Part shown: piece after piece, positions 1 through 45,517 of the stretch
How positions within the stretch are numbered: position 1 is the first letter of the stretch
How the letters are laid out: the number at the start of each line of letters is the position of its first letter
Source of the DNA: a virus
Direction: 5' to 3' (one strand)
DNA: 45,517 nt
IMG/VR virus record: IMGVR_UViG_3300013125_000013
Location: 1 to 45,517 of that record
Position numbers and translations under genes: made by a program
Notes under the pieces: model-generated
The model's database searches: none
The model's input: only the letters and a program-made list of their open reading frames with translations
Told to the model about the DNA's origin: nothing

Positions 1-47
1 AGGATACTTTGGCAGAGGTCAAAACCATACTATCGGGGCTTAAGTAA
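1..47 (+). CDS. 3' end of an upstream phage gene (partial)
   Basis: Only the last 14 codons are present. They read in the frame that starts at base 3 and end with LSGLK and a TAA at 45-47. The TAA shares its last base with the ATG of the next gene (TAATG), the same coupling used at several later junctions, which is why I prefer this frame to the other open frame, which stops at 41-43. Function cannot be judged from this fragment. The position just before baseplate genes suggests a tail or baseplate protein. Confidence 0.55.
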   Translation, partial: DTLAEVKTILSGLK

Positions 48-373
48 TGGTCTTCAAGTCTCGCTACGCCACGGTGCCAAGGATTCGTCAGTTACTCTAC
101 GGGCAAGTTAATGGCGTACGCACGGCACTGTCTAGGGTGACTGTGGAAATCGGACGGCGGTACACTACTTGGGTGGCTGACCCTACTGGGGTTTCCTACA
201 CGACGGCAGAAGGTGATTCCATGGCGGCTCTGGCGCAGCGGTTCTATGGGGACGCCACAGTATGGTGGGTAATCGCCGACGCCAATCCGCATGTCCTATA
301 CCCACTGGACCTCCCCAAGAACACGCTGTTGTCTATTCCCAGTCTTCGGACGGCCTCGTTGTTGGCGAGGTAG
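47..373 (+). CDS. LysM-domain tail/baseplate protein
   Basis: A 108-residue protein with a LysM-like fold near residues 51-98: the stretch GDSMAALAQRFYGD followed by VWWVIADAN and a closing LLSIP is the typical LysM beginning and end. Small LysM proteins of this type (T4 gp53-like, P2 gpX-like) sit in the baseplate of contractile-tailed phages, next to the hub. That fits the hub gene starting two bases after this stop. The start is fixed by the TAATG overlap with the upstream gene. Family assignment is good; the exact position in the virion is inferred. Confidence 0.75.
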   Translation: MVFKSRYATVPRIRQLLYGQVNGVRTALSRVTVEIGRRYTTWVADPTGVSYTTAEGDSMAALAQRFYGDATVWWVIADANPHVLYPLDLPKNTLLSIPSLRTASLLAR

Positions 374-374
374 T

Positions 375-2318
375 ATGAACGATCCTTTCCTGCATGGTGA
401 GTACGCCCGCATCTTTTCCCCGGATTACGGAGACGAGCTAGAGCCATACTTTAGTCTGGAAATCGGTGGTCGTATGCTCTCATTCGATGAGCACTTCCAG
501 GTAGAGCGCATAAACATGACGGACGAGGAGGGCAAAAAGTCCGTCCTGAACATGGTCATCTTCGACCGCGATTCTATGCATCTCCAAAAGCCTGTCATTT
601 ATATGCAGGCACAGGTACACGTTCACTTTGGACACCGATTGGCTGTCGATACTCGTGGTCCTTACGAAGTAACCATGTTGGACTGGCAGACAGGACGTGG
701 TGGCATAATTCTGGACTTTACCGCCGAAGAAGGCGGCGCGTTGTCTAGGACCAGTAATCACGCCACGTACTTTGGGCTTACACTAAGGCAGCTAGTTACT
801 ACGAAGCTGAAGGATAGCCGAATTCCTCTAGTTGTGGAGGAAGATGGCTCGTGGCCTGGGCTGGATGTTGTTATTCCCGAAGATCATCCACTCGTACAGC
901 ACGGCAACAATGACGGGGACTTTCTAAGAAAGGCTGTGGGTAGACTAGGATGGACGCTCACCTTTACAGATGGTCGCGCCGTTCTCAGCCCTCCGTACTA
1001 CAGAAAGAACGCCGGGTACGCTTTCATCAAGTTTGGCGGCGCGGATTCGGATGTGTCTAGTCTCAGAGTTCGCTCCAAGAAGCCCAAAATTGAAGTGGCC
1101 CCACCCCCGCCGGCACTGGCCAAGATGATCGAGGATATTCCCGACTATGTTGACCCGCTTGGAGTATGTGGTCCGGTATCTGACACCGGCGACGAGGTGT
1201 TTATTCAAAAGGCCGATATGTCAGAACGTGAAAAGGCTTTTAGAGACTCGGGGCTGTATCCTTACGAGAATAGTACCGGGGTGCAAGAGAAGTGGGTTTA
1301 TGGGTATAGGAAGCAGTCTGTACGAGGAGAGGTGTGGGGGGAACTTCCCGCCCCACCTGGGTTTGATACAGCACTGTTTGACAGTCTATACGATTCTTTG
1401 CACGGTAAACCCGCCCCAAGAAGAATGGGCGTGGTGTTAGATGATAGGGGGGCACCATATTTTGTTCCTTTGCAGGGAGAGGCCAATGACATTGTGCCTA
1501 TTTCTAACGGAGACGGTGGAGTAGAGTATGCGCAAATATGGAGAGAGGGCGTAAAGCGTGGGAATGAGGTCACAGTTTTTAATAATTGGGAGCAGTCCGA
1601 CGCCTCTGGTGTGCCCACCGAGATACTGGTGGCCACTAATCTACCTCCAGAAGTCAGGGCCATTCCTAAAGTCGCCGCGCTTTTCAAGCCCTCAGTTGGT
1701 CTTACTGAAGAGGACTTGTACTATTTAGGGCACGTAGCTGGGGCTATAGGCGCACAGGCACCGGGGTTCGGCTCAGACGGGCGTTGGCTTGGGGCCACTG
1801 AGCTTCAGAAGCCTTTTGTAAATGGGCGGCGAATCTCGGAGCCTGACATAGAGGAGTTTGAGCTTACTCTTAAGTTTGGGCATCCGATGTTTAGAACTCA
1901 GTACAAAACGCTTCTTAGTGGCTTGGGGAGATTCAACGGGCACTATCGAGTGAAGCGTGTTCGGCACAGTTTCGATCCTATGTTTTCCACAGTGCTTACC
2001 GTTGTTCCTGGGTGGCCGGAGAACAAGACTTCCCCAGCCGGGCAAGAGGAGGAGGTTCTGGCCGCTTACGCCAACGACGAGTGTACCCCGTACTACAATG
2101 GAGAAGATCCAGGGCAGGAGCTTCCTTCTTGCAAGCCAGGTTGTGGTGTGTATCTGACACCCGATGGCGAGATGAAGATGCTCAACGTGTCTGACCAGAG
2201 GATTCACCTACAGGATGGCCCGCAGAAGGAGTACAAAGATCCTGATGGCTGGACGCAGCCCTATCCCGCCGTTCCTGGTGTTCCAACATACCCGCCTACT
2301 AAGGGAGCGGACTTTTAA
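375..2318 (+). CDS. Baseplate hub protein, phage late control gene D (gpD/gp27)-like
   Basis: Predicted 647 residues beginning MNDPFLHGEY. The ATG at 375 follows the previous stop by one base; longer readings of the frame have no ribosome site and overlap the LysM gene. The middle contains a VGRLGWTLTFTDGRAVL-type segment and a beta-rich N-terminal half, as in gpD-like hub proteins that form the trimeric platform between tail tube and spike. Its place between a LysM protein and a gp5/gpV-like spike is the standard order in P2-like and Mu-like tails. It is longer than the usual gpD (about 350-400 residues), so it probably carries an inserted domain around residues 260-450. It ends TAATG with the spike gene. 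Confidence 0.7.
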   Translation: MNDPFLHGEYARIFSPDYGDELEPYFSLEIGGRMLSFDEHFQVERINMTDEEGKKSVLNMVIFDRDSMHLQKPVIYMQAQVHVHFGHRLAVDTRGPYEVTMLDWQTGRGGIILDFTAEEGGALSRTSNHATYFGLTLRQLVTTKLKDSRIPLVVEEDGSWPGLDVVIPEDHPLVQHGNNDGDFLRKAVGRLGWTLTFTDGRAVLSPPYYRKNAGYAFIKFGGADSDVSSLRVRSKKPKIEVAPPPPALAKMIEDIPDYVDPLGVCGPVSDTGDEVFIQKADMSEREKAFRDSGLYPYENSTGVQEKWVYGYRKQSVRGEVWGELPAPPGFDTALFDSLYDSLHGKPAPRRMGVVLDDRGAPYFVPLQGEANDIVPISNGDGGVEYAQIWREGVKRGNEVTVFNNWEQSDASGVPTEILVATNLPPEVRAIPKVAALFKPSVGLTEEDLYYLGHVAGAIGAQAPGFGSDGRWLGATELQKPFVNGRRISEPDIEEFELTLKFGHPMFRTQYKTLLSGLGRFNGHYRVKRVRHSFDPMFSTVLTVVPGWPENKTSPAGQEEEVLAAYANDECTPYYNGEDPGQELPSCKPGCGVYLTPDGEMKMLNVSDQRIHLQDGPQKEYKDPDGWTQPYPAVPGVPTYPPTKGADF

Positions 2319-3730
2319 TGGGCGACCAGCATAATCCTCTACTCGGACCCAAGGAGTTTCATGAGCGCTTCGCTGGCCGCTTCTTTGGGCGGTTTGAGGG
2401 TGTAGTAGTAAACGTCGATGACCCAAGGAAGTTGCAGCGCGTCAAGGTGCGATGCTTCTCTGTGTATGGTCATGATGATAGCCCGTGGGCTATGCCCTCT
2501 TCTTCGCAACCTGGGTACTCTGATTCTGGCGCGGTAAACATTCCTCCGGTTGGCTCTCGCGTGTGGGTGGAGTTTCAGGAGGGGCAGCCCAATTATCCCA
2601 TATACTCTGGCGGGTACGTTTTCGAGGAGGGCTACGGTCGTCCCGACAGAGGCATCCCCATAGAGGCGGAACCTGGGTATCAAGCCAACAAGACTCCCAC
2701 CCCCATGCACGCTCAGGGTGAGGTCGATGGGAGTGACATAGAGGGCTCTCCCCGTGGCATTCCTGGCGTGCCCAAGTCTAATTTCCGTGGGGAGTACCCT
2801 CATGTAAAGGGTTGGTGGACAGCAGGAGGGCATCGAGTAGAACTAGATGACACTCCAGGTAAGGAACGAGTGCTCATTGAGCACAAGATGGGGGCGCATA
2901 TAGAGATACTGCGTGATGGCACCATAGACATCGTGTCTACAGGTACAGTGCGCCACTACGCCAAGAGGCAAGAAGAGACAATCGCTGGGGATAGCTTTTC
3001 TCACATCAAGGGTGTAAAGCACGAAACCATTGACGGCGGTATGAAGCTCACTGTAGCGGGTGGGTACGAGGTGTCCTTTGGAAAGGATGTCACCTACGAG
3101 TTCAAGGGGAAATCAGAGGTTATCGCCGCAGACGATCTCTCCGAAATCGGCGGCGCTCTGAAGAAGGAGGTTCTTGGCTCTATCAAATTCTCCGCAGGGG
3201 AGGACTTTGGTATCAATGCTGGAGGCAACTTCAGTATCCTGTCTTCTGGGACGGGTAAGCTCGCTTTCTTGAACGCTATGAACCTGACCGATCCAAGTAA
3301 GACTACCTTGGAGGCTATGGCCTACTCTGGGAGGATGATGCTCGGTGCCACCGATATTACCGGGGCGTTGTCTAGGGTGGGCATCTTAATGCAACCCTTG
3401 GCGTCTTCTTCCAAGGCTCCCACGCCATTGGCTGGAGACATTGGCCCATTTGTAGTGCTGGGCAACCTTCTAGGGGGGCCGAGCTTTGCCGAGCCCGCTG
3501 TGTTGGGTACGCAGTTGGTGGCTTTTCTCAATGGCCTACTTGATATGCTCCAGACCTGGATAGACGACTACACAAGCCACGCTCATCCTTGGTACTCTCC
3601 GGCGTACACCTCTCCAGCTATAAAGACGCAGCTTGCCGCCCTCAAGGCGGAAATCGCGGCTCGGTGGCTTACGCCTACTGGATCTAAGATGGTTCCAGCG
3701 TTACAGTCACCTTGGGTATACCTTACGTGA
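2318..3730 (+). CDS. Baseplate central spike protein, gp5/gpV-like with OB fold
   Basis: A 470-residue protein. Residues about 25-115 form the OB domain of tail spikes: FEGVVVNVDDPRKLQRVKVR, then PWAMP, then PPVGSRVWVEFQEGQPNYPI. After a linker, the segment from about 165 to 300 (HRVELDDTPGKERVLIEH, GAHIEILRDGTIDIV, then short beta repeats) resembles the intertwined beta-helix of needle proteins. Near residue 423 there is a SHAHPW motif like the His-x-His tip motif of gpV-type spikes. No lysozyme domain is visible between the OB fold and the needle, so it is closer to P2 gpV than to T4 gp5. The start overlaps the hub stop. Confidence 0.82.
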   Translation: MGDQHNPLLGPKEFHERFAGRFFGRFEGVVVNVDDPRKLQRVKVRCFSVYGHDDSPWAMPSSSQPGYSDSGAVNIPPVGSRVWVEFQEGQPNYPIYSGGYVFEEGYGRPDRGIPIEAEPGYQANKTPTPMHAQGEVDGSDIEGSPRGIPGVPKSNFRGEYPHVKGWWTAGGHRVELDDTPGKERVLIEHKMGAHIEILRDGTIDIVSTGTVRHYAKRQEETIAGDSFSHIKGVKHETIDGGMKLTVAGGYEVSFGKDVTYEFKGKSEVIAADDLSEIGGALKKEVLGSIKFSAGEDFGINAGGNFSILSSGTGKLAFLNAMNLTDPSKTTLEAMAYSGRMMLGATDITGALSRVGILMQPLASSSKAPTPLAGDIGPFVVLGNLLGGPSFAEPAVLGTQLVAFLNGLLDMLQTWIDDYTSHAHPWYSPAYTSPAIKTQLAALKAEIAARWLTPTGSKMVPALQSPWVYLT

Positions 3731-3741
3731 TGGCGCAATAT

Positions 3742-3752
3742 CCTTACAAACA
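3742..3752 (+). promoter_or_regulatory. CCTTACAAACA element in a gene gap
   Basis: One copy of the recurrent CTT(G)ACAAACA element, in the 32-base gap before the gene at 3763. No -10 hexamer lies 16-18 bases downstream, so a sigma-70 promoter is unlikely. It is probably a regulator binding site; see the finding on this repeat. Confidence 0.4.
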
Positions 3753-3762
3753 TGGTTAAAAC

Positions 3763-4023
3763 ATGCCTCTTAACAAGCCTGCTCTCCGTACTGCTATCGA
3801 GACTACCTTCAAACAGGCCAGCGGATCTGGGCTTACCCCAGAGGCGGCGGCCAAGATCGAGGCCACAGCTTCCCAATTAGCTGACGCCATCGATCTATTC
3901 GTTCGTAGTGGCACGGTATCTGTTACAGTCGCTCCAGGGATCGCCGTCACCACCGCTGGAGGGCCTACGGCACAATCCGGGTCTACGGTTGCCCCTGGGC
4001 AAGGCGTGGGGTCGGTATCATGA
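3763..4023 (+). CDS. Small hypothetical baseplate-region protein
   Basis: 86 residues. The N-terminal half is predicted helical (TAIETTFKQASG, PEAAAKIEATASQLADAIDLFV). The C-terminal third is a low-complexity Gly/Thr/Ser/Val stretch (VAPGIAVTTAGGPTAQSG). Short proteins of this style often occur between the spike and wedge genes in phage tail operons, but I do not recognise a family. The ATG at 3763 is the first start after the gap carrying the CCTTACAAACA element. The stop overlaps the next start (ATGA). Confidence 0.6.
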   Translation: MPLNKPALRTAIETTFKQASGSGLTPEAAAKIEATASQLADAIDLFVRSGTVSVTVAPGIAVTTAGGPTAQSGSTVAPGQGVGSVS

Positions 4024-4316
4024 TCGAAGCTCTGGAGAAGCTAGAGACTGAGCTTTCCGAGGTGAAGCCCCCATGGGAAGAGGCGGGCCTGGATAGACGA
4101 GCTTACCTCGATACGTTGCTGAGTGACTTGCGTAAGCTGGAGGCGTACTTACGTGGCGAGGAGGTCTCGCCGCTTGACAGTGGAACACCTATAGAGGTTT
4201 TACAACGTGGGTTGGCGGTGACACTCCACGCCTATTACACGGTGGAGGCGCAGAGAATATGTGCCATGATCCAAGCTCTCAGGGGAGAGGTTGCTAGGAG
4301 AGAAAATGCCTCTTGA
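4020..4316 (+). CDS. Small helical hypothetical protein, tail operon
   Basis: 98 residues, acidic and almost entirely helical by pattern (IEALEKLETELSEV, RAYLDTLLSDLRKLEAYL, IQALRGEVARREN). It starts in an ATGA overlap with the preceding gene and overlaps the next by eleven bases, so translation is likely coupled. No family recognised. The position suggests a structural or assembly role in the baseplate. Confidence 0.6.
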   Translation: MIEALEKLETELSEVKPPWEEAGLDRRAYLDTLLSDLRKLEAYLRGEEVSPLDSGTPIEVLQRGLAVTLHAYYTVEAQRICAMIQALRGEVARRENAS

Positions 4317-5406
4317 CACGCTTGCGTCCACTCCCATAAGAAGCGGCCCGGAGGTTATGTGGGCTAGGGCGGATATGTCCAAGCTCCTCCCTGGCGGCGT
4401 TCAGGAGATTCTTGACGCCGTAGACACCTATGTCAATGGGCCTCTGGGGACTGGACTCGATCTCGTGTCACACATGGTTGAGGTGGTATCCATCCTAAAC
4501 TCGGAGTTCGCCGGCGTAACAGAAGCCACCATGCGTGTGGCCTTGGCGTTGATCGACTCGTTGGTCAACACCTTCGCTCAGACCGGATTCAGGATGATCT
4601 ATATGGCCCCGACTTCGTATAAGGAGGCCATGTTCCACTCTCCGAATCCGGCGCAGTTTTTTGAAACCATAGTGGAGAGCTTCTACGACGAGGCTGATGA
4701 TAACCGCCCTCGCACAGACGGTCCCATGGCCTACTACATGCTCGGACTAGTGGCCACCGCTCCAAACCCCAAGGCGCTATTTGAAAAGCTGTATGCACTG
4801 ATGGAAATCTTGGGAAATATGCAAGTGGAGCCCAATCCGCCCACTCTCAGTGAGTACGGTGGATTCCCTGTCAAGCTGGACCATTTCAGTGGTCAGTTAC
4901 CAGATTGGTCTACTCCTCTAACGCTATCCAGCATTCCTAGTATCGGCGCGGTAACGGCGGCCCTGCTGGAGTTGCGCTCGATCATAGCCAGGGAGGAGCT
5001 TTACGCCTCGCAGTACGCGGACATGGCAAGTATGATTTCCAAGAAACTGCGTAAGACCAGAACGCTGATAGCTCAGATAAGCACTATTTTACAGAACATG
5101 GTGGACGTAGCAGTGACTGCGACGGGACTGGCCGCTTTTCACGTTTTAGGCGTAGGAACCATCGACGATCAAGTAGGCGCTCTACGTGGCGCTGTGCAGA
5201 CGGCCCCAGACTACCCCTACAAGGATGCGGTGAACGCCATGACGGGTGGGGTGATAATCCACGCCCAGGCTGCGGATATGAAAGTCTTGGTGGCGCTCCA
5301 GCGGCTTCTTAGTATAATCCTAGTGGCCAACAAGGACTTGGAGAACCAGTATACGCTGGCTAAGAGAGACGTAACTGAGCAGCAACGGAAACTTTCGGAT
5401 AAGTGA
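4306..5406 (+). CDS. Hypothetical helical baseplate-region protein
   Basis: 366 residues from the ATG at 4306, chosen because AGGAGA lies five bases upstream; an upstream TTG at 4291 is less likely. The sequence is mostly helical with hydrophobic heptads (LLELRSIIAREELYASQYADM, SKKLRKTRTLIAQISTILQNM) and a C-terminal coiled-coil-like tail (DLENQYTLAKRDVTEQQRK). There is no signal peptide, no convincing membrane segment and no enzyme motif. It lies directly before the gp25-like wedge gene, so a baseplate component or assembly factor is reasonable, but this rests on context alone. Confidence 0.6.
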   Translation: MPLDTLASTPIRSGPEVMWARADMSKLLPGGVQEILDAVDTYVNGPLGTGLDLVSHMVEVVSILNSEFAGVTEATMRVALALIDSLVNTFAQTGFRMIYMAPTSYKEAMFHSPNPAQFFETIVESFYDEADDNRPRTDGPMAYYMLGLVATAPNPKALFEKLYALMEILGNMQVEPNPPTLSEYGGFPVKLDHFSGQLPDWSTPLTLSSIPSIGAVTAALLELRSIIAREELYASQYADMASMISKKLRKTRTLIAQISTILQNMVDVAVTATGLAAFHVLGVGTIDDQVGALRGAVQTAPDYPYKDAVNAMTGGVIIHAQAADMKVLVALQRLLSIILVANKDLENQYTLAKRDVTEQQRKLSDK

Positions 5407-5780
5407 TGGACCAGCAGCCTAGAGGACTTTCATTTCCACTTCGTTTTGGGCCTCTAGGGCACCTTGAGCGCACCTACGGGGTGAACAAGCTCAAGAATAA
5501 CATCTACGCCATAGTTACCACTGCGCTCGGGGAGAGGTTCGCCAGACCTTCCATGGGCACCACAGCCTTCGCCAGTGTGTTTCGGAACATGACCGAGCCC
5601 ATGCTGGCGCTGTTGCAGAATTCGGTTGCTACGGCAGTAGGTACGTATGAGCCGAGAGTTAATGTGGCCGCTGTGCAGATGACCCCGGATTACGACGAGG
5701 GACAGGTGATAGTCAAGGTGATCTTCGAGGTCAAGGGGTCCGGTGTGTTTGAAAGTTTAGTTGTTCCAGTGGGGGCCTAA
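5406..5780 (+). CDS. Baseplate wedge protein, gp25-like
   Basis: 124 residues with the compact gp25/GPW fold signature: an N-terminal SFPLRFGPLGHLERTYG, a helix with NIYAIVTTALGERFARPSMG (the conserved promoter of sheath assembly region), FRNM, and a C-terminal beta hairpin GQVIVKVIFEVKG. Members join the wedge and prime contraction of the sheath in phages, R-type pyocins and type VI secretion systems. The ATG at 5406 overlaps the TGA of the previous gene (TGATG); a GTG three bases earlier is possible. The J-like wedge gene follows two bases later, the conserved order. Confidence 0.85.
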   Translation: MDQQPRGLSFPLRFGPLGHLERTYGVNKLKNNIYAIVTTALGERFARPSMGTTAFASVFRNMTEPMLALLQNSVATAVGTYEPRVNVAAVQMTPDYDEGQVIVKVIFEVKGSGVFESLVVPVGA

Positions 5781-5782
5781 CC

Positions 5783-7669
5783 ATGCCTCGTTCTCTTAGT
5801 GGTATCACCATCGGTGGGCTTCCACTCCAGTTTGACCCGCAGGCGCGCGATTTCGCCACTATGCGGGCGCAAGTTATAGAGGCGCTACGCACCTTAACGC
5901 CGGAATGGACGGACTTTAGCGCCGCCGATCCTGGGGTCACTCTTCTAGAGTTGGTGTGCTTTGTAGCGGATCACCTGTCCTACTACCAGGATCGCTTGCA
6001 AAACGAGGGTTATCTTCTCACGGCGCAGCAGCGTTCCGCTGTAGAGCAAATGCTTTCGCTCATTGGATATCACATGAGCCCCGCAGCGGCGGCTTCTGTG
6101 GGGCTGGAGGTCGTGGTCACAGCGGACCCGGTGGTTATCCCGGTCGGTACGCTATTTACATCGTCTGCTTCCGATGTCACACCGGCTCTTCAGTTTGAGT
6201 TGCTAGAGCAAGTTACCATAGCTGGTACGGGAGCGGCTCCTGGGCATCCGGTTACGGTTTCGGCAGACGAGTCTGGAGTTGTCGTATACGAGGGTACTTC
6301 GTATGCCAATGAGGATCTTGGTGTGTCTCTCGGAACGGCCAATCAGCGGTTCACTTTTAGTAACGCTCCTGTGCAGTTGTGCGCGGATTTTGACATCGAG
6401 ATATATGTTGGCGCTACAAAGTGGACGCACGCTGAGACAGACTCCTTCATCGACGCTGACTCTGATTCCGAAGTCTACGTCATGAGCTATGACGCTGATG
6501 GAAACGCCACGGCTATCTTTGGTGACGGCGTTAGTGGGAAGAAACCGGACAAGGGTTCGCATATTTACGCTACCTATCGTACCGGAAACGGTGCGCTGGG
6601 AAACAGTGTTGGGACCGACGCAATAAAGAAGTTCTCCCCGGCCGTAGCGGGTTTAACGTCTTGTACCAACACTTCTCAGCCTTCTGGTGGTAATAGTCAG
6701 GAATCTGTTGGACACGCTAAGCTGTACGGACCTCTGGCTAACAGGTCTCATGACAGAGCTGTGACACTGGGGGACTTTGAGAGTATAGCTTTGCTCACTC
6801 CCGGTGTGTCCTTGATTTCGGCCAGAGCGTGCCACGGCGATACGGTTAACGATGTTCTTTTATATGTAGCGGTAGCGGGAACCAATCCCGTCCCTTCTGG
6901 AAAATGGATTCCTAAGCTCAGCGCAGGTTCCGGTGTCATCGGGAAGGTCGGGAGGTACGTGGCAGATCGGGCCGTTATCGGGACTAGACTGGATGTTAAG
7001 CCCCCACTGGTTATAGCCCCATACTTCAAGGCCACGGTGTACGTGTTGCCGAACATTCTAAGAAGCACTGTTACTTACGGAGTACGGCGTGCGCTGGTGG
7101 ACTATTTCATCACGGTTCTTACGGAGTTTGGTATTACTGTTCCTCTTAGCGCCGTTGTGGCGGTAATCGAGGGCGTGTTTGGAGTGCAGAAGGTTGTCGT
7201 AGAGGCGTACCATAGAATACCCTCATCACGTTTCGTGTTTGGTAACGAGGCGGCTTTTGATGCGAGCACCACGGAAGTAACGGAAATCGCCGCTGGTTGC
7301 GTGTCCCAGAAGTACACGCTTGAGTGGCTTGGTTCTGGGCAGTTCAAGCTGCGTGGCGACACGCTAGGGTACATGGTTGATGAGGATGGCGTGCCAATTC
7401 TGTTCTCCTCGGGTGTTGCTACCACCGTGTACCACTACAACACTGGCGACACTCTGGCGGCTGTCGTTGAGCAATTCACATTGGAGGTCACAGTCCCCAC
7501 ACCTCCGAATGTCGGCGACCGCTGGGAATTCTCCGTTGACAACTACATAGACCTGGACGGTATAAAGGCCGGGTCACATGAGATAGTTGTCGCCACGATT
7601 TCCGGGAAGGACCAGTTGTCTGGCTCGGAATTCTCGTTGTCGTATAGCGGGGGTATAAGTGGCAGCTAA
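5783..7669 (+). CDS. Baseplate J/gp6-like wedge protein
   Basis: 628 residues. The first 110 residues match the N-terminal signature of baseplate J proteins: TPEWTDFSAADPGVTLLELV, ADHLSYYQDRLQNEGYL, then EQMLSLIGYHM. The central and C-terminal parts are beta-rich with the characteristic FGDGVSGKKPDKG and YRTGNGALGN segments (near residues 250-275), seen in gpJ-type wedges. The protein bridges wedges around the hub. It is longer than P2 gpJ (about 300), as in Mu-like and large myoviruses. It overlaps the next gene by eleven bases. Confidence 0.85.
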   Translation: MPRSLSGITIGGLPLQFDPQARDFATMRAQVIEALRTLTPEWTDFSAADPGVTLLELVCFVADHLSYYQDRLQNEGYLLTAQQRSAVEQMLSLIGYHMSPAAAASVGLEVVVTADPVVIPVGTLFTSSASDVTPALQFELLEQVTIAGTGAAPGHPVTVSADESGVVVYEGTSYANEDLGVSLGTANQRFTFSNAPVQLCADFDIEIYVGATKWTHAETDSFIDADSDSEVYVMSYDADGNATAIFGDGVSGKKPDKGSHIYATYRTGNGALGNSVGTDAIKKFSPAVAGLTSCTNTSQPSGGNSQESVGHAKLYGPLANRSHDRAVTLGDFESIALLTPGVSLISARACHGDTVNDVLLYVAVAGTNPVPSGKWIPKLSAGSGVIGKVGRYVADRAVIGTRLDVKPPLVIAPYFKATVYVLPNILRSTVTYGVRRALVDYFITVLTEFGITVPLSAVVAVIEGVFGVQKVVVEAYHRIPSSRFVFGNEAAFDASTTEVTEIAAGCVSQKYTLEWLGSGQFKLRGDTLGYMVDEDGVPILFSSGVATTVYHYNTGDTLAAVVEQFTLEVTVPTPPNVGDRWEFSVDNYIDLDGIKAGSHEIVVATISGKDQLSGSEFSLSYSGGISGS

Positions 7670-8978
7670 CCCCGACAATTGGCAGTTTAGAGGTGTCGTG
7701 GCATACAATGATGTGTGCCTACAGATGGACACCCTTGGTTCCGCCGTACCCTTGCTCGTTGACAAGGGGTTAGTTCCCATTGGAGGAAACGCCGGAACGG
7801 TTGCATATCCGCTAATGGTTTTGGGACCGAATGATGATGATCAGTTGACAGGATCGTACTTGAGCGTTCAGGTGGGGATTCCCGCTGACATTCCTGGGTA
7901 CTTCGAGTTTGGAGAGAGTTTCATTATTCTACGCAGGATGGGGGAGTACCCTAGAAGTTTGACGGAGCTTTCGGCAGGACTAGCCGAGCTTGTAACGGCA
8001 CAGTACGGGGTCGATCCCGACCCGACAGTGGTGGCTAGAGACGAGTATCTTCCGCAGTTCTCTGTTCTGTCTCAGGTGTCCGTGGAGAACACGGTCTGGT
8101 ACTTCACGGTGTTCTACAAGAACAACCTTACAAACAGATATACATTTTCGCCTGAACACGGCCATGCGCGCGATTGGGGCTACCCTAATCCAGACGAGTC
8201 TTTTCATGGGGAGCTACTATTCTCCTATCTAGCGCGTAAACACCAGTCACTGGATGCCGAAAACGCTGACACAGCGTATCGTATCTGTAAGGCCATTGGA
8301 CGGTTGTTTGACTCAATAAAGGCCGAGATAGGTTTCGAGTACACGACAAGGTACGATCCATACCACGTAGACGCTGCACGGCTTCCTTATCTGGACTGGC
8401 TTCTTGGCTGGCCCACCAACTTCGATCTTCCGTGTAACGTCCGTCGTAGCGAGACGGCTCACGCCGCAGAGATTTTACAGCGGAAAGGGGCGGTAAATGC
8501 GCTGCGGTACACACTCAGGATCATCACTGGTTGGGACGTCGAGATTTACGAGGGTTGGCGGTGGGTGCTGAACACGATTGAGGATGACGAGCTTGATCCC
8601 CTGATACCTCCCACTGGATGGGACGCTACGGTGGATGGAGATTGGGCGGCCATAGTAGGTCAGTATCTACAGTTGCAGGTCACTTACGATAGTACCAACC
8701 CCGACATGGAAGTTGGCGCTGGTACTTATGACGACGTGGTGTGCTACACACCGTCTACTGATTCTTGGCAGAACGACGACGTTGTGCTCATAGTGCTAAA
8801 GCAGATATGGGGCGTATCTGGCATACTACCAGACGCCGTGGTTACTAAGGTGGAGCGCATGGTTGACTTTTTGCTGCCGCACTTTATGCGTGCGGAGGTC
8901 ATCACGGAGACTTCCTTGGCTCCGCTCAGTGGCGGCTTTGGCGTCAAGCACTACGGTACAGACCCATTTGGGCTGTGA
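7659..8978 (+). CDS. Tail protein I-like (P2 gpI family), fibre attachment
   Basis: 439 residues from a GTG at 7659 preceded by a GGGGG stretch and overlapping the end of the J-like gene. The segment from about residue 225 to 300 (FEYTTRYDPYHVDAARLPYL, DWLLGWPTN, AEILQRKGAVNALRYTLRI, then GWDVEIYEG) is typical of gpI-type baseplate proteins, which sit outside gpJ and help anchor fibres. The family usually follows the J gene, as here. The N-terminal 200 residues and the C-terminal 130 residues are extensions whose roles are not visible. Confidence 0.75.
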   Translation: MAANPDNWQFRGVVAYNDVCLQMDTLGSAVPLLVDKGLVPIGGNAGTVAYPLMVLGPNDDDQLTGSYLSVQVGIPADIPGYFEFGESFIILRRMGEYPRSLTELSAGLAELVTAQYGVDPDPTVVARDEYLPQFSVLSQVSVENTVWYFTVFYKNNLTNRYTFSPEHGHARDWGYPNPDESFHGELLFSYLARKHQSLDAENADTAYRICKAIGRLFDSIKAEIGFEYTTRYDPYHVDAARLPYLDWLLGWPTNFDLPCNVRRSETAHAAEILQRKGAVNALRYTLRIITGWDVEIYEGWRWVLNTIEDDELDPLIPPTGWDATVDGDWAAIVGQYLQLQVTYDSTNPDMEVGAGTYDDVVCYTPSTDSWQNDDVVLIVLKQIWGVSGILPDAVVTKVERMVDFLLPHFMRAEVITETSLAPLSGGFGVKHYGTDPFGL

Positions 8979-8987
8979 GGAGGGGTC

Positions 8988-10367
8988 ATGGCTTTCGAGT
9001 TTCAGTTTGTACAGGGTGTGGACATATTCCCCTCGCCCGCCAAGAACAAGGACGTTTTAGTCTCTACTAGAGTGACCACTACTGGGTTTGTTTGGGGTGT
9101 GGAGTACTCTGACGCTTCTTGGGAACTGTGCCGTCCTTTTGATAGCTCCGCTACGCTCGTATCGGTTGTTCCTGGGGACGAGGATCAAGATCATGAGTTT
9201 ATGCCAGACGTTCCGGGGCGATACCTTGTTCGCATTTCGGCCCTCGATACGGCGACTGGCGAGGCGGTAACTACCTCTATCGTCTACGAGGTCGAGTCCG
9301 GCTATCTGTTTGGCATGTCCCTTCCCGCGCCGACTGAAACCGACGAGATGGGTGACGGGGAGCGTGTGGGCACAGCATACACGGAACAGCAACTTCTTCG
9401 CTTCATGGAAGAGTCTGCTGGGTTTATGCGTAAAACCGTTACTGTTTTGAATGTCACATTCGACCCCATACCAGCAAATTCCGTCGTGTGGTTGGTGGCC
9501 CTCACCGCTTGGGGCGGTCCAGCGGGTAGTCCCATGGCACCATACCAGTACGTTGTCGTTGCCCTGCCTCCCCCATTGACTGGCAGCGATATGTACACTT
9601 GTATGTTGGGTTTCGTTTCTGAGGAAATCGCGGCAGGGGAGCGAGGGTATGCTGTAGTTGATGGTCTGGTTTTGTTGGACAACGCTTTCGGAACAGCGGA
9701 CTTGTTTATTGACAGCACTGGCTCACTGGCCTTAGACACCTCCATCGCCGCAGGCTCCGTTGAGTTTCGTAGATGGGCTGGGCAGGGGTACTACACAGGA
9801 ATAGCCGGGGCTACTCCTGGAGTAGTGCGATTTTGCGGAATCGCGCGTTTCCCCGCCAGTGGGACTATCCTTCATGCGGCCACTTTCGGATTGCTAGAGA
9901 TAGCGGCGGCTACCACAGCCAGTGAACCGTACTGGCTGGAGGGTTTGCATCCAGGAACGGTGATATATGCTACCAATCCCACGGGCAGTTTCGCGTACGT
10001 GGCGGAAATTCCGACCCCTGAGTATTTCCGCATGTCGTGGTCTGCTAGTGACTTGCGCGTATTTATGACGTGGTATCTTGGCGCTCACACCGTTGACTCG
10101 TCGGCTGATCTGGTCATTACTATCAGTTCTGATCCCACGTTCGTCTCCAACAGCGCCTCGTATACACTGGATAACTACGAGTACGAGGGCATCGCTCCTG
10201 TGTTCATCACCTGGGCGGATCTGTTCGCTAGCAATCCAACCTTCGACCCGAGGTTGGGTCTCGGGATTCTATACGCCAAGGCGGAATTTACGTGCGGTGT
10301 GGCAGGAGAGTTCTATATTGGACGTATCGAGCTTCCGTGGGATACTGGTGTTGAGGTGCCTACATAA
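8988..10367 (+). CDS. Beta-rich virion protein, probable fibre/baseplate periphery
   Basis: 459 residues, preceded by GGAGGGG. Residues about 1-100 have the alternating pattern of an Ig/PKD-like beta sandwich (PSPAKNKDVLVSTRVTTTG, ending PGRYLVRISALDTATGEAV). The remainder is long beta strands with many Gly, Ala and aromatic residues and no catalytic motif. The location immediately after the I-like gene and before the giant fibre-region protein suggests a fibre adaptor or receptor-binding component. I do not recognise a specific family. Confidence 0.6.
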   Translation: MAFEFQFVQGVDIFPSPAKNKDVLVSTRVTTTGFVWGVEYSDASWELCRPFDSSATLVSVVPGDEDQDHEFMPDVPGRYLVRISALDTATGEAVTTSIVYEVESGYLFGMSLPAPTETDEMGDGERVGTAYTEQQLLRFMEESAGFMRKTVTVLNVTFDPIPANSVVWLVALTAWGGPAGSPMAPYQYVVVALPPPLTGSDMYTCMLGFVSEEIAAGERGYAVVDGLVLLDNAFGTADLFIDSTGSLALDTSIAAGSVEFRRWAGQGYYTGIAGATPGVVRFCGIARFPASGTILHAATFGLLEIAAATTASEPYWLEGLHPGTVIYATNPTGSFAYVAEIPTPEYFRMSWSASDLRVFMTWYLGAHTVDSSADLVITISSDPTFVSNSASYTLDNYEYEGIAPVFITWADLFASNPTFDPRLGLGILYAKAEFTCGVAGEFYIGRIELPWDTGVEVPT

Positions 10368-10370
10368 CTT

Positions 10371-10381
10371 CTTTACAAACA
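10371..10381 (+). promoter_or_regulatory. CTTTACAAACA element in a gene gap
   Basis: Copy of the recurrent element between the genes ending at 10367 and starting at 10401. TTTACA could serve as a -35 box, but the hexamer 17 bases on (CGGCAG) does not resemble a -10, so I read it as a binding site rather than a promoter. Confidence 0.4.
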
Positions 10382-10400
10382 CGGTTTTCTGGAGCGGCAG

Positions 10401-13400
10401 ATGACAAGCACCCCACGTAACAAGCCCAACCTCACCAGATATGGCACGTTTGACCCTACTAAGGGATACGTCGATTTCAGGTTGCAGCAGGGTGTCCCCG
10501 TATTCGACGTAGACATTAATGACGGGTCGGACTACGCTGGCTACCAGACCAAGGGGCTGGGAATCGCGGCACTGGGTATTGAGGGAAGGCCTCTTGGTCC
10601 GTATGACTGGCTACCCCGTCCTGTTACGAATGATGGGGTGAACCCTGGCGTACATAACCGCAACCTGGATAATTTTGCCGTCACGCTGGGTCGTTTGGCT
10701 ACGCCAATGGGTGTAGTGGACAATAGCCACTTCCCTCTCATCCAGTACGGAACCCGTACTGGTGTTGGGCAGGCAGCTAACAAGTACAAGTTCGTCATCT
10801 ATGACTGGCATCTGATCGAGAACATGGGTGAGGAGTTGGCGCAGGACTGGGAGTACGGGAACTATATGTTCCGTGGCGTCGTCAGTTCTGTTGTTGACGA
10901 CACCATTACTGACCTGACCAAGCGCTTTACCAGTAACCACCGGCTTATTGAAACTGATGCTGTCGATCTTGAGGTTGAGGGCGACACCGCCTCTGGCCCG
11001 TCCACTGGGCCAGAGCCGCAGAATACCGTTAATCCATGGAAGGTGGTATTCTACGAGCCCGCTTGCCGTGTAAAGTTTCTTTCTGGAGTTTTGGCCGGCA
11101 CCATCCTTGACATCATTGGTTTCAGTGAAACCTCTTTGCAGTTGGAAATCAGTGTTTCGGGGTCTGTTGCAGAGGGTGATGAGTATATCGTTCTTCCTGG
11201 TAACGCGCTAACACAGCACGCTCTTTTGTATCACGCGCAGACCCGCGCTGAGACTTTACAATTCGGCGGCCTGACGGCGGCCTATTGGCAGTCCTTCTAT
11301 GTCATGACTTGGCTAGAGGACATCTGTACTGATGAAGACGCGGACCTGGAGCATCCTAAGCGTTCTGGCGACACCACGCACAGGACGCAGCTTCGCTGGT
11401 GTATTCGCTCCGCCAATTTCCGTATGTCATCTGAAGCTGACGAGGGGTACTCTACGCTGCACCCGGTTCACATCCGCAAGCTGCTGACCCTCGACGGCGC
11501 CTCCCCCACGGATGTCGGCATAGGGTTGTATCCTCACAGGGATCTGCTAGACGATGGTGCTCAACCTGGGGTAACGGATGGCGACGAGGGGCGGGAATTT
11601 GCTCAGGCGTGGCCTGTTTGGGTAGATGGCACTGGGGAAGTTCAAACCTTCCTAGATAGCGGTTTGTGGGGTGAGCAAGGGCTTACTCGTGCGCACTGGT
11701 TTGTCAACGCCGTGAATGAGTTTGGTGACAGGTGGAACCCGGAGATATTCTGCTCCGCTATTCAGGCGGCAATGAAGTCGGCTCTTACTGAGTTGACAGT
11801 CAACGCCGATCCGGTTTTTCATTCAGTTCTTCTTACTACCGTACCATCTCCTAAGTGGTCTACGGTTGCAGAGGAAGATCAGTATGTCTGGCAGTATTGG
11901 CATCCCGCCATTCCCGTAGCACTTAGCGACTTCGTGCCGCGTTTGGAATGCAGCGGTGCGCTGATCGCCTCATTGGACGCCGATGCCGACGCTGCTCCGG
12001 CCAGGGTATTCGCTCCCGCCAGAGAGTTCGCAGATTCGCGGCACATGGCACAAGAGCTTATGCAAGCACGGTCTCTGGGGAGTAACCACCCCTATCTGAC
12101 GGACTTCTTCGGTCCAGCGGATAGCAGCATTCCTGGAGGATTGCTGTATACGAGCGCCTCTGGCTTCGACGTTCCTTTGCTCTACTCCAGCCTGTCTGAG
12201 CATCTCAGCGCCATTGACACGTTGCTGTGCGGCGTCACAGGACTGGGTTTCGGCCTTGGCACCACCAACGGTAGGGCTCGTGTTACTAAGTATGTCATCC
12301 CCAGCGCCAAGAACTTCCTCTTTCATGAGCACACAGACACTCTGGCACAGGCTGGGCAGTCCAACAGATCGTTGACCTACAGCACCCTCAAGCAGATAAA
12401 CCCCTGTGAGGAATCGCAAGGTGCCGTCACGCCAATCGACGTGCTTGTCGGCTCTACCAATCTCAACAATTCGGTAGACAGCAATTACGGAGCGTTTGTT
12501 GCTGGTCCTGGAGAGTACCGTCTACGAGAAGATGGCACAACGGTTGGACCAGAGGCCGACTACGGCTGGGGGCACTACCGTAATCCTGACCTGGAGGCTG
12601 GGGCTGGCACACATACGCCCATACAGCGGCGGCCCTACGAAGAAGGGCGGGCGCAGGCCATGCAGATGGCACAGGCACTCAATTTCCGTAAGCTGGCCAT
12701 TAAGACTTCGGCACATGGAGAGGCGGATCTGTTCGACTACTGGGTAGGCGACCCCGCTGCGCTTACCGAGGCAGATGGCACACTGAAAAACGTCGGAACG
12801 CCCACCGGGCCTGGAAACAGCGGCGTAGGTGCTTTTCAGGATGCTACATTCCGGCAAGACCCTACGGTTGTCTCACCGGAGGACTTCAACTCGTACAATG
12901 GCATCGAAACATTCAACAACGTCGGTTCGGCTCCAGACGAAGCCTACCATGCTGGAGAGAAGGGTTCTCAGTCTGTCGAGCGCGCCTATGTTGCGGAACA
13001 GGCGGCGGTGAGGATTCCTACTACGGTCGGACCTTGGGGTAGATGGGCCAAGATTAGTACGGATCAGTTGGACCAGTGGGAGAATCGCTGCACGTCGTTT
13101 CGACTGCGTTACCACATCGGCGATTACTACCCCGGTCCTGTGGGTGACGATGGGGCGGCATACACTAATGCGCTAGTGGATACGCTCCCTCTTTATGTGC
13201 GTTTCGAGCCGCTTTCTCTGGTTCACTGGGCGACTATGCCGAAGCATATGCACTCGGCCATAGCCAAGTCATTCTCTTTCCTTGACAAGCTCAAGGCGTG
13301 GCTGGAGCTAGTTACCGGAACGGGCACCACTGACCACCTCATGAGTGGTGTTATCGCTGAGGCGCACGACACCCGCGAAGTCCTCACCACGGAGACTTCT

Positions 13401-15431
13401 CCGTCGCACACGGAAGACGGGGTGCCTGTGGGTGATCCTGATCCTCGTAATCTGCCTTTCCGTCACGACCACCATCCGTTTGTTCACTGGTATCACCCCA
13501 ACATGGAGCACATCACGGCTCCGTGGCCGAGTGGTGACGACCACGACTATACGGAGGTCGGGCTCGACCATCCGGTCTGCTACCACAAGTTCGGTGAGCG
13601 CTCGCTGATTATCCCGGCACTCGCCTATACTGGAGTTGGCACTGGTGACGCAGATATCCACGCTCTGGAAAACTGGGAAGAGGCGGATATAGCGCCGACA
13701 GAGCTTGGTGCTCACATGCCCGAGGCGAATCCTGGCACCGAAGGCATCATGGTCATCGACACACAGAATGTTCCGGTCGATGGTGACTCCACGCCGTTCC
13801 CATTTGTTCCCGGCGATCCGAAAGACCCTGACCCGGACGTTACCTACGCTTACATGGGCTACCCTGGTCCGGTGTTCATGCCCTCGTTCCGAAAGTTTTT
13901 CGAGGGAGTAACTGGTGGAGACGCGCATGGATTCCATCCGGCATTCTCAGCACCGGGGTTGGACGATAGCTACGGAGAGAAGCACTTCTGGCCGTCAATC
14001 GACGCGGATGGCTATGACGACGCTGGCATGTCCCACTATTGGGACGCCGATGGTGACAGAGAAGGCGGCACATTCTATTTCAAGACGCCGGTTCTTCGTG
14101 CGGCCATCAGAACGGACACGGTTGCGGCCATTGTCCAGTTGGTAAGGACACTTGGCTCGTACAGCCATGACGATGCCCCGGCCGCTCCTGCTGAGCAACC
14201 GGGCGCTGGACCGGACGTTCCCACCGACACACTGTTTGTTGGTGATCTTGGTACTGGGGTGTGCCTTGACAGTGCGGGCACCATCGCTCGTAGCTTCTTC
14301 CTGAACCCCATGATCATGGGTTCTCCTGCAAGCTCCGTGGACGGTCTGCCAAAGCACAACTCCAACACAACTGACACCTACTATGACATATTCACGTACT
14401 GCGCTGACGAGAGAGAAGCGGCTTCAGGAACACAGCCCGAGTTCCTTCCTTTACTCAACACGTTCGTAATGATGAAGTATATGGGGTTGCAGCAGAAGCT
14501 TTTGTGGAACTGCTCTTTCCGTGTCCTTCACGCGCGTCCTGGCTGCGCCAACCTTAACGCACCCGCTAATGGTGGCGTGCGCACGTCTGCGCCTAAGAGC
14601 CTGACAGAGGTATTCCTGGTGCGTGACTGGGAAACTGGTGCCGCGTGTAACGGCGGCCTGGGGTGGGCTGTGCAAGACGGCGAGCTTGTTGTGCCCATCT
14701 CGCCGGATTCCCCCGCGCAGAAGCCGTTCATCCATTTTGAGTCCATTCACCCGGTAGCGGCTGGTGGGGGTGGAATTCCTGAGCATCCGAACCACCCCTA
14801 CTTGAAGCATCTGTACCCCATGATCGCGGACTCTCTTGGGGCGGTGGAAGAGGGAGAGAACGGCAATCTTCGCGAAAGTGGCGCGGCCATAGATACACGG
14901 CTAACGGCCAACGACTTCAACTCCGTGTCTATGATTCTGCGTACCGGGCTAACGGGTGACACTTTTGTCGGCGATCCGTTTGACTACGAGTATTCACATA
15001 ATCAAGATCCTTTGTCTGCTGTGCCATACAACGATAGGCTTCACCAGAACAGCGGCATAGAGATTGATTTGGTGTCGGCGCTTCGTTTTATTAGGGAAAA
15101 CGCAGCTACCTACCATCTTGACGAGACCGGGGCGTTTGGAAAGTCTCTGGTTCAGATGATGCCCACCACCGAGGAGCTTACCGCTCCTGGAGATCACGAG
15201 GTCATTTTCGTCCTATACACAGGTAAGTATGGGCAGAAGATGATCGACGACACCGTACCAGATGGGTACAACCCGCCGTTCGCTGGGTGCCACATCGTTG
15301 CCAGTATCGAAGTTAACAGGCCAGCAGAGCGCGAATCTTCTAACACCGACACTTATGGTCCTGGGGTGCTGGGTAAGCACTACGGGGAGATTCCTGGTAG
15401 AGAGACTTACTCGATTCTTGGCAAGCACTAG
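10401..15431 (+). CDS. Giant (1676-residue) virion protein, probable adhesion/fibre
   Basis: The largest gene here. The N-terminal segment RYGTFDPTKGYVDFRLQQGV, followed by PVFDVDINDGSDYAGYQTKG, resembles the short N-terminal module found on fibre-associated proteins of contractile-tailed phages and injection systems, where it attaches the protein to the baseplate. The rest is beta-rich and unusually abundant in Asp, His, Trp and Tyr, with His-rich patches near residues 1015-1045 (FRHDHHPFVHWYHP), compatible with metal binding. No glycosidase or peptidase active site can be named. It ends with a short Gly/Tyr/His tail. Role inferred from size, N terminus and neighbours. Confidence 0.6.
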   Translation: MTSTPRNKPNLTRYGTFDPTKGYVDFRLQQGVPVFDVDINDGSDYAGYQTKGLGIAALGIEGRPLGPYDWLPRPVTNDGVNPGVHNRNLDNFAVTLGRLATPMGVVDNSHFPLIQYGTRTGVGQAANKYKFVIYDWHLIENMGEELAQDWEYGNYMFRGVVSSVVDDTITDLTKRFTSNHRLIETDAVDLEVEGDTASGPSTGPEPQNTVNPWKVVFYEPACRVKFLSGVLAGTILDIIGFSETSLQLEISVSGSVAEGDEYIVLPGNALTQHALLYHAQTRAETLQFGGLTAAYWQSFYVMTWLEDICTDEDADLEHPKRSGDTTHRTQLRWCIRSANFRMSSEADEGYSTLHPVHIRKLLTLDGASPTDVGIGLYPHRDLLDDGAQPGVTDGDEGREFAQAWPVWVDGTGEVQTFLDSGLWGEQGLTRAHWFVNAVNEFGDRWNPEIFCSAIQAAMKSALTELTVNADPVFHSVLLTTVPSPKWSTVAEEDQYVWQYWHPAIPVALSDFVPRLECSGALIASLDADADAAPARVFAPAREFADSRHMAQELMQARSLGSNHPYLTDFFGPADSSIPGGLLYTSASGFDVPLLYSSLSEHLSAIDTLLCGVTGLGFGLGTTNGRARVTKYVIPSAKNFLFHEHTDTLAQAGQSNRSLTYSTLKQINPCEESQGAVTPIDVLVGSTNLNNSVDSNYGAFVAGPGEYRLREDGTTVGPEADYGWGHYRNPDLEAGAGTHTPIQRRPYEEGRAQAMQMAQALNFRKLAIKTSAHGEADLFDYWVGDPAALTEADGTLKNVGTPTGPGNSGVGAFQDATFRQDPTVVSPEDFNSYNGIETFNNVGSAPDEAYHAGEKGSQSVERAYVAEQAAVRIPTTVGPWGRWAKISTDQLDQWENRCTSFRLRYHIGDYYPGPVGDDGAAYTNALVDTLPLYVRFEPLSLVHWATMPKHMHSAIAKSFSFLDKLKAWLELVTGTGTTDHLMSGVIAEAHDTREVLTTETSPSHTEDGVPVGDPDPRNLPFRHDHHPFVHWYHPNMEHITAPWPSGDDHDYTEVGLDHPVCYHKFGERSLIIPALAYTGVGTGDADIHALENWEEADIAPTELGAHMPEANPGTEGIMVIDTQNVPVDGDSTPFPFVPGDPKDPDPDVTYAYMGYPGPVFMPSFRKFFEGVTGGDAHGFHPAFSAPGLDDSYGEKHFWPSIDADGYDDAGMSHYWDADGDREGGTFYFKTPVLRAAIRTDTVAAIVQLVRTLGSYSHDDAPAAPAEQPGAGPDVPTDTLFVGDLGTGVCLDSAGTIARSFFLNPMIMGSPASSVDGLPKHNSNTTDTYYDIFTYCADEREAASGTQPEFLPLLNTFVMMKYMGLQQKLLWNCSFRVLHARPGCANLNAPANGGVRTSAPKSLTEVFLVRDWETGAACNGGLGWAVQDGELVVPISPDSPAQKPFIHFESIHPVAAGGGGIPEHPNHPYLKHLYPMIADSLGAVEEGENGNLRESGAAIDTRLTANDFNSVSMILRTGLTGDTFVGDPFDYEYSHNQDPLSAVPYNDRLHQNSGIEIDLVSALRFIRENAATYHLDETGAFGKSLVQMMPTTEELTAPGDHEVIFVLYTGKYGQKMIDDTVPDGYNPPFAGCHIVASIEVNRPAERESSNTDTYGPGVLGKHYGEIPGRETYSILGKH

Positions 15432-15439
15432 GGGTTATT

Positions 15440-16381
15440 ATGGCTGAGGGTCGTTGTACACTGGACGAAGCTACCTACGGCGGGGTAGTAGCCAATTCTC
15501 CCGACGCTGGCGACCCGCTTGTTAAAGAGTCTCAGCTTACTCCGGTTGCCGCAGATGCTTCTACGGCGCTAGGGCTAGCTACGGATGCCAAGGCACTAGC
15601 TGATGCGCACGAGGTTGATTTCGCTGCCAAGTCATTCGAGATCGACACCATCATTAGTGACCAGTGCAGGATACGGACTTCTGGCGATACGATAGGCAAC
15701 ATCTTCACAGTGCCTAGTTTGTCGGCGTTGGCCACTTGTAGTCCATGTGTTTTCCACGAGTTTGATAAAGACCAGCACGACGCCCATGAGCAATGGAGCA
15801 TGGATATAGTTGCTGGCACCGCCGACTACGATCCTTCAGGGTATACAGCTTATGATGGCCGCGGCTGGTGGGAGTTTTACACCGGGGCCACCATAAACAG
15901 CATCATGCGATTCACATACAACCCCGTAATATACGGCACGGAGGCGTATCAAAAGTACGCCTTCTTGATGTATATGTACGTGTACGCTGATCCAGTAGAG
16001 GCAAAGGTTAGTAAGTTTCTAGGTCTGGTGAATCCGAGTAACAGAGATCAAGCCATAGGGCTTAGAAAGTACAGCGCCACAGCGTCGAACGCGGAATGGG
16101 CGTTGATGTCGGGTGACGGGGTTCTCGTAGAAGAGTCTGCGATACCTGGGAGCATAACCAGTTTGGCTGGGAAGCATGTGTGGCTTGGTGTAGGGGCGGA
16201 TAAGAGTATGAGCGTGTGGATCGATGCCGCTGTTGATGGCACTCCCACGCACACTCTTGCGGCCACCAAGTTTGCAGGCAGCAACGCGGCTGTGGCGGGT
16301 TTGTTTGTAGAGAACCTGGAGTCTGCGAACAAGACGATTTCTCTTGGGGCGCTCGGTTTCTGGTTTCCGAGAAAGAGGTAA
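15440..16381 (+). CDS. Tail fibre-like protein, paralogue of the 20292 gene
   Basis: 313 residues. The N-terminal segment VVANSPDAGDPLVKESQLTP matches the N terminus of the protein encoded at 20292-21077 (IDANPPSVGDPYVKGSELPE). Both continue with a linker and a beta-sandwich-like C-terminal domain ending in a short strand before the stop (ALGFWFPRKR here, KAEIWIPQV there). I infer a shared attachment module with different distal, lectin-like domains. The stop codon lies inside the stem of a terminator-like hairpin. Confidence 0.55.
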   Translation: MAEGRCTLDEATYGGVVANSPDAGDPLVKESQLTPVAADASTALGLATDAKALADAHEVDFAAKSFEIDTIISDQCRIRTSGDTIGNIFTVPSLSALATCSPCVFHEFDKDQHDAHEQWSMDIVAGTADYDPSGYTAYDGRGWWEFYTGATINSIMRFTYNPVIYGTEAYQKYAFLMYMYVYADPVEAKVSKFLGLVNPSNRDQAIGLRKYSATASNAEWALMSGDGVLVEESAIPGSITSLAGKHVWLGVGADKSMSVWIDAAVDGTPTHTLAATKFAGSNAAVAGLFVENLESANKTISLGALGFWFPRKR

Positions 16382-16406
16382 TCCTTACAAACAGGGATTA
16401 CTTTTT
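16378..16406 (+). terminator. Rho-independent-type terminator with CTTACAAACA in its loop
   Basis: GTAATCC at 16378-16384 pairs perfectly with GGATTAC at 16395-16401, enclosing a ten-base loop TTACAAACAG and followed by TTTTT and then GCTTTT. The stem includes the TAA stop of the preceding gene. The stem is only 7 bp and AT-containing, so efficiency is uncertain. The loop is a copy of the recurrent element. Confidence 0.55.
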
Positions 16407-16445
16407 GCTTTTGCGTGGTATGGTGCCAACGAATAGGAGGCCGAA

Positions 16446-17168
16446 ATGAGCCTTGCGTCTGTTTTTCGTGGTCTTCGTAATACTATTATTACCGCCATTG
16501 ATCCTTCTGGCGACCCCAAGCAGCTGGCGGCCACCACAGACGGGCGGCTGAAGGTATCTGCGGACATCGAGGTCGGCGATACGGTGGAGCTTACGAACAC
16601 CACGGCTGCGAAGGCGCTGGCCTCCCGTCAGGTGAACGCGGCGGGCGTGGCGTTCGTGGAGCCCCCGACGCAGGCGGACGTACAGGCGCTTGCCACGCAG
16701 ACCACGCTTGCGAGCGTGTTGGCCGCCCTGACGATCACGCCCGTCAACTCCTGGGACGTCGCGCAGGATGCTCTCTGGCGTGACCCGAACAATCCGGCGG
16801 GTGCCGCAGACGCCAACAAGGGCGTGATTCCTGGAGTGCTGGCGGGAAGCGAGATCAAGGTCTACCAACGGCCCGCGGGGAAGTACCGGCACGAACTGGC
16901 CGTCAAGTTCCCCGCGAACGCCGTTGCGGGGGCCGCCATAGTGATCGACGTGTATGGCTTGCCCGTGCTGCCGGCGGCGTTCACCGCCAACGATTACCGC
17001 AGCATCGGCGTGAAGTTGGTGGACAACCTCTCCGTGTCCGTGGCGAACACCACGGACAACGCCCAGCCGTTGCTGGAGAGCGCCTATCCCTACTTCGCCG
17101 TCATCGTGCGAAGCGTGACGATGGCCCCCACGCCAGGGACCGCGTTTGTTTCCGTGGTGTCGAGGTAG
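16446..17168 (+). CDS. Hypothetical structural protein in GC-rich fibre cassette
   Basis: 240 residues, preceded by TAGGAGG. The beginning DPKQLAATTDGRLKVSADIE is a phrase common in phage tail-associated proteins. The C-terminal half is beta-rich (SEIKVYQRPAGKYRHELAVK, then YRSIGVKLVDNLSVSV). Codon usage shifts sharply to G and C at third positions a few codons into the gene, unlike the genes to the left. It probably belongs with the next two genes as a transferred cassette. No enzyme motif seen. Confidence 0.6.
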   Translation: MSLASVFRGLRNTIITAIDPSGDPKQLAATTDGRLKVSADIEVGDTVELTNTTAAKALASRQVNAAGVAFVEPPTQADVQALATQTTLASVLAALTITPVNSWDVAQDALWRDPNNPAGAADANKGVIPGVLAGSEIKVYQRPAGKYRHELAVKFPANAVAGAAIVIDVYGLPVLPAAFTANDYRSIGVKLVDNLSVSVANTTDNAQPLLESAYPYFAVIVRSVTMAPTPGTAFVSVVSR

Positions 17169-17171
17169 GCC

Positions 17172-17396
17172 GTGGAGATCCTGTACGTCCGCGAGTCGGG
17201 CAAGGTGGTAGCAGTCCATGAGGACGGCTTCGCCTGGGGACGTAAGGAGGCCAAAGACGGCTTTGGAATCGAGCCCTTTGGCCTGCTCTGCCGTGACTTC
17301 CCATTGCCCGATGCACCCATAGACCTGCTGCGTGTCGCCGGGAATCAGGTGGAGGTGGTAGAGCCGCCGGACCCCGGACCCACGCTGGAGGGCTAG
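17172..17396 (+). CDS. Small hypothetical protein in GC-rich cassette
   Basis: 74 residues from a GTG at 17172, three bases after the previous stop and one base before the next start. The sequence (MEILYVRESGKVVAVHEDGF) looks like a small beta-strand protein with a Pro-rich end (EPPDPGPTLEG). Tight packing and GC-rich codons tie it to its neighbours. Possibly an assembly factor or chaperone for the adjacent beta-helix protein; this is a guess from position. Confidence 0.5.
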   Translation: MEILYVRESGKVVAVHEDGFAWGRKEAKDGFGIEPFGLLCRDFPLPDAPIDLLRVAGNQVEVVEPPDPGPTLEG

Positions 17397-17397
17397 C

Positions 17398-18498
17398 ATG
17401 GCTACCCGCACCGTCGCCCTGACACTTCCCGCTGACTATACCAGCGTCACGGCTGCTGCGGCGGGCGGGTCTGCCAGCGACATCCTGAGCATCATCGAGC
17501 CGGGCATCTACGCCAACGAGGCCGTGACGTTCAAGGCCAACCAGTCCGTCGTCAACAACTCCGGCGGCGTGGTCGTCCTTTCAGATGTTGCCGCGCGGGC
17601 GACGTGGATGATGGTGGCCACGGCAGGCGGCGTGTCCATCAGTGGTGTCACCATCCAGTACGGGAGTAACTACGCCCATGCCATCAACACGCAGGGGGTG
17701 TCGTTCACTCTCACGGATGTGATCCTGCGGGCTACCGGCGCGGGCGCCACCGGGGCGATATCGATCAACGGCGCAGGGACCATCACCCTGACGCGGGTGA
17801 CGACCATCAACGCAGGGGCGGGCGCGACGTATCTTTATGGGCGTTGGGGCGCATCAACCGGGACGACCATAGCGACGGACTGCACATTTGGGTTCGACTT
17901 CAACGTGACGACACGCTCCGCGACGCTGCTGCGGTGTCGCGCGACGAACGCGGACCTGTTCAACCAGAACGACAACACGGCCGTTGTCACGGCCACTGAC
18001 TGTTCCGTCACTAAACTGGGCCGTGGAATCTACTGCACCACGGGCGCCGTGACCGGCGGCAACGTCACCGCCATCAATTGCACGTCCGTGGCAGGTGGGG
18101 ACTACGACGCTATCGTCATCGCCTACAACGGCGCCACCATCGCCAACGCGGAGCTGACCAATTGCTGCGCTGCCCAGTTGGTACGCCACACCGGCACGGG
18201 CGCAGTCACTACCTGCACGGCGACCAACTGCTCCTACATCACGTCTGACGTCGCCAGCGCCAACCCCGTCGTCGTCGCCGCGCAGGCTGACTGGCGGCTG
18301 AACGCGGACGGCACGCCAGGGATAGACTCCCCCCTGCTTGAGGCCGGAACGGCCGTCGGAGCACCCGCCATGGACATCAACCACAACCCGATGTTTCAGG
18401 GGCGCGCGCCCTGCATTGGTTCCACCCAGCGCCCGTACCAGATGCGCGACCGTCGCCGGGGTCGTAATCTGTTTAGTCTGCGGCGGCGGGCGGTGTAG
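17398..18498 (+). CDS. Right-handed parallel beta-helix protein, tailspike-like
   Basis: 366 residues with regular 20-25-residue rungs of the parallel beta-helix kind (ISGVTIQYGSNYAHAINTQG, FTLTDVILRATGAGATGAIS, ITLTRVTTINAGAGATYLYG, TNADLFNQNDNTAVVTATDC, GGNVTAINCTSVAGGDYDAI). Rungs carry many Thr, Asn, Ala and Cys residues. The C terminus has the SPLLEAGTAV, DINHNPMFQG, IGSTQRP series seen at the end of secreted beta-helix repeats, then an Arg-rich tail. Such folds in phage tails usually bind or cleave surface polysaccharide, but I see no defined catalytic acid pair. GC-rich throughout. Confidence 0.7.
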   Translation: MATRTVALTLPADYTSVTAAAAGGSASDILSIIEPGIYANEAVTFKANQSVVNNSGGVVVLSDVAARATWMMVATAGGVSISGVTIQYGSNYAHAINTQGVSFTLTDVILRATGAGATGAISINGAGTITLTRVTTINAGAGATYLYGRWGASTGTTIATDCTFGFDFNVTTRSATLLRCRATNADLFNQNDNTAVVTATDCSVTKLGRGIYCTTGAVTGGNVTAINCTSVAGGDYDAIVIAYNGATIANAELTNCCAAQLVRHTGTGAVTTCTATNCSYITSDVASANPVVVAAQADWRLNADGTPGIDSPLLEAGTAVGAPAMDINHNPMFQGRAPCIGSTQRPYQMRDRRRGRNLFSLRRRAV

Positions 18499-18504
18499 GA
18501 ATTT

Positions 18505-18559
18505 CTTACAAACACACTTAGATTTTCGCTGGTAAAAGTGTTGACAAGCGCTGATACTC
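18505..18559 (+). promoter_or_regulatory. CTTACAAACACA element plus TTGACA/TGATACTCT block
   Basis: The 119-base gap between 18498 and 18618 begins with CTTACAAACACA (18505-18516). It then has TTGACA at 18541-18546 and CTGATACTCT at 18550-18559, the latter ten bases identical to the -10 area of the polymerase promoter near 29580. The TTGACA-to-TACTCT spacing is only seven bases, so it is not a standard promoter; TGATACTCT could work as an extended -10 alone. A small hairpin CGTAG/CTACG lies at about 18580-18596, and a TAGGAGG ribosome site precedes the next gene. Confidence 0.35.
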
Positions 18560-18617
18560 TGGTAGGTTTCTATTGATGCCGTAGGCTCAAACTACGCCCT
18601 TCATTAGGAGGCTCATC

Positions 18618-20219
18618 ATGGCTACTACGTATGAAGACTTGGTTCTGGCCCTCAAGCTCTCGCCGCCATCAGCCTGGTTCAAGCTTCTCAAGTTGGACTC
18701 GACCAAGATTACGCTGTTTCAGCGGTTGCTCACTGAGTTGAAGACCAATGATGCCGCAGGTTCGGCCGCCACGGCAGCGTTGCTGCTTCGTGTGGCTGCG
18801 CTTGAAGGACTGGATTTGGGCGAAAAGGCGAACGCCGCGGCCATGGTGGCCCTGGACGTTATTGCTGATGTGATCAAAGATGGGGCCATTTGTCACTTGG
18901 CCGATACCGGCAAGTCGTATTACTACAATCTGGGCGAGGCCACTGGTTCACAAGACCCGCCGTTTACTTACGACGGAACTCGTGGCGTGTGGCACGAGGG
19001 TATTGGTAGGGCGCCCTACTTCCATGACCCTGTTGCCGACACTACGGCCGCCAAGGCCATGGCCGGAGTTGATCTGGTCAATAACATGCTTGTTCCGGTC
19101 ATCTCGGCCAGTGACACTAAGTTCCGTGTATACCGCTACAACTCCGCTGGAGTAGCTCCAGAGTCGTTGCCGGAAGTAATCTCTGTGACAGCGGGGGGTA
19201 CGCTTACGGACATCGTTGTGGACCTCGGTGGAGTGCTGGTCGCATCGCATGAGAGTACGTACGCGCACGCCAATTTGCCTACCGCTGATGAGAAGGCGGC
19301 TCTGGTCGGCACCTCCGGTACAGCGCCTACTGCGGCCAACCCTCTGGTTGACAATGCCGACACACGCTTGGCTGATGCCCGTACTCCTACTGCGCACACT
19401 CACGCTGGCGGTGAGATTACTAGTCCGGTCGCCAACGCCACCGACGCTGATACGGTCGATGGCCAGCATGCGGCGGCCTTCGCTGCCGCTGCGCATGGGC
19501 ACGTCTCCGCTGACATATCCGACTTTGCGGCCAGTGTAGAGACCAACAACAACCGCTCGAAAGGGTCCATTGGCGTCGCCATGCTGGGCGTGAGCGTGGG
19601 CGGCAACTTCACCCCCGCTCTTGACACCGTGACCATCGGTGGCGACGTGTGGGCGGCCATCGCTGGCGTGCCCGGGGCGGGCACCAAGGAATTCCAGGTG
19701 GGCGCCGACCGCGACGCCTCCCTGGCCAACTTGGCAGCCAAGATCAATGACGTGACCCGCGGCACCGAGTTGGTACTGGCCGCTACAGCTGGCCCCGGTG
19801 CCATGGTCATCGTGTTCGCCGACGCCGTTGGCGGCACCCCCGTCGTGGGTACGCCTACCAGCATGGTGTTGGCGGTGAGCATCACCGGGCCGAGCACCGC
19901 TACCTGGGACAAGGCCAACATCAACGAGAGCGGCAACGCCTCATCCACCAAGAGCGCCAGTGACGTGGTGACGATTAGCGTCCCGGCCGCCGCGCGCATC
20001 GCGGCCAGCGATGTCGTCGCTCTGGGCTACCTACCCTTCACCGCCACGGCCAAGAGCGCCTTGCACGTGACGGCTCTCCGCGCTGGCGTCCTGGTGCCCT
20101 GCGACGACGTGTTCGGCTTCAACGCGCCTGAGTATACAGCCGTGATCGTGACCGGCGCCGCTGGTGTCGCTCCATTGCTGGCCGGCGATGTGGTGTATTG
20201 GTCCGTCATTGGCGGGTAG
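18618..20219 (+). CDS. Tail fibre protein with HxH and VDGQHA motifs
   Basis: 533 residues. An N-terminal attachment-like region is followed by a typical fibre shaft segment near residues 245-300: DNADTRLADARTPTAHTHAG, then ATDADTVDGQHA, then AAHGHVSADI. The ADTVDG and His-x-His motifs recur in long tail fibres and bind iron in some trimers. From about residue 315 the DNA becomes GC-rich and the protein changes to an Ala/Gly/Val-rich domain (GGDVWAAIAGVPGAGTKEFQ), suggesting a swapped distal domain. It has a good TAGGAGG site upstream. Confidence 0.7.
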   Translation: MATTYEDLVLALKLSPPSAWFKLLKLDSTKITLFQRLLTELKTNDAAGSAATAALLLRVAALEGLDLGEKANAAAMVALDVIADVIKDGAICHLADTGKSYYYNLGEATGSQDPPFTYDGTRGVWHEGIGRAPYFHDPVADTTAAKAMAGVDLVNNMLVPVISASDTKFRVYRYNSAGVAPESLPEVISVTAGGTLTDIVVDLGGVLVASHESTYAHANLPTADEKAALVGTSGTAPTAANPLVDNADTRLADARTPTAHTHAGGEITSPVANATDADTVDGQHAAAFAAAAHGHVSADISDFAASVETNNNRSKGSIGVAMLGVSVGGNFTPALDTVTIGGDVWAAIAGVPGAGTKEFQVGADRDASLANLAAKINDVTRGTELVLAATAGPGAMVIVFADAVGGTPVVGTPTSMVLAVSITGPSTATWDKANINESGNASSTKSASDVVTISVPAAARIAASDVVALGYLPFTATAKSALHVTALRAGVLVPCDDVFGFNAPEYTAVIVTGAAGVAPLLAGDVVYWSVIGG

Positions 20220-20291
20220 CCGCTGTTTCTAGCTTTTGTTTTGAGAGTTCGCTGCACTCCATCTTGTGAACTAGTTTGTTCGAGGTGAGGC

Positions 20292-21077
20292 GTGGCCACA
20301 GATCCTCGATATCCGCTACCCTCGGCCGTGCGTGAGGCCATTGACGCCAACCCACCGTCGGTTGGCGACCCGTATGTCAAAGGAAGTGAACTACCAGAAC
20401 CCACGACGAACGGCTTTGCTGTCAACAACACTACCGTTTTCCCAGACGGCTGCGACTGTTGGGAAAATAATGAGTTCATAGATACCGCTGTAAAGTCCAG
20501 TTGGCAGGAAACTTCGGTTTCTGGCGGAACCTTTGCTTATCCTACAGCCGGACTTCTCGGGGGTTCTGTGGTGACGCTCGCTGGAGGTGGCCTCGCCGGG
20601 CAAAAGGCGGTTACGTGGTGGCGCCAACAGTTGGACGCCATGGCCAAGGGATTCCTCTTCCGCGTCATCCTCAATGTCAGTTCGCTGTCATCGACGGACA
20701 CTACGGCCTTTGTCGGTATCATGACTGCCGATGCCGGCTGGACAGCGCTTGTCACCACTGCCGCCAACAGAATAGGACTTCTACGCTCAGCCGGGGCTTG
20801 GAAGGCCGTTGGGGCGGCTCAGACCTATGGTCAAGGCACCGCTGTTTCGGAGTTTACTCAGGCGTGGTGCTTCTACGACTCTACAGCAGGCGCGCTAAAG
20901 GTCTGGATTTCTACTACAGATAAGCCTCCAGTGCTTACAAGTGAGCCGGACGTTACGCACACCTGTATTGCTCCAAATTCCGGCAATGCGTTTATTGTCG
21001 GGATTACCCGTTCCTCTGGCGGGGCCATGGGTTCTCTGTTTCTTGACAAGGCCGAGATATGGATTCCGCAAGTATAG
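20292..21077 (+). CDS. Tail fibre-like protein, paralogue of the 15440 gene
   Basis: 261 residues from a GTG at 20292 with GAGGTGAGG upstream. The N terminus shares the ANPPSVGDPYVKGSELP module with the protein at 15440-16381. The distal part (about 55-261) reads as a jelly-roll or lectin-like domain: ETSVSGGTFAYPTAGLLGGS, FLFRVILNVSSLSSTDTTAF, VGITRSSGGAMGSLFLDKAE. It is the last structural gene before the lysis cassette. I infer a second fibre variant mounted through the same N-terminal module. Confidence 0.55.
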   Translation: MATDPRYPLPSAVREAIDANPPSVGDPYVKGSELPEPTTNGFAVNNTTVFPDGCDCWENNEFIDTAVKSSWQETSVSGGTFAYPTAGLLGGSVVTLAGGGLAGQKAVTWWRQQLDAMAKGFLFRVILNVSSLSSTDTTAFVGIMTADAGWTALVTTAANRIGLLRSAGAWKAVGAAQTYGQGTAVSEFTQAWCFYDSTAGALKVWISTTDKPPVLTSEPDVTHTCIAPNSGNAFIVGITRSSGGAMGSLFLDKAEIWIPQV

Positions 21078-21086
21078 CGAGGGGCC

Positions 21087-21707
21087 ATGGCTGCACGCGC
21101 ATTTTGCAATGATCTGGACCTAGCCCATCCTTTGCTTAAAAACCTCGTTGTGGGTTTCTGGGGCGATGTTTTGCACCCTGATCCTACGCGGCTGGATATC
21201 GGTTTTGAGGTATTCGAGACTTGGCGCTCACCAGAAGATCAGTTATATGCCTACCAGCACGGTACATCCCAAGTTGACGGACAGGACAAAGGCTTCTCAT
21301 GCCATTGTTGCACTCCGTCACTCGCTGTAGACATGGTGGTTGAGGTTGATGGGGAGATACACGGACTTGTGGACGGCAAACTTACGTGGGAGGACTGGGC
21401 CATCCCGATCTACCACGTCTGGGGCGACTATGCGAAGTCCAAGGGGTTCACTCACGGCGGCATTGACTGGGGCTGGGACTGGCCTCATGCTCAGTTTACT
21501 TGGAGAGACATCTGGAAGATGGCCCAGCGTATGTTTCAAACGCTTGGGATGTACCAAGGTAAGGTCGTTGATGGGATTCCGGGAAAGGGTACTTTGGCGG
21601 CCTTGACCGAGTGCCAAAAAACCTGGAATCTGCCACGGGCGTCTAAAATGACAAATCGACTGTGGAGTACGCTCGTTCTGTACTCCGGTGGTTGCCCTAA
21701 CCCCTAG
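21087..21707 (+). CDS. Endolysin, M15-type zinc peptidase with C-terminal PG-binding-like domain
   Basis: 206 residues. The catalytic domain has the M15 layout: ETWRSPEDQLYAYQHG near 44-59, a zinc site with His73 and Asp82 (SCHCCTPSLAVD), and DWPHAQF near 131-137 supplying Asp131 and His134. The family cleaves peptide cross-links in peptidoglycan (L-alanyl-D-glutamate or D-Ala-D-Ala type). Residues about 145-190 (FQTLGMYQGKVVDGIPGKGT, then LAALTECQKTW) match a peptidoglycan-binding repeat. The usual H-x-x-G-x-A-x-D is altered to H-CCTPSLAV-D, keeping both ligands. It is followed by membrane-protein genes, as expected for a lysis cassette. Confidence 0.8.
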   Translation: MAARAFCNDLDLAHPLLKNLVVGFWGDVLHPDPTRLDIGFEVFETWRSPEDQLYAYQHGTSQVDGQDKGFSCHCCTPSLAVDMVVEVDGEIHGLVDGKLTWEDWAIPIYHVWGDYAKSKGFTHGGIDWGWDWPHAQFTWRDIWKMAQRMFQTLGMYQGKVVDGIPGKGTLAALTECQKTWNLPRASKMTNRLWSTLVLYSGGCPNP

Positions 21708-21742
21708 AAAGTTGTAGTGTTGGAGTGCTGGTGGAGGGTGGC

Positions 21743-22201
21743 ATGGTTCGTATAGCTACAGGAGTTTTTTGCGGGGTGCTGCTGGTGGCTGGAGTTTCCG
21801 CCGCTCAGGGGGTGGCTGAGGCTGCCCCCGCCGTCAACTGGCAGGCTGTAGCGGCTGTCGGGAACATTCTCGGTGTTCTCGGTATGGGCACACTCACCAC
21901 TGTGCTCACTCTTTCTGGTCGTTTCGGAAAAAAGCGCAAAGAGGAGATGGCTCGCTTAACTGGGGCAGTTAGTCGTATCGACAAGAACGTCCGCAGAGTT
22001 GACATGAACTTGCGTGAGTCCTCTTCTACCACGGCGCACAATCTCCATCAGATAGCTAATCCTTTATATGTGCTACAGCTTGAGCACACAGAAAATCACG
22101 GGCCTCGCCCAGGAAGGGCGGAAGTTGTCGAACGAGTGGAATTCAGGAGCCCGCATTTTCAAGAACTGGAAACTGAAGCTTCATCGAAGGAGGGATTCTG
22201 A
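21743..22201 (+). CDS. Membrane protein of the lysis cassette (signal/TM plus coiled tail)
   Basis: 152 residues from the ATG at 21743, chosen for GGAGGG five bases upstream; a GTG at 21725 is in frame but less well placed. The N terminus looks like a signal or first membrane segment (IATGVFCGVLLVAGVSAAQG) and a second hydrophobic stretch lies near 36-58 (VAAVGNILGVLGMGTLTTVL). A KKRKEEM basic turn and a charged, possibly coiled tail follow. It could be a holin, antiholin or lysis-regulating membrane protein; the next gene is the better holin candidate. The stop overlaps that gene (TGATG). Confidence 0.5.
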   Translation: MVRIATGVFCGVLLVAGVSAAQGVAEAAPAVNWQAVAAVGNILGVLGMGTLTTVLTLSGRFGKKRKEEMARLTGAVSRIDKNVRRVDMNLRESSSTTAHNLHQIANPLYVLQLEHTENHGPRPGRAEVVERVEFRSPHFQELETEASSKEGF

Positions 22202-22650
22202 TGTCGCTCGACAAGATCAAGCAGTGTTGGGGTTGGACTGTGCAACTTCTTGATGGGGCCAAGTTCTTTTTGGCCTTTTTGGGAATGCTCTTGCTGTGGT
22301 CCTTGAAGAAGACCGGGTGGGACTTCGTGCAGGACATCCAGCCGTCGTTCCTTGCCCTTGTGTTCGGGTCGCTGATGACCTACGGGCGCATTTACGCCAA
22401 GGGACCGATGCCGCCGATGCTCAAGAAGATTTCACACGTCCTGGCTGTGTTCTCGCTCATTCTGGGCGTGGCGTTCCAGGCCAACCCGAAGTGGATGGCT
22501 CACGCTATGCTGTTCGTGCCCAAGGGGCAAGAGTCGGTGTCTGCTGAAGTTGTGCCGGAATCGGCGGGGGCGTCACCCACCCCCCAAGTGGAACTTCCCA
22601 ATGCCCCCGCCGATACGGCGCCTGATTCTGGGTTCGCCACGGAGGAGTGA
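22201..22650 (+). CDS. Probable holin with three membrane segments
   Basis: 149 residues. Hydrophobic stretches at about 22-36 (KFFLAFLGMLLLWSL), 49-65 (SFLALVFGSLMTYGRIY) and 76-93 (ISHVLAVFSLILGVAFQ) give a three-helix class I holin pattern, though it is longer than usual because of a Pro/Ala/Glu-rich tail (residues 110-149). Holins make the inner-membrane lesion that releases or activates the endolysin, whose gene is just upstream. Start and stop overlap both neighbours. No sequence family is recognised, so the call rests on topology and context. Confidence 0.5.
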   Translation: MSLDKIKQCWGWTVQLLDGAKFFLAFLGMLLLWSLKKTGWDFVQDIQPSFLALVFGSLMTYGRIYAKGPMPPMLKKISHVLAVFSLILGVAFQANPKWMAHAMLFVPKGQESVSAEVVPESAGASPTPQVELPNAPADTAPDSGFATEE

Positions 22651-23006
22651 TGAGCTTCACGTTTGAGTGGTTCCGCGGTAATTGGAAGAAGCTGGCTCTG
22701 TGGGTACTGGGCATCGGCCTACCTGTTTTGGTCTTGTACATACAAGGCAAGATGAAAGCTAGCGCGCTTCAGCGTCTAAATGATGAGTGGAAGAAAAAGG
22801 CCGGTGCCATATCTGACGCACACTTAGAGGCCGAAAAGGCACTGGCCAAAATAGCGTCTGATGACATCGAGCGTCGGGCCACAGTTGAACGTGAGTATCA
22901 TGGTAAGGTGGTAGAAGCGGTAAAGAGTGCTGAAGAGGCCAAGGTAAAGTATGCTGAGGGGCATCAAGAGTTCGCGGAGTGGAGTAATAAGGTTTGGGGG
23001 AAGTAA
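22650..23006 (+). CDS. Spanin-like inner-membrane protein (Rz-like topology)
   Basis: 119 residues with a single N-terminal membrane segment (about 14-31, LALWVLGIGLPVLVLYIQGK) and then a long charged helix typical of a periplasmic coiled coil (ALQRLNDEWKKKAG, EAEKALAKIASDDIERRATV). That is the architecture of inner-membrane spanin subunits. Start ATG at 22650 in a TGATG overlap; a GTG three bases earlier is possible. Spanins destroy the outer membrane of diderm hosts, so if correct this suggests a diderm host. No sequence signature; topology and position only. Confidence 0.45.
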   Translation: MSFTFEWFRGNWKKLALWVLGIGLPVLVLYIQGKMKASALQRLNDEWKKKAGAISDAHLEAEKALAKIASDDIERRATVEREYHGKVVEAVKSAEEAKVKYAEGHQEFAEWSNKVWGK

Positions 23007-23413
23007 TGCGCTGGCTTTGGCTTGGACTGTTACTTCTAGTGACGTACAAGGTGGCGCAGGCGCAAGAACTCGTCTGCCAGCGTATAGGCTATGTAGAAAA
23101 AGGCGCCCCAGCTTCTTGCACGGGTACACTAGTACCGGATTTTGTGTGGCTAGAGGCCACCAAACTCAAGCTCACGCACGACGCTCTTATCCAGGCAGAA
23201 CGTGAACGCGCTGAGGCACTGGTAAAGGTATCTCAGGATACGTGCCTCAAGGAGGTGGGTATTGTTCAAGACGCTTGCCGAAAAGAGCGTGAAGTGCTGC
23301 TCGACGCGCCTTTCTATGAGCGAGGCTGGTTTGTTATTGGGTCGGCTGTTGTTGGAACTAGCCTTGGCATCATTGGTGTGCAGTGTCTATCCGGGAAATG
23401 CCCGTGGCGCTAA
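23006..23413 (+). CDS. Exported coiled-coil protein with C-terminal membrane segment
   Basis: 135 residues. A signal peptide (MRWLWLGLLLLVTYKVAQA, predicted cleavage after AQA) is followed by four cysteines, a charged helical region (LTHDALIQAERERAEALVKV) and a C-terminal hydrophobic stretch (FVIGSAVVGTSLGIIGVQCL). There is no lipobox, so it is not a standard outer-membrane spanin lipoprotein, and the C-terminal membrane segment is unusual for Rz1. It starts TAATG with the spanin-like gene, the usual Rz/Rz1 pairing. Probable lysis partner, mechanism unclear. Confidence 0.45.
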   Translation: MRWLWLGLLLLVTYKVAQAQELVCQRIGYVEKGAPASCTGTLVPDFVWLEATKLKLTHDALIQAERERAEALVKVSQDTCLKEVGIVQDACRKEREVLLDAPFYERGWFVIGSAVVGTSLGIIGVQCLSGKCPWR

Positions 23414-23430
23414 GAGCGTAGAGAAGTCCT

Positions 23431-23457
23431 GGTACTGATCTAGTGCCCCATTTCTTT
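23431..23457 (+). terminator. Candidate terminator after the late operon
   Basis: GGTACT at 23431-23436 pairs with AGTGCC at 23442-23447 (one wobble) around the loop GATCT. CCCATTTCTTT follows, a weak T tract. It sits between the last lysis gene and the promoter of the replication block, where separation of late and early units is expected. Confidence 0.35.
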
Positions 23458-23483
23458 ACAAACCTACCGTTTCATTCTATAAT
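23455..23483 (+). promoter_or_regulatory. Sigma-70-type promoter, TTTACA-17-TATAAT
   Basis: TTTACA at 23455-23460, a 17-base spacer and a perfect TATAAT at 23478-23483. The -35 lies in CTTTACAAACC, a variant of the recurrent CTT(G)ACAAACA element. Transcription would start near 23490 and lead into the small gene at 23508 and the replication initiator. This is the clearest promoter in the window. Confidence 0.75.
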
Positions 23484-23505
23484 CCTCCTGATACTTAGGA
23501 GGATT
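23481..23505 (+). promoter_or_regulatory. Shine-Dalgarno-sequestering inverted repeat overlapping the -10
   Basis: AATCCTCCT (23481-23489) is perfectly complementary to AGGAGGATT (23497-23505), with loop GATACTT. The 3' arm holds the TAGGAGG ribosome site of the gene at 23508. The 5' arm begins in the -10 box, so mRNA started near 23490 would lack it, whereas read-through mRNA would fold and hide the site. Confidence 0.55.
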
Positions 23506-23507
23506 AC

Positions 23508-23717
23508 ATGATTACTGTCACCAGAACCACATCTAACAATTGCTCCCTATTTCTTGTTACTGATGGCAAAGCCGGTACGGCCTTGGCCAGGCTTGTTTTA
23601 GATGCTGTTCGTATGTACGCCACCATGGACGCTGAAAACGGCTTGGCCCTGAACAAGGCGTACGACCTTCTCGATCTTAAGGACGAGGGTTCCGCCTACA
23701 TTAAGATCGAGGCGTAG
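23508..23717 (+). CDS. Small hypothetical protein at the head of the replication block
   Basis: 69 residues with TAGGAGG five bases before the ATG and a strong promoter just upstream. The sequence begins MITVTRTTSNNCSLFLVTDG and contains a helix (KAGTALARLVLDAVRMYATM), then LALNKAYDLLDLKDEG. No family recognised. First genes of early units are often regulators or host-takeover proteins, but nothing here proves that. The initiator gene starts one base after its stop. Confidence 0.6.
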   Translation: MITVTRTTSNNCSLFLVTDGKAGTALARLVLDAVRMYATMDAENGLALNKAYDLLDLKDEGSAYIKIEA

Positions 23718-23718
23718 C

Positions 23719-24654
23719 ATGGCGTTAAATGTCGATTGGGGCGGCACCACTGAGCACGGATTCACTCCTGTAGCTAGGATATTTCTTCGTTCGTACACCA
23801 AGTTGGGCCTGGGTATGGATGAGGCCATGTTCGTCATCCAAGTCCTGGATTTCCAATGGGGAAGAACACTGCCTCATCCAAAGGTGGATGTTCTGGCTGA
23901 GTTTATGGGCCGAAATCCGGCCACTATTCGCCAGTATATTCGATCCCTGCGTTCTAAGGGTTGCGTGGTTACTCGTATGTATCAGGATGGCCGTTCTTCT
24001 GAGTACGATTTCCAGCCGCTTTTTGACAAGCTGAAGGCGTTGGTGGAAGCGCTGGAGCCTGAAAACGTGGCACCGGAGCCTACTAGGAAAGACCCTATAG
24101 GGAATTCTGATAGCCCCCCTATCAGGATTCCTGACACCCCGCCTATGAGGAATCCTGATAGCCTCTCTATACATGAGAAGAGAAAAGAAGAAATCAAGAA
24201 CAAAGGCTTTGCCGCTGTCGCGGCGGAAGCCGTCAAAACTGGCGGCACTCTCAGGAGGCCTATGGAATTGCATCGGCCCCCGGCCGTTGCCAAGGAGGAA
24301 AAACTTCCTGAAGACTATAACTGCAATGATATGGAAGGAGTGTTCAAACGGGCCTGGAAAGAGAAATTCAACACTCCTACCAGTAGTTTTACGATCAAGG
24401 ATCGTAAACACGCCAAGGACTTGATTGACACCTGGGGGGCATTGCGTGTAATACGTGTGATTCGAGAAACTATTCTTAAGTGGGATCAACTTCGTGTGCT
24501 ACTCAAAGTTACGGGCTTTCCATCAATGGCGCTCATTTTCGGATACCGGAATACACTCTTTCAGCTTATAGAGGAGGGCCTGGAAAAAGCAGCGAGTACA
24601 AACCGGGCTGGGGCGCAGTATACTGGGCGAGATGCCGGAAACGGCTGGGGATAG
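23719..24654 (+). CDS. Replication initiator, lambda O-like arrangement
   Basis: 311 residues. The N-terminal domain (about 10-100) is a winged helix: DEAMFVIQVLDFQWGRTLPH, then VDVLAEFMGRNPATIRQYIR with recognition helix, then LRSKGCVVTRMYQDGRSSEY. A linker (about 125-150) consists of an eight-residue repeat of the form P-I/M-x-x-P-D-S/T-P, encoded by the iterons. A basic stretch and a C-terminal helical domain (DMEGVFKRAWKEKF, DRKHAKDLIDTWGALRVIRV) follow. DNA-binding N terminus, iterons inside the gene and a helicase-loading C terminus mirror lambda O. The helicase loader and helicase genes downstream support this. Sequence identity to O itself is not claimed. Confidence 0.7.
   Translation: MALNVDWGGTTEHGFTPVARIFLRSYTKLGLGMDEAMFVIQVLDFQWGRTLPHPKVDVLAEFMGRNPATIRQYIRSLRSKGCVVTRMYQDGRSSEYDFQPLFDKLKALVEALEPENVAPEPTRKDPIGNSDSPPIRIPDTPPMRNPDSLSIHEKRKEEIKNKGFAAVAAEAVKTGGTLRRPMELHRPPAVAKEEKLPEDYNCNDMEGVFKRAWKEKFNTPTSSFTIKDRKHAKDLIDTWGALRVIRVIRETILKWDQLRVLLKVTGFPSMALIFGYRNTLFQLIEEGLEKAASTNRAGAQYTGRDAGNGWG
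24095..24161 (+). repeat. Three 19-bp palindromic iterons at 24-bp spacing
   Basis: Units at 24095-24113 (CTATAGGGAATTCTGATAG), 24119-24137 (CTATCAGGATTCCTGACAC) and 24143-24161 (CTATGAGGAATCCTGATAG). The consensus CTATCAGGATTCCTGATAG is a palindrome. The spacing is exactly 24 bp (eight codons), and a degenerate half-unit CTATA follows at 24167. They encode the linker of the initiator. Confidence 0.75.
24095..24206 (+). other. Putative replication origin inside the initiator gene
   Basis: The iterons are followed by a purine-rich, A-rich tract at about 24170-24206 (ACATGAGAAGAGAAAAGAAG and beyond). Palindromic iterons plus an adjacent A-rich unwinding region inside an initiator gene is the architecture of lambda ori. 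The assignment is by analogy; no experimental or skew data are available here. Confidence 0.6.
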
Positions 24655-24656
24655 TT

Positions 24657-24670
24657 ATTGACAAACACAG
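24657..24670 (+). promoter_or_regulatory. TTGACAAACACAG element without a -10
   Basis: TTGACAAACACAG at 24658-24670 in the 31-base gap before the gene at 24686. The hexamer at -10 spacing is TTGTCA, a poor match. TGACAA (24659-24664) and TTGTCA (24681-24686) form an inverted repeat that reaches the start codon. It may be an operator rather than a promoter. Confidence 0.4.
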
Positions 24671-24685
24671 ATAACCGAGGTTGTC

Positions 24686-25033
24686 ATGGCCAAGTCGAAG
24701 AAGGGGCAAATCGGAATTCGTAGTGACAAGATCAATCCGAAGATGCTCAAGCGTATGTATGGCATGGAGATTGTTGGGGCTGGGGTCTTCCGGGTTGTGT
24801 GCCTTCTTTCTCCAGAGGATGCCAAGGGGAACAGAAAGGCTCTGGGAAAGTATAAGGTTAAGGATCGTGACTGGCTGCGATTCGCACAGGCGTTGGCACG
24901 TAGGTTTGGTATCCCGGAGGCTAACGTCATTAGCGTAGCCGCAGCTGTTCCTCCCGAGGCCACCGAGATTGAGCAGGAGTCTCTGGCTGATAAGCTTGCC
25001 AAGGCGGAGAACGATGTTAGGGAGATTGACTGA
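24686..25033 (+). CDS. Hypothetical protein between initiator and helicase loader
   Basis: 115 residues, basic N terminus (MAKSKKGQIGIRSDKINPKM), a central GVFRVVCLLSPEDA and an acidic C-terminal helix (SLADKLAKAENDVREID). The ATG follows a modest GAGG. It overlaps the helicase loader by twenty bases, so the two are likely co-translated. No family recognised; a replication accessory role is suggested only by position. Confidence 0.55.
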   Translation: MAKSKKGQIGIRSDKINPKMLKRMYGMEIVGAGVFRVVCLLSPEDAKGNRKALGKYKVKDRDWLRFAQALARRFGIPEANVISVAAAVPPEATEIEQESLADKLAKAENDVREID

Positions 25034-25622
25034 GGCGCACCTTAAGCGTCTTAACATAGGCCGTCGTTATTGGGAAGCCCGTATTCGGCAGATTCCGGGT
25101 TCGGCCCAATATCGTAGTTGGATCATCAACTACGTTAACGAGCTTGATCGTATGAGGATCGATGGCAGCGGACTATACTTGTACGGGCCTAACGGTTCTG
25201 GCAAGACGCACATAGCCTCGGCCATACTTATAGTGGCCAGGATTAAGGGGTACACTGGGTACGCTCTTCAAGCGCAGGATTTCCATGAGGCCGTTATCAA
25301 GAAGCTGCCATTTGACGAGGATCAGACGATTCTTGACAGAGCAAAGTCGGTGGATTTCTTGCTGCTAGACGACGTTGGAAAGGAGTACACGCCTGGAGGT
25401 TCAGGCTGGAAAGAAGCGGCTCTGGAGAATCTTTTCAGGCATCGGGCTAAGGAGTTGAAGCCGATAATCCTTACTTCTAACCTATCACCAGAGGAGTTCA
25501 AGGCGCGCTATTTAGAGTCGGCGGTGTCCATACTACGGAGTTGTACTCTGACGATTGAGATTCTCGGTGAAGACCACCGTAGAGTTGACAACGAGCGCTT
25601 GAGAAAGGAGCTTACGGTATGA
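25014..25622 (+). CDS. DnaC/IstB-like AAA+ helicase loader
   Basis: 202 residues from the ATG at 25014. Walker A is GPNGSGKTH at 58-66, Walker B is DFLLLDDVGKE near 117-127, and LKPIILTSNLSPEEF near 154-168 supplies the sensor 1 Asn; an Arg-finger region (SILRSCTLTIEILG) follows. This is the pattern of DnaC-type and phage helicase loaders, which place the DnaB ring on DNA with ATP. The initiator is upstream and the DnaB-like helicase three genes downstream, which supports the role. The longer frame back to 24969 overlaps the previous gene more and has no ribosome site. Confidence 0.85.
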   Translation: MLGRLTEAHLKRLNIGRRYWEARIRQIPGSAQYRSWIINYVNELDRMRIDGSGLYLYGPNGSGKTHIASAILIVARIKGYTGYALQAQDFHEAVIKKLPFDEDQTILDRAKSVDFLLLDDVGKEYTPGGSGWKEAALENLFRHRAKELKPIILTSNLSPEEFKARYLESAVSILRSCTLTIEILGEDHRRVDNERLRKELTV

Positions 25623-25888
25623 GCGAGGATGGTAAGGTTGTTAAGCTGGTGCCTCCGGTAAGTAACCTGGAGCCCAACATTGGCGTGGCAGAGTTGCTAG
25701 ATAATCTCAGTGGGCGGATTAAGGCTGGGGAGTCTACGGTAAACAAGGCCATTGTTATTCTGGCTAGTGATGATGGCGGGCACACTGTTCAGTATGGCTG
25801 GTCGCAGTCAAACATGGCGCTTACTCAATGCTTGGCTGCTTTGGAGGTTGTAAAGTACCAGATTTTGCAGGCGATGGAGGTTCGGTGA
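25619..25888 (+). CDS. Small hypothetical protein in the replication block
   Basis: 89 residues beginning in an ATGA overlap with the loader and ending in a GTGA overlap with the next gene. It has a core that looks like alpha/beta (VNKAIVILASDDGGHTVQYG) and a C-terminal helix (LTQCLAALEVVKYQILQAME). No family recognised. Confidence 0.55.
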   Translation: MSEDGKVVKLVPPVSNLEPNIGVAELLDNLSGRIKAGESTVNKAIVILASDDGGHTVQYGWSQSNMALTQCLAALEVVKYQILQAMEVR

Positions 25889-26292
25889 AAAGGCGCCTAG
25901 ATAGCATACAGCCTGTGCAGCGGTTGTATGTCGATGGGGAGATGCTGACGGTGCGCACGCACGGAATGTTGCACTTCTTTGAGAAGTACACCTTTCCTGA
26001 GAGAGTCTGGGCATGGTTAGACAATGTTGCAGTGGACTACAATCTAGTCTTAGTATTCACAGGACGGAAAATCACTCCAAACGAGCGCACCTTGAACAGC
26101 TTTTATGAGGTGCGTGAGTTTGACTCTCTGGCCGGTTGCTTAGCCGAAGTAAACGGCTCTTCTAGGGTAGCGGGGTTCGCCACAAACAATGGCATGCGAG
26201 TCGGTGAGGGGGCGTTTCTTCTCACCGATATACCTTCACGCAGAAGTGGGCGGATATGGACCTTGAGAAAAGCTTCTTCTCACGGATTGTAA
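25885..26292 (+). CDS. Hypothetical protein before the replicative helicase
   Basis: 135 residues from a GTG at 25885 that overlaps the preceding stop (GTGA), with GATGGAGG just upstream. It opens MKRRLDSIQPVQRLYVDGEM and includes NLVLVFTGRKITPNERTLNS and FATNNGMRVGEGAFLL. I cannot assign it. It overlaps the helicase gene by 37 bases, so start choice for the helicase and this stop were both checked and both look acceptable. Confidence 0.5.
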   Translation: MKRRLDSIQPVQRLYVDGEMLTVRTHGMLHFFEKYTFPERVWAWLDNVAVDYNLVLVFTGRKITPNERTLNSFYEVREFDSLAGCLAEVNGSSRVAGFATNNGMRVGEGAFLLTDIPSRRSGRIWTLRKASSHGL

Positions 26293-27482
26293 TACATGGC
26301 GGGTTTTCACAGGCTCTTGATGCTGGGGTTTCTGATGTTCTCCTAGAGGGGCGGGGCAAGGAAATATGGACGTGGCTCAAGAGCCATTACAGGGAACACG
26401 GCGCCCCAGCCGGGACAGAGGCATTCAGGCGGGAGTTTCCAGACTACGTTCTCGATGATACGGCCAACGAGGCTGTCACCTACTACATCGAGCAGTTTCG
26501 ACGGCGTTTTGCCTACAACGAGCTTTCAGACGGCGTGAGAAAAACGCTGGAGATTCTTAAGTCCAGAGATGATCCATTCGCCGCCGTAGACATTCTTCGC
26601 CATAAACTTCGTGGCATAGACAGTACCGCCGCCACTACGTCTGACATTGACTGGACAAAGACGTTGGAAGAGCGGTTTAATCGTTATCTGGAGATCAAGA
26701 AGTTCAAGGGTATAGACGGCATACCAACGGGGTTTCAGGGGCTTGATACAGCGCTTATGGGGTTTCACCCAGAAGAGTATCATCTTGTTTGCTCACGCCC
26801 AAAGGTCGGAAAGTCGTGGCTTTGCTCATTACTAGCTGTGCGTACACACAACGCTGGTTTCCGTCCGATACTCTTCACTAAAGAGATGGGCACGTTTCCT
26901 ATCGCTCGTAGAGTTGACGCGATGAAGTTTAAGCTGCCGTATGGGCAGCTTAGGGCAGGTGGTCTTGACACTTCGCAGGAGTTGGCTTGGCAAGAGGCCA
27001 TGGCTAATGAGGCGGAGAAGCAACCTCTTATGGTTATCGGTGAAGCTGGCGGGGGTGTATCACTTATAGCCGCAAAGATTGACCAGTATAAGCCCGACAT
27101 TGTGTTCATTGACGGCGTGTACTTTCTAAAGGATGACAGAGACGGTGAGGCGGATTGGCTGCGTCACCAGCACATATCAGAGGATCTTAAGCAGCTTTCA
27201 AAGAGTTCGCACACCCCTATAGTGGCGACTACCCAGCTTAACAAAGAGGGGGAAATCGCCTACGCGGATATCCTTCGTCACCCTGATTCCGTCATCATAC
27301 TGGAAGCCGATGAGGATATGAAGATGGACAAGGAGCTTCGTGTAATACTAAGAGCCCACAGAGAGGGCGCCACGGGAGAATGGCTGTGGCGGTGGGACTT
27401 GGATACTATGGAATTTTTCGAGTTGAACACTGCCAGGACGGCGGTTCAGGAGGTGCCACAGGATGACCCCCTCAAGTTCTGA
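26256..27482 (+). CDS. DnaB-like replicative DNA helicase
   Basis: 408 residues. An N-terminal helical region (to about 130) is followed by the RecA-fold motor: GIDGIPTGFQGLDTALMGFH, Walker A SRPKVGKSW (about 180-188), a FTKEM segment, Walker B DIVFIDGVYFL (near 284-294), and PIVATTQLNKEG with the H3-type Gln. The first Walker A Gly is Ser here, whereas DnaB usually has A/G-R-P-x-x-G-K; Lys and Ser/Thr are retained. It unwinds the fork 5'-3' as a hexamer. It belongs to the initiator-loader-helicase-primase series in this block. Confidence 0.85.
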   Translation: MDLEKSFFSRIVIHGGFSQALDAGVSDVLLEGRGKEIWTWLKSHYREHGAPAGTEAFRREFPDYVLDDTANEAVTYYIEQFRRRFAYNELSDGVRKTLEILKSRDDPFAAVDILRHKLRGIDSTAATTSDIDWTKTLEERFNRYLEIKKFKGIDGIPTGFQGLDTALMGFHPEEYHLVCSRPKVGKSWLCSLLAVRTHNAGFRPILFTKEMGTFPIARRVDAMKFKLPYGQLRAGGLDTSQELAWQEAMANEAEKQPLMVIGEAGGGVSLIAAKIDQYKPDIVFIDGVYFLKDDRDGEADWLRHQHISEDLKQLSKSSHTPIVATTQLNKEGEIAYADILRHPDSVIILEADEDMKMDKELRVILRAHREGATGEWLWRWDLDTMEFFELNTARTAVQEVPQDDPLKF

Positions 27483-27870
27483 GTGGTACAGGAATCTCAA
27501 GGAGTTCCTAATGGCCGCGCACCCTGACGCGGAGAAGATTCTTGTGTGGGAGTCGGTGCTACGCAGTGAATTTCCCGCCTTGTTGGACCGGCTCAGCTTT
27601 CTATGGGAAGTTGAGACCATGGAGTTTAATTGGCTGCTTCTTGACAAACCGGGATATTTCTCCGCTTGCACTCCAGAAGAGCTTAGGGCATACAGACGCG
27701 GCGCTGTTATGCTGGCCAAGACTATCAGGTTCGTCATTGCGGCATCACTGAAGGTAGACCCCACCGATATGGCTGGAGCGCTTAATGAGCGTAGAGCAGT
27801 CCAAGAAAGAGCGCGTAAGATCCTTTGTCCTGAAGCTGTTGGCGATCCCACCAGGAGAACTGGCGGATAA
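27463..27870 (+). CDS. Hypothetical protein between helicase and primase
   Basis: 135 residues. AGGAGG lies about ten bases before the ATG, inside the helicase C terminus. It is helical and Arg/Leu-rich (EWYRNLKEFLMAAHPDAEKI, TPEELRAYRRGAVMLAKTIR). Its last 86 bases overlap the primase gene, an unusually long overlap for this window, but the primase start has its own GGAG and both frames look coding. No family recognised. Confidence 0.5.
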   Translation: MTPSSSEWYRNLKEFLMAAHPDAEKILVWESVLRSEFPALLDRLSFLWEVETMEFNWLLLDKPGYFSACTPEELRAYRRGAVMLAKTIRFVIAASLKVDPTDMAGALNERRAVQERARKILCPEAVGDPTRRTGG

Positions 27871-28789
27871 GCACGTTAAGGACACCGGAGACAATCTCCA
27901 AATAAGCTGCCCATTTGCGGCATATACGCCAGAGCATCGTAGTCTAATCGACAAGCATCCGAGTCTGGGGATACTAGTTACTGATGGTGGTCCCAGTCCT
28001 TTTCACTGCTGGACTTGTGGAGTCAAGGGGCTGAATCTTGTTCACTTGATAGAGCGTCTTGAGCAGAAAAACGCGGTCTTTGCGCAGTTCAAAAAAGAGG
28101 CTGAAGAGATAGAGGGTTCAGAGCTTGAAAGGCTCGCGTACTCACTTCCGGCGTACGAATCCGATGTTGCTGCGTATGCCGACCAGATTGTGCCAGAGGC
28201 GGCCTATAGGCAATTCGCTGGGCTCATACACCCTTACCTTATAAGTAGAGGAGTGTTACCAGATACAGCCAAGAGGTGGGAGGCCGGGTACGACGAATCA
28301 CAACACAGAGTAGTATTTCCTGTCCGTACGAAACTGGGCGCTTTGGTGGGCTGTGTAGGCCGAGCTACATCCAAAGCTATATGGCCTCCCTACCTTAACT
28401 ATTGGAATTTCGACAAGGGGCGGTTCCTATTTGGGCACCAGCTTGTCAAACCACAGACGGTACTCATAGTTGTAGAGGGTGTTTTTGACGCGGTAATGAC
28501 GTGGCAACGGTTAGGCGACATGCGTAGACAGTTTAGTGTTGTTGCCACAATGGGAGCCGAGATTACCGATTATCAAGTAGATTTGCTCATAGACGCCGGA
28601 CAGGCATTGGTTGTTGGCTTGGATAACGACGCTCCAGGTGTAAAGGGCAAAGGAAAGTTGATTGACCGCGCCAGAAGGCGGTTTCCAGTATACCAAGTGC
28701 GCTATCCTCAGGAGGATGCAAAAGACCCTGACGCATTAGGTGAGCGGTTCATAGAGCTTGTGCTTGACCCGGATATCGTCCTTTATTGA
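27785..28789 (+). CDS. DnaG-type primase (zinc finger plus TOPRIM)
   Basis: 334 residues. A CHC2-like zinc site is formed by Cys42, His51, Cys75 and Cys78 (CPFAAYTPEH, then FHCWTCGVKG). The TOPRIM domain shows VLIVVEGVFDAV near 227-238 with the catalytic Glu, GLDNDAPG near 278-285 and a KDPDALG segment near 320. It makes RNA primers on the template exposed by the DnaB-like helicase. It is shorter than bacterial DnaG (about 600), as is usual for phage primases. The stop TGA lies inside the -35 box of the next promoter. Confidence 0.82.
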   Translation: MSVEQSKKERVRSFVLKLLAIPPGELADKHVKDTGDNLQISCPFAAYTPEHRSLIDKHPSLGILVTDGGPSPFHCWTCGVKGLNLVHLIERLEQKNAVFAQFKKEAEEIEGSELERLAYSLPAYESDVAAYADQIVPEAAYRQFAGLIHPYLISRGVLPDTAKRWEAGYDESQHRVVFPVRTKLGALVGCVGRATSKAIWPPYLNYWNFDKGRFLFGHQLVKPQTVLIVVEGVFDAVMTWQRLGDMRRQFSVVATMGAEITDYQVDLLIDAGQALVVGLDNDAPGVKGKGKLIDRARRRFPVYQVRYPQEDAKDPDALGERFIELVLDPDIVLY

Positions 28790-28814
28790 CAGGACAACAG
28801 CTTCATGATATGAT
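28786..28814 (+). promoter_or_regulatory. Promoter TTGACA-17-TATGAT with extended -10
   Basis: A perfect TTGACA at 28786-28791 (overlapping the primase stop), a 17-base spacer ending in TGA, and TATGAT at 28809-28814. The TG one base before the -10 is an extended -10 motif. Unlike most sites it has GGACAACAG rather than AACACAG after the -35. Small hairpins TCTTA/TAAGA and GTCC/GGAC lie in the leader before the AAGGAGG site. Confidence 0.7.
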
Positions 28815-28858
28815 CTTAACTAACATAAGAAGTCCCTAGAGGACAAAAGGAGGGTGTG

Positions 28859-29542
28859 ATGGCTGAGTGGTGGGACACTGGATACGAGGTTCCGGCCGAA
28901 GAGGAGTCAGGGCGTGGCAAGGGCATTTTTCGGTTCTACATGCCAGAGCAGGCCAAGAAGCCTGGGTTCAAGACCAAGATCACGTTCGTAGACGACGACA
29001 CCAAGGCACTTGAGTTGCTGGCTGATGGCAAGAAGGTGAAGATCCAGCTTCCCTTCCGCTGCCACGAGCACCAGTTTCACCTCAACGGTCACTGGCGCAA
29101 CTGGTTCACTTGCCTCACCCCCATGGGCGTTGGTTGCCCGGCGTGCAAGGCTGGAAATGAGGCGTCTGGCATCGCTGTCTGGACTGTGATCGACCACAGC
29201 GTTTGGACGGACAAGAGCGGGAAGACCCACAAGGACGAGTTGAAGCTGTTCGTTGTCAAGACGACTTCGGCGCCCTTTAAGCTTCTCAAGCAGCAGTCCG
29301 AGAAGAGGGGCGGCCTTCGAGGGTGTACTTACGAGGTTCAGCGGCTCGGTGACAAGAGCCCCAACGTCGGGGACACCTTCGACTTCGAGGAAAAGAAGCC
29401 CCTCGACGCCGCTCTCCAGCCGTTCAACTACTTCGAGGTCTTCGCCCCGAAGAGTCCGGCTGAGTTGATCAAGGTGCTGGGCATGGCCGCGGAAGCGGCG
29501 GCCGGGGCTGAGGGCGCTGGCCAAGAGAAGGTCAACTGGTAG
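28859..29542 (+). CDS. Probable single-stranded DNA-binding protein
   Basis: 227 residues from the ATG at 28859 with AAGGAGG five bases upstream. Residues about 65-115 combine a beta barrel strand, an HxH (PFRCHEHQFHLNGHW) and WFTCLTPMGVGCPACKAG with Cys residues that may hold zinc, then AVWTVIDHS. A long acidic/Ala-rich C terminus follows. These features fit phage gp32-like SSB proteins, where a zinc knuckle is embedded in an OB fold. Codon choice is strongly biased and GC-rich, as expected for an abundant protein, and it has its own promoter. The family call is by pattern. Confidence 0.6.
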   Translation: MAEWWDTGYEVPAEEESGRGKGIFRFYMPEQAKKPGFKTKITFVDDDTKALELLADGKKVKIQLPFRCHEHQFHLNGHWRNWFTCLTPMGVGCPACKAGNEASGIAVWTVIDHSVWTDKSGKTHKDELKLFVVKTTSAPFKLLKQQSEKRGGLRGCTYEVQRLGDKSPNVGDTFDFEEKKPLDAALQPFNYFEVFAPKSPAELIKVLGMAAEAAAGAEGAGQEKVNW

Positions 29543-29558
29543 CCTCCAATCTGACTTC

Positions 29559-29587
29559 TTGACAAACACAGAGTTTCCTGATACTCT
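29559..29587 (+). promoter_or_regulatory. Promoter TTGACA-17-TACTCT before DNA polymerase
   Basis: TTGACA at 29559-29564, spacer AACACAGAGTTTCCTGA, then TACTCT at 29582-29587 with TG one base upstream as extended -10. The -35 plus spacer are identical to those of the ligase promoter at 38054. TCTCCT just downstream can pair with GGGAGA of the ribosome site at about 29602-29607. Confidence 0.6.
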
Positions 29588-29612
29588 TCTCCTGAACATC
29601 GGGGAGATCCTT

Positions 29613-31499
29613 ATGGGAGCGGTTAACACACCGAGAGATTTCGCGGCCCTTGAGAAACACCTCTCTATGGCCGAAGAGGTGGCCTTCGATACTGAAACCG
29701 ACTCACTCAGCCATCACCGGCAAATGATCGGCTTCTCAGTAGCCACTAGGGATGGGGCTTGGTACATCCCTGTAGCTCACAAGGAGTGGGACGCCAGTAA
29801 CGTCCATGATATTCCTATGGAGGCTATGCGCAAACAAGCATTAGCGGGGGATAACAAGAACGTCCCGAAGGAACACGCGCTACGACTCCTCACGGCGCTT
29901 TTCACTGACCCTAATAAGCATGTGTGGATACACAACGCCAAGTTTGACGTGCATGTGCTTCGCAACTTCGGCATCGACCCGCTCGATATCAAAGCGAAGA
30001 TCCTCGACTCAATGATGCTCTCTTGGCTCATCAACCCCGAGAGGCCGCACGGGCTAAAGGTACTTGTCAAGCAGTATCTTAATTACCAGATGACGACGTT
30101 TGAGGAGGTGTCGGCGGGATGGGGCTCTAATGCCAATGTGCCAGTGCATCTCATGGCCGCCTATGCGTCCGATGACGTGAAACAGCTTCTTCCTCTGGCG
30201 TGGAAGATGCTGGAGGAATTGGCGGCCATGGGTGACACCATGCTCAAGGTGTTCTATGAGCTTGAGTGTCCAATGGTGATGGTGCTGGAGGACATGGAGG
30301 ACGTGGGCTTTCTTATCGACACGCCGTATCTCAAGCGTATTCGAGAGGAGATGGTTATTGAGCAAGATACGCTTTTGAAGAAGATGGCGGAGTTGCTACA
30401 GATCCCGCCTGAACAGGTGAAGCTGGGATCTACGCAATGGCTGTCAAAGACGTTCATTGAACAGTTGAAATGGTGGGGCATTCGCTCTGACTGGGTACGT
30501 GGAAAGAACGGATGCTACTCCACGGCTTCTGGGGTACTTGAGCAGATAGCTGAGGGGCAGGTTCCTGGCACCACTCCCGCTGGTGTGGAGGCTGTTAGGC
30601 TTATCCTTCGTCACAGAACGGTTGGCAAGCTCGTATCAACGTATACCAATTCGCTGTATGATGTAGTTGATGCGAATGGGAGACTGCATGCCTCTTTCCT
30701 GCAACACGGCACGGCGACTGGAAGGTTTTCCAGTTCAGCTCCCAACCTCCAAAATATTCCCAGAGAGCCCAAGCCCGAAGAAGAACTGCCTTCGATTAGA
30801 AGGGCGTTCATTCCGAGACAAGGATTCAAGATGCTCGGTGTGGACTACTCGCAGATTGAACTTCGACTGGCCGCTCATTTCAGTGCTGACCCCATTATGC
30901 TGCACATCTATCAGACCAACGGTGACATTCACCAGAAAACGGCGGATGAGTGTGGCTGTTCTAGGCAGCACGCCAAAGGGATTAACTTCGGCCTCATATA
31001 TGGGATGGGGCCAAAGAAGTTGGCGGAGGTGCTGAAGATTCCCGAGTCTGAAGCCCGACTCTACCATCGACGGTACTTCCAAACCTACGCAGGCATAGGC
31101 GCATTCCAAGCATTTACGCAGAACATGACGCGCAAGCAAGGGTACGTTTCCACCCTCATAGGAAGACGCCGATATCTTCCCGATATCAATTCGTCTGATT
31201 GGAAGGTGAAAGGTCCGGCAGAAAGGCAGGCTGTTAATACGAAAGTGCAGGGTTCCGCAGCAGACCTGATTAAGATATCCATGCGGAATCTTCGCAATAA
31301 GTTCATCGAGGACGGCGTATGGCGCAAGGATGTCTTCATGCTGTCTCAGGTCCATGACGAGCTTCTATTCGAAGTGCGAGAGGGCTGCGAGGAGTATGTC
31401 ATGGGCGTGATCAAGGAGCAGATGGAGGGAAGCATTCAGCTTCGGGTGCCTCTGATAGCGGAGCCGAAGATTGGCGGGTGTTGGGCCGAGACAAAGTAG
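29613..31499 (+). CDS. Family A DNA polymerase with 3'-5' exonuclease
   Basis: 628 residues from the ATG at 29613 with GGGGAGA upstream; earlier codons in this frame form the promoter. Exonuclease motifs: DTETDSL (Asp26, Glu28), NAKFDVHVLR near 110, and YASDDV near 188. Polymerase motifs: A, GVDYSQIELRLAAHF with Asp411; B, RQHAKGINFGLIYG with Lys near 454; C, SQVHDELLFEV with His581, Asp582 and Glu583. There is no 5'-nuclease domain, so it resembles a Klenow-type phage replicase such as T7 gp5. The finger segment between motifs A and B is short. It is the probable replicative polymerase. Confidence 0.93.
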   Translation: MGAVNTPRDFAALEKHLSMAEEVAFDTETDSLSHHRQMIGFSVATRDGAWYIPVAHKEWDASNVHDIPMEAMRKQALAGDNKNVPKEHALRLLTALFTDPNKHVWIHNAKFDVHVLRNFGIDPLDIKAKILDSMMLSWLINPERPHGLKVLVKQYLNYQMTTFEEVSAGWGSNANVPVHLMAAYASDDVKQLLPLAWKMLEELAAMGDTMLKVFYELECPMVMVLEDMEDVGFLIDTPYLKRIREEMVIEQDTLLKKMAELLQIPPEQVKLGSTQWLSKTFIEQLKWWGIRSDWVRGKNGCYSTASGVLEQIAEGQVPGTTPAGVEAVRLILRHRTVGKLVSTYTNSLYDVVDANGRLHASFLQHGTATGRFSSSAPNLQNIPREPKPEEELPSIRRAFIPRQGFKMLGVDYSQIELRLAAHFSADPIMLHIYQTNGDIHQKTADECGCSRQHAKGINFGLIYGMGPKKLAEVLKIPESEARLYHRRYFQTYAGIGAFQAFTQNMTRKQGYVSTLIGRRRYLPDINSSDWKVKGPAERQAVNTKVQGSAADLIKISMRNLRNKFIEDGVWRKDVFMLSQVHDELLFEVREGCEEYVMGVIKEQMEGSIQLRVPLIAEPKIGGCWAETK

Positions 31500-31545
31500 T
31501 GGACAACAGCCGCGTATTCTCATCTCGTTGATGTGGAGAGCTTAA

Positions 31546-32841
31546 GTGGACGGTTGGACGCGGATAGCCAAGCATGAGTTCACGGCTACCATGCAGCGTG
31601 ACCTGACGCTGTACCCACCCAAGGACGACCCGGTGTGCTTGTACGGTGTAGACGGCAATGATGTTACCGTGCCTCGTGCGTACGCCCATCTAATTCCGGC
31701 GCAGTGTTGGTCGCCAATCAGTCTAGGCAGACCTTGGGGCTACGTTCCAGATGCAGTTAAGCTTCGCCCATATCAAGAGACTCCTGTTGATACGATGGAG
31801 AGGCATTTACAAGAGCATGGTGGCGGCGTATTAGAAGCTCCCTGCGGTACGGGCAAAACCGTATGCGCGCTAGAAATAATGCGGTTTCTTGGTAGAAGCA
31901 CACTAGTTCTTGTGCACAAAGAGTTTCTAATGAACCAGTGGAGAGAGCGTATTAAGGAGTTCCTTCCGGGCATAAAGGTGGGTGTGTGGCAGCGGGATCA
32001 GATGGACAGCGGCCTGGACTATGACGTAGTGCTGGGTATGGTGCAGTCTGTTGTGAGCCCCTCCAGGGAGTATCCACCGGCGCTCTTTAACTCTTTTGGT
32101 ATGGTGGTGACTGATGAGGTGCACAGATTCGCCGCGCCCTTGTGGCAGACGGCCATCACCAAGTTTCCCGCCAAGTACCGTCTTGGTCTCACGGCCACAC
32201 CGAAACGTCGAGACGGCATGGAGTACATATTCTACTATCATATCGGCAACATTGCGAGTCAGATAGCCCACACCAATCGCATACCCACCATATACAAGCT
32301 CACACTCCCGACACAGTTGAACCGGCGTGACTACATATTCCCTTGGAATGGGGACATAAATACCGCTAAGTTGGTAACGCTCTTGGCCTCCAGCAACCCG
32401 AGGACTGCGTATATCATGGCGCGTCTTCATGAGGCGTTGGAGCGTGGAAGAAAGGTGATGGTTCTCTCCGAGAGACGGGAGCACGTCGAATACATGCTTA
32501 AGACATTCCAAGACGACTCCCGTTTCTCGGAGTTTACTGGGTCTAAGTATATGGGGCAGATGAAACAAGTGGCGCTGACAGAGGCGGAAGGAGCGGACGC
32601 CATCTTTGGCACATATCAGATGGCCGCTGAGGGATTGGACATTCCCGACATAGACACTTTGCTCATGGCCACGCCTAAGACAGGTGTTATACAGGCCGTT
32701 GGGCGTATATTGCGCGATTACCCGGATAAAAAGCAACCTGTTGTACTGGATTTTGTGGACGACAACATAGACATCTGCCGGGCCTACTGGGGTTCGCGTA
32801 GGAAGAAATACTTGAGTCACAGGTATCCAGTGGTGGGATAA
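31546..32841 (+). CDS. Superfamily 2 DNA helicase (UvsW/RadD-like)
   Basis: 431 residues from a GTG at 31546. Motifs in order: a Q-like region LRPYQETPVDTM, Walker A APCGTGKT (98-105), a DEVH box (VVTDEVHR) near 193, motif III GLTATPKRRDG, and in the second RecA domain FGTYQMAAEGLDIP and motif VI QAVGRILRDY near 386. This is an ATP-dependent translocase or helicase of the kind that remodels forks and recombination intermediates (T4 UvsW type). It lies directly after the polymerase. The 46-base gap before it repeats GGACAACAG of the 28786 promoter, but no good -10 is present. Confidence 0.85.
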   Translation: MDGWTRIAKHEFTATMQRDLTLYPPKDDPVCLYGVDGNDVTVPRAYAHLIPAQCWSPISLGRPWGYVPDAVKLRPYQETPVDTMERHLQEHGGGVLEAPCGTGKTVCALEIMRFLGRSTLVLVHKEFLMNQWRERIKEFLPGIKVGVWQRDQMDSGLDYDVVLGMVQSVVSPSREYPPALFNSFGMVVTDEVHRFAAPLWQTAITKFPAKYRLGLTATPKRRDGMEYIFYYHIGNIASQIAHTNRIPTIYKLTLPTQLNRRDYIFPWNGDINTAKLVTLLASSNPRTAYIMARLHEALERGRKVMVLSERREHVEYMLKTFQDDSRFSEFTGSKYMGQMKQVALTEAEGADAIFGTYQMAAEGLDIPDIDTLLMATPKTGVIQAVGRILRDYPDKKQPVVLDFVDDNIDICRAYWGSRRKKYLSHRYPVVG

Positions 32842-32846
32842 ACTTC

Positions 32847-32875
32847 TTGACAAACTCAAGTATCCATGATACCTT
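32847..32875 (+). promoter_or_regulatory. Promoter TTGACA-17-TACCTT
   Basis: TTGACA at 32847-32852, spacer AACTCAAGTATCCATGA, TACCTT at 32870-32875, TG extension present. The spacer and -10 contain an inverted repeat, GTATC CAT GATAC (32861-32873), which could bind a regulator. It belongs to the CTTGACAAAC family and drives the gene at 32898. Confidence 0.55.
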
Positions 32876-32897
32876 TAACCTGAGAATGGAGGAGACG

Positions 32898-33440
32898 ATG
32901 GCTGGAGAGATTCAAGTTCGTACTGGTGGCATATTGGGATTCGTGAAGGCTGTATGCTCTACGTCAATTCAACAGCTTACTGACGAACAGGTGATTGACC
33001 TCTGGTCGGTGTTTGACCTGCTTGAGAAGCAGGTCATCGCCGATAAGAAAGACGAGCTTCGTACACGGCTTCTGGCCCTGGCGCAGAAGATCGGCGAGAA
33101 AACGGTCAAGGGGCACTTCGTGTGCATATTCAACGGCGCAAAGATCACTGACCAGAAGAGTAACAAAGTCGCCTTTGATACCATGAGGCTTCTTCAGTTG
33201 CTCAAGCTTAGAAACATCGAGCCAGAAGCGGCAGGCACCTGGAAATTCGCGGCCGACGAGAAGAAGCTTGAGGGGCTGGTTGGCTCTGGCCGCATTTCTT
33301 TGGAGGAGCTTAAGGGGTGTTCTACGCTCACGACCATAGACACGCTGAAAGTGCAGAAAGACCCGGAGCTTGAGAAGGCGTTTATGGACGTACTTCCTAA
33401 GCAGGGCATCTCCACCGACACCCCGCTGAATCTGGAGTAG
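32898..33440 (+). CDS. Hypothetical protein with its own promoter
   Basis: 180 residues from the ATG at 32898, chosen because GGAGG lies five bases upstream; ATG 32886 is in frame but overlaps that site. Helical and Lys/Glu-rich (IDLWSVFDLLEKQVIADKKD, ELRTRLLALAQKIGEK), with a beta-like GHFVCIFNGAKITD. No enzyme motif and no recognised family. A promoter and good ribosome site suggest appreciable expression early in infection. Confidence 0.6.
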   Translation: MAGEIQVRTGGILGFVKAVCSTSIQQLTDEQVIDLWSVFDLLEKQVIADKKDELRTRLLALAQKIGEKTVKGHFVCIFNGAKITDQKSNKVAFDTMRLLQLLKLRNIEPEAAGTWKFAADEKKLEGLVGSGRISLEELKGCSTLTTIDTLKVQKDPELEKAFMDVLPKQGISTDTPLNLE

Positions 33441-33444
33441 TAAA

Positions 33445-34080
33445 ATGCCTGACGAGGTTCTACAGGTTACAGAACAGCCCGAGATTCCGGCTTCTCTCCC
33501 TGTAGCTGGGAAGAGGGGTAAGATCGGGCCGCAGGGCAAGGGAAAGGGCGCTAACAATTCTGCCGCATACAATCATCATTATTACATGGCTCACAAAGCG
33601 CTGTTGGCGGCGCGCAAGGCCGATAGGTATCGTACAGACCCCGAATACCGGGATAAGGTCAAGGCCAAGCGTAAGGAGCAGTACGCTCGGGAGAAGGAGG
33701 ATAGGCAGAAGCGCGGTAGGAAGCCGCGACTTGATAGCTCCTTGCGCATGCAGGTTACGCTATCGGACGGTAAACAGGTTACCGTGGATATGCTCACCAT
33801 TGGGCAGTTTGCTAAGAGGGTTGGTGTGTCTGTTCACGCCATGCGGAAGTGGACGCTGCTCAGGGTTATTCCTGACGCGCTTTACCAGACGCCCGGTGGG
33901 CATCGGCTATACACGGAGCACCAGGTATACGCGCTGAAAGACGCTATCGTGTCCAGAGCAAAGCTTGGTGCTTGGAAGCTAGATCAGGCTTTTACCAACG
34001 AGGTGGTGAAGGCTTGGAGCGCGTTGGATAACGGTGTAAATCGCAAGTTCGTTGCAATCGCACTAGGGGACGAAGAATGA
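33445..34080 (+). CDS. MerR-like winged-helix DNA-binding protein
   Basis: 211 residues. A basic, disordered N-terminal half (HHYYMAHKALLAARKADRYR, DKVKAKRKEQYAREKEDRQK) leads to a MerR-type winged helix at about 112-165: LTIGQFAKRVGVSVHAMRKW, then TPGGHRLYTEHQVYALKDAI. The GGHR wing is diagnostic of the fold. MerR-like phage proteins act as transcription regulators or excision-type architectural factors. It is a candidate for reading the recurrent CTT(G)ACAAACA sites, but nothing in the sequence links them directly. It ends ATGA with the next gene. Confidence 0.7.
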   Translation: MPDEVLQVTEQPEIPASLPVAGKRGKIGPQGKGKGANNSAAYNHHYYMAHKALLAARKADRYRTDPEYRDKVKAKRKEQYAREKEDRQKRGRKPRLDSSLRMQVTLSDGKQVTVDMLTIGQFAKRVGVSVHAMRKWTLLRVIPDALYQTPGGHRLYTEHQVYALKDAIVSRAKLGAWKLDQAFTNEVVKAWSALDNGVNRKFVAIALGDEE

Positions 34081-34436
34081 GTATGACACGCCAAGGCAAG
34101 ATTGCAGTGCAGGCGCAGCATGGGAAAACTCTTTCCAAGGACACTGTAGTGGAGCTTGAGGCGAGGGTATTTCCTGACGAGGTGCATCCTTCCAAGGTTT
34201 CCGCTGCTCTTGGGCTAACCATCAACTTGACGCCTCCCGGTGCCAACAACACCTTCGAGTTTGCCAGGGTGGACATCGGCGGCGAGGACTATTGCTACTT
34301 TGAGGAGAAAGAAGAGGCTCGTAGGGCGCTTCTTCAGGAAATCGCGCGGATGATGTCCGAAGAGTGCAGGGACTTCAAGGGTGTGGCAGCAGACGCGGCC
34401 AAGGCGTACCCCGAGCTATTCACGCGGAGGCGCTAG
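34077..34436 (+). CDS. Hypothetical protein before recA
   Basis: 119 residues starting in an ATGA overlap (a second in-frame ATG at 34083 is possible). Contains TVVELEARVFPDEVHPSKVS, a beta-like LTINLTPPGANNTFEFARVD and a helical C terminus rich in Arg and Ala. recA begins directly after its stop codon. No family recognised; possibly a recombination accessory protein from context. Confidence 0.5.
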   Translation: MSMTRQGKIAVQAQHGKTLSKDTVVELEARVFPDEVHPSKVSAALGLTINLTPPGANNTFEFARVDIGGEDYCYFEEKEEARRALLQEIARMMSEECRDFKGVAADAAKAYPELFTRRR

Positions 34437-35642
34437 ATGGCCAAGATTCCCACGTTCAATGAGGCGATAAACGAGATCGCCAAGAAATATGGCCCAGGTG
34501 TTGTGGTCAATGCAGCACGCTCGCCACAGCTTAAGCGCATCAAGCGACTAGAGACAGGCATTTTTGCTCTGGACCTCGCTACGGGTGGCGGGCTCCCTAT
34601 GGGCCGCGCCATTCACATGAAGGGTAAGGAGTCCAGTGGAAAGAGCTTGATCGCCATGAAGGCATTGGCCGCGCTTCAGCGGCTATGCCGCAACTGCGGG
34701 AAGCCCAGATTTGCCTGGGACGAGCAGTCGATGAAGAAAACCCCCATCGAGTGCTGCAAGCGTCCCCAGGCACCTAACGCCATGTGGGTAGATGCTGAGG
34801 GCGTGTGGGAGGATTTCTGGGCAGAACGTCTTGGTGTGGATACTTCAGAGCTTTACGTTATGAAGTCCACTTACGCGGAGCAGGTTATTGACGCTGGTTC
34901 GGCGGTACTTACAAGTGGCGCTGACATGATTGTGGTGGATTCTATCGCGCAGCTTGTCCCTTCTGTTGAGCTTGAGGTATCAGCCGAGAAGTGGCAGCAA
35001 GGTGTTGCATCGCGTCTGATGGCCAAGATGATGCGTGTGTGGACCTCTGACATGAACGCGCGGTATTGTGACAATGCACTGCCGCCCACAGTGATCTTCA
35101 TCAATCAGATTCGCATGAAGATCGGGGTCATGTATGGCAACCCCGAGACGACCACTGGTGGAAACAGTATCAATTTCTACTCTTCGCTTACAGGCAACGT
35201 GAAGCGTAAGGGTGTATTGAAGTCTGCCGATGAGCACACCATCGGCACCAAGATCGAGGTCGTGTTTGAGAAGAACAAGACCTCGCCGCCGATGGAGAGT
35301 GCTACGTTCGACTTAGCCTTCGTTCCTCTGTCGGAGCGTCGTAAGGCGGGCTCCACGGATTATGCGGCTCAGGTACTCAGGGCGGCCAAGAGAGCCGGAA
35401 TTGTTCTTTATGACGGAAGCTGGATCACACTCGCCAAGGACGTGAAGTTCCAAGGCGCGCAACAAGCTGTAGAGTTTCTTGAGAGCCCTGGAGGGGCGGC
35501 TGTCCTGAAGATGCTCAGAGATGAGGTTTGGCGTAGGGAGTCAGCTTTCTGGGACGGTGCTGCTATTATGACCGCCGCGTCTTCTGAGGATGAAAAGGAA
35601 GACGCTGACGGAAAGAAGGACAGTGGTGAAGGAAAGAAGTGA
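34437..35642 (+). CDS. recA: RecA-like recombinase
   Basis: 401 residues. N-terminal helix, then TGIFALDLATGGGLPMGRAI, Walker A GKESSGKS (63-70), the VDAEG loop with Glu121, Walker B MIVVDSIA with Asp168, and the L2 region FINQIRMKIGVMYGNPETTT (221-240). It coats ssDNA and catalyses strand exchange for repair and recombination-dependent replication. Between Walker A and VDAEG there is an extra loop with Cys84, Cys87, Cys106 and Cys107, absent from bacterial RecA, which could bind zinc. The C terminus is acidic/Lys-rich (SSEDEKEDADGKKDSGEGKK). A resolvase-like gene overlaps its end. Confidence 0.88.
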   Translation: MAKIPTFNEAINEIAKKYGPGVVVNAARSPQLKRIKRLETGIFALDLATGGGLPMGRAIHMKGKESSGKSLIAMKALAALQRLCRNCGKPRFAWDEQSMKKTPIECCKRPQAPNAMWVDAEGVWEDFWAERLGVDTSELYVMKSTYAEQVIDAGSAVLTSGADMIVVDSIAQLVPSVELEVSAEKWQQGVASRLMAKMMRVWTSDMNARYCDNALPPTVIFINQIRMKIGVMYGNPETTTGGNSINFYSSLTGNVKRKGVLKSADEHTIGTKIEVVFEKNKTSPPMESATFDLAFVPLSERRKAGSTDYAAQVLRAAKRAGIVLYDGSWITLAKDVKFQGAQQAVEFLESPGGAAVLKMLRDEVWRRESAFWDGAAIMTAASSEDEKEDADGKKDSGEGKK

Positions 35643-36036
35643 TCGGCTTGGGGGGAAGACCTTTACTTCTCCGCTCTTTGTCCCGGAGAAAAAAGACCGC
35701 AAGACGCTCGGTAACAGGCAAGAAAAGCGGCTGAGTAAAGAGCTTGGATTAAGGCAAACGCCCAATAGCGGAGCAGCGCCCTTTCCTTCTATGAAAGGTG
35801 ACGCTCAGAACGATCACTTTGTAGTCGAATATAAGCGGGATAAGACAGCCAGGTTCACTATCACTTCTCCGGTGGTGGTTAAGGTTCACAACGAAGCCTC
35901 GGCCATAGGAAAGCGCTGGGCTGTGGGAATAACCATAGAGGGTTTCCCCACATGCGTAGAGCATGACTTGTTTCTTATTCCTAAGTCTGAATTTCAAGAG
36001 TATCTAGACTTCCTTACAAACAGGGGAAAAGATTGA
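35626..36036 (+). CDS. Restriction-endonuclease-like nuclease, Holliday junction resolvase candidate
   Basis: 136 residues from a GTG at 35626 (GAAGGA upstream); an ATG at 35590 would give a longer overlap with recA. The core matches phage PD-(D/E)xK nucleases: RQEKRLSKELGLRQTPNSGA, then MKGDAQNDHFVVEYKRDKTA, where Glu (helix), Asp of KGD and the Glu-x-Lys of VEYK form the metal site. Similar proteins beside RecA act as junction resolvases. The C terminus overlaps a CCTTACAAACA element and the next start (TTGA). Confidence 0.65.
   Translation: MKERSDRLGGKTFTSPLFVPEKKDRKTLGNRQEKRLSKELGLRQTPNSGAAPFPSMKGDAQNDHFVVEYKRDKTARFTITSPVVVKVHNEASAIGKRWAVGITIEGFPTCVEHDLFLIPKSEFQEYLDFLTNRGKD
36012..36022 (+). 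promoter_or_regulatory. CCTTACAAACA copy at the end of the resolvase gene
   Basis: An exact match to the element at 16383, 14 bases before a stop and next gene start. It is within coding sequence (Phe-Leu-Thr-Asn), so chance cannot be excluded, and no -10 follows. Confidence 0.25.
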
Positions 36037-36827
36037 GTACCGATGTCAACGGATTCAAAGCTTTGGCTGACCTTGCGGCTCTCTTAGAAATTGATAGGAA
36101 GGCGGCTATAGAAGAGGCACTCAGGGAGCCCTCGGATTTCGGGTACAGCGGGGATAACGAGGAGCTATTCAAGACGTGGACGCTTGGCCCCTGTATTTTG
36201 TGTCGAGACTCCTCGCTTCGGGAAGAGACTACTACGGCCGATTTTCTTGCGTTTTGGCGGCGGCGTTACCCGGAAGGTCAGGAGTGGGGGGTTGTTCGTT
36301 GCAGCCATTGGGCTGTAGGGTGGGTCGATCACCTTAGTTTCAAGTTGGTGGACGAGAAGGGGCACGTAACTAACATCGCCAAGGATTTGCTTGGTAGGGC
36401 GGTGCTGATCACTGAGGATGGCGGCATTTGTGATGAGGCCTCATTTCGTATGGCGCTAGATGTAGCGGCCTTGGAGAATCTGCGTCAAGTGGCAAAGCAC
36501 CAGGTAGTAGCTGATCTTCCTGAAGGCTGGGTGGAGCTACTAGATTCTACTCTACAGGAAATGAACGAACAGTGGAGTTTGGACCGGGAGTCTAATCTGG
36601 ACGACGCGCCATATCCTGACGAGCTTGCGGTAGAAAAGGCGCTTGAAAGATTACATTGGCTAGAGAATACCAGCAAAGATGCGGAAATGGCTGAACTGGT
36701 GCGGTGCGTGGAAGAGTTGCTGCCTTTGGTTGAGCGGGCAGAGCTAGATTTCGTGAAGCTCCCACTCAGGGATAGATTGTCCTGGGCGCGTGAGGCGTGT
36801 GAGGCCGCTATGAAGGAGGTAGTATGA
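36033..36827 (+). CDS. Hypothetical protein (SHWAVGW motif) before thyX
   Basis: 264 residues. The only sensible start is a TTG at 36033 with AGGGGA five bases upstream; it overlaps the previous stop (TTGA). Contains two Cys in GPCILCRDSSL, a WGVVRCSHWAVGWVDHL segment that I have the impression recurs in phage hypothetical proteins of this length, and a long acidic helical C-terminal half. No catalytic motif assigned. It overlaps thyX by four bases (ATGA). Confidence 0.6.
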   Translation: MSTDVNGFKALADLAALLEIDRKAAIEEALREPSDFGYSGDNEELFKTWTLGPCILCRDSSLREETTTADFLAFWRRRYPEGQEWGVVRCSHWAVGWVDHLSFKLVDEKGHVTNIAKDLLGRAVLITEDGGICDEASFRMALDVAALENLRQVAKHQVVADLPEGWVELLDSTLQEMNEQWSLDRESNLDDAPYPDELAVEKALERLHWLENTSKDAEMAELVRCVEELLPLVERAELDFVKLPLRDRLSWAREACEAAMKEVV

Positions 36828-37564
36828 TTCTTATTAAGCAGTACGCGGAGTGGGCTTCGTTCATGGAGAGCGGCATTCCCGTATTTGACAAGGTGTTCAG
36901 CGAGAAGGTCTGTGAAGCCATTGAGCGCGCCGGGCGCACGGCTTACCAGAGCGAGCCCAAGGGCGACCCGGAAGGCTTCGTTCGCATGATCCTCAAGCGG
37001 GGCCACCTGAGCGTGCTGGAGCATGTCAACCTGACGGCCCGTCTAGTGACCGACCGAGGTGTTCTTGCCGAGCTAACGCGACATCGGTTAGCGGCGTACA
37101 CGGTTGAGTCAACAAGGTATGTGGACTACGCGGGCGACAAGCAGGGCAACCACTGCAAGTTCATCATCCCGACGTGGTTGGAGACCGAGGTAGAAGAGGG
37201 GGAGTATCATTCTGCGCCTGAGTACGTACAGGAGCCCCACTGGTACTTCAAGGAGAAAGGCAAGTATGTGTGCCCTCATGGAGATGCCTCTTGGTGGATG
37301 TCTTTCATGGCTCAGGCCGAAAACGCTTACCAGTCCTTGCGCGGCGTCTGCAACTGGGTACCACAGCAGGCTCGGTCGGTCCTGCCTAACTCGACCAAGA
37401 CCGAGATCGTGATGACGGCCAACTTGCGAGAGTGGCTGCATGTGTTCAAGCTCCGGTGCGCCAAGGACGCGCACCCGCAGATGGTGGCGCTCATGACGCC
37501 TCTGCGTGACAAGTTGTTCGAGGCCATGCCGGTATTGGAGCACGCTGGCACGAGGGTACTATGA
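36824..37564 (+). CDS. thyX: Flavin-dependent thymidylate synthase ThyX
   Basis: 246 residues. Methylates dUMP to dTMP using CH2-THF and FAD/NADPH, supplying dTTP for phage DNA. Seen here: GHLSVLEHVNLTARLV with the dUMP-contacting region, the signature RHRLAAYTVESTRY at 86-99, and RSVLPNSTKTEIVMTANLRE plus HPQMVALM near the C terminus. The canonical signature RHRxxSxNxxSxR is altered at two positions (Ser to Ala, Asn to Thr), while RHR, Ser and the last Arg remain. The gene is GC-richer in third positions than both neighbours, suggesting recent acquisition or high expression. Confidence 0.92.
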   Translation: MILIKQYAEWASFMESGIPVFDKVFSEKVCEAIERAGRTAYQSEPKGDPEGFVRMILKRGHLSVLEHVNLTARLVTDRGVLAELTRHRLAAYTVESTRYVDYAGDKQGNHCKFIIPTWLETEVEEGEYHSAPEYVQEPHWYFKEKGKYVCPHGDASWWMSFMAQAENAYQSLRGVCNWVPQQARSVLPNSTKTEIVMTANLREWLHVFKLRCAKDAHPQMVALMTPLRDKLFEAMPVLEHAGTRVL

Positions 37565-38076
37565 ACACTGACTTGATGTTCTCTTCGCAGTACGATGAGT
37601 GGGAGACACCGTGGGATTTATTCAAGGCGCGGCATTCACGGTATGGTTTTACGTTGGACGTATGCGCTCGGCCTGAAACGGCTAAGCTTCCTAGATTCTT
37701 CGAGCCCCACACTAACGGGCTACTCAGGTCATGGCAAGGTGAGTCATGCTGGATGAACCCGCCGTATGGGCGAGTGATAAGTAAGTGGATTAAGAAAGCA
37801 TACCTGGAGACTCGTGGAGAAGCTTGCGGCTCTTCAGTTGTATGTTTGATCCCATCACGCACGGATACGGCGTATTGGCATGACTACTGTATGCACGCAG
37901 AGGATATTTTCTTAGTCAAAGGTAGGGTGCATTTTCTGGAAAACGGGCGGCGACGGGAAGCAGCACCATTTCCATCGGCCATAGTGCGTTTTTCTAGCGG
38001 CATCCACTCCCCAGTCAGATTTCACACTATCACCCCTGCTGGAGAGATACTTATTGACAAACACAGAGTTTCCTGA
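37561..38076 (+). CDS. Phage N6-adenine DNA methyltransferase (Dam-like)
   Basis: 171 residues, ATGA overlap with thyX. The phage Dam-like signature is clear: EWETPWDLFKARHSRYGFTL, DVCARPETAKLPRFF and the catalytic MNPPYG (Asn66-Pro-Pro-Tyr69), then SVVCLIPSRTDTAYWHDYC. It transfers methyl from SAM to adenine N6, likely protecting phage DNA or marking replication state. It is a solitary enzyme with no nuclease partner nearby. Its last codons (LIDKHRVS, stop) are the -35 and spacer of the next promoter. Confidence 0.85.
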   Translation: MNTDLMFSSQYDEWETPWDLFKARHSRYGFTLDVCARPETAKLPRFFEPHTNGLLRSWQGESCWMNPPYGRVISKWIKKAYLETRGEACGSSVVCLIPSRTDTAYWHDYCMHAEDIFLVKGRVHFLENGRRREAAPFPSAIVRFSSGIHSPVRFHTITPAGEILIDKHRVS

Positions 38077-38082
38077 TACATT
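38054..38082 (+). promoter_or_regulatory. Promoter TTGACA-17-TACATT embedded in a gene end
   Basis: TTGACA at 38054-38059, spacer AACACAGAGTTTCCTGA (the TGA is the methyltransferase stop) and TACATT at 38077-38082, with extended -10 TG. Spacer identical to the polymerase promoter. Weak pairing of TTCTC with GGGGAA of the ligase ribosome site repeats the leader-hairpin theme. Confidence 0.6.
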
Positions 38083-38107
38083 CTCTCTTGAACGATAGGG
38101 GAACGAC

Positions 38108-39010
38108 ATGGGAACGGCTGGAAAGGTTTACCCACAGTACATCACCACTCGACCGGACTTCGCCGATCTTGACCCACGGCAGTCTGACGTGTTCAAGATC
38201 ATCGAGCGTGAATACACCTACGCCGAATTCAAGTACGACGGGCAGTGGGGGAGGATGGAGATCCAGCCCAGCGGCTCTTCTACCAATGTTTACATCTTCT
38301 CTAGGCATGGGCAGCTAAAGCACTCCTTCATTGAGAGTCGCATTCTTCCCTTCACTGGAAGGACCGTGATCCATGGGGAGTTTATGCACGGGTCTAACTG
38401 GGGTATTCGCACAGGGAGAGACAAGCACTTCTACGCCTTTGATGTGGTGATGCACAACGGCGTAGATGTTTCTTTTGAGCACTTCGACTGGCGTAGAGGG
38501 CTCATCGAAGGCTTGGCTGCACAACTTCATGGTGGCTGGCCTTGGTTCTTTGCTTCTAGGCTCATTCCCCTCACACAGGGGGCGTTGGGTATCTGGGCGG
38601 AAGTTGAGGCAGAGGGTTTCGAGGGCGCCGTTTTCAAGCGTGCGGGGTGCCGGTTTGGAGACGGCTGGGCGCGTATGAAGCGGGAATTCGAGGTTGACTA
38701 CGTATGCCTCGGATTCGAGCAGTCCGACGCCGCTAAGTACAAGGGGAGGATGGTTAAGTCCATCATCGCTGGCTTGTACGTAGAGGGGGTATGCCCTGAG
38801 ATATGCAGAATATCTGGCTTGGATGAGGCGGAAAGGGCGGCCTTCTATAACAGCCCTGGTTTGTACGTAGGCAAGGCATTTACAGCTAGGGGGAAGCTGG
38901 TATTCCCTTCAGGGTCTATGCGGCATTCGGAGTTCAAGTGTTTCCGGGGAGACAAGCTTCCCCAGGCTTGCACTCTGGAAGCGGCCCTAAAAGTTGGAGG
39001 TTTGAAGTAG
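38108..39010 (+). CDS. ATP-dependent DNA ligase
   Basis: 300 residues, GGGGAACGAC before the ATG. Nucleotidyltransferase motifs: I, EFKYDGQWGR with Lys42 as adenylated residue; III, HFYAFDVV near 105; IV, EGFEGAVFKR near 175; V, WARMKREFEVDYV near 191. A C-terminal OB-like domain follows. It seals nicks during replication and repair. Size is typical of phage T7/T3-like ligases. An RNA ligase is less likely given the replication setting, but motif V is slightly unusual (RMKRE rather than a plain K-x-K). Confidence 0.82.
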   Translation: MGTAGKVYPQYITTRPDFADLDPRQSDVFKIIEREYTYAEFKYDGQWGRMEIQPSGSSTNVYIFSRHGQLKHSFIESRILPFTGRTVIHGEFMHGSNWGIRTGRDKHFYAFDVVMHNGVDVSFEHFDWRRGLIEGLAAQLHGGWPWFFASRLIPLTQGALGIWAEVEAEGFEGAVFKRAGCRFGDGWARMKREFEVDYVCLGFEQSDAAKYKGRMVKSIIAGLYVEGVCPEICRISGLDEAERAAFYNSPGLYVGKAFTARGKLVFPSGSMRHSEFKCFRGDKLPQACTLEAALKVGGLK

Positions 39011-39037
39011 CTATGGTAGCATGGGCTGGTCAAGGCA

Positions 39038-39092
39038 AGAAGAGGGAAGTACCCTCAAAGTTCTTGACAAACACACGTTTCCAACGGAAACA
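39038..39092 (+). promoter_or_regulatory. Hairpin followed by CTTGACAAACACA element before parB-like gene
   Basis: GAGGG/CCCTC with loop AAGTA (39043-39057) can extend to AAGAA/TTCTT and may be an attenuator. TTGACA follows at 39064-39069. The position expected for a -10 is GAAACA, part of a perfect hairpin GTTTCC AAC GGAAAC (39077-39091), so promoter activity is doubtful. GAGGAGG precedes the next ATG. Confidence 0.4.
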
Positions 39093-39106
39093 AGAGGAGG
39101 TGTGGG

Positions 39107-40054
39107 ATGAGTGACGAGTTCGTAACGCAAATGGTTCCCGTGTCCGAACTGGTCGTGGAGGAGGGGTTCAACGCACGCAAGAACCTGGGGGACATCGAGG
39201 CGTTCGCCAACACCCTCCTGGCTGAGGGCGTGCACGAGCCGATTGGGGTGAAGAAGATCAAGGGCAAGTCCGGGTTCAAGGTCATCTACGGCTTCCGGCG
39301 CGTGGCGGCGGCACAGAAGGCTGAGATCGCCGGGCTTCCGGCCCGCATCTACCCCGCCACCATGACGGTGCTTGAGCAGTACAAGGCCAATATGATCGAG
39401 AACGTGGCTCGTGAGAGCCTGAATCCCATGGACGAGGCCGAGGGTATCCAGCGGCTGATCGCCGGTGGGGTGAGCGAAGAGGACGTGGCACGGTCCCTGG
39501 GCTTCTCCAAGACGCTGATCACTCAGCGTCTTCAACTGCTCAAGATCAGTGACGTTCTTCAGGATCGTCTCCGGGCGGGGCAGATCAGCGTGGCACAGGC
39601 GCGGGCCATCGAGGCGCTGCCCGAGGACCGGCACGAGCGTTTCGCTGACGTGGCTGCCTCCCTCCCCATCGACAAGCTCAAGGGCATGGTTGACAAGGAG
39701 ATGGAGAAGATCCTCAACGCCAATGCGCCCCAGCCTGCGGCGGCTCCTGAGCCTGCGGCTTCCGAGCCCGCTCCGGCCCTCGCCGTTGAGGGTGATCCGG
39801 TTCTCCTCGCCACCAGCGTCACTACCTGCTTGAGCGACATGCTGGCAGCCACGTACAAGAACGACCAGGAGAAGGCCACCAAGGCGGTGATTACGCTGCG
39901 GAGCATCGACTGGACCAAGCTCTCGGTGCAGGATCTCGATGCGCTGTGCGTGCTGCTGGAGGATGTTGCGGAGGATACCGGGTGCATCGGGGCCTCTGAC
40001 AACATCGCCTCCATCGGTGGTGACGAGGCGGCTGAGGAACCTGAGCCTGCGTAG
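39107..40054 (+). CDS. ParB-like DNA-binding protein
   Basis: 315 residues. ParB/Srx N-terminal domain: GFNARKNLGDIEAFANTLLA, YGFRRVAAAQKAEIAGLPAR, then ENVARESLNPMDEAEGIQRL. A helix-turn-helix follows (SEEDVARSLGFSKTLITQRL), and later GQISVAQARAIEAL. An Ala/Pro/Glu linker near 205-230 joins a C-terminal helical domain. ParB proteins bind and slide on DNA (CTPase clamps) for partition or regulation. No ParA is in this window. The codons are strongly GC-biased, suggesting high expression. It could partition a plasmid-like prophage or act as a regulator. Confidence 0.8.
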   Translation: MSDEFVTQMVPVSELVVEEGFNARKNLGDIEAFANTLLAEGVHEPIGVKKIKGKSGFKVIYGFRRVAAAQKAEIAGLPARIYPATMTVLEQYKANMIENVARESLNPMDEAEGIQRLIAGGVSEEDVARSLGFSKTLITQRLQLLKISDVLQDRLRAGQISVAQARAIEALPEDRHERFADVAASLPIDKLKGMVDKEMEKILNANAPQPAAAPEPAASEPAPALAVEGDPVLLATSVTTCLSDMLAATYKNDQEKATKAVITLRSIDWTKLSVQDLDALCVLLEDVAEDTGCIGASDNIASIGGDEAAEEPEPA

Positions 40055-40081
40055 TGTTTTGGGAGGAGGGCGAAGTTATAG

Positions 40082-40152
40082 GAGCGACAAAAGCGGGGTA
40101 ACGGCAAAAGTGCCCCTCACAAATCGCTCGTCCTTTGCCGGGGAAATCCGGT
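40082..40152 (+). ncRNA. Structured leader region upstream of the tmRNA (candidate)
   Basis: GAGCGA (40082-40087) pairs with TCGCTC (40124-40129) around an inner GGGG/CCCC stem. CGGCAAA (40102-40108) in that loop is complementary to TTTGCCG (40134-40140) downstream, a pseudoknot geometry. CCGG/CCGG (40139-40152) can form another stem. It could be a terminator, processing signal or regulatory RNA of the parB-tmRNA unit. Confidence 0.35.
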
Positions 40153-40205
40153 GACGTTATTCGATACGTTATCGGCGTCCAACTTCCATCGCTCTTTGAA
40201 ATTAT

Positions 40206-40619
40206 GGGGGTGAAGTGGTTTCGACATGGATGCTGAGGTATGGATTGCATGCCGTGGGCACCTTGCGTGAGGGTGCGACAGAAGAAATGCGAACCGTTTC
40301 ATCAACAACGTGATCGACGCGGCCAATCGTTTCGTCCGCAAGACGTTCGATGTTGCCGTTCCGGTTGCGCTGGCGGCCTAAGAGCCGTCCCGTCCTACTC
40401 GTAAGACACCCGGTAGCGGGCTAGGGCGTAACCTACAGGGTTGCTCCTCCATGTACGTATGACTGGCACGGACTTGGAAGGAAAAGAAAACAGCTTGTCA
40501 ACCTCTTCGGTTTTCTCATGGGCCGAAGTTGAGGCTGGAAACAGCTTAACATGAAGAGAAGCATGTGGTGGTTCATAAGTAGGCATTTGTGGACTTGGGT
40601 TCGACTCCCAACACCTCCA
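40206..40619 (+). ncRNA. ssrA: tmRNA (transfer-messenger RNA) with a 30-codon tag
   Basis: The tRNA-like end is complete: GGGGGTG (40206-40212) pairs with CACCTCC (40612-40618), including the G3-U70 wobble that identifies alanine. The T arm is TTGGG-TTCGACT-CCCAA (40595-40611) and the 5' side has the typical GTGGTTTCGACATGGATGC. A ten-pair P2 helix joins 40225-40234 to 40582-40591. Pseudoknot 1 is CATGC/GCGTG with GCACC/GGTGC at 40249-40275. Twelve bases later the resume codon GCG (40289) opens a frame ending VALAA and TAA at 40379-40381. Together with SmpB it frees stalled ribosomes and tags the peptides for proteolysis. CCA is not encoded right after A40619 (GCCA follows). Confidence 0.93.
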
Positions 40620-40645
40620 GCCAAGTGCGAGGGCGTATCGTAATC

Positions 40646-40715
40646 ACCAAGGTAGCTCAAAAGGGGCAGAGCCCGTTGTTAGACGGAGATGTGGGTTCAA
40701 CTCCCATCCTTGGAG
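40646..40715 (+). tRNA. Shortened tRNA-like element, Asn(GUU)-like
   Basis: Starting 26 bases after the tmRNA: acceptor CCAAGG/CCTTGG (6 bp plus an A-A mismatch), TA, D arm GCTC-AAAAGGGGCA-GAGC, and T arm GTGGG-TTCAACT-CCCAT. A72-G73 at the end fits tRNA-Asn. The anticodon arm is short, CCGT-TGTTAG-ACGG (4 bp, 6-base loop), giving about 70 bases in all. T-GTT-A in the loop suggests anticodon GUU. It may be decayed or a functional odd tRNA. Confidence 0.45.
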
Positions 40716-40745
40716 CTAGGTGCCAAACATGCTGGAGACATAATC

Positions 40746-41771
40746 ATGGCATACGGCTTTGACACGACCTGGGATCAAGTCAAGGAACTCGTTGCAAGAG
40801 ACGACGAGGGCAAGCACGACCACTTCTTTAGCCCACTCGAATTGCGCATGAAGGGCGGCCGGCTGGCATTGCCCAAGCCTGTAGATGACGGTCAAGGTCG
40901 TAAGTTTCTTTCCGTGGAGCTTGACCAGCGTGCATCGGGCCAGATGTGTGGCCGCATCGAGGTTCCGGTGTCCTATTACCGCAAGATCAGTGAACGTTCA
41001 CCGGATCTGGCAGACGCTGTGCTCAACGAGGGGTTGGCTCATTTAACCGTCTCCAGAGAACAGGCCCGTAACCTCCTTCTTCGCATGAAGGGTGGCATCG
41101 TGCGAGCAGTTCTTTCCCAGGAGTACCGTCGTATTGATAACCGTCAGATCGTTGACTCCATAGAGCGGGCCACGGTGAATCTTGGCAACAGCCGCAGGAT
41201 TCGTTCCTTCAGTGTTACTCCCGAGAATATGTGGCTGAAGCTCACGATGGACAATATCTGGGTTGACGACCCGCTGGAGAAGGGTTCGCCAGTACATCTA
41301 GGGGTGATCGTTGGCAATTCCGAGGTCGGTAGTCGGGCCATCGACGTGTATCCCTTCATCTTTCGCAAGGCGTGTACCAACGATCTGGTGGTACTGCACA
41401 GCAGAGCGGTTAGTCATCGGCACATTGGTAGTGATGACAGGGCTCTTCTCTCCACTGTAGAGAAGGCTATAGCCGTTGCACTGGTTGACGGTCGGCCGTT
41501 CTTGGATAGGTTTGTCAAGGCCGTAGCCACGCCAGTAGCCAAGCCTGAAGAGCATCTTCGCGCTTTTTGCCAGGATCGTGGACTCTCGCAGGCGTTCACG
41601 GAGCAGGCAATTCTTGCGCACCGGCATGAGACTGGCGATACTTTGTTTGCGATCATCAACGCGCTCACCAGGGCGGCGCAGACAGAGAAGCCGGACTCCC
41701 GCGTTGAGATCGAGATGTACGCTGGCTCGCTTCTCAACGAAGGGAGTGCGCCATGGGCCGTGGGGGCGTGA
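40746..41771 (+). CDS. DUF932-family protein
   Basis: 341 residues from the ATG at 40746 with GGAG upstream; codons before it belong to the RNA locus. The family pattern is seen in LLRMKGGIVRAVLSQEYRRI, DNRQIVDSI, then GVIVGNSEVGSRAIDVYPFI and FRKACTNDLVV. DUF932 proteins are widespread in phages and plasmids, often near recombination or anti-defence genes; their biochemical role is unsettled. It is the first gene after the tmRNA and tRNA-like element. It overlaps the next gene by nineteen bases. Confidence 0.75.
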   Translation: MAYGFDTTWDQVKELVARDDEGKHDHFFSPLELRMKGGRLALPKPVDDGQGRKFLSVELDQRASGQMCGRIEVPVSYYRKISERSPDLADAVLNEGLAHLTVSREQARNLLLRMKGGIVRAVLSQEYRRIDNRQIVDSIERATVNLGNSRRIRSFSVTPENMWLKLTMDNIWVDDPLEKGSPVHLGVIVGNSEVGSRAIDVYPFIFRKACTNDLVVLHSRAVSHRHIGSDDRALLSTVEKAIAVALVDGRPFLDRFVKAVATPVAKPEEHLRAFCQDRGLSQAFTEQAILAHRHETGDTLFAIINALTRAAQTEKPDSRVEIEMYAGSLLNEGSAPWAVGA

Positions 41772-41995
41772 TACAAGAAGCCACAGAAGCCGAGGCCCGA
41801 GGGCAGTATTTCTTAGAGGACGAGGTTGTTCCTGAATTCCATTGTATACCACGTAGAAAGTGTCTGAGTTTGGAAGTATGCTTGGCGCGTCATAGAGACG
41901 CCATGGCGCTAAGTAACAAACTCTCGCTATGTTGGAAGTGTCCTCAAGGAAAGCGTAACAGGGAAGAGTTTGTAGCTGCACAGTTGGAGGAATAA
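41753..41995 (+). CDS. Small cysteine-rich protein
   Basis: 80 residues. Cysteines in FHCIPRRKCLSLEVCLARH and LCWKCPQGK (C-x7-C-x5-C and C-x2-C) suggest a zinc or Fe-S site. It is packed between the DUF932 gene and the Cas4-like nuclease, ending TAATG with the latter. No family recognised. Co-translation with the nuclease hints at a partner function, but that is inference. Confidence 0.55.
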   Translation: MGRGGVIQEATEAEARGQYFLEDEVVPEFHCIPRRKCLSLEVCLARHRDAMALSNKLSLCWKCPQGKRNREEFVAAQLEE

Positions 41996-42915
41996 TGGCA
42001 AGCGCTCTCAAGGGGCTGTTGGCCGCTATGCACAGTCCGGCACCCGAAATAACGGTTCTTCCCAAAGTGGAAACTTTCTTCATGCACGAGGCCCTAAGTG
42101 GGCGGCGAGAGGACGACGGTTACTGGCATCCTTCAGTGATATGCGGTGGGGTATGTCCGAGGATGGAGGTCATAAAAAAGATTCGCCCCGATCTTATCCC
42201 CGAGGATTCGCCCATCACTGGCGGGCTGCTGCGCATTTTCTGGCTAGGCACGGCCATTCACGACCTGTATCAGAACAAGGTGTTCGGCCCCATGGGAATT
42301 CTGTGGGGGTTTTGGAAACGCCCTATCGGACTTGTAAACGGGAAGGTTCAGTACGAAGTACGTGAAGGCTTCATGCCTGGACCGGAGTGGCGATACGAGG
42401 AGATGTCTCTGGTCAATGATGAGTACCGTGTTACAGGGCACACCGATGGTGTGCTGTATCTTGGGAACGAGGCGCCAAAGGCCGACACTTTTGGGGAGCT
42501 ACTGAGTAAGTATGGAGCGCACTTGGCGCTTCTTGAGTTGAAATCCGCTAATGATAGAACTTGTTCCAACCTAATAGAAGCTAGACAGACACACATCGAC
42601 CAATCGCATTGGTATATGTGGGGATTTAAAGTCCCAACGACAATAGTATTCTATGTCAACAAGAATACTTCGGTAGAGAGGGAGTTTGTTATTAAGTACG
42701 ATGCCTCCAGATTGGCGCCCACATTGGCGGCACTTAAGACCACGATGGCAGGGCTGAAAACCACCAGTCTTCCAGCTAGGCTTACGGAGTGTTCTAGGGC
42801 CAATTCTGCCAAGGCATCTAAGTGCCTAGCGTGTGGTGTGTGCATGACGCTCGGCTTTGGGCAGCACGGATACCGGGAGATGGAAAGCTTTAGCCAATTG
42901 ACGCCTACGGTGTAA
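41995..42915 (+). CDS. Cas4/RecB-like exonuclease with four-Cys Fe-S cluster
   Basis: 306 residues. The nuclease core has the RecB-type order: His89 (FWLGTAIHDLY), Asp151 (GHTDGVLY), Glu181-x-Lys183 (LLELKSA) and Gln203 with YMWG (QTHIDQSHWYMWG). Cysteines at 50/54 (VICGGVCPR) and 266, 277, 280, 283 (CLACGVC) resemble the AddB/Cas4-type iron-sulfur clamp. Such proteins are ssDNA exonucleases in phage recombination and are known outside CRISPR systems. The host or substrate is not visible here. No CRISPR array or cas1/2 in the window. Confidence 0.75.
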   Translation: MASALKGLLAAMHSPAPEITVLPKVETFFMHEALSGRREDDGYWHPSVICGGVCPRMEVIKKIRPDLIPEDSPITGGLLRIFWLGTAIHDLYQNKVFGPMGILWGFWKRPIGLVNGKVQYEVREGFMPGPEWRYEEMSLVNDEYRVTGHTDGVLYLGNEAPKADTFGELLSKYGAHLALLELKSANDRTCSNLIEARQTHIDQSHWYMWGFKVPTTIVFYVNKNTSVEREFVIKYDASRLAPTLAALKTTMAGLKTTSLPARLTECSRANSAKASKCLACGVCMTLGFGQHGYREMESFSQLTPTV

Positions 42916-42916
42916 C

Positions 42917-43396
42917 ATGCCAGATTATGGGGAGGTTGAGGCGGTAAAGGCGGCTACTGAGCGCGCCCATTCCGTTGCCGGGAGATTGCGGTTGCCTATG
43001 CCAAATAACCCAGGAGGGGAGTGTTCGTTTCCTGATGATCTTGGGGCCATGAGCGAGTCTGAACTTGCCAAGCAACTTGGGTATTGGGCTTCGCTTACGG
43101 CCTATGCCTCTACTCAGGTGGCAATCTTTGACGCGGCGGCAACAATTGCGGACACTGACTACGAGCAAGCCTATGACGCCCGCTATAGGGTGTTGGGGGA
43201 TAAGGCGGTAACAGACAAGAAATCCGAAGCTGGAGGCCACCCAGCGGTGATTTCTGCAAAGCAAAAGGCGATCCGATTGAAAGGGGATGCGCGGTTGCTA
43301 GAATCACTCAGGGGTGGCTACGAGCAGAAATACCTGGCTGTCAGCCGGGAGCTTACTCGGCGCCGCTCTCAAGCGGAGGCTGAGGCAGGCAGATGA
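42917..43396 (+). CDS. Helical hypothetical protein after Cas4-like nuclease
   Basis: 159 residues, mainly helical with Ala, Glu, Arg (AVKAATERAHSVAGRLRLPM, SELAKQLGYWASLTAYASTQ, EQKYLAVSRELTRRRSQAEA). Its last codons overlap the spoVS-like gene (ATGA). A recombination accessory role is suggested only by position next to the nuclease. No enzyme motif seen. Confidence 0.55.
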   Translation: MPDYGEVEAVKAATERAHSVAGRLRLPMPNNPGGECSFPDDLGAMSESELAKQLGYWASLTAYASTQVAIFDAAATIADTDYEQAYDARYRVLGDKAVTDKKSEAGGHPAVISAKQKAIRLKGDARLLESLRGGYEQKYLAVSRELTRRRSQAEAEAGR

Positions 43397-43671
43397 CAGA
43401 AGTACAGCGCGAAACCATCAAGGTCGCTGGTCGCTCCAATGTTGGGTCTGTTGCTGGCTCAATCATGCACCTTATCAATGAGGGTAAGCGTGTATCGGCA
43501 ATCGCCATTGGCGCTGGGGCGGTAAACCAGATGGTGAAGGCCGCCATTCTCGCTAGATCCATGGCCACGTCGTCTGGCAGGGATTTGTATTTTACGATGG
43601 CATTCAAGGACGAAATGACGCCAGAGGGGCATAAGGTCGCTATTCAGCTTTTTGTGCACGAGAAGGAGTAG
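43393..43671 (+). CDS. SpoVS-family protein
   Basis: 92 residues. Close in pattern to stage V sporulation protein S: TIKVAGRSNVGSVAGSIMHL, then the hallmark AIAIGAGAVNQMVKAAILAR (SpoVS: IGAGALNQAVKA-type) and a C-terminal beta strand pair ending VAIQLFVHE. SpoVS is a small Alba-like fold protein that affects septation and spore coat assembly in Bacillus and probably binds nucleic acid. Phage copies could modulate host development or RNA/DNA binding. It sits one gene upstream of queD in the same run. Confidence 0.88.
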   Translation: MTEVQRETIKVAGRSNVGSVAGSIMHLINEGKRVSAIAIGAGAVNQMVKAAILARSMATSSGRDLYFTMAFKDEMTPEGHKVAIQLFVHEKE

Positions 43672-43674
43672 GTC

Positions 43675-44145
43675 ATGTTTACCGTGACTAAGCGGGTCGA
43701 GTTTGAGGCCGCACACCGGCTCATGCATCACGAGGGGCTGTGTAAGAATCTGCACGGTCATCATTACGTAGTAGAGGCTTCTTTTGGCAGTCAGATTCTC
43801 GACGAGACAAGTGGCATGGTTGCGGATTTCGGGGTCATCGGTGCTAGGATCAAGGAGTTCATAAATACTCATTGGGACCACGCCTGCATTTTGAATGCTG
43901 AGGATGAGGAGCTTACACAGTTTCTTATCGAACACGGCATGCGCGTATTTATTCTCACTGGAGAGCCTACAGCGGAGAACATGGCGGCATTTCTCGCCAG
44001 ACACCTTGAGTGGGTTTACGGCCCGTCTTACCCGGCTAGGTTGTACGCTGTTAAGGTGTGGGAAACCCCGACTTCGGTGGCAGAGATTTCGGCCAATTTT
44101 AACGGGCCTATTTATAACGAGGCAGAGCGTGTACAGAATAAGTGA
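43675..44145 (+). CDS. queD: QueD, 6-carboxy-tetrahydropterin synthase
   Basis: 156 residues, GAAGGAG before the ATG. Zinc ligands His14 (FEAAHRL), His27 and His29 (CKNLHGHHY), catalytic Cys23, then DFGVIGARIK, PTAENMAAFL and VKVWETPTS with the pterin-binding Glu. QueD converts dihydroneopterin triphosphate into 6-carboxy-5,6,7,8-tetrahydropterin, the second step toward preQ0. It overlaps queE by seventeen bases. GTP cyclohydrolase (FolE) and QueC, needed for a full route, are not in the window and may be host-supplied or beyond the end. Confidence 0.9.
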   Translation: MFTVTKRVEFEAAHRLMHHEGLCKNLHGHHYVVEASFGSQILDETSGMVADFGVIGARIKEFINTHWDHACILNAEDEELTQFLIEHGMRVFILTGEPTAENMAAFLARHLEWVYGPSYPARLYAVKVWETPTSVAEISANFNGPIYNEAERVQNK

Positions 44146-44737
44146 GGTCTTTTATAGCATTCAGGGTGAGGGCCGATTTGCCGGTGAGGCCACAGTATTC
44201 GTGCGCTTTGCTGGCTGCAATCTGAACTGCTCTTGGTGCGACACCCCGCAGAAGAACAAGGTACAGCACGAGGTCAATGACCCGCTCGGTGTAGTTATCC
44301 TGGCTAATAACGTACTGCCCGAAAATGGTGCGCGGCGGGTTACGTTCACTGGAGGCGAGCCGCTGCTTCAGTTAGATGACAGGCTCGTACGCGAGTTCGC
44401 TCAGATGGGCTGGGTCATCTACGCGGAGACGAATGGCACGGTTCCATTCAGGCCCCACCCGATGTCCAAGGTCTACCTGACATGCTCTCCCAAGCCCGGT
44501 CATCCGGTCATTGGGCGGGAGTACGACGCTGTGAAGATAGTTATGGACGAGGGCGTGATCCCTGAGCAGTATGCACATTTGTCTGCGTATCTGTATGTGC
44601 AGCCGTGTGATTACGGACAGGGTTCATTTGTAGCTGCAAAGAACGAGATGTCTAGGCGCCGTGCAGTGGAGTTCGTACTAGGGCACCAGCACTGGAAGCT
44701 TTCCTTACAAACACACAAAATCTTGGGCATTCTGTAG
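44129..44737 (+). CDS. queE: QueE, 7-carboxy-7-deazaguanine synthase (radical SAM)
   Basis: 202 residues from a GTG at 44129; a long N-terminal frame extension overlaps queD and is not credible. It begins MYRISEVFYSIQGEGRFAGE, with the radical SAM cluster Cys30-x3-Cys34-x2-Cys37 (CNLNCSWC), TFTGGEPLL near 71, and the family end motif WKLSLQTHKILGI. It turns the QueD product into 7-carboxy-7-deazaguanine. Queuosine for tRNA or 7-deazaguanine DNA modification is the likely end use. The CTTACAAACACA string in its end motif is therefore coding, not regulatory. Confidence 0.93.
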   Translation: MYRISEVFYSIQGEGRFAGEATVFVRFAGCNLNCSWCDTPQKNKVQHEVNDPLGVVILANNVLPENGARRVTFTGGEPLLQLDDRLVREFAQMGWVIYAETNGTVPFRPHPMSKVYLTCSPKPGHPVIGREYDAVKIVMDEGVIPEQYAHLSAYLYVQPCDYGQGSFVAAKNEMSRRRAVEFVLGHQHWKLSLQTHKILGIL

Positions 44738-45063
44738 TGTTTATTCGAGAAAAGCGCATAAAGTGGCCAGGGCAGCCCGGCAGGCAGATTTGTCTGGAAT
44801 TCGCGGCACAGGCGCTCACCAAGGAAGGGCGGCTGTTGGGATTCGACGCCTCGGCGCTGGTTCTCGCAATAGTTGACAACCGTGGCCACAAGGACAAGAC
44901 TATCGAAGAAGTTGCGCAGGCTATCTGGCTACAGCTTACCGAAAAGCTGATAGCAAGCAGGGAGCTTGATAGAGTGCAGGTAACGGCGGTAATTGTCGAG
45001 TCCGATACTGACCGCGTAGTGTTTCAACCATCTGAGGATTGGGAGGTAAGTCGTGGCGGATGA
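44737..45063 (+). CDS. Hypothetical protein downstream of queE
   Basis: 108 residues from a GTG overlapping the queE stop (TAGTG). Alpha/beta pattern (DASALVLAIVDNRGHKDKTI, EVAQAIWLQLTEKLIASREL, VQVTAVIVESDTDRVVFQPS). Could be part of the deazaguanine operon by position, but it resembles none of QueC, FolE or QueF. No family recognised. Confidence 0.55.
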   Translation: MFIREKRIKWPGQPGRQICLEFAAQALTKEGRLLGFDASALVLAIVDNRGHKDKTIEEVAQAIWLQLTEKLIASRELDRVQVTAVIVESDTDRVVFQPSEDWEVSRGG

Positions 45064-45490
45064 CTACAGAGAAGGGGACCAGGAGGTCCGTGAGAACACC
45101 GAGGTTCCAGAGGAGCAGGAAGAGCAGCAAGTGGGTATGGCTGCCGAGCCTGGGAACGCGCCACCTGGACAAACGCGGCCTGGGGTTGACGAGGAAGCGT
45201 ATACTGCTGTTCTGCTGATCCAGCGGAAGGACGGCGCCGTGGTGGCGGTGACGGATCTGACCAACCTGAAGCTTGTTCGTCGGGCCTCTCCGCATCAAGT
45301 GCTTCAGATGTGCAATGACGTGGCAGCGCAGATTTCCGAGCTTCGCACGGTTGGCGAACTAGCGCGCGTGGTACACGGCATGCTCAACGCTCCACGCGAA
45401 GGGGCAGTAGACCGGATTGCGCAGCAGGTTGGGCAGATGCTCTTCAGGATGCAGTGCGGGCCGTCTGCCGGAAAGGGGCCTAGAGCGTGA
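45053..45490 (+). CDS. Hypothetical acidic protein with ordered core
   Basis: 145 residues from a GTG with GGGAGGT upstream. A disordered acidic N terminus (YREGDQEVRENTEVPEEQEE) precedes a beta-then-alpha core (EEAYTAVLLIQRKDGAVVAV, ASPHQVLQMCNDVAAQISEL). Similar small acidic-headed proteins occur widely in phages, but I cannot name a family. It overlaps the previous gene by eleven bases and the next by four (GTGA). Confidence 0.55.
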   Translation: MADDYREGDQEVRENTEVPEEQEEQQVGMAAEPGNAPPGQTRPGVDEEAYTAVLLIQRKDGAVVAVTDLTNLKLVRRASPHQVLQMCNDVAAQISELRTVGELARVVHGMLNAPREGAVDRIAQQVGQMLFRMQCGPSAGKGPRA

Positions 45491-45517
45491 GGGCTGAGGA
45501 TACCGTAAGAGAAAGCC
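45487..45517 (+). CDS. Start of a further gene (partial)
   Basis: GTG at 45487 overlaps the TGA of the preceding gene (GTGA), as at 25885, and stays open to the end of the window, reading MRAEDTVRES. The gene runs off the end and its product cannot be judged. Confidence 0.45.
   Translation, partial: MRAEDTVRES

Follow-up and report, generated by a model that had tools for sequence, protein, structure and literature searches.

The tmRNA gene and its surroundings

The window, by which we mean the whole stretch of DNA analyzed, comprises the 45,517 bases of a virus record and contains a gene for a one-piece tmRNA with phage-type genes on both sides (Table 1). Searching the whole window with the Rfam model RF00023 gave a match at positions 40206–40622 on the plus strand that covers the model from end to end (1–374 of 374) and scores 113.6 bits (cut-off 47 bits; E value 9e-44). 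The gene proper ends at the discriminator A, which is followed by GCC and not by an encoded CCA, so the host would need to add the CCA. All seven pairs of the acceptor stem are formed, among them the alanine identity pair G3–U70, and the T stem pairs at five of five positions. A preliminary description of the locus had recognized all landmarks of a one-piece tmRNA and had placed the gene at 40206–40619; the full-length match and the stem pairing bear out the former, and the coordinates are exact for a gene without CCA. The G+C content is 54% in the tmRNA gene and 55% in the window. ARAGORN, run on the window, did not call the tmRNA gene, and the consensus rules of the tool may alone be the cause. 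This common annotation software can thus miss phage tmRNA genes of this kind.

Table 1. Features of the tmRNA locus, in positions of the window
Feature	Position	Strand	Evidence
ParB-like protein, phrog_6218, upstream of the tmRNA	39107–40054		
One-piece tmRNA gene (ssrA), 3' end at discriminator A 40619	40206–40619	+	RF00023 full model; stem pairing
Acceptor stem, 5' strand GGGGGUG, including G3	40206–40212	+	Model alignment; 7/7 pairs
Pseudoknot 1 stem, GCACCUU/AGGGUGC	40258–40276	+	Model alignment; 12 nt before the resume codon
A at −4, equivalent of E. coli A86	40285	+	Sequence; role from PMC2481249
Tag template, 30 codons, ANRFINNVIDAANRFVRKTFDVAVPVALAA	40289–40378	+	Covariance-model alignment; translation
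Repeat copy 1, 33 nt in frame, ANRFINNVIDA	40289–40321	+	Repeat comparison
Repeat copy 2, 33 nt, ANRFVRKTFDV	40322–40354	+	Codon-shuffle p 0.0014 to 0.004
P5 hairpin, UAA 40379–40381 in the loop	40372–40389	+	Model alignment
Acceptor stem, 3' strand CACCUCC 40612–40618, and discriminator A 40619	40612–40619	+	Model alignment; pairing
phrog_1362 protein of unknown function, downstream of the tmRNA	40746–41771		

Elsewhere in the window, we found exonuclease (phrog_2506), ligase, DnaB, RecA, baseplate, and endolysin families. A search for SmpB in the 45.5 kb record, which is possibly incomplete, found none, and the SmpB required would therefore be that of the host. A tRNA-Asn(GUU)-like gene begins 26 nt 3' of the tmRNA (40646–40715, plus strand; Rfam score 34.2 bits, cut-off 29) and likewise escaped ARAGORN. 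Although G73 is present, the first acceptor pair is an A–A mismatch. The anticodon arm, CCG-UUGUUAGA-CGG, apparently lacks one base, so that either its loop has 8 nt or its stem is weakened. Decay of the tRNA, an error in sequencing, or an anticodon loop of unusual form may be the cause.

Resume codon, tag, and stop codon

The covariance model aligns its GCA-AAC to GCG-AAC with high posterior and so identifies GCG at 40289–40291 as the resume codon. The stem of pseudoknot 1 ends 12 nt 5' of this codon, and the base at −4 is an A, equivalent to A86 of the E. coli tmRNA, the position that sets the frame (PMC2481249). Between the resume codon and the stop, the frame has exactly 30 codons and translates as ANRFINNVIDAANRFVRKTFDVAVPVALAA, with VALAA, small hydrophobic residues of the sort that proteases recognize, as its C-terminal end. 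The P5 hairpin, GGCGGC-CUAAGA-GCCGUC, has a perfect 6-bp stem and holds the stop codon UAA in its loop, the normal site of the tmRNA stop codon. The tag length first reported is thereby fixed by the resume codon of the model and the UAA stop, and translation confirms the VALAA end.

The preliminary description had itself pointed to the second Ala-Ala-Asn, at 40319, as another place where the model might put the resume codon. Resumption there would leave a tag of 20 residues, and Ala-Ala-Asn-Arg-Phe is indeed seen again at 40319–40333, inside the repeat described below. We regard this placement as extremely improbable. The model aligns the resume codon at 40289, 12 nt past pseudoknot 1, and not at 40319; the bases 5' of 40319 are part of the open frame and do not belong to the A-rich strand that comes after pseudoknot 1, and the base four positions before it is a C rather than the frame-setting A.

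An internal repeat in the tag

The motif ANRF occurs twice in the tag, as had been noticed earlier, and shuffling the tag produces an exact repeat of four residues in 2.1% of cases. The similarity reaches past ANRF to form an in-frame tandem of 33 nt, the first 33 nt of the tag agreeing with the next 33 nt at 21 positions and the best 33-nt window at the same shift having 22 agreeing positions. The copies show synonymous differences at Ala, Asn, and Asp codons. The repeat was moderately significant in a codon-shuffle test (p 0.0014–0.004), while at the amino acid level alone 5 of 11 residues are identical (shuffle p 0.05). As the test was devised post hoc, we consider an old tandem duplication likely as the origin of the repeat but not proven. 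Nine further long tags from phages contained no comparable repeat.

Comparison with known tmRNAs

In one count, 402 of 18,146 phage genomes, about 2%, carried a tmRNA (PMC9004378); the preliminary description had called phage tmRNAs known but uncommon. In phage Wildcat, the tmRNA is the most highly expressed lytic gene (PMC7474061). With the bacterial one-piece tmRNAs (ssrA, RF00023), the gene in the window has in common the acceptor G–U pair, T arm, P2, pseudoknot 1, A at −4 of the resume codon, stop codon in P5, and ALAA end. It differs from them in its tag of 30 residues; tags in the tmRNA database most often have 10 (PMC11915505).

Phage-encoded one-piece tmRNAs with long tags are also found in Mycobacterium phage Kumao (31 residues, with the frame read in the present analysis), in Gordonia phage BlueNGold (28 residues), and in the Wildcat group, where the tag of phage EniyanLRS has 22 residues (the latter two as annotated). 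The tmRNAs of BlueNGold and of the Wildcat group have tRNA genes as neighbors, whereas that of Kumao does not; the window has its adjacent tRNA-like gene. The similarity to these phage tmRNAs is limited to the conserved core; the letters of the tag differ, and the 33-nt repeat is present in the tag of the window only.

We surveyed viral tmRNAs through matches to the conserved 5' end, which represent a sample and may include contigs that are cellular fragments. Among the matches listed, 41 one-piece genes including that of the window had a matching 3' half, and besides the window two of these, L024 and L025, carried tags of at least 30 residues. Their tags have 31 and 34 residues, respectively, the frame of the latter being assigned in the present analysis and not by ARAGORN. 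These two uncultured viral contigs resemble the window in having a one-piece tmRNA with a long tag but have no detectable protein similarity to it. The tag of a further contig, L052, has 28 residues, or 22 with a later start.

Altogether, five other one-piece tmRNAs of phages and viral contigs have tags of 28, 28, 31, 31, and 34 residues, and the 30-residue tag is thus long but not exceptional, falling inside the known phage range. The preliminary description had called it unusually long, which holds against bacteria, with their commonest length of 10, but not against phages. Phage tmRNAs and tags of this length were already known, and the gene described here is a further example. Phage tags of 28–34 residues suggest that long tags are frequently tolerated, in a survey that is too small for a trend; our reading of the literature found no explanation for long phage tags.

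To place the phage, we searched viral contigs with its ParB-like, phrog_1362, RecA, and DNA polymerase proteins and found no relative, and no relatives of the tag were found in the viral contigs either. Two contigs matched the tag-start pattern, both by chance and without a tmRNA. The closest phage records in the DNA polymerase comparison were ∼36% identical, and similar DNA in phage records amounted to nothing beyond short matches to the conserved core. An exact search of bacterial genomes with the tmRNA 3' end gave no match. The same 3' end retrieved one viral contig (L123, 7336–7759), with 33 of 34 bases in common. This contig is unrelated and shares the conserved core only; its tag, ANDNVEFNYALAA, has 13 residues, and the rest differs. 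Judged by these comparisons, the phage lineage is isolated, and its tmRNA would add an unrelated lineage to the phages that carry a ribosome-rescue RNA of their own.

Proposed function and alternatives

We think it quite likely, from features read in the sequence, that the gene, a complete phage-encoded one-piece tmRNA, is functional. The complete tRNA-like domain, the alanine pair, pseudoknot 1, and an open frame of 30 codons with the expected contexts at its start and stop are all there. In the mechanism that we propose, the host would add CCA to the tmRNA and charge it with alanine, and host SmpB would bring it to ribosomes that have stalled on truncated mRNAs, which are expected to become frequent in infection. 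The ribosome would move to the tag frame and append Ala and the 30-residue tag ending in VALAA, the predicted C-terminal addition on the rescued protein being AANRFINNVIDAANRFVRKTFDVAVPVALAA, before halting at UAA and being recycled.

The ALAA end would then direct the tagged protein to ClpXP-type proteases. Since ALAA is an ordinary tag end, degradation by the proteases that usually act on tagged proteins of the host is the default reading. Tandem duplication of the 33-nt stretch is the probable source of part of the extra length. Rather than specify a new destination, the added residues are likely tolerated or offer the protease an unstructured lead-in. The earlier suggestion that a long tag may recruit different proteases or adaptors is speculation. 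A specific version of it, in which the tag grew by an 11-codon tandem duplication and an adaptor of the phage or the host binds the repeated ANRF(I/V)xxxxD unit and delivers tagged proteins to a protease other than that of the host tag, seems to us very unlikely.

Two other readings concern the molecule as a whole. Phage DS6A has a truncated tmRNA that consists of the tRNA-like domain only and has been proposed to interfere with trans-translation in the host, and inhibition of tmRNA is known for a similar molecule (PMC4131195, PMC11915505); the product of the gene in the window could likewise serve chiefly as a decoy or inhibitor. A decoy would need none of the parts retained here, namely the pseudoknot, the tag frame, the context of the resume codon, and the stop hairpin, and we give this role a very slim chance. 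The gene could also be a decaying, nonfunctional copy of a captured host gene, a possibility in keeping with the unencoded CCA, with the defective look of the neighboring tRNA-like gene, and with searches that gave no relatives for testing the conservation of the tag. We nevertheless consider decay unlikely, as the landmarks are all intact, with full pairing of the acceptor and T stems and an open frame of 30 codons, and CCA is commonly not encoded in viral tmRNAs too, among the matches listed.

Other genes in the window

At 43675–44737 (plus strand), a gene for a QueD-type 6-pyruvoyl tetrahydropterin synthase precedes a QueE-like radical SAM gene, in which the motif CNLNCSWCDT occurs. By analogy with DNA-modifying phages, the pair suggests synthesis of 7-deazaguanine. 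A protein of the SpoVS family (PF04232, 63 bits), a bacterial family associated with sporulation, is encoded at 43393–43671 (plus strand) amid phage genes.
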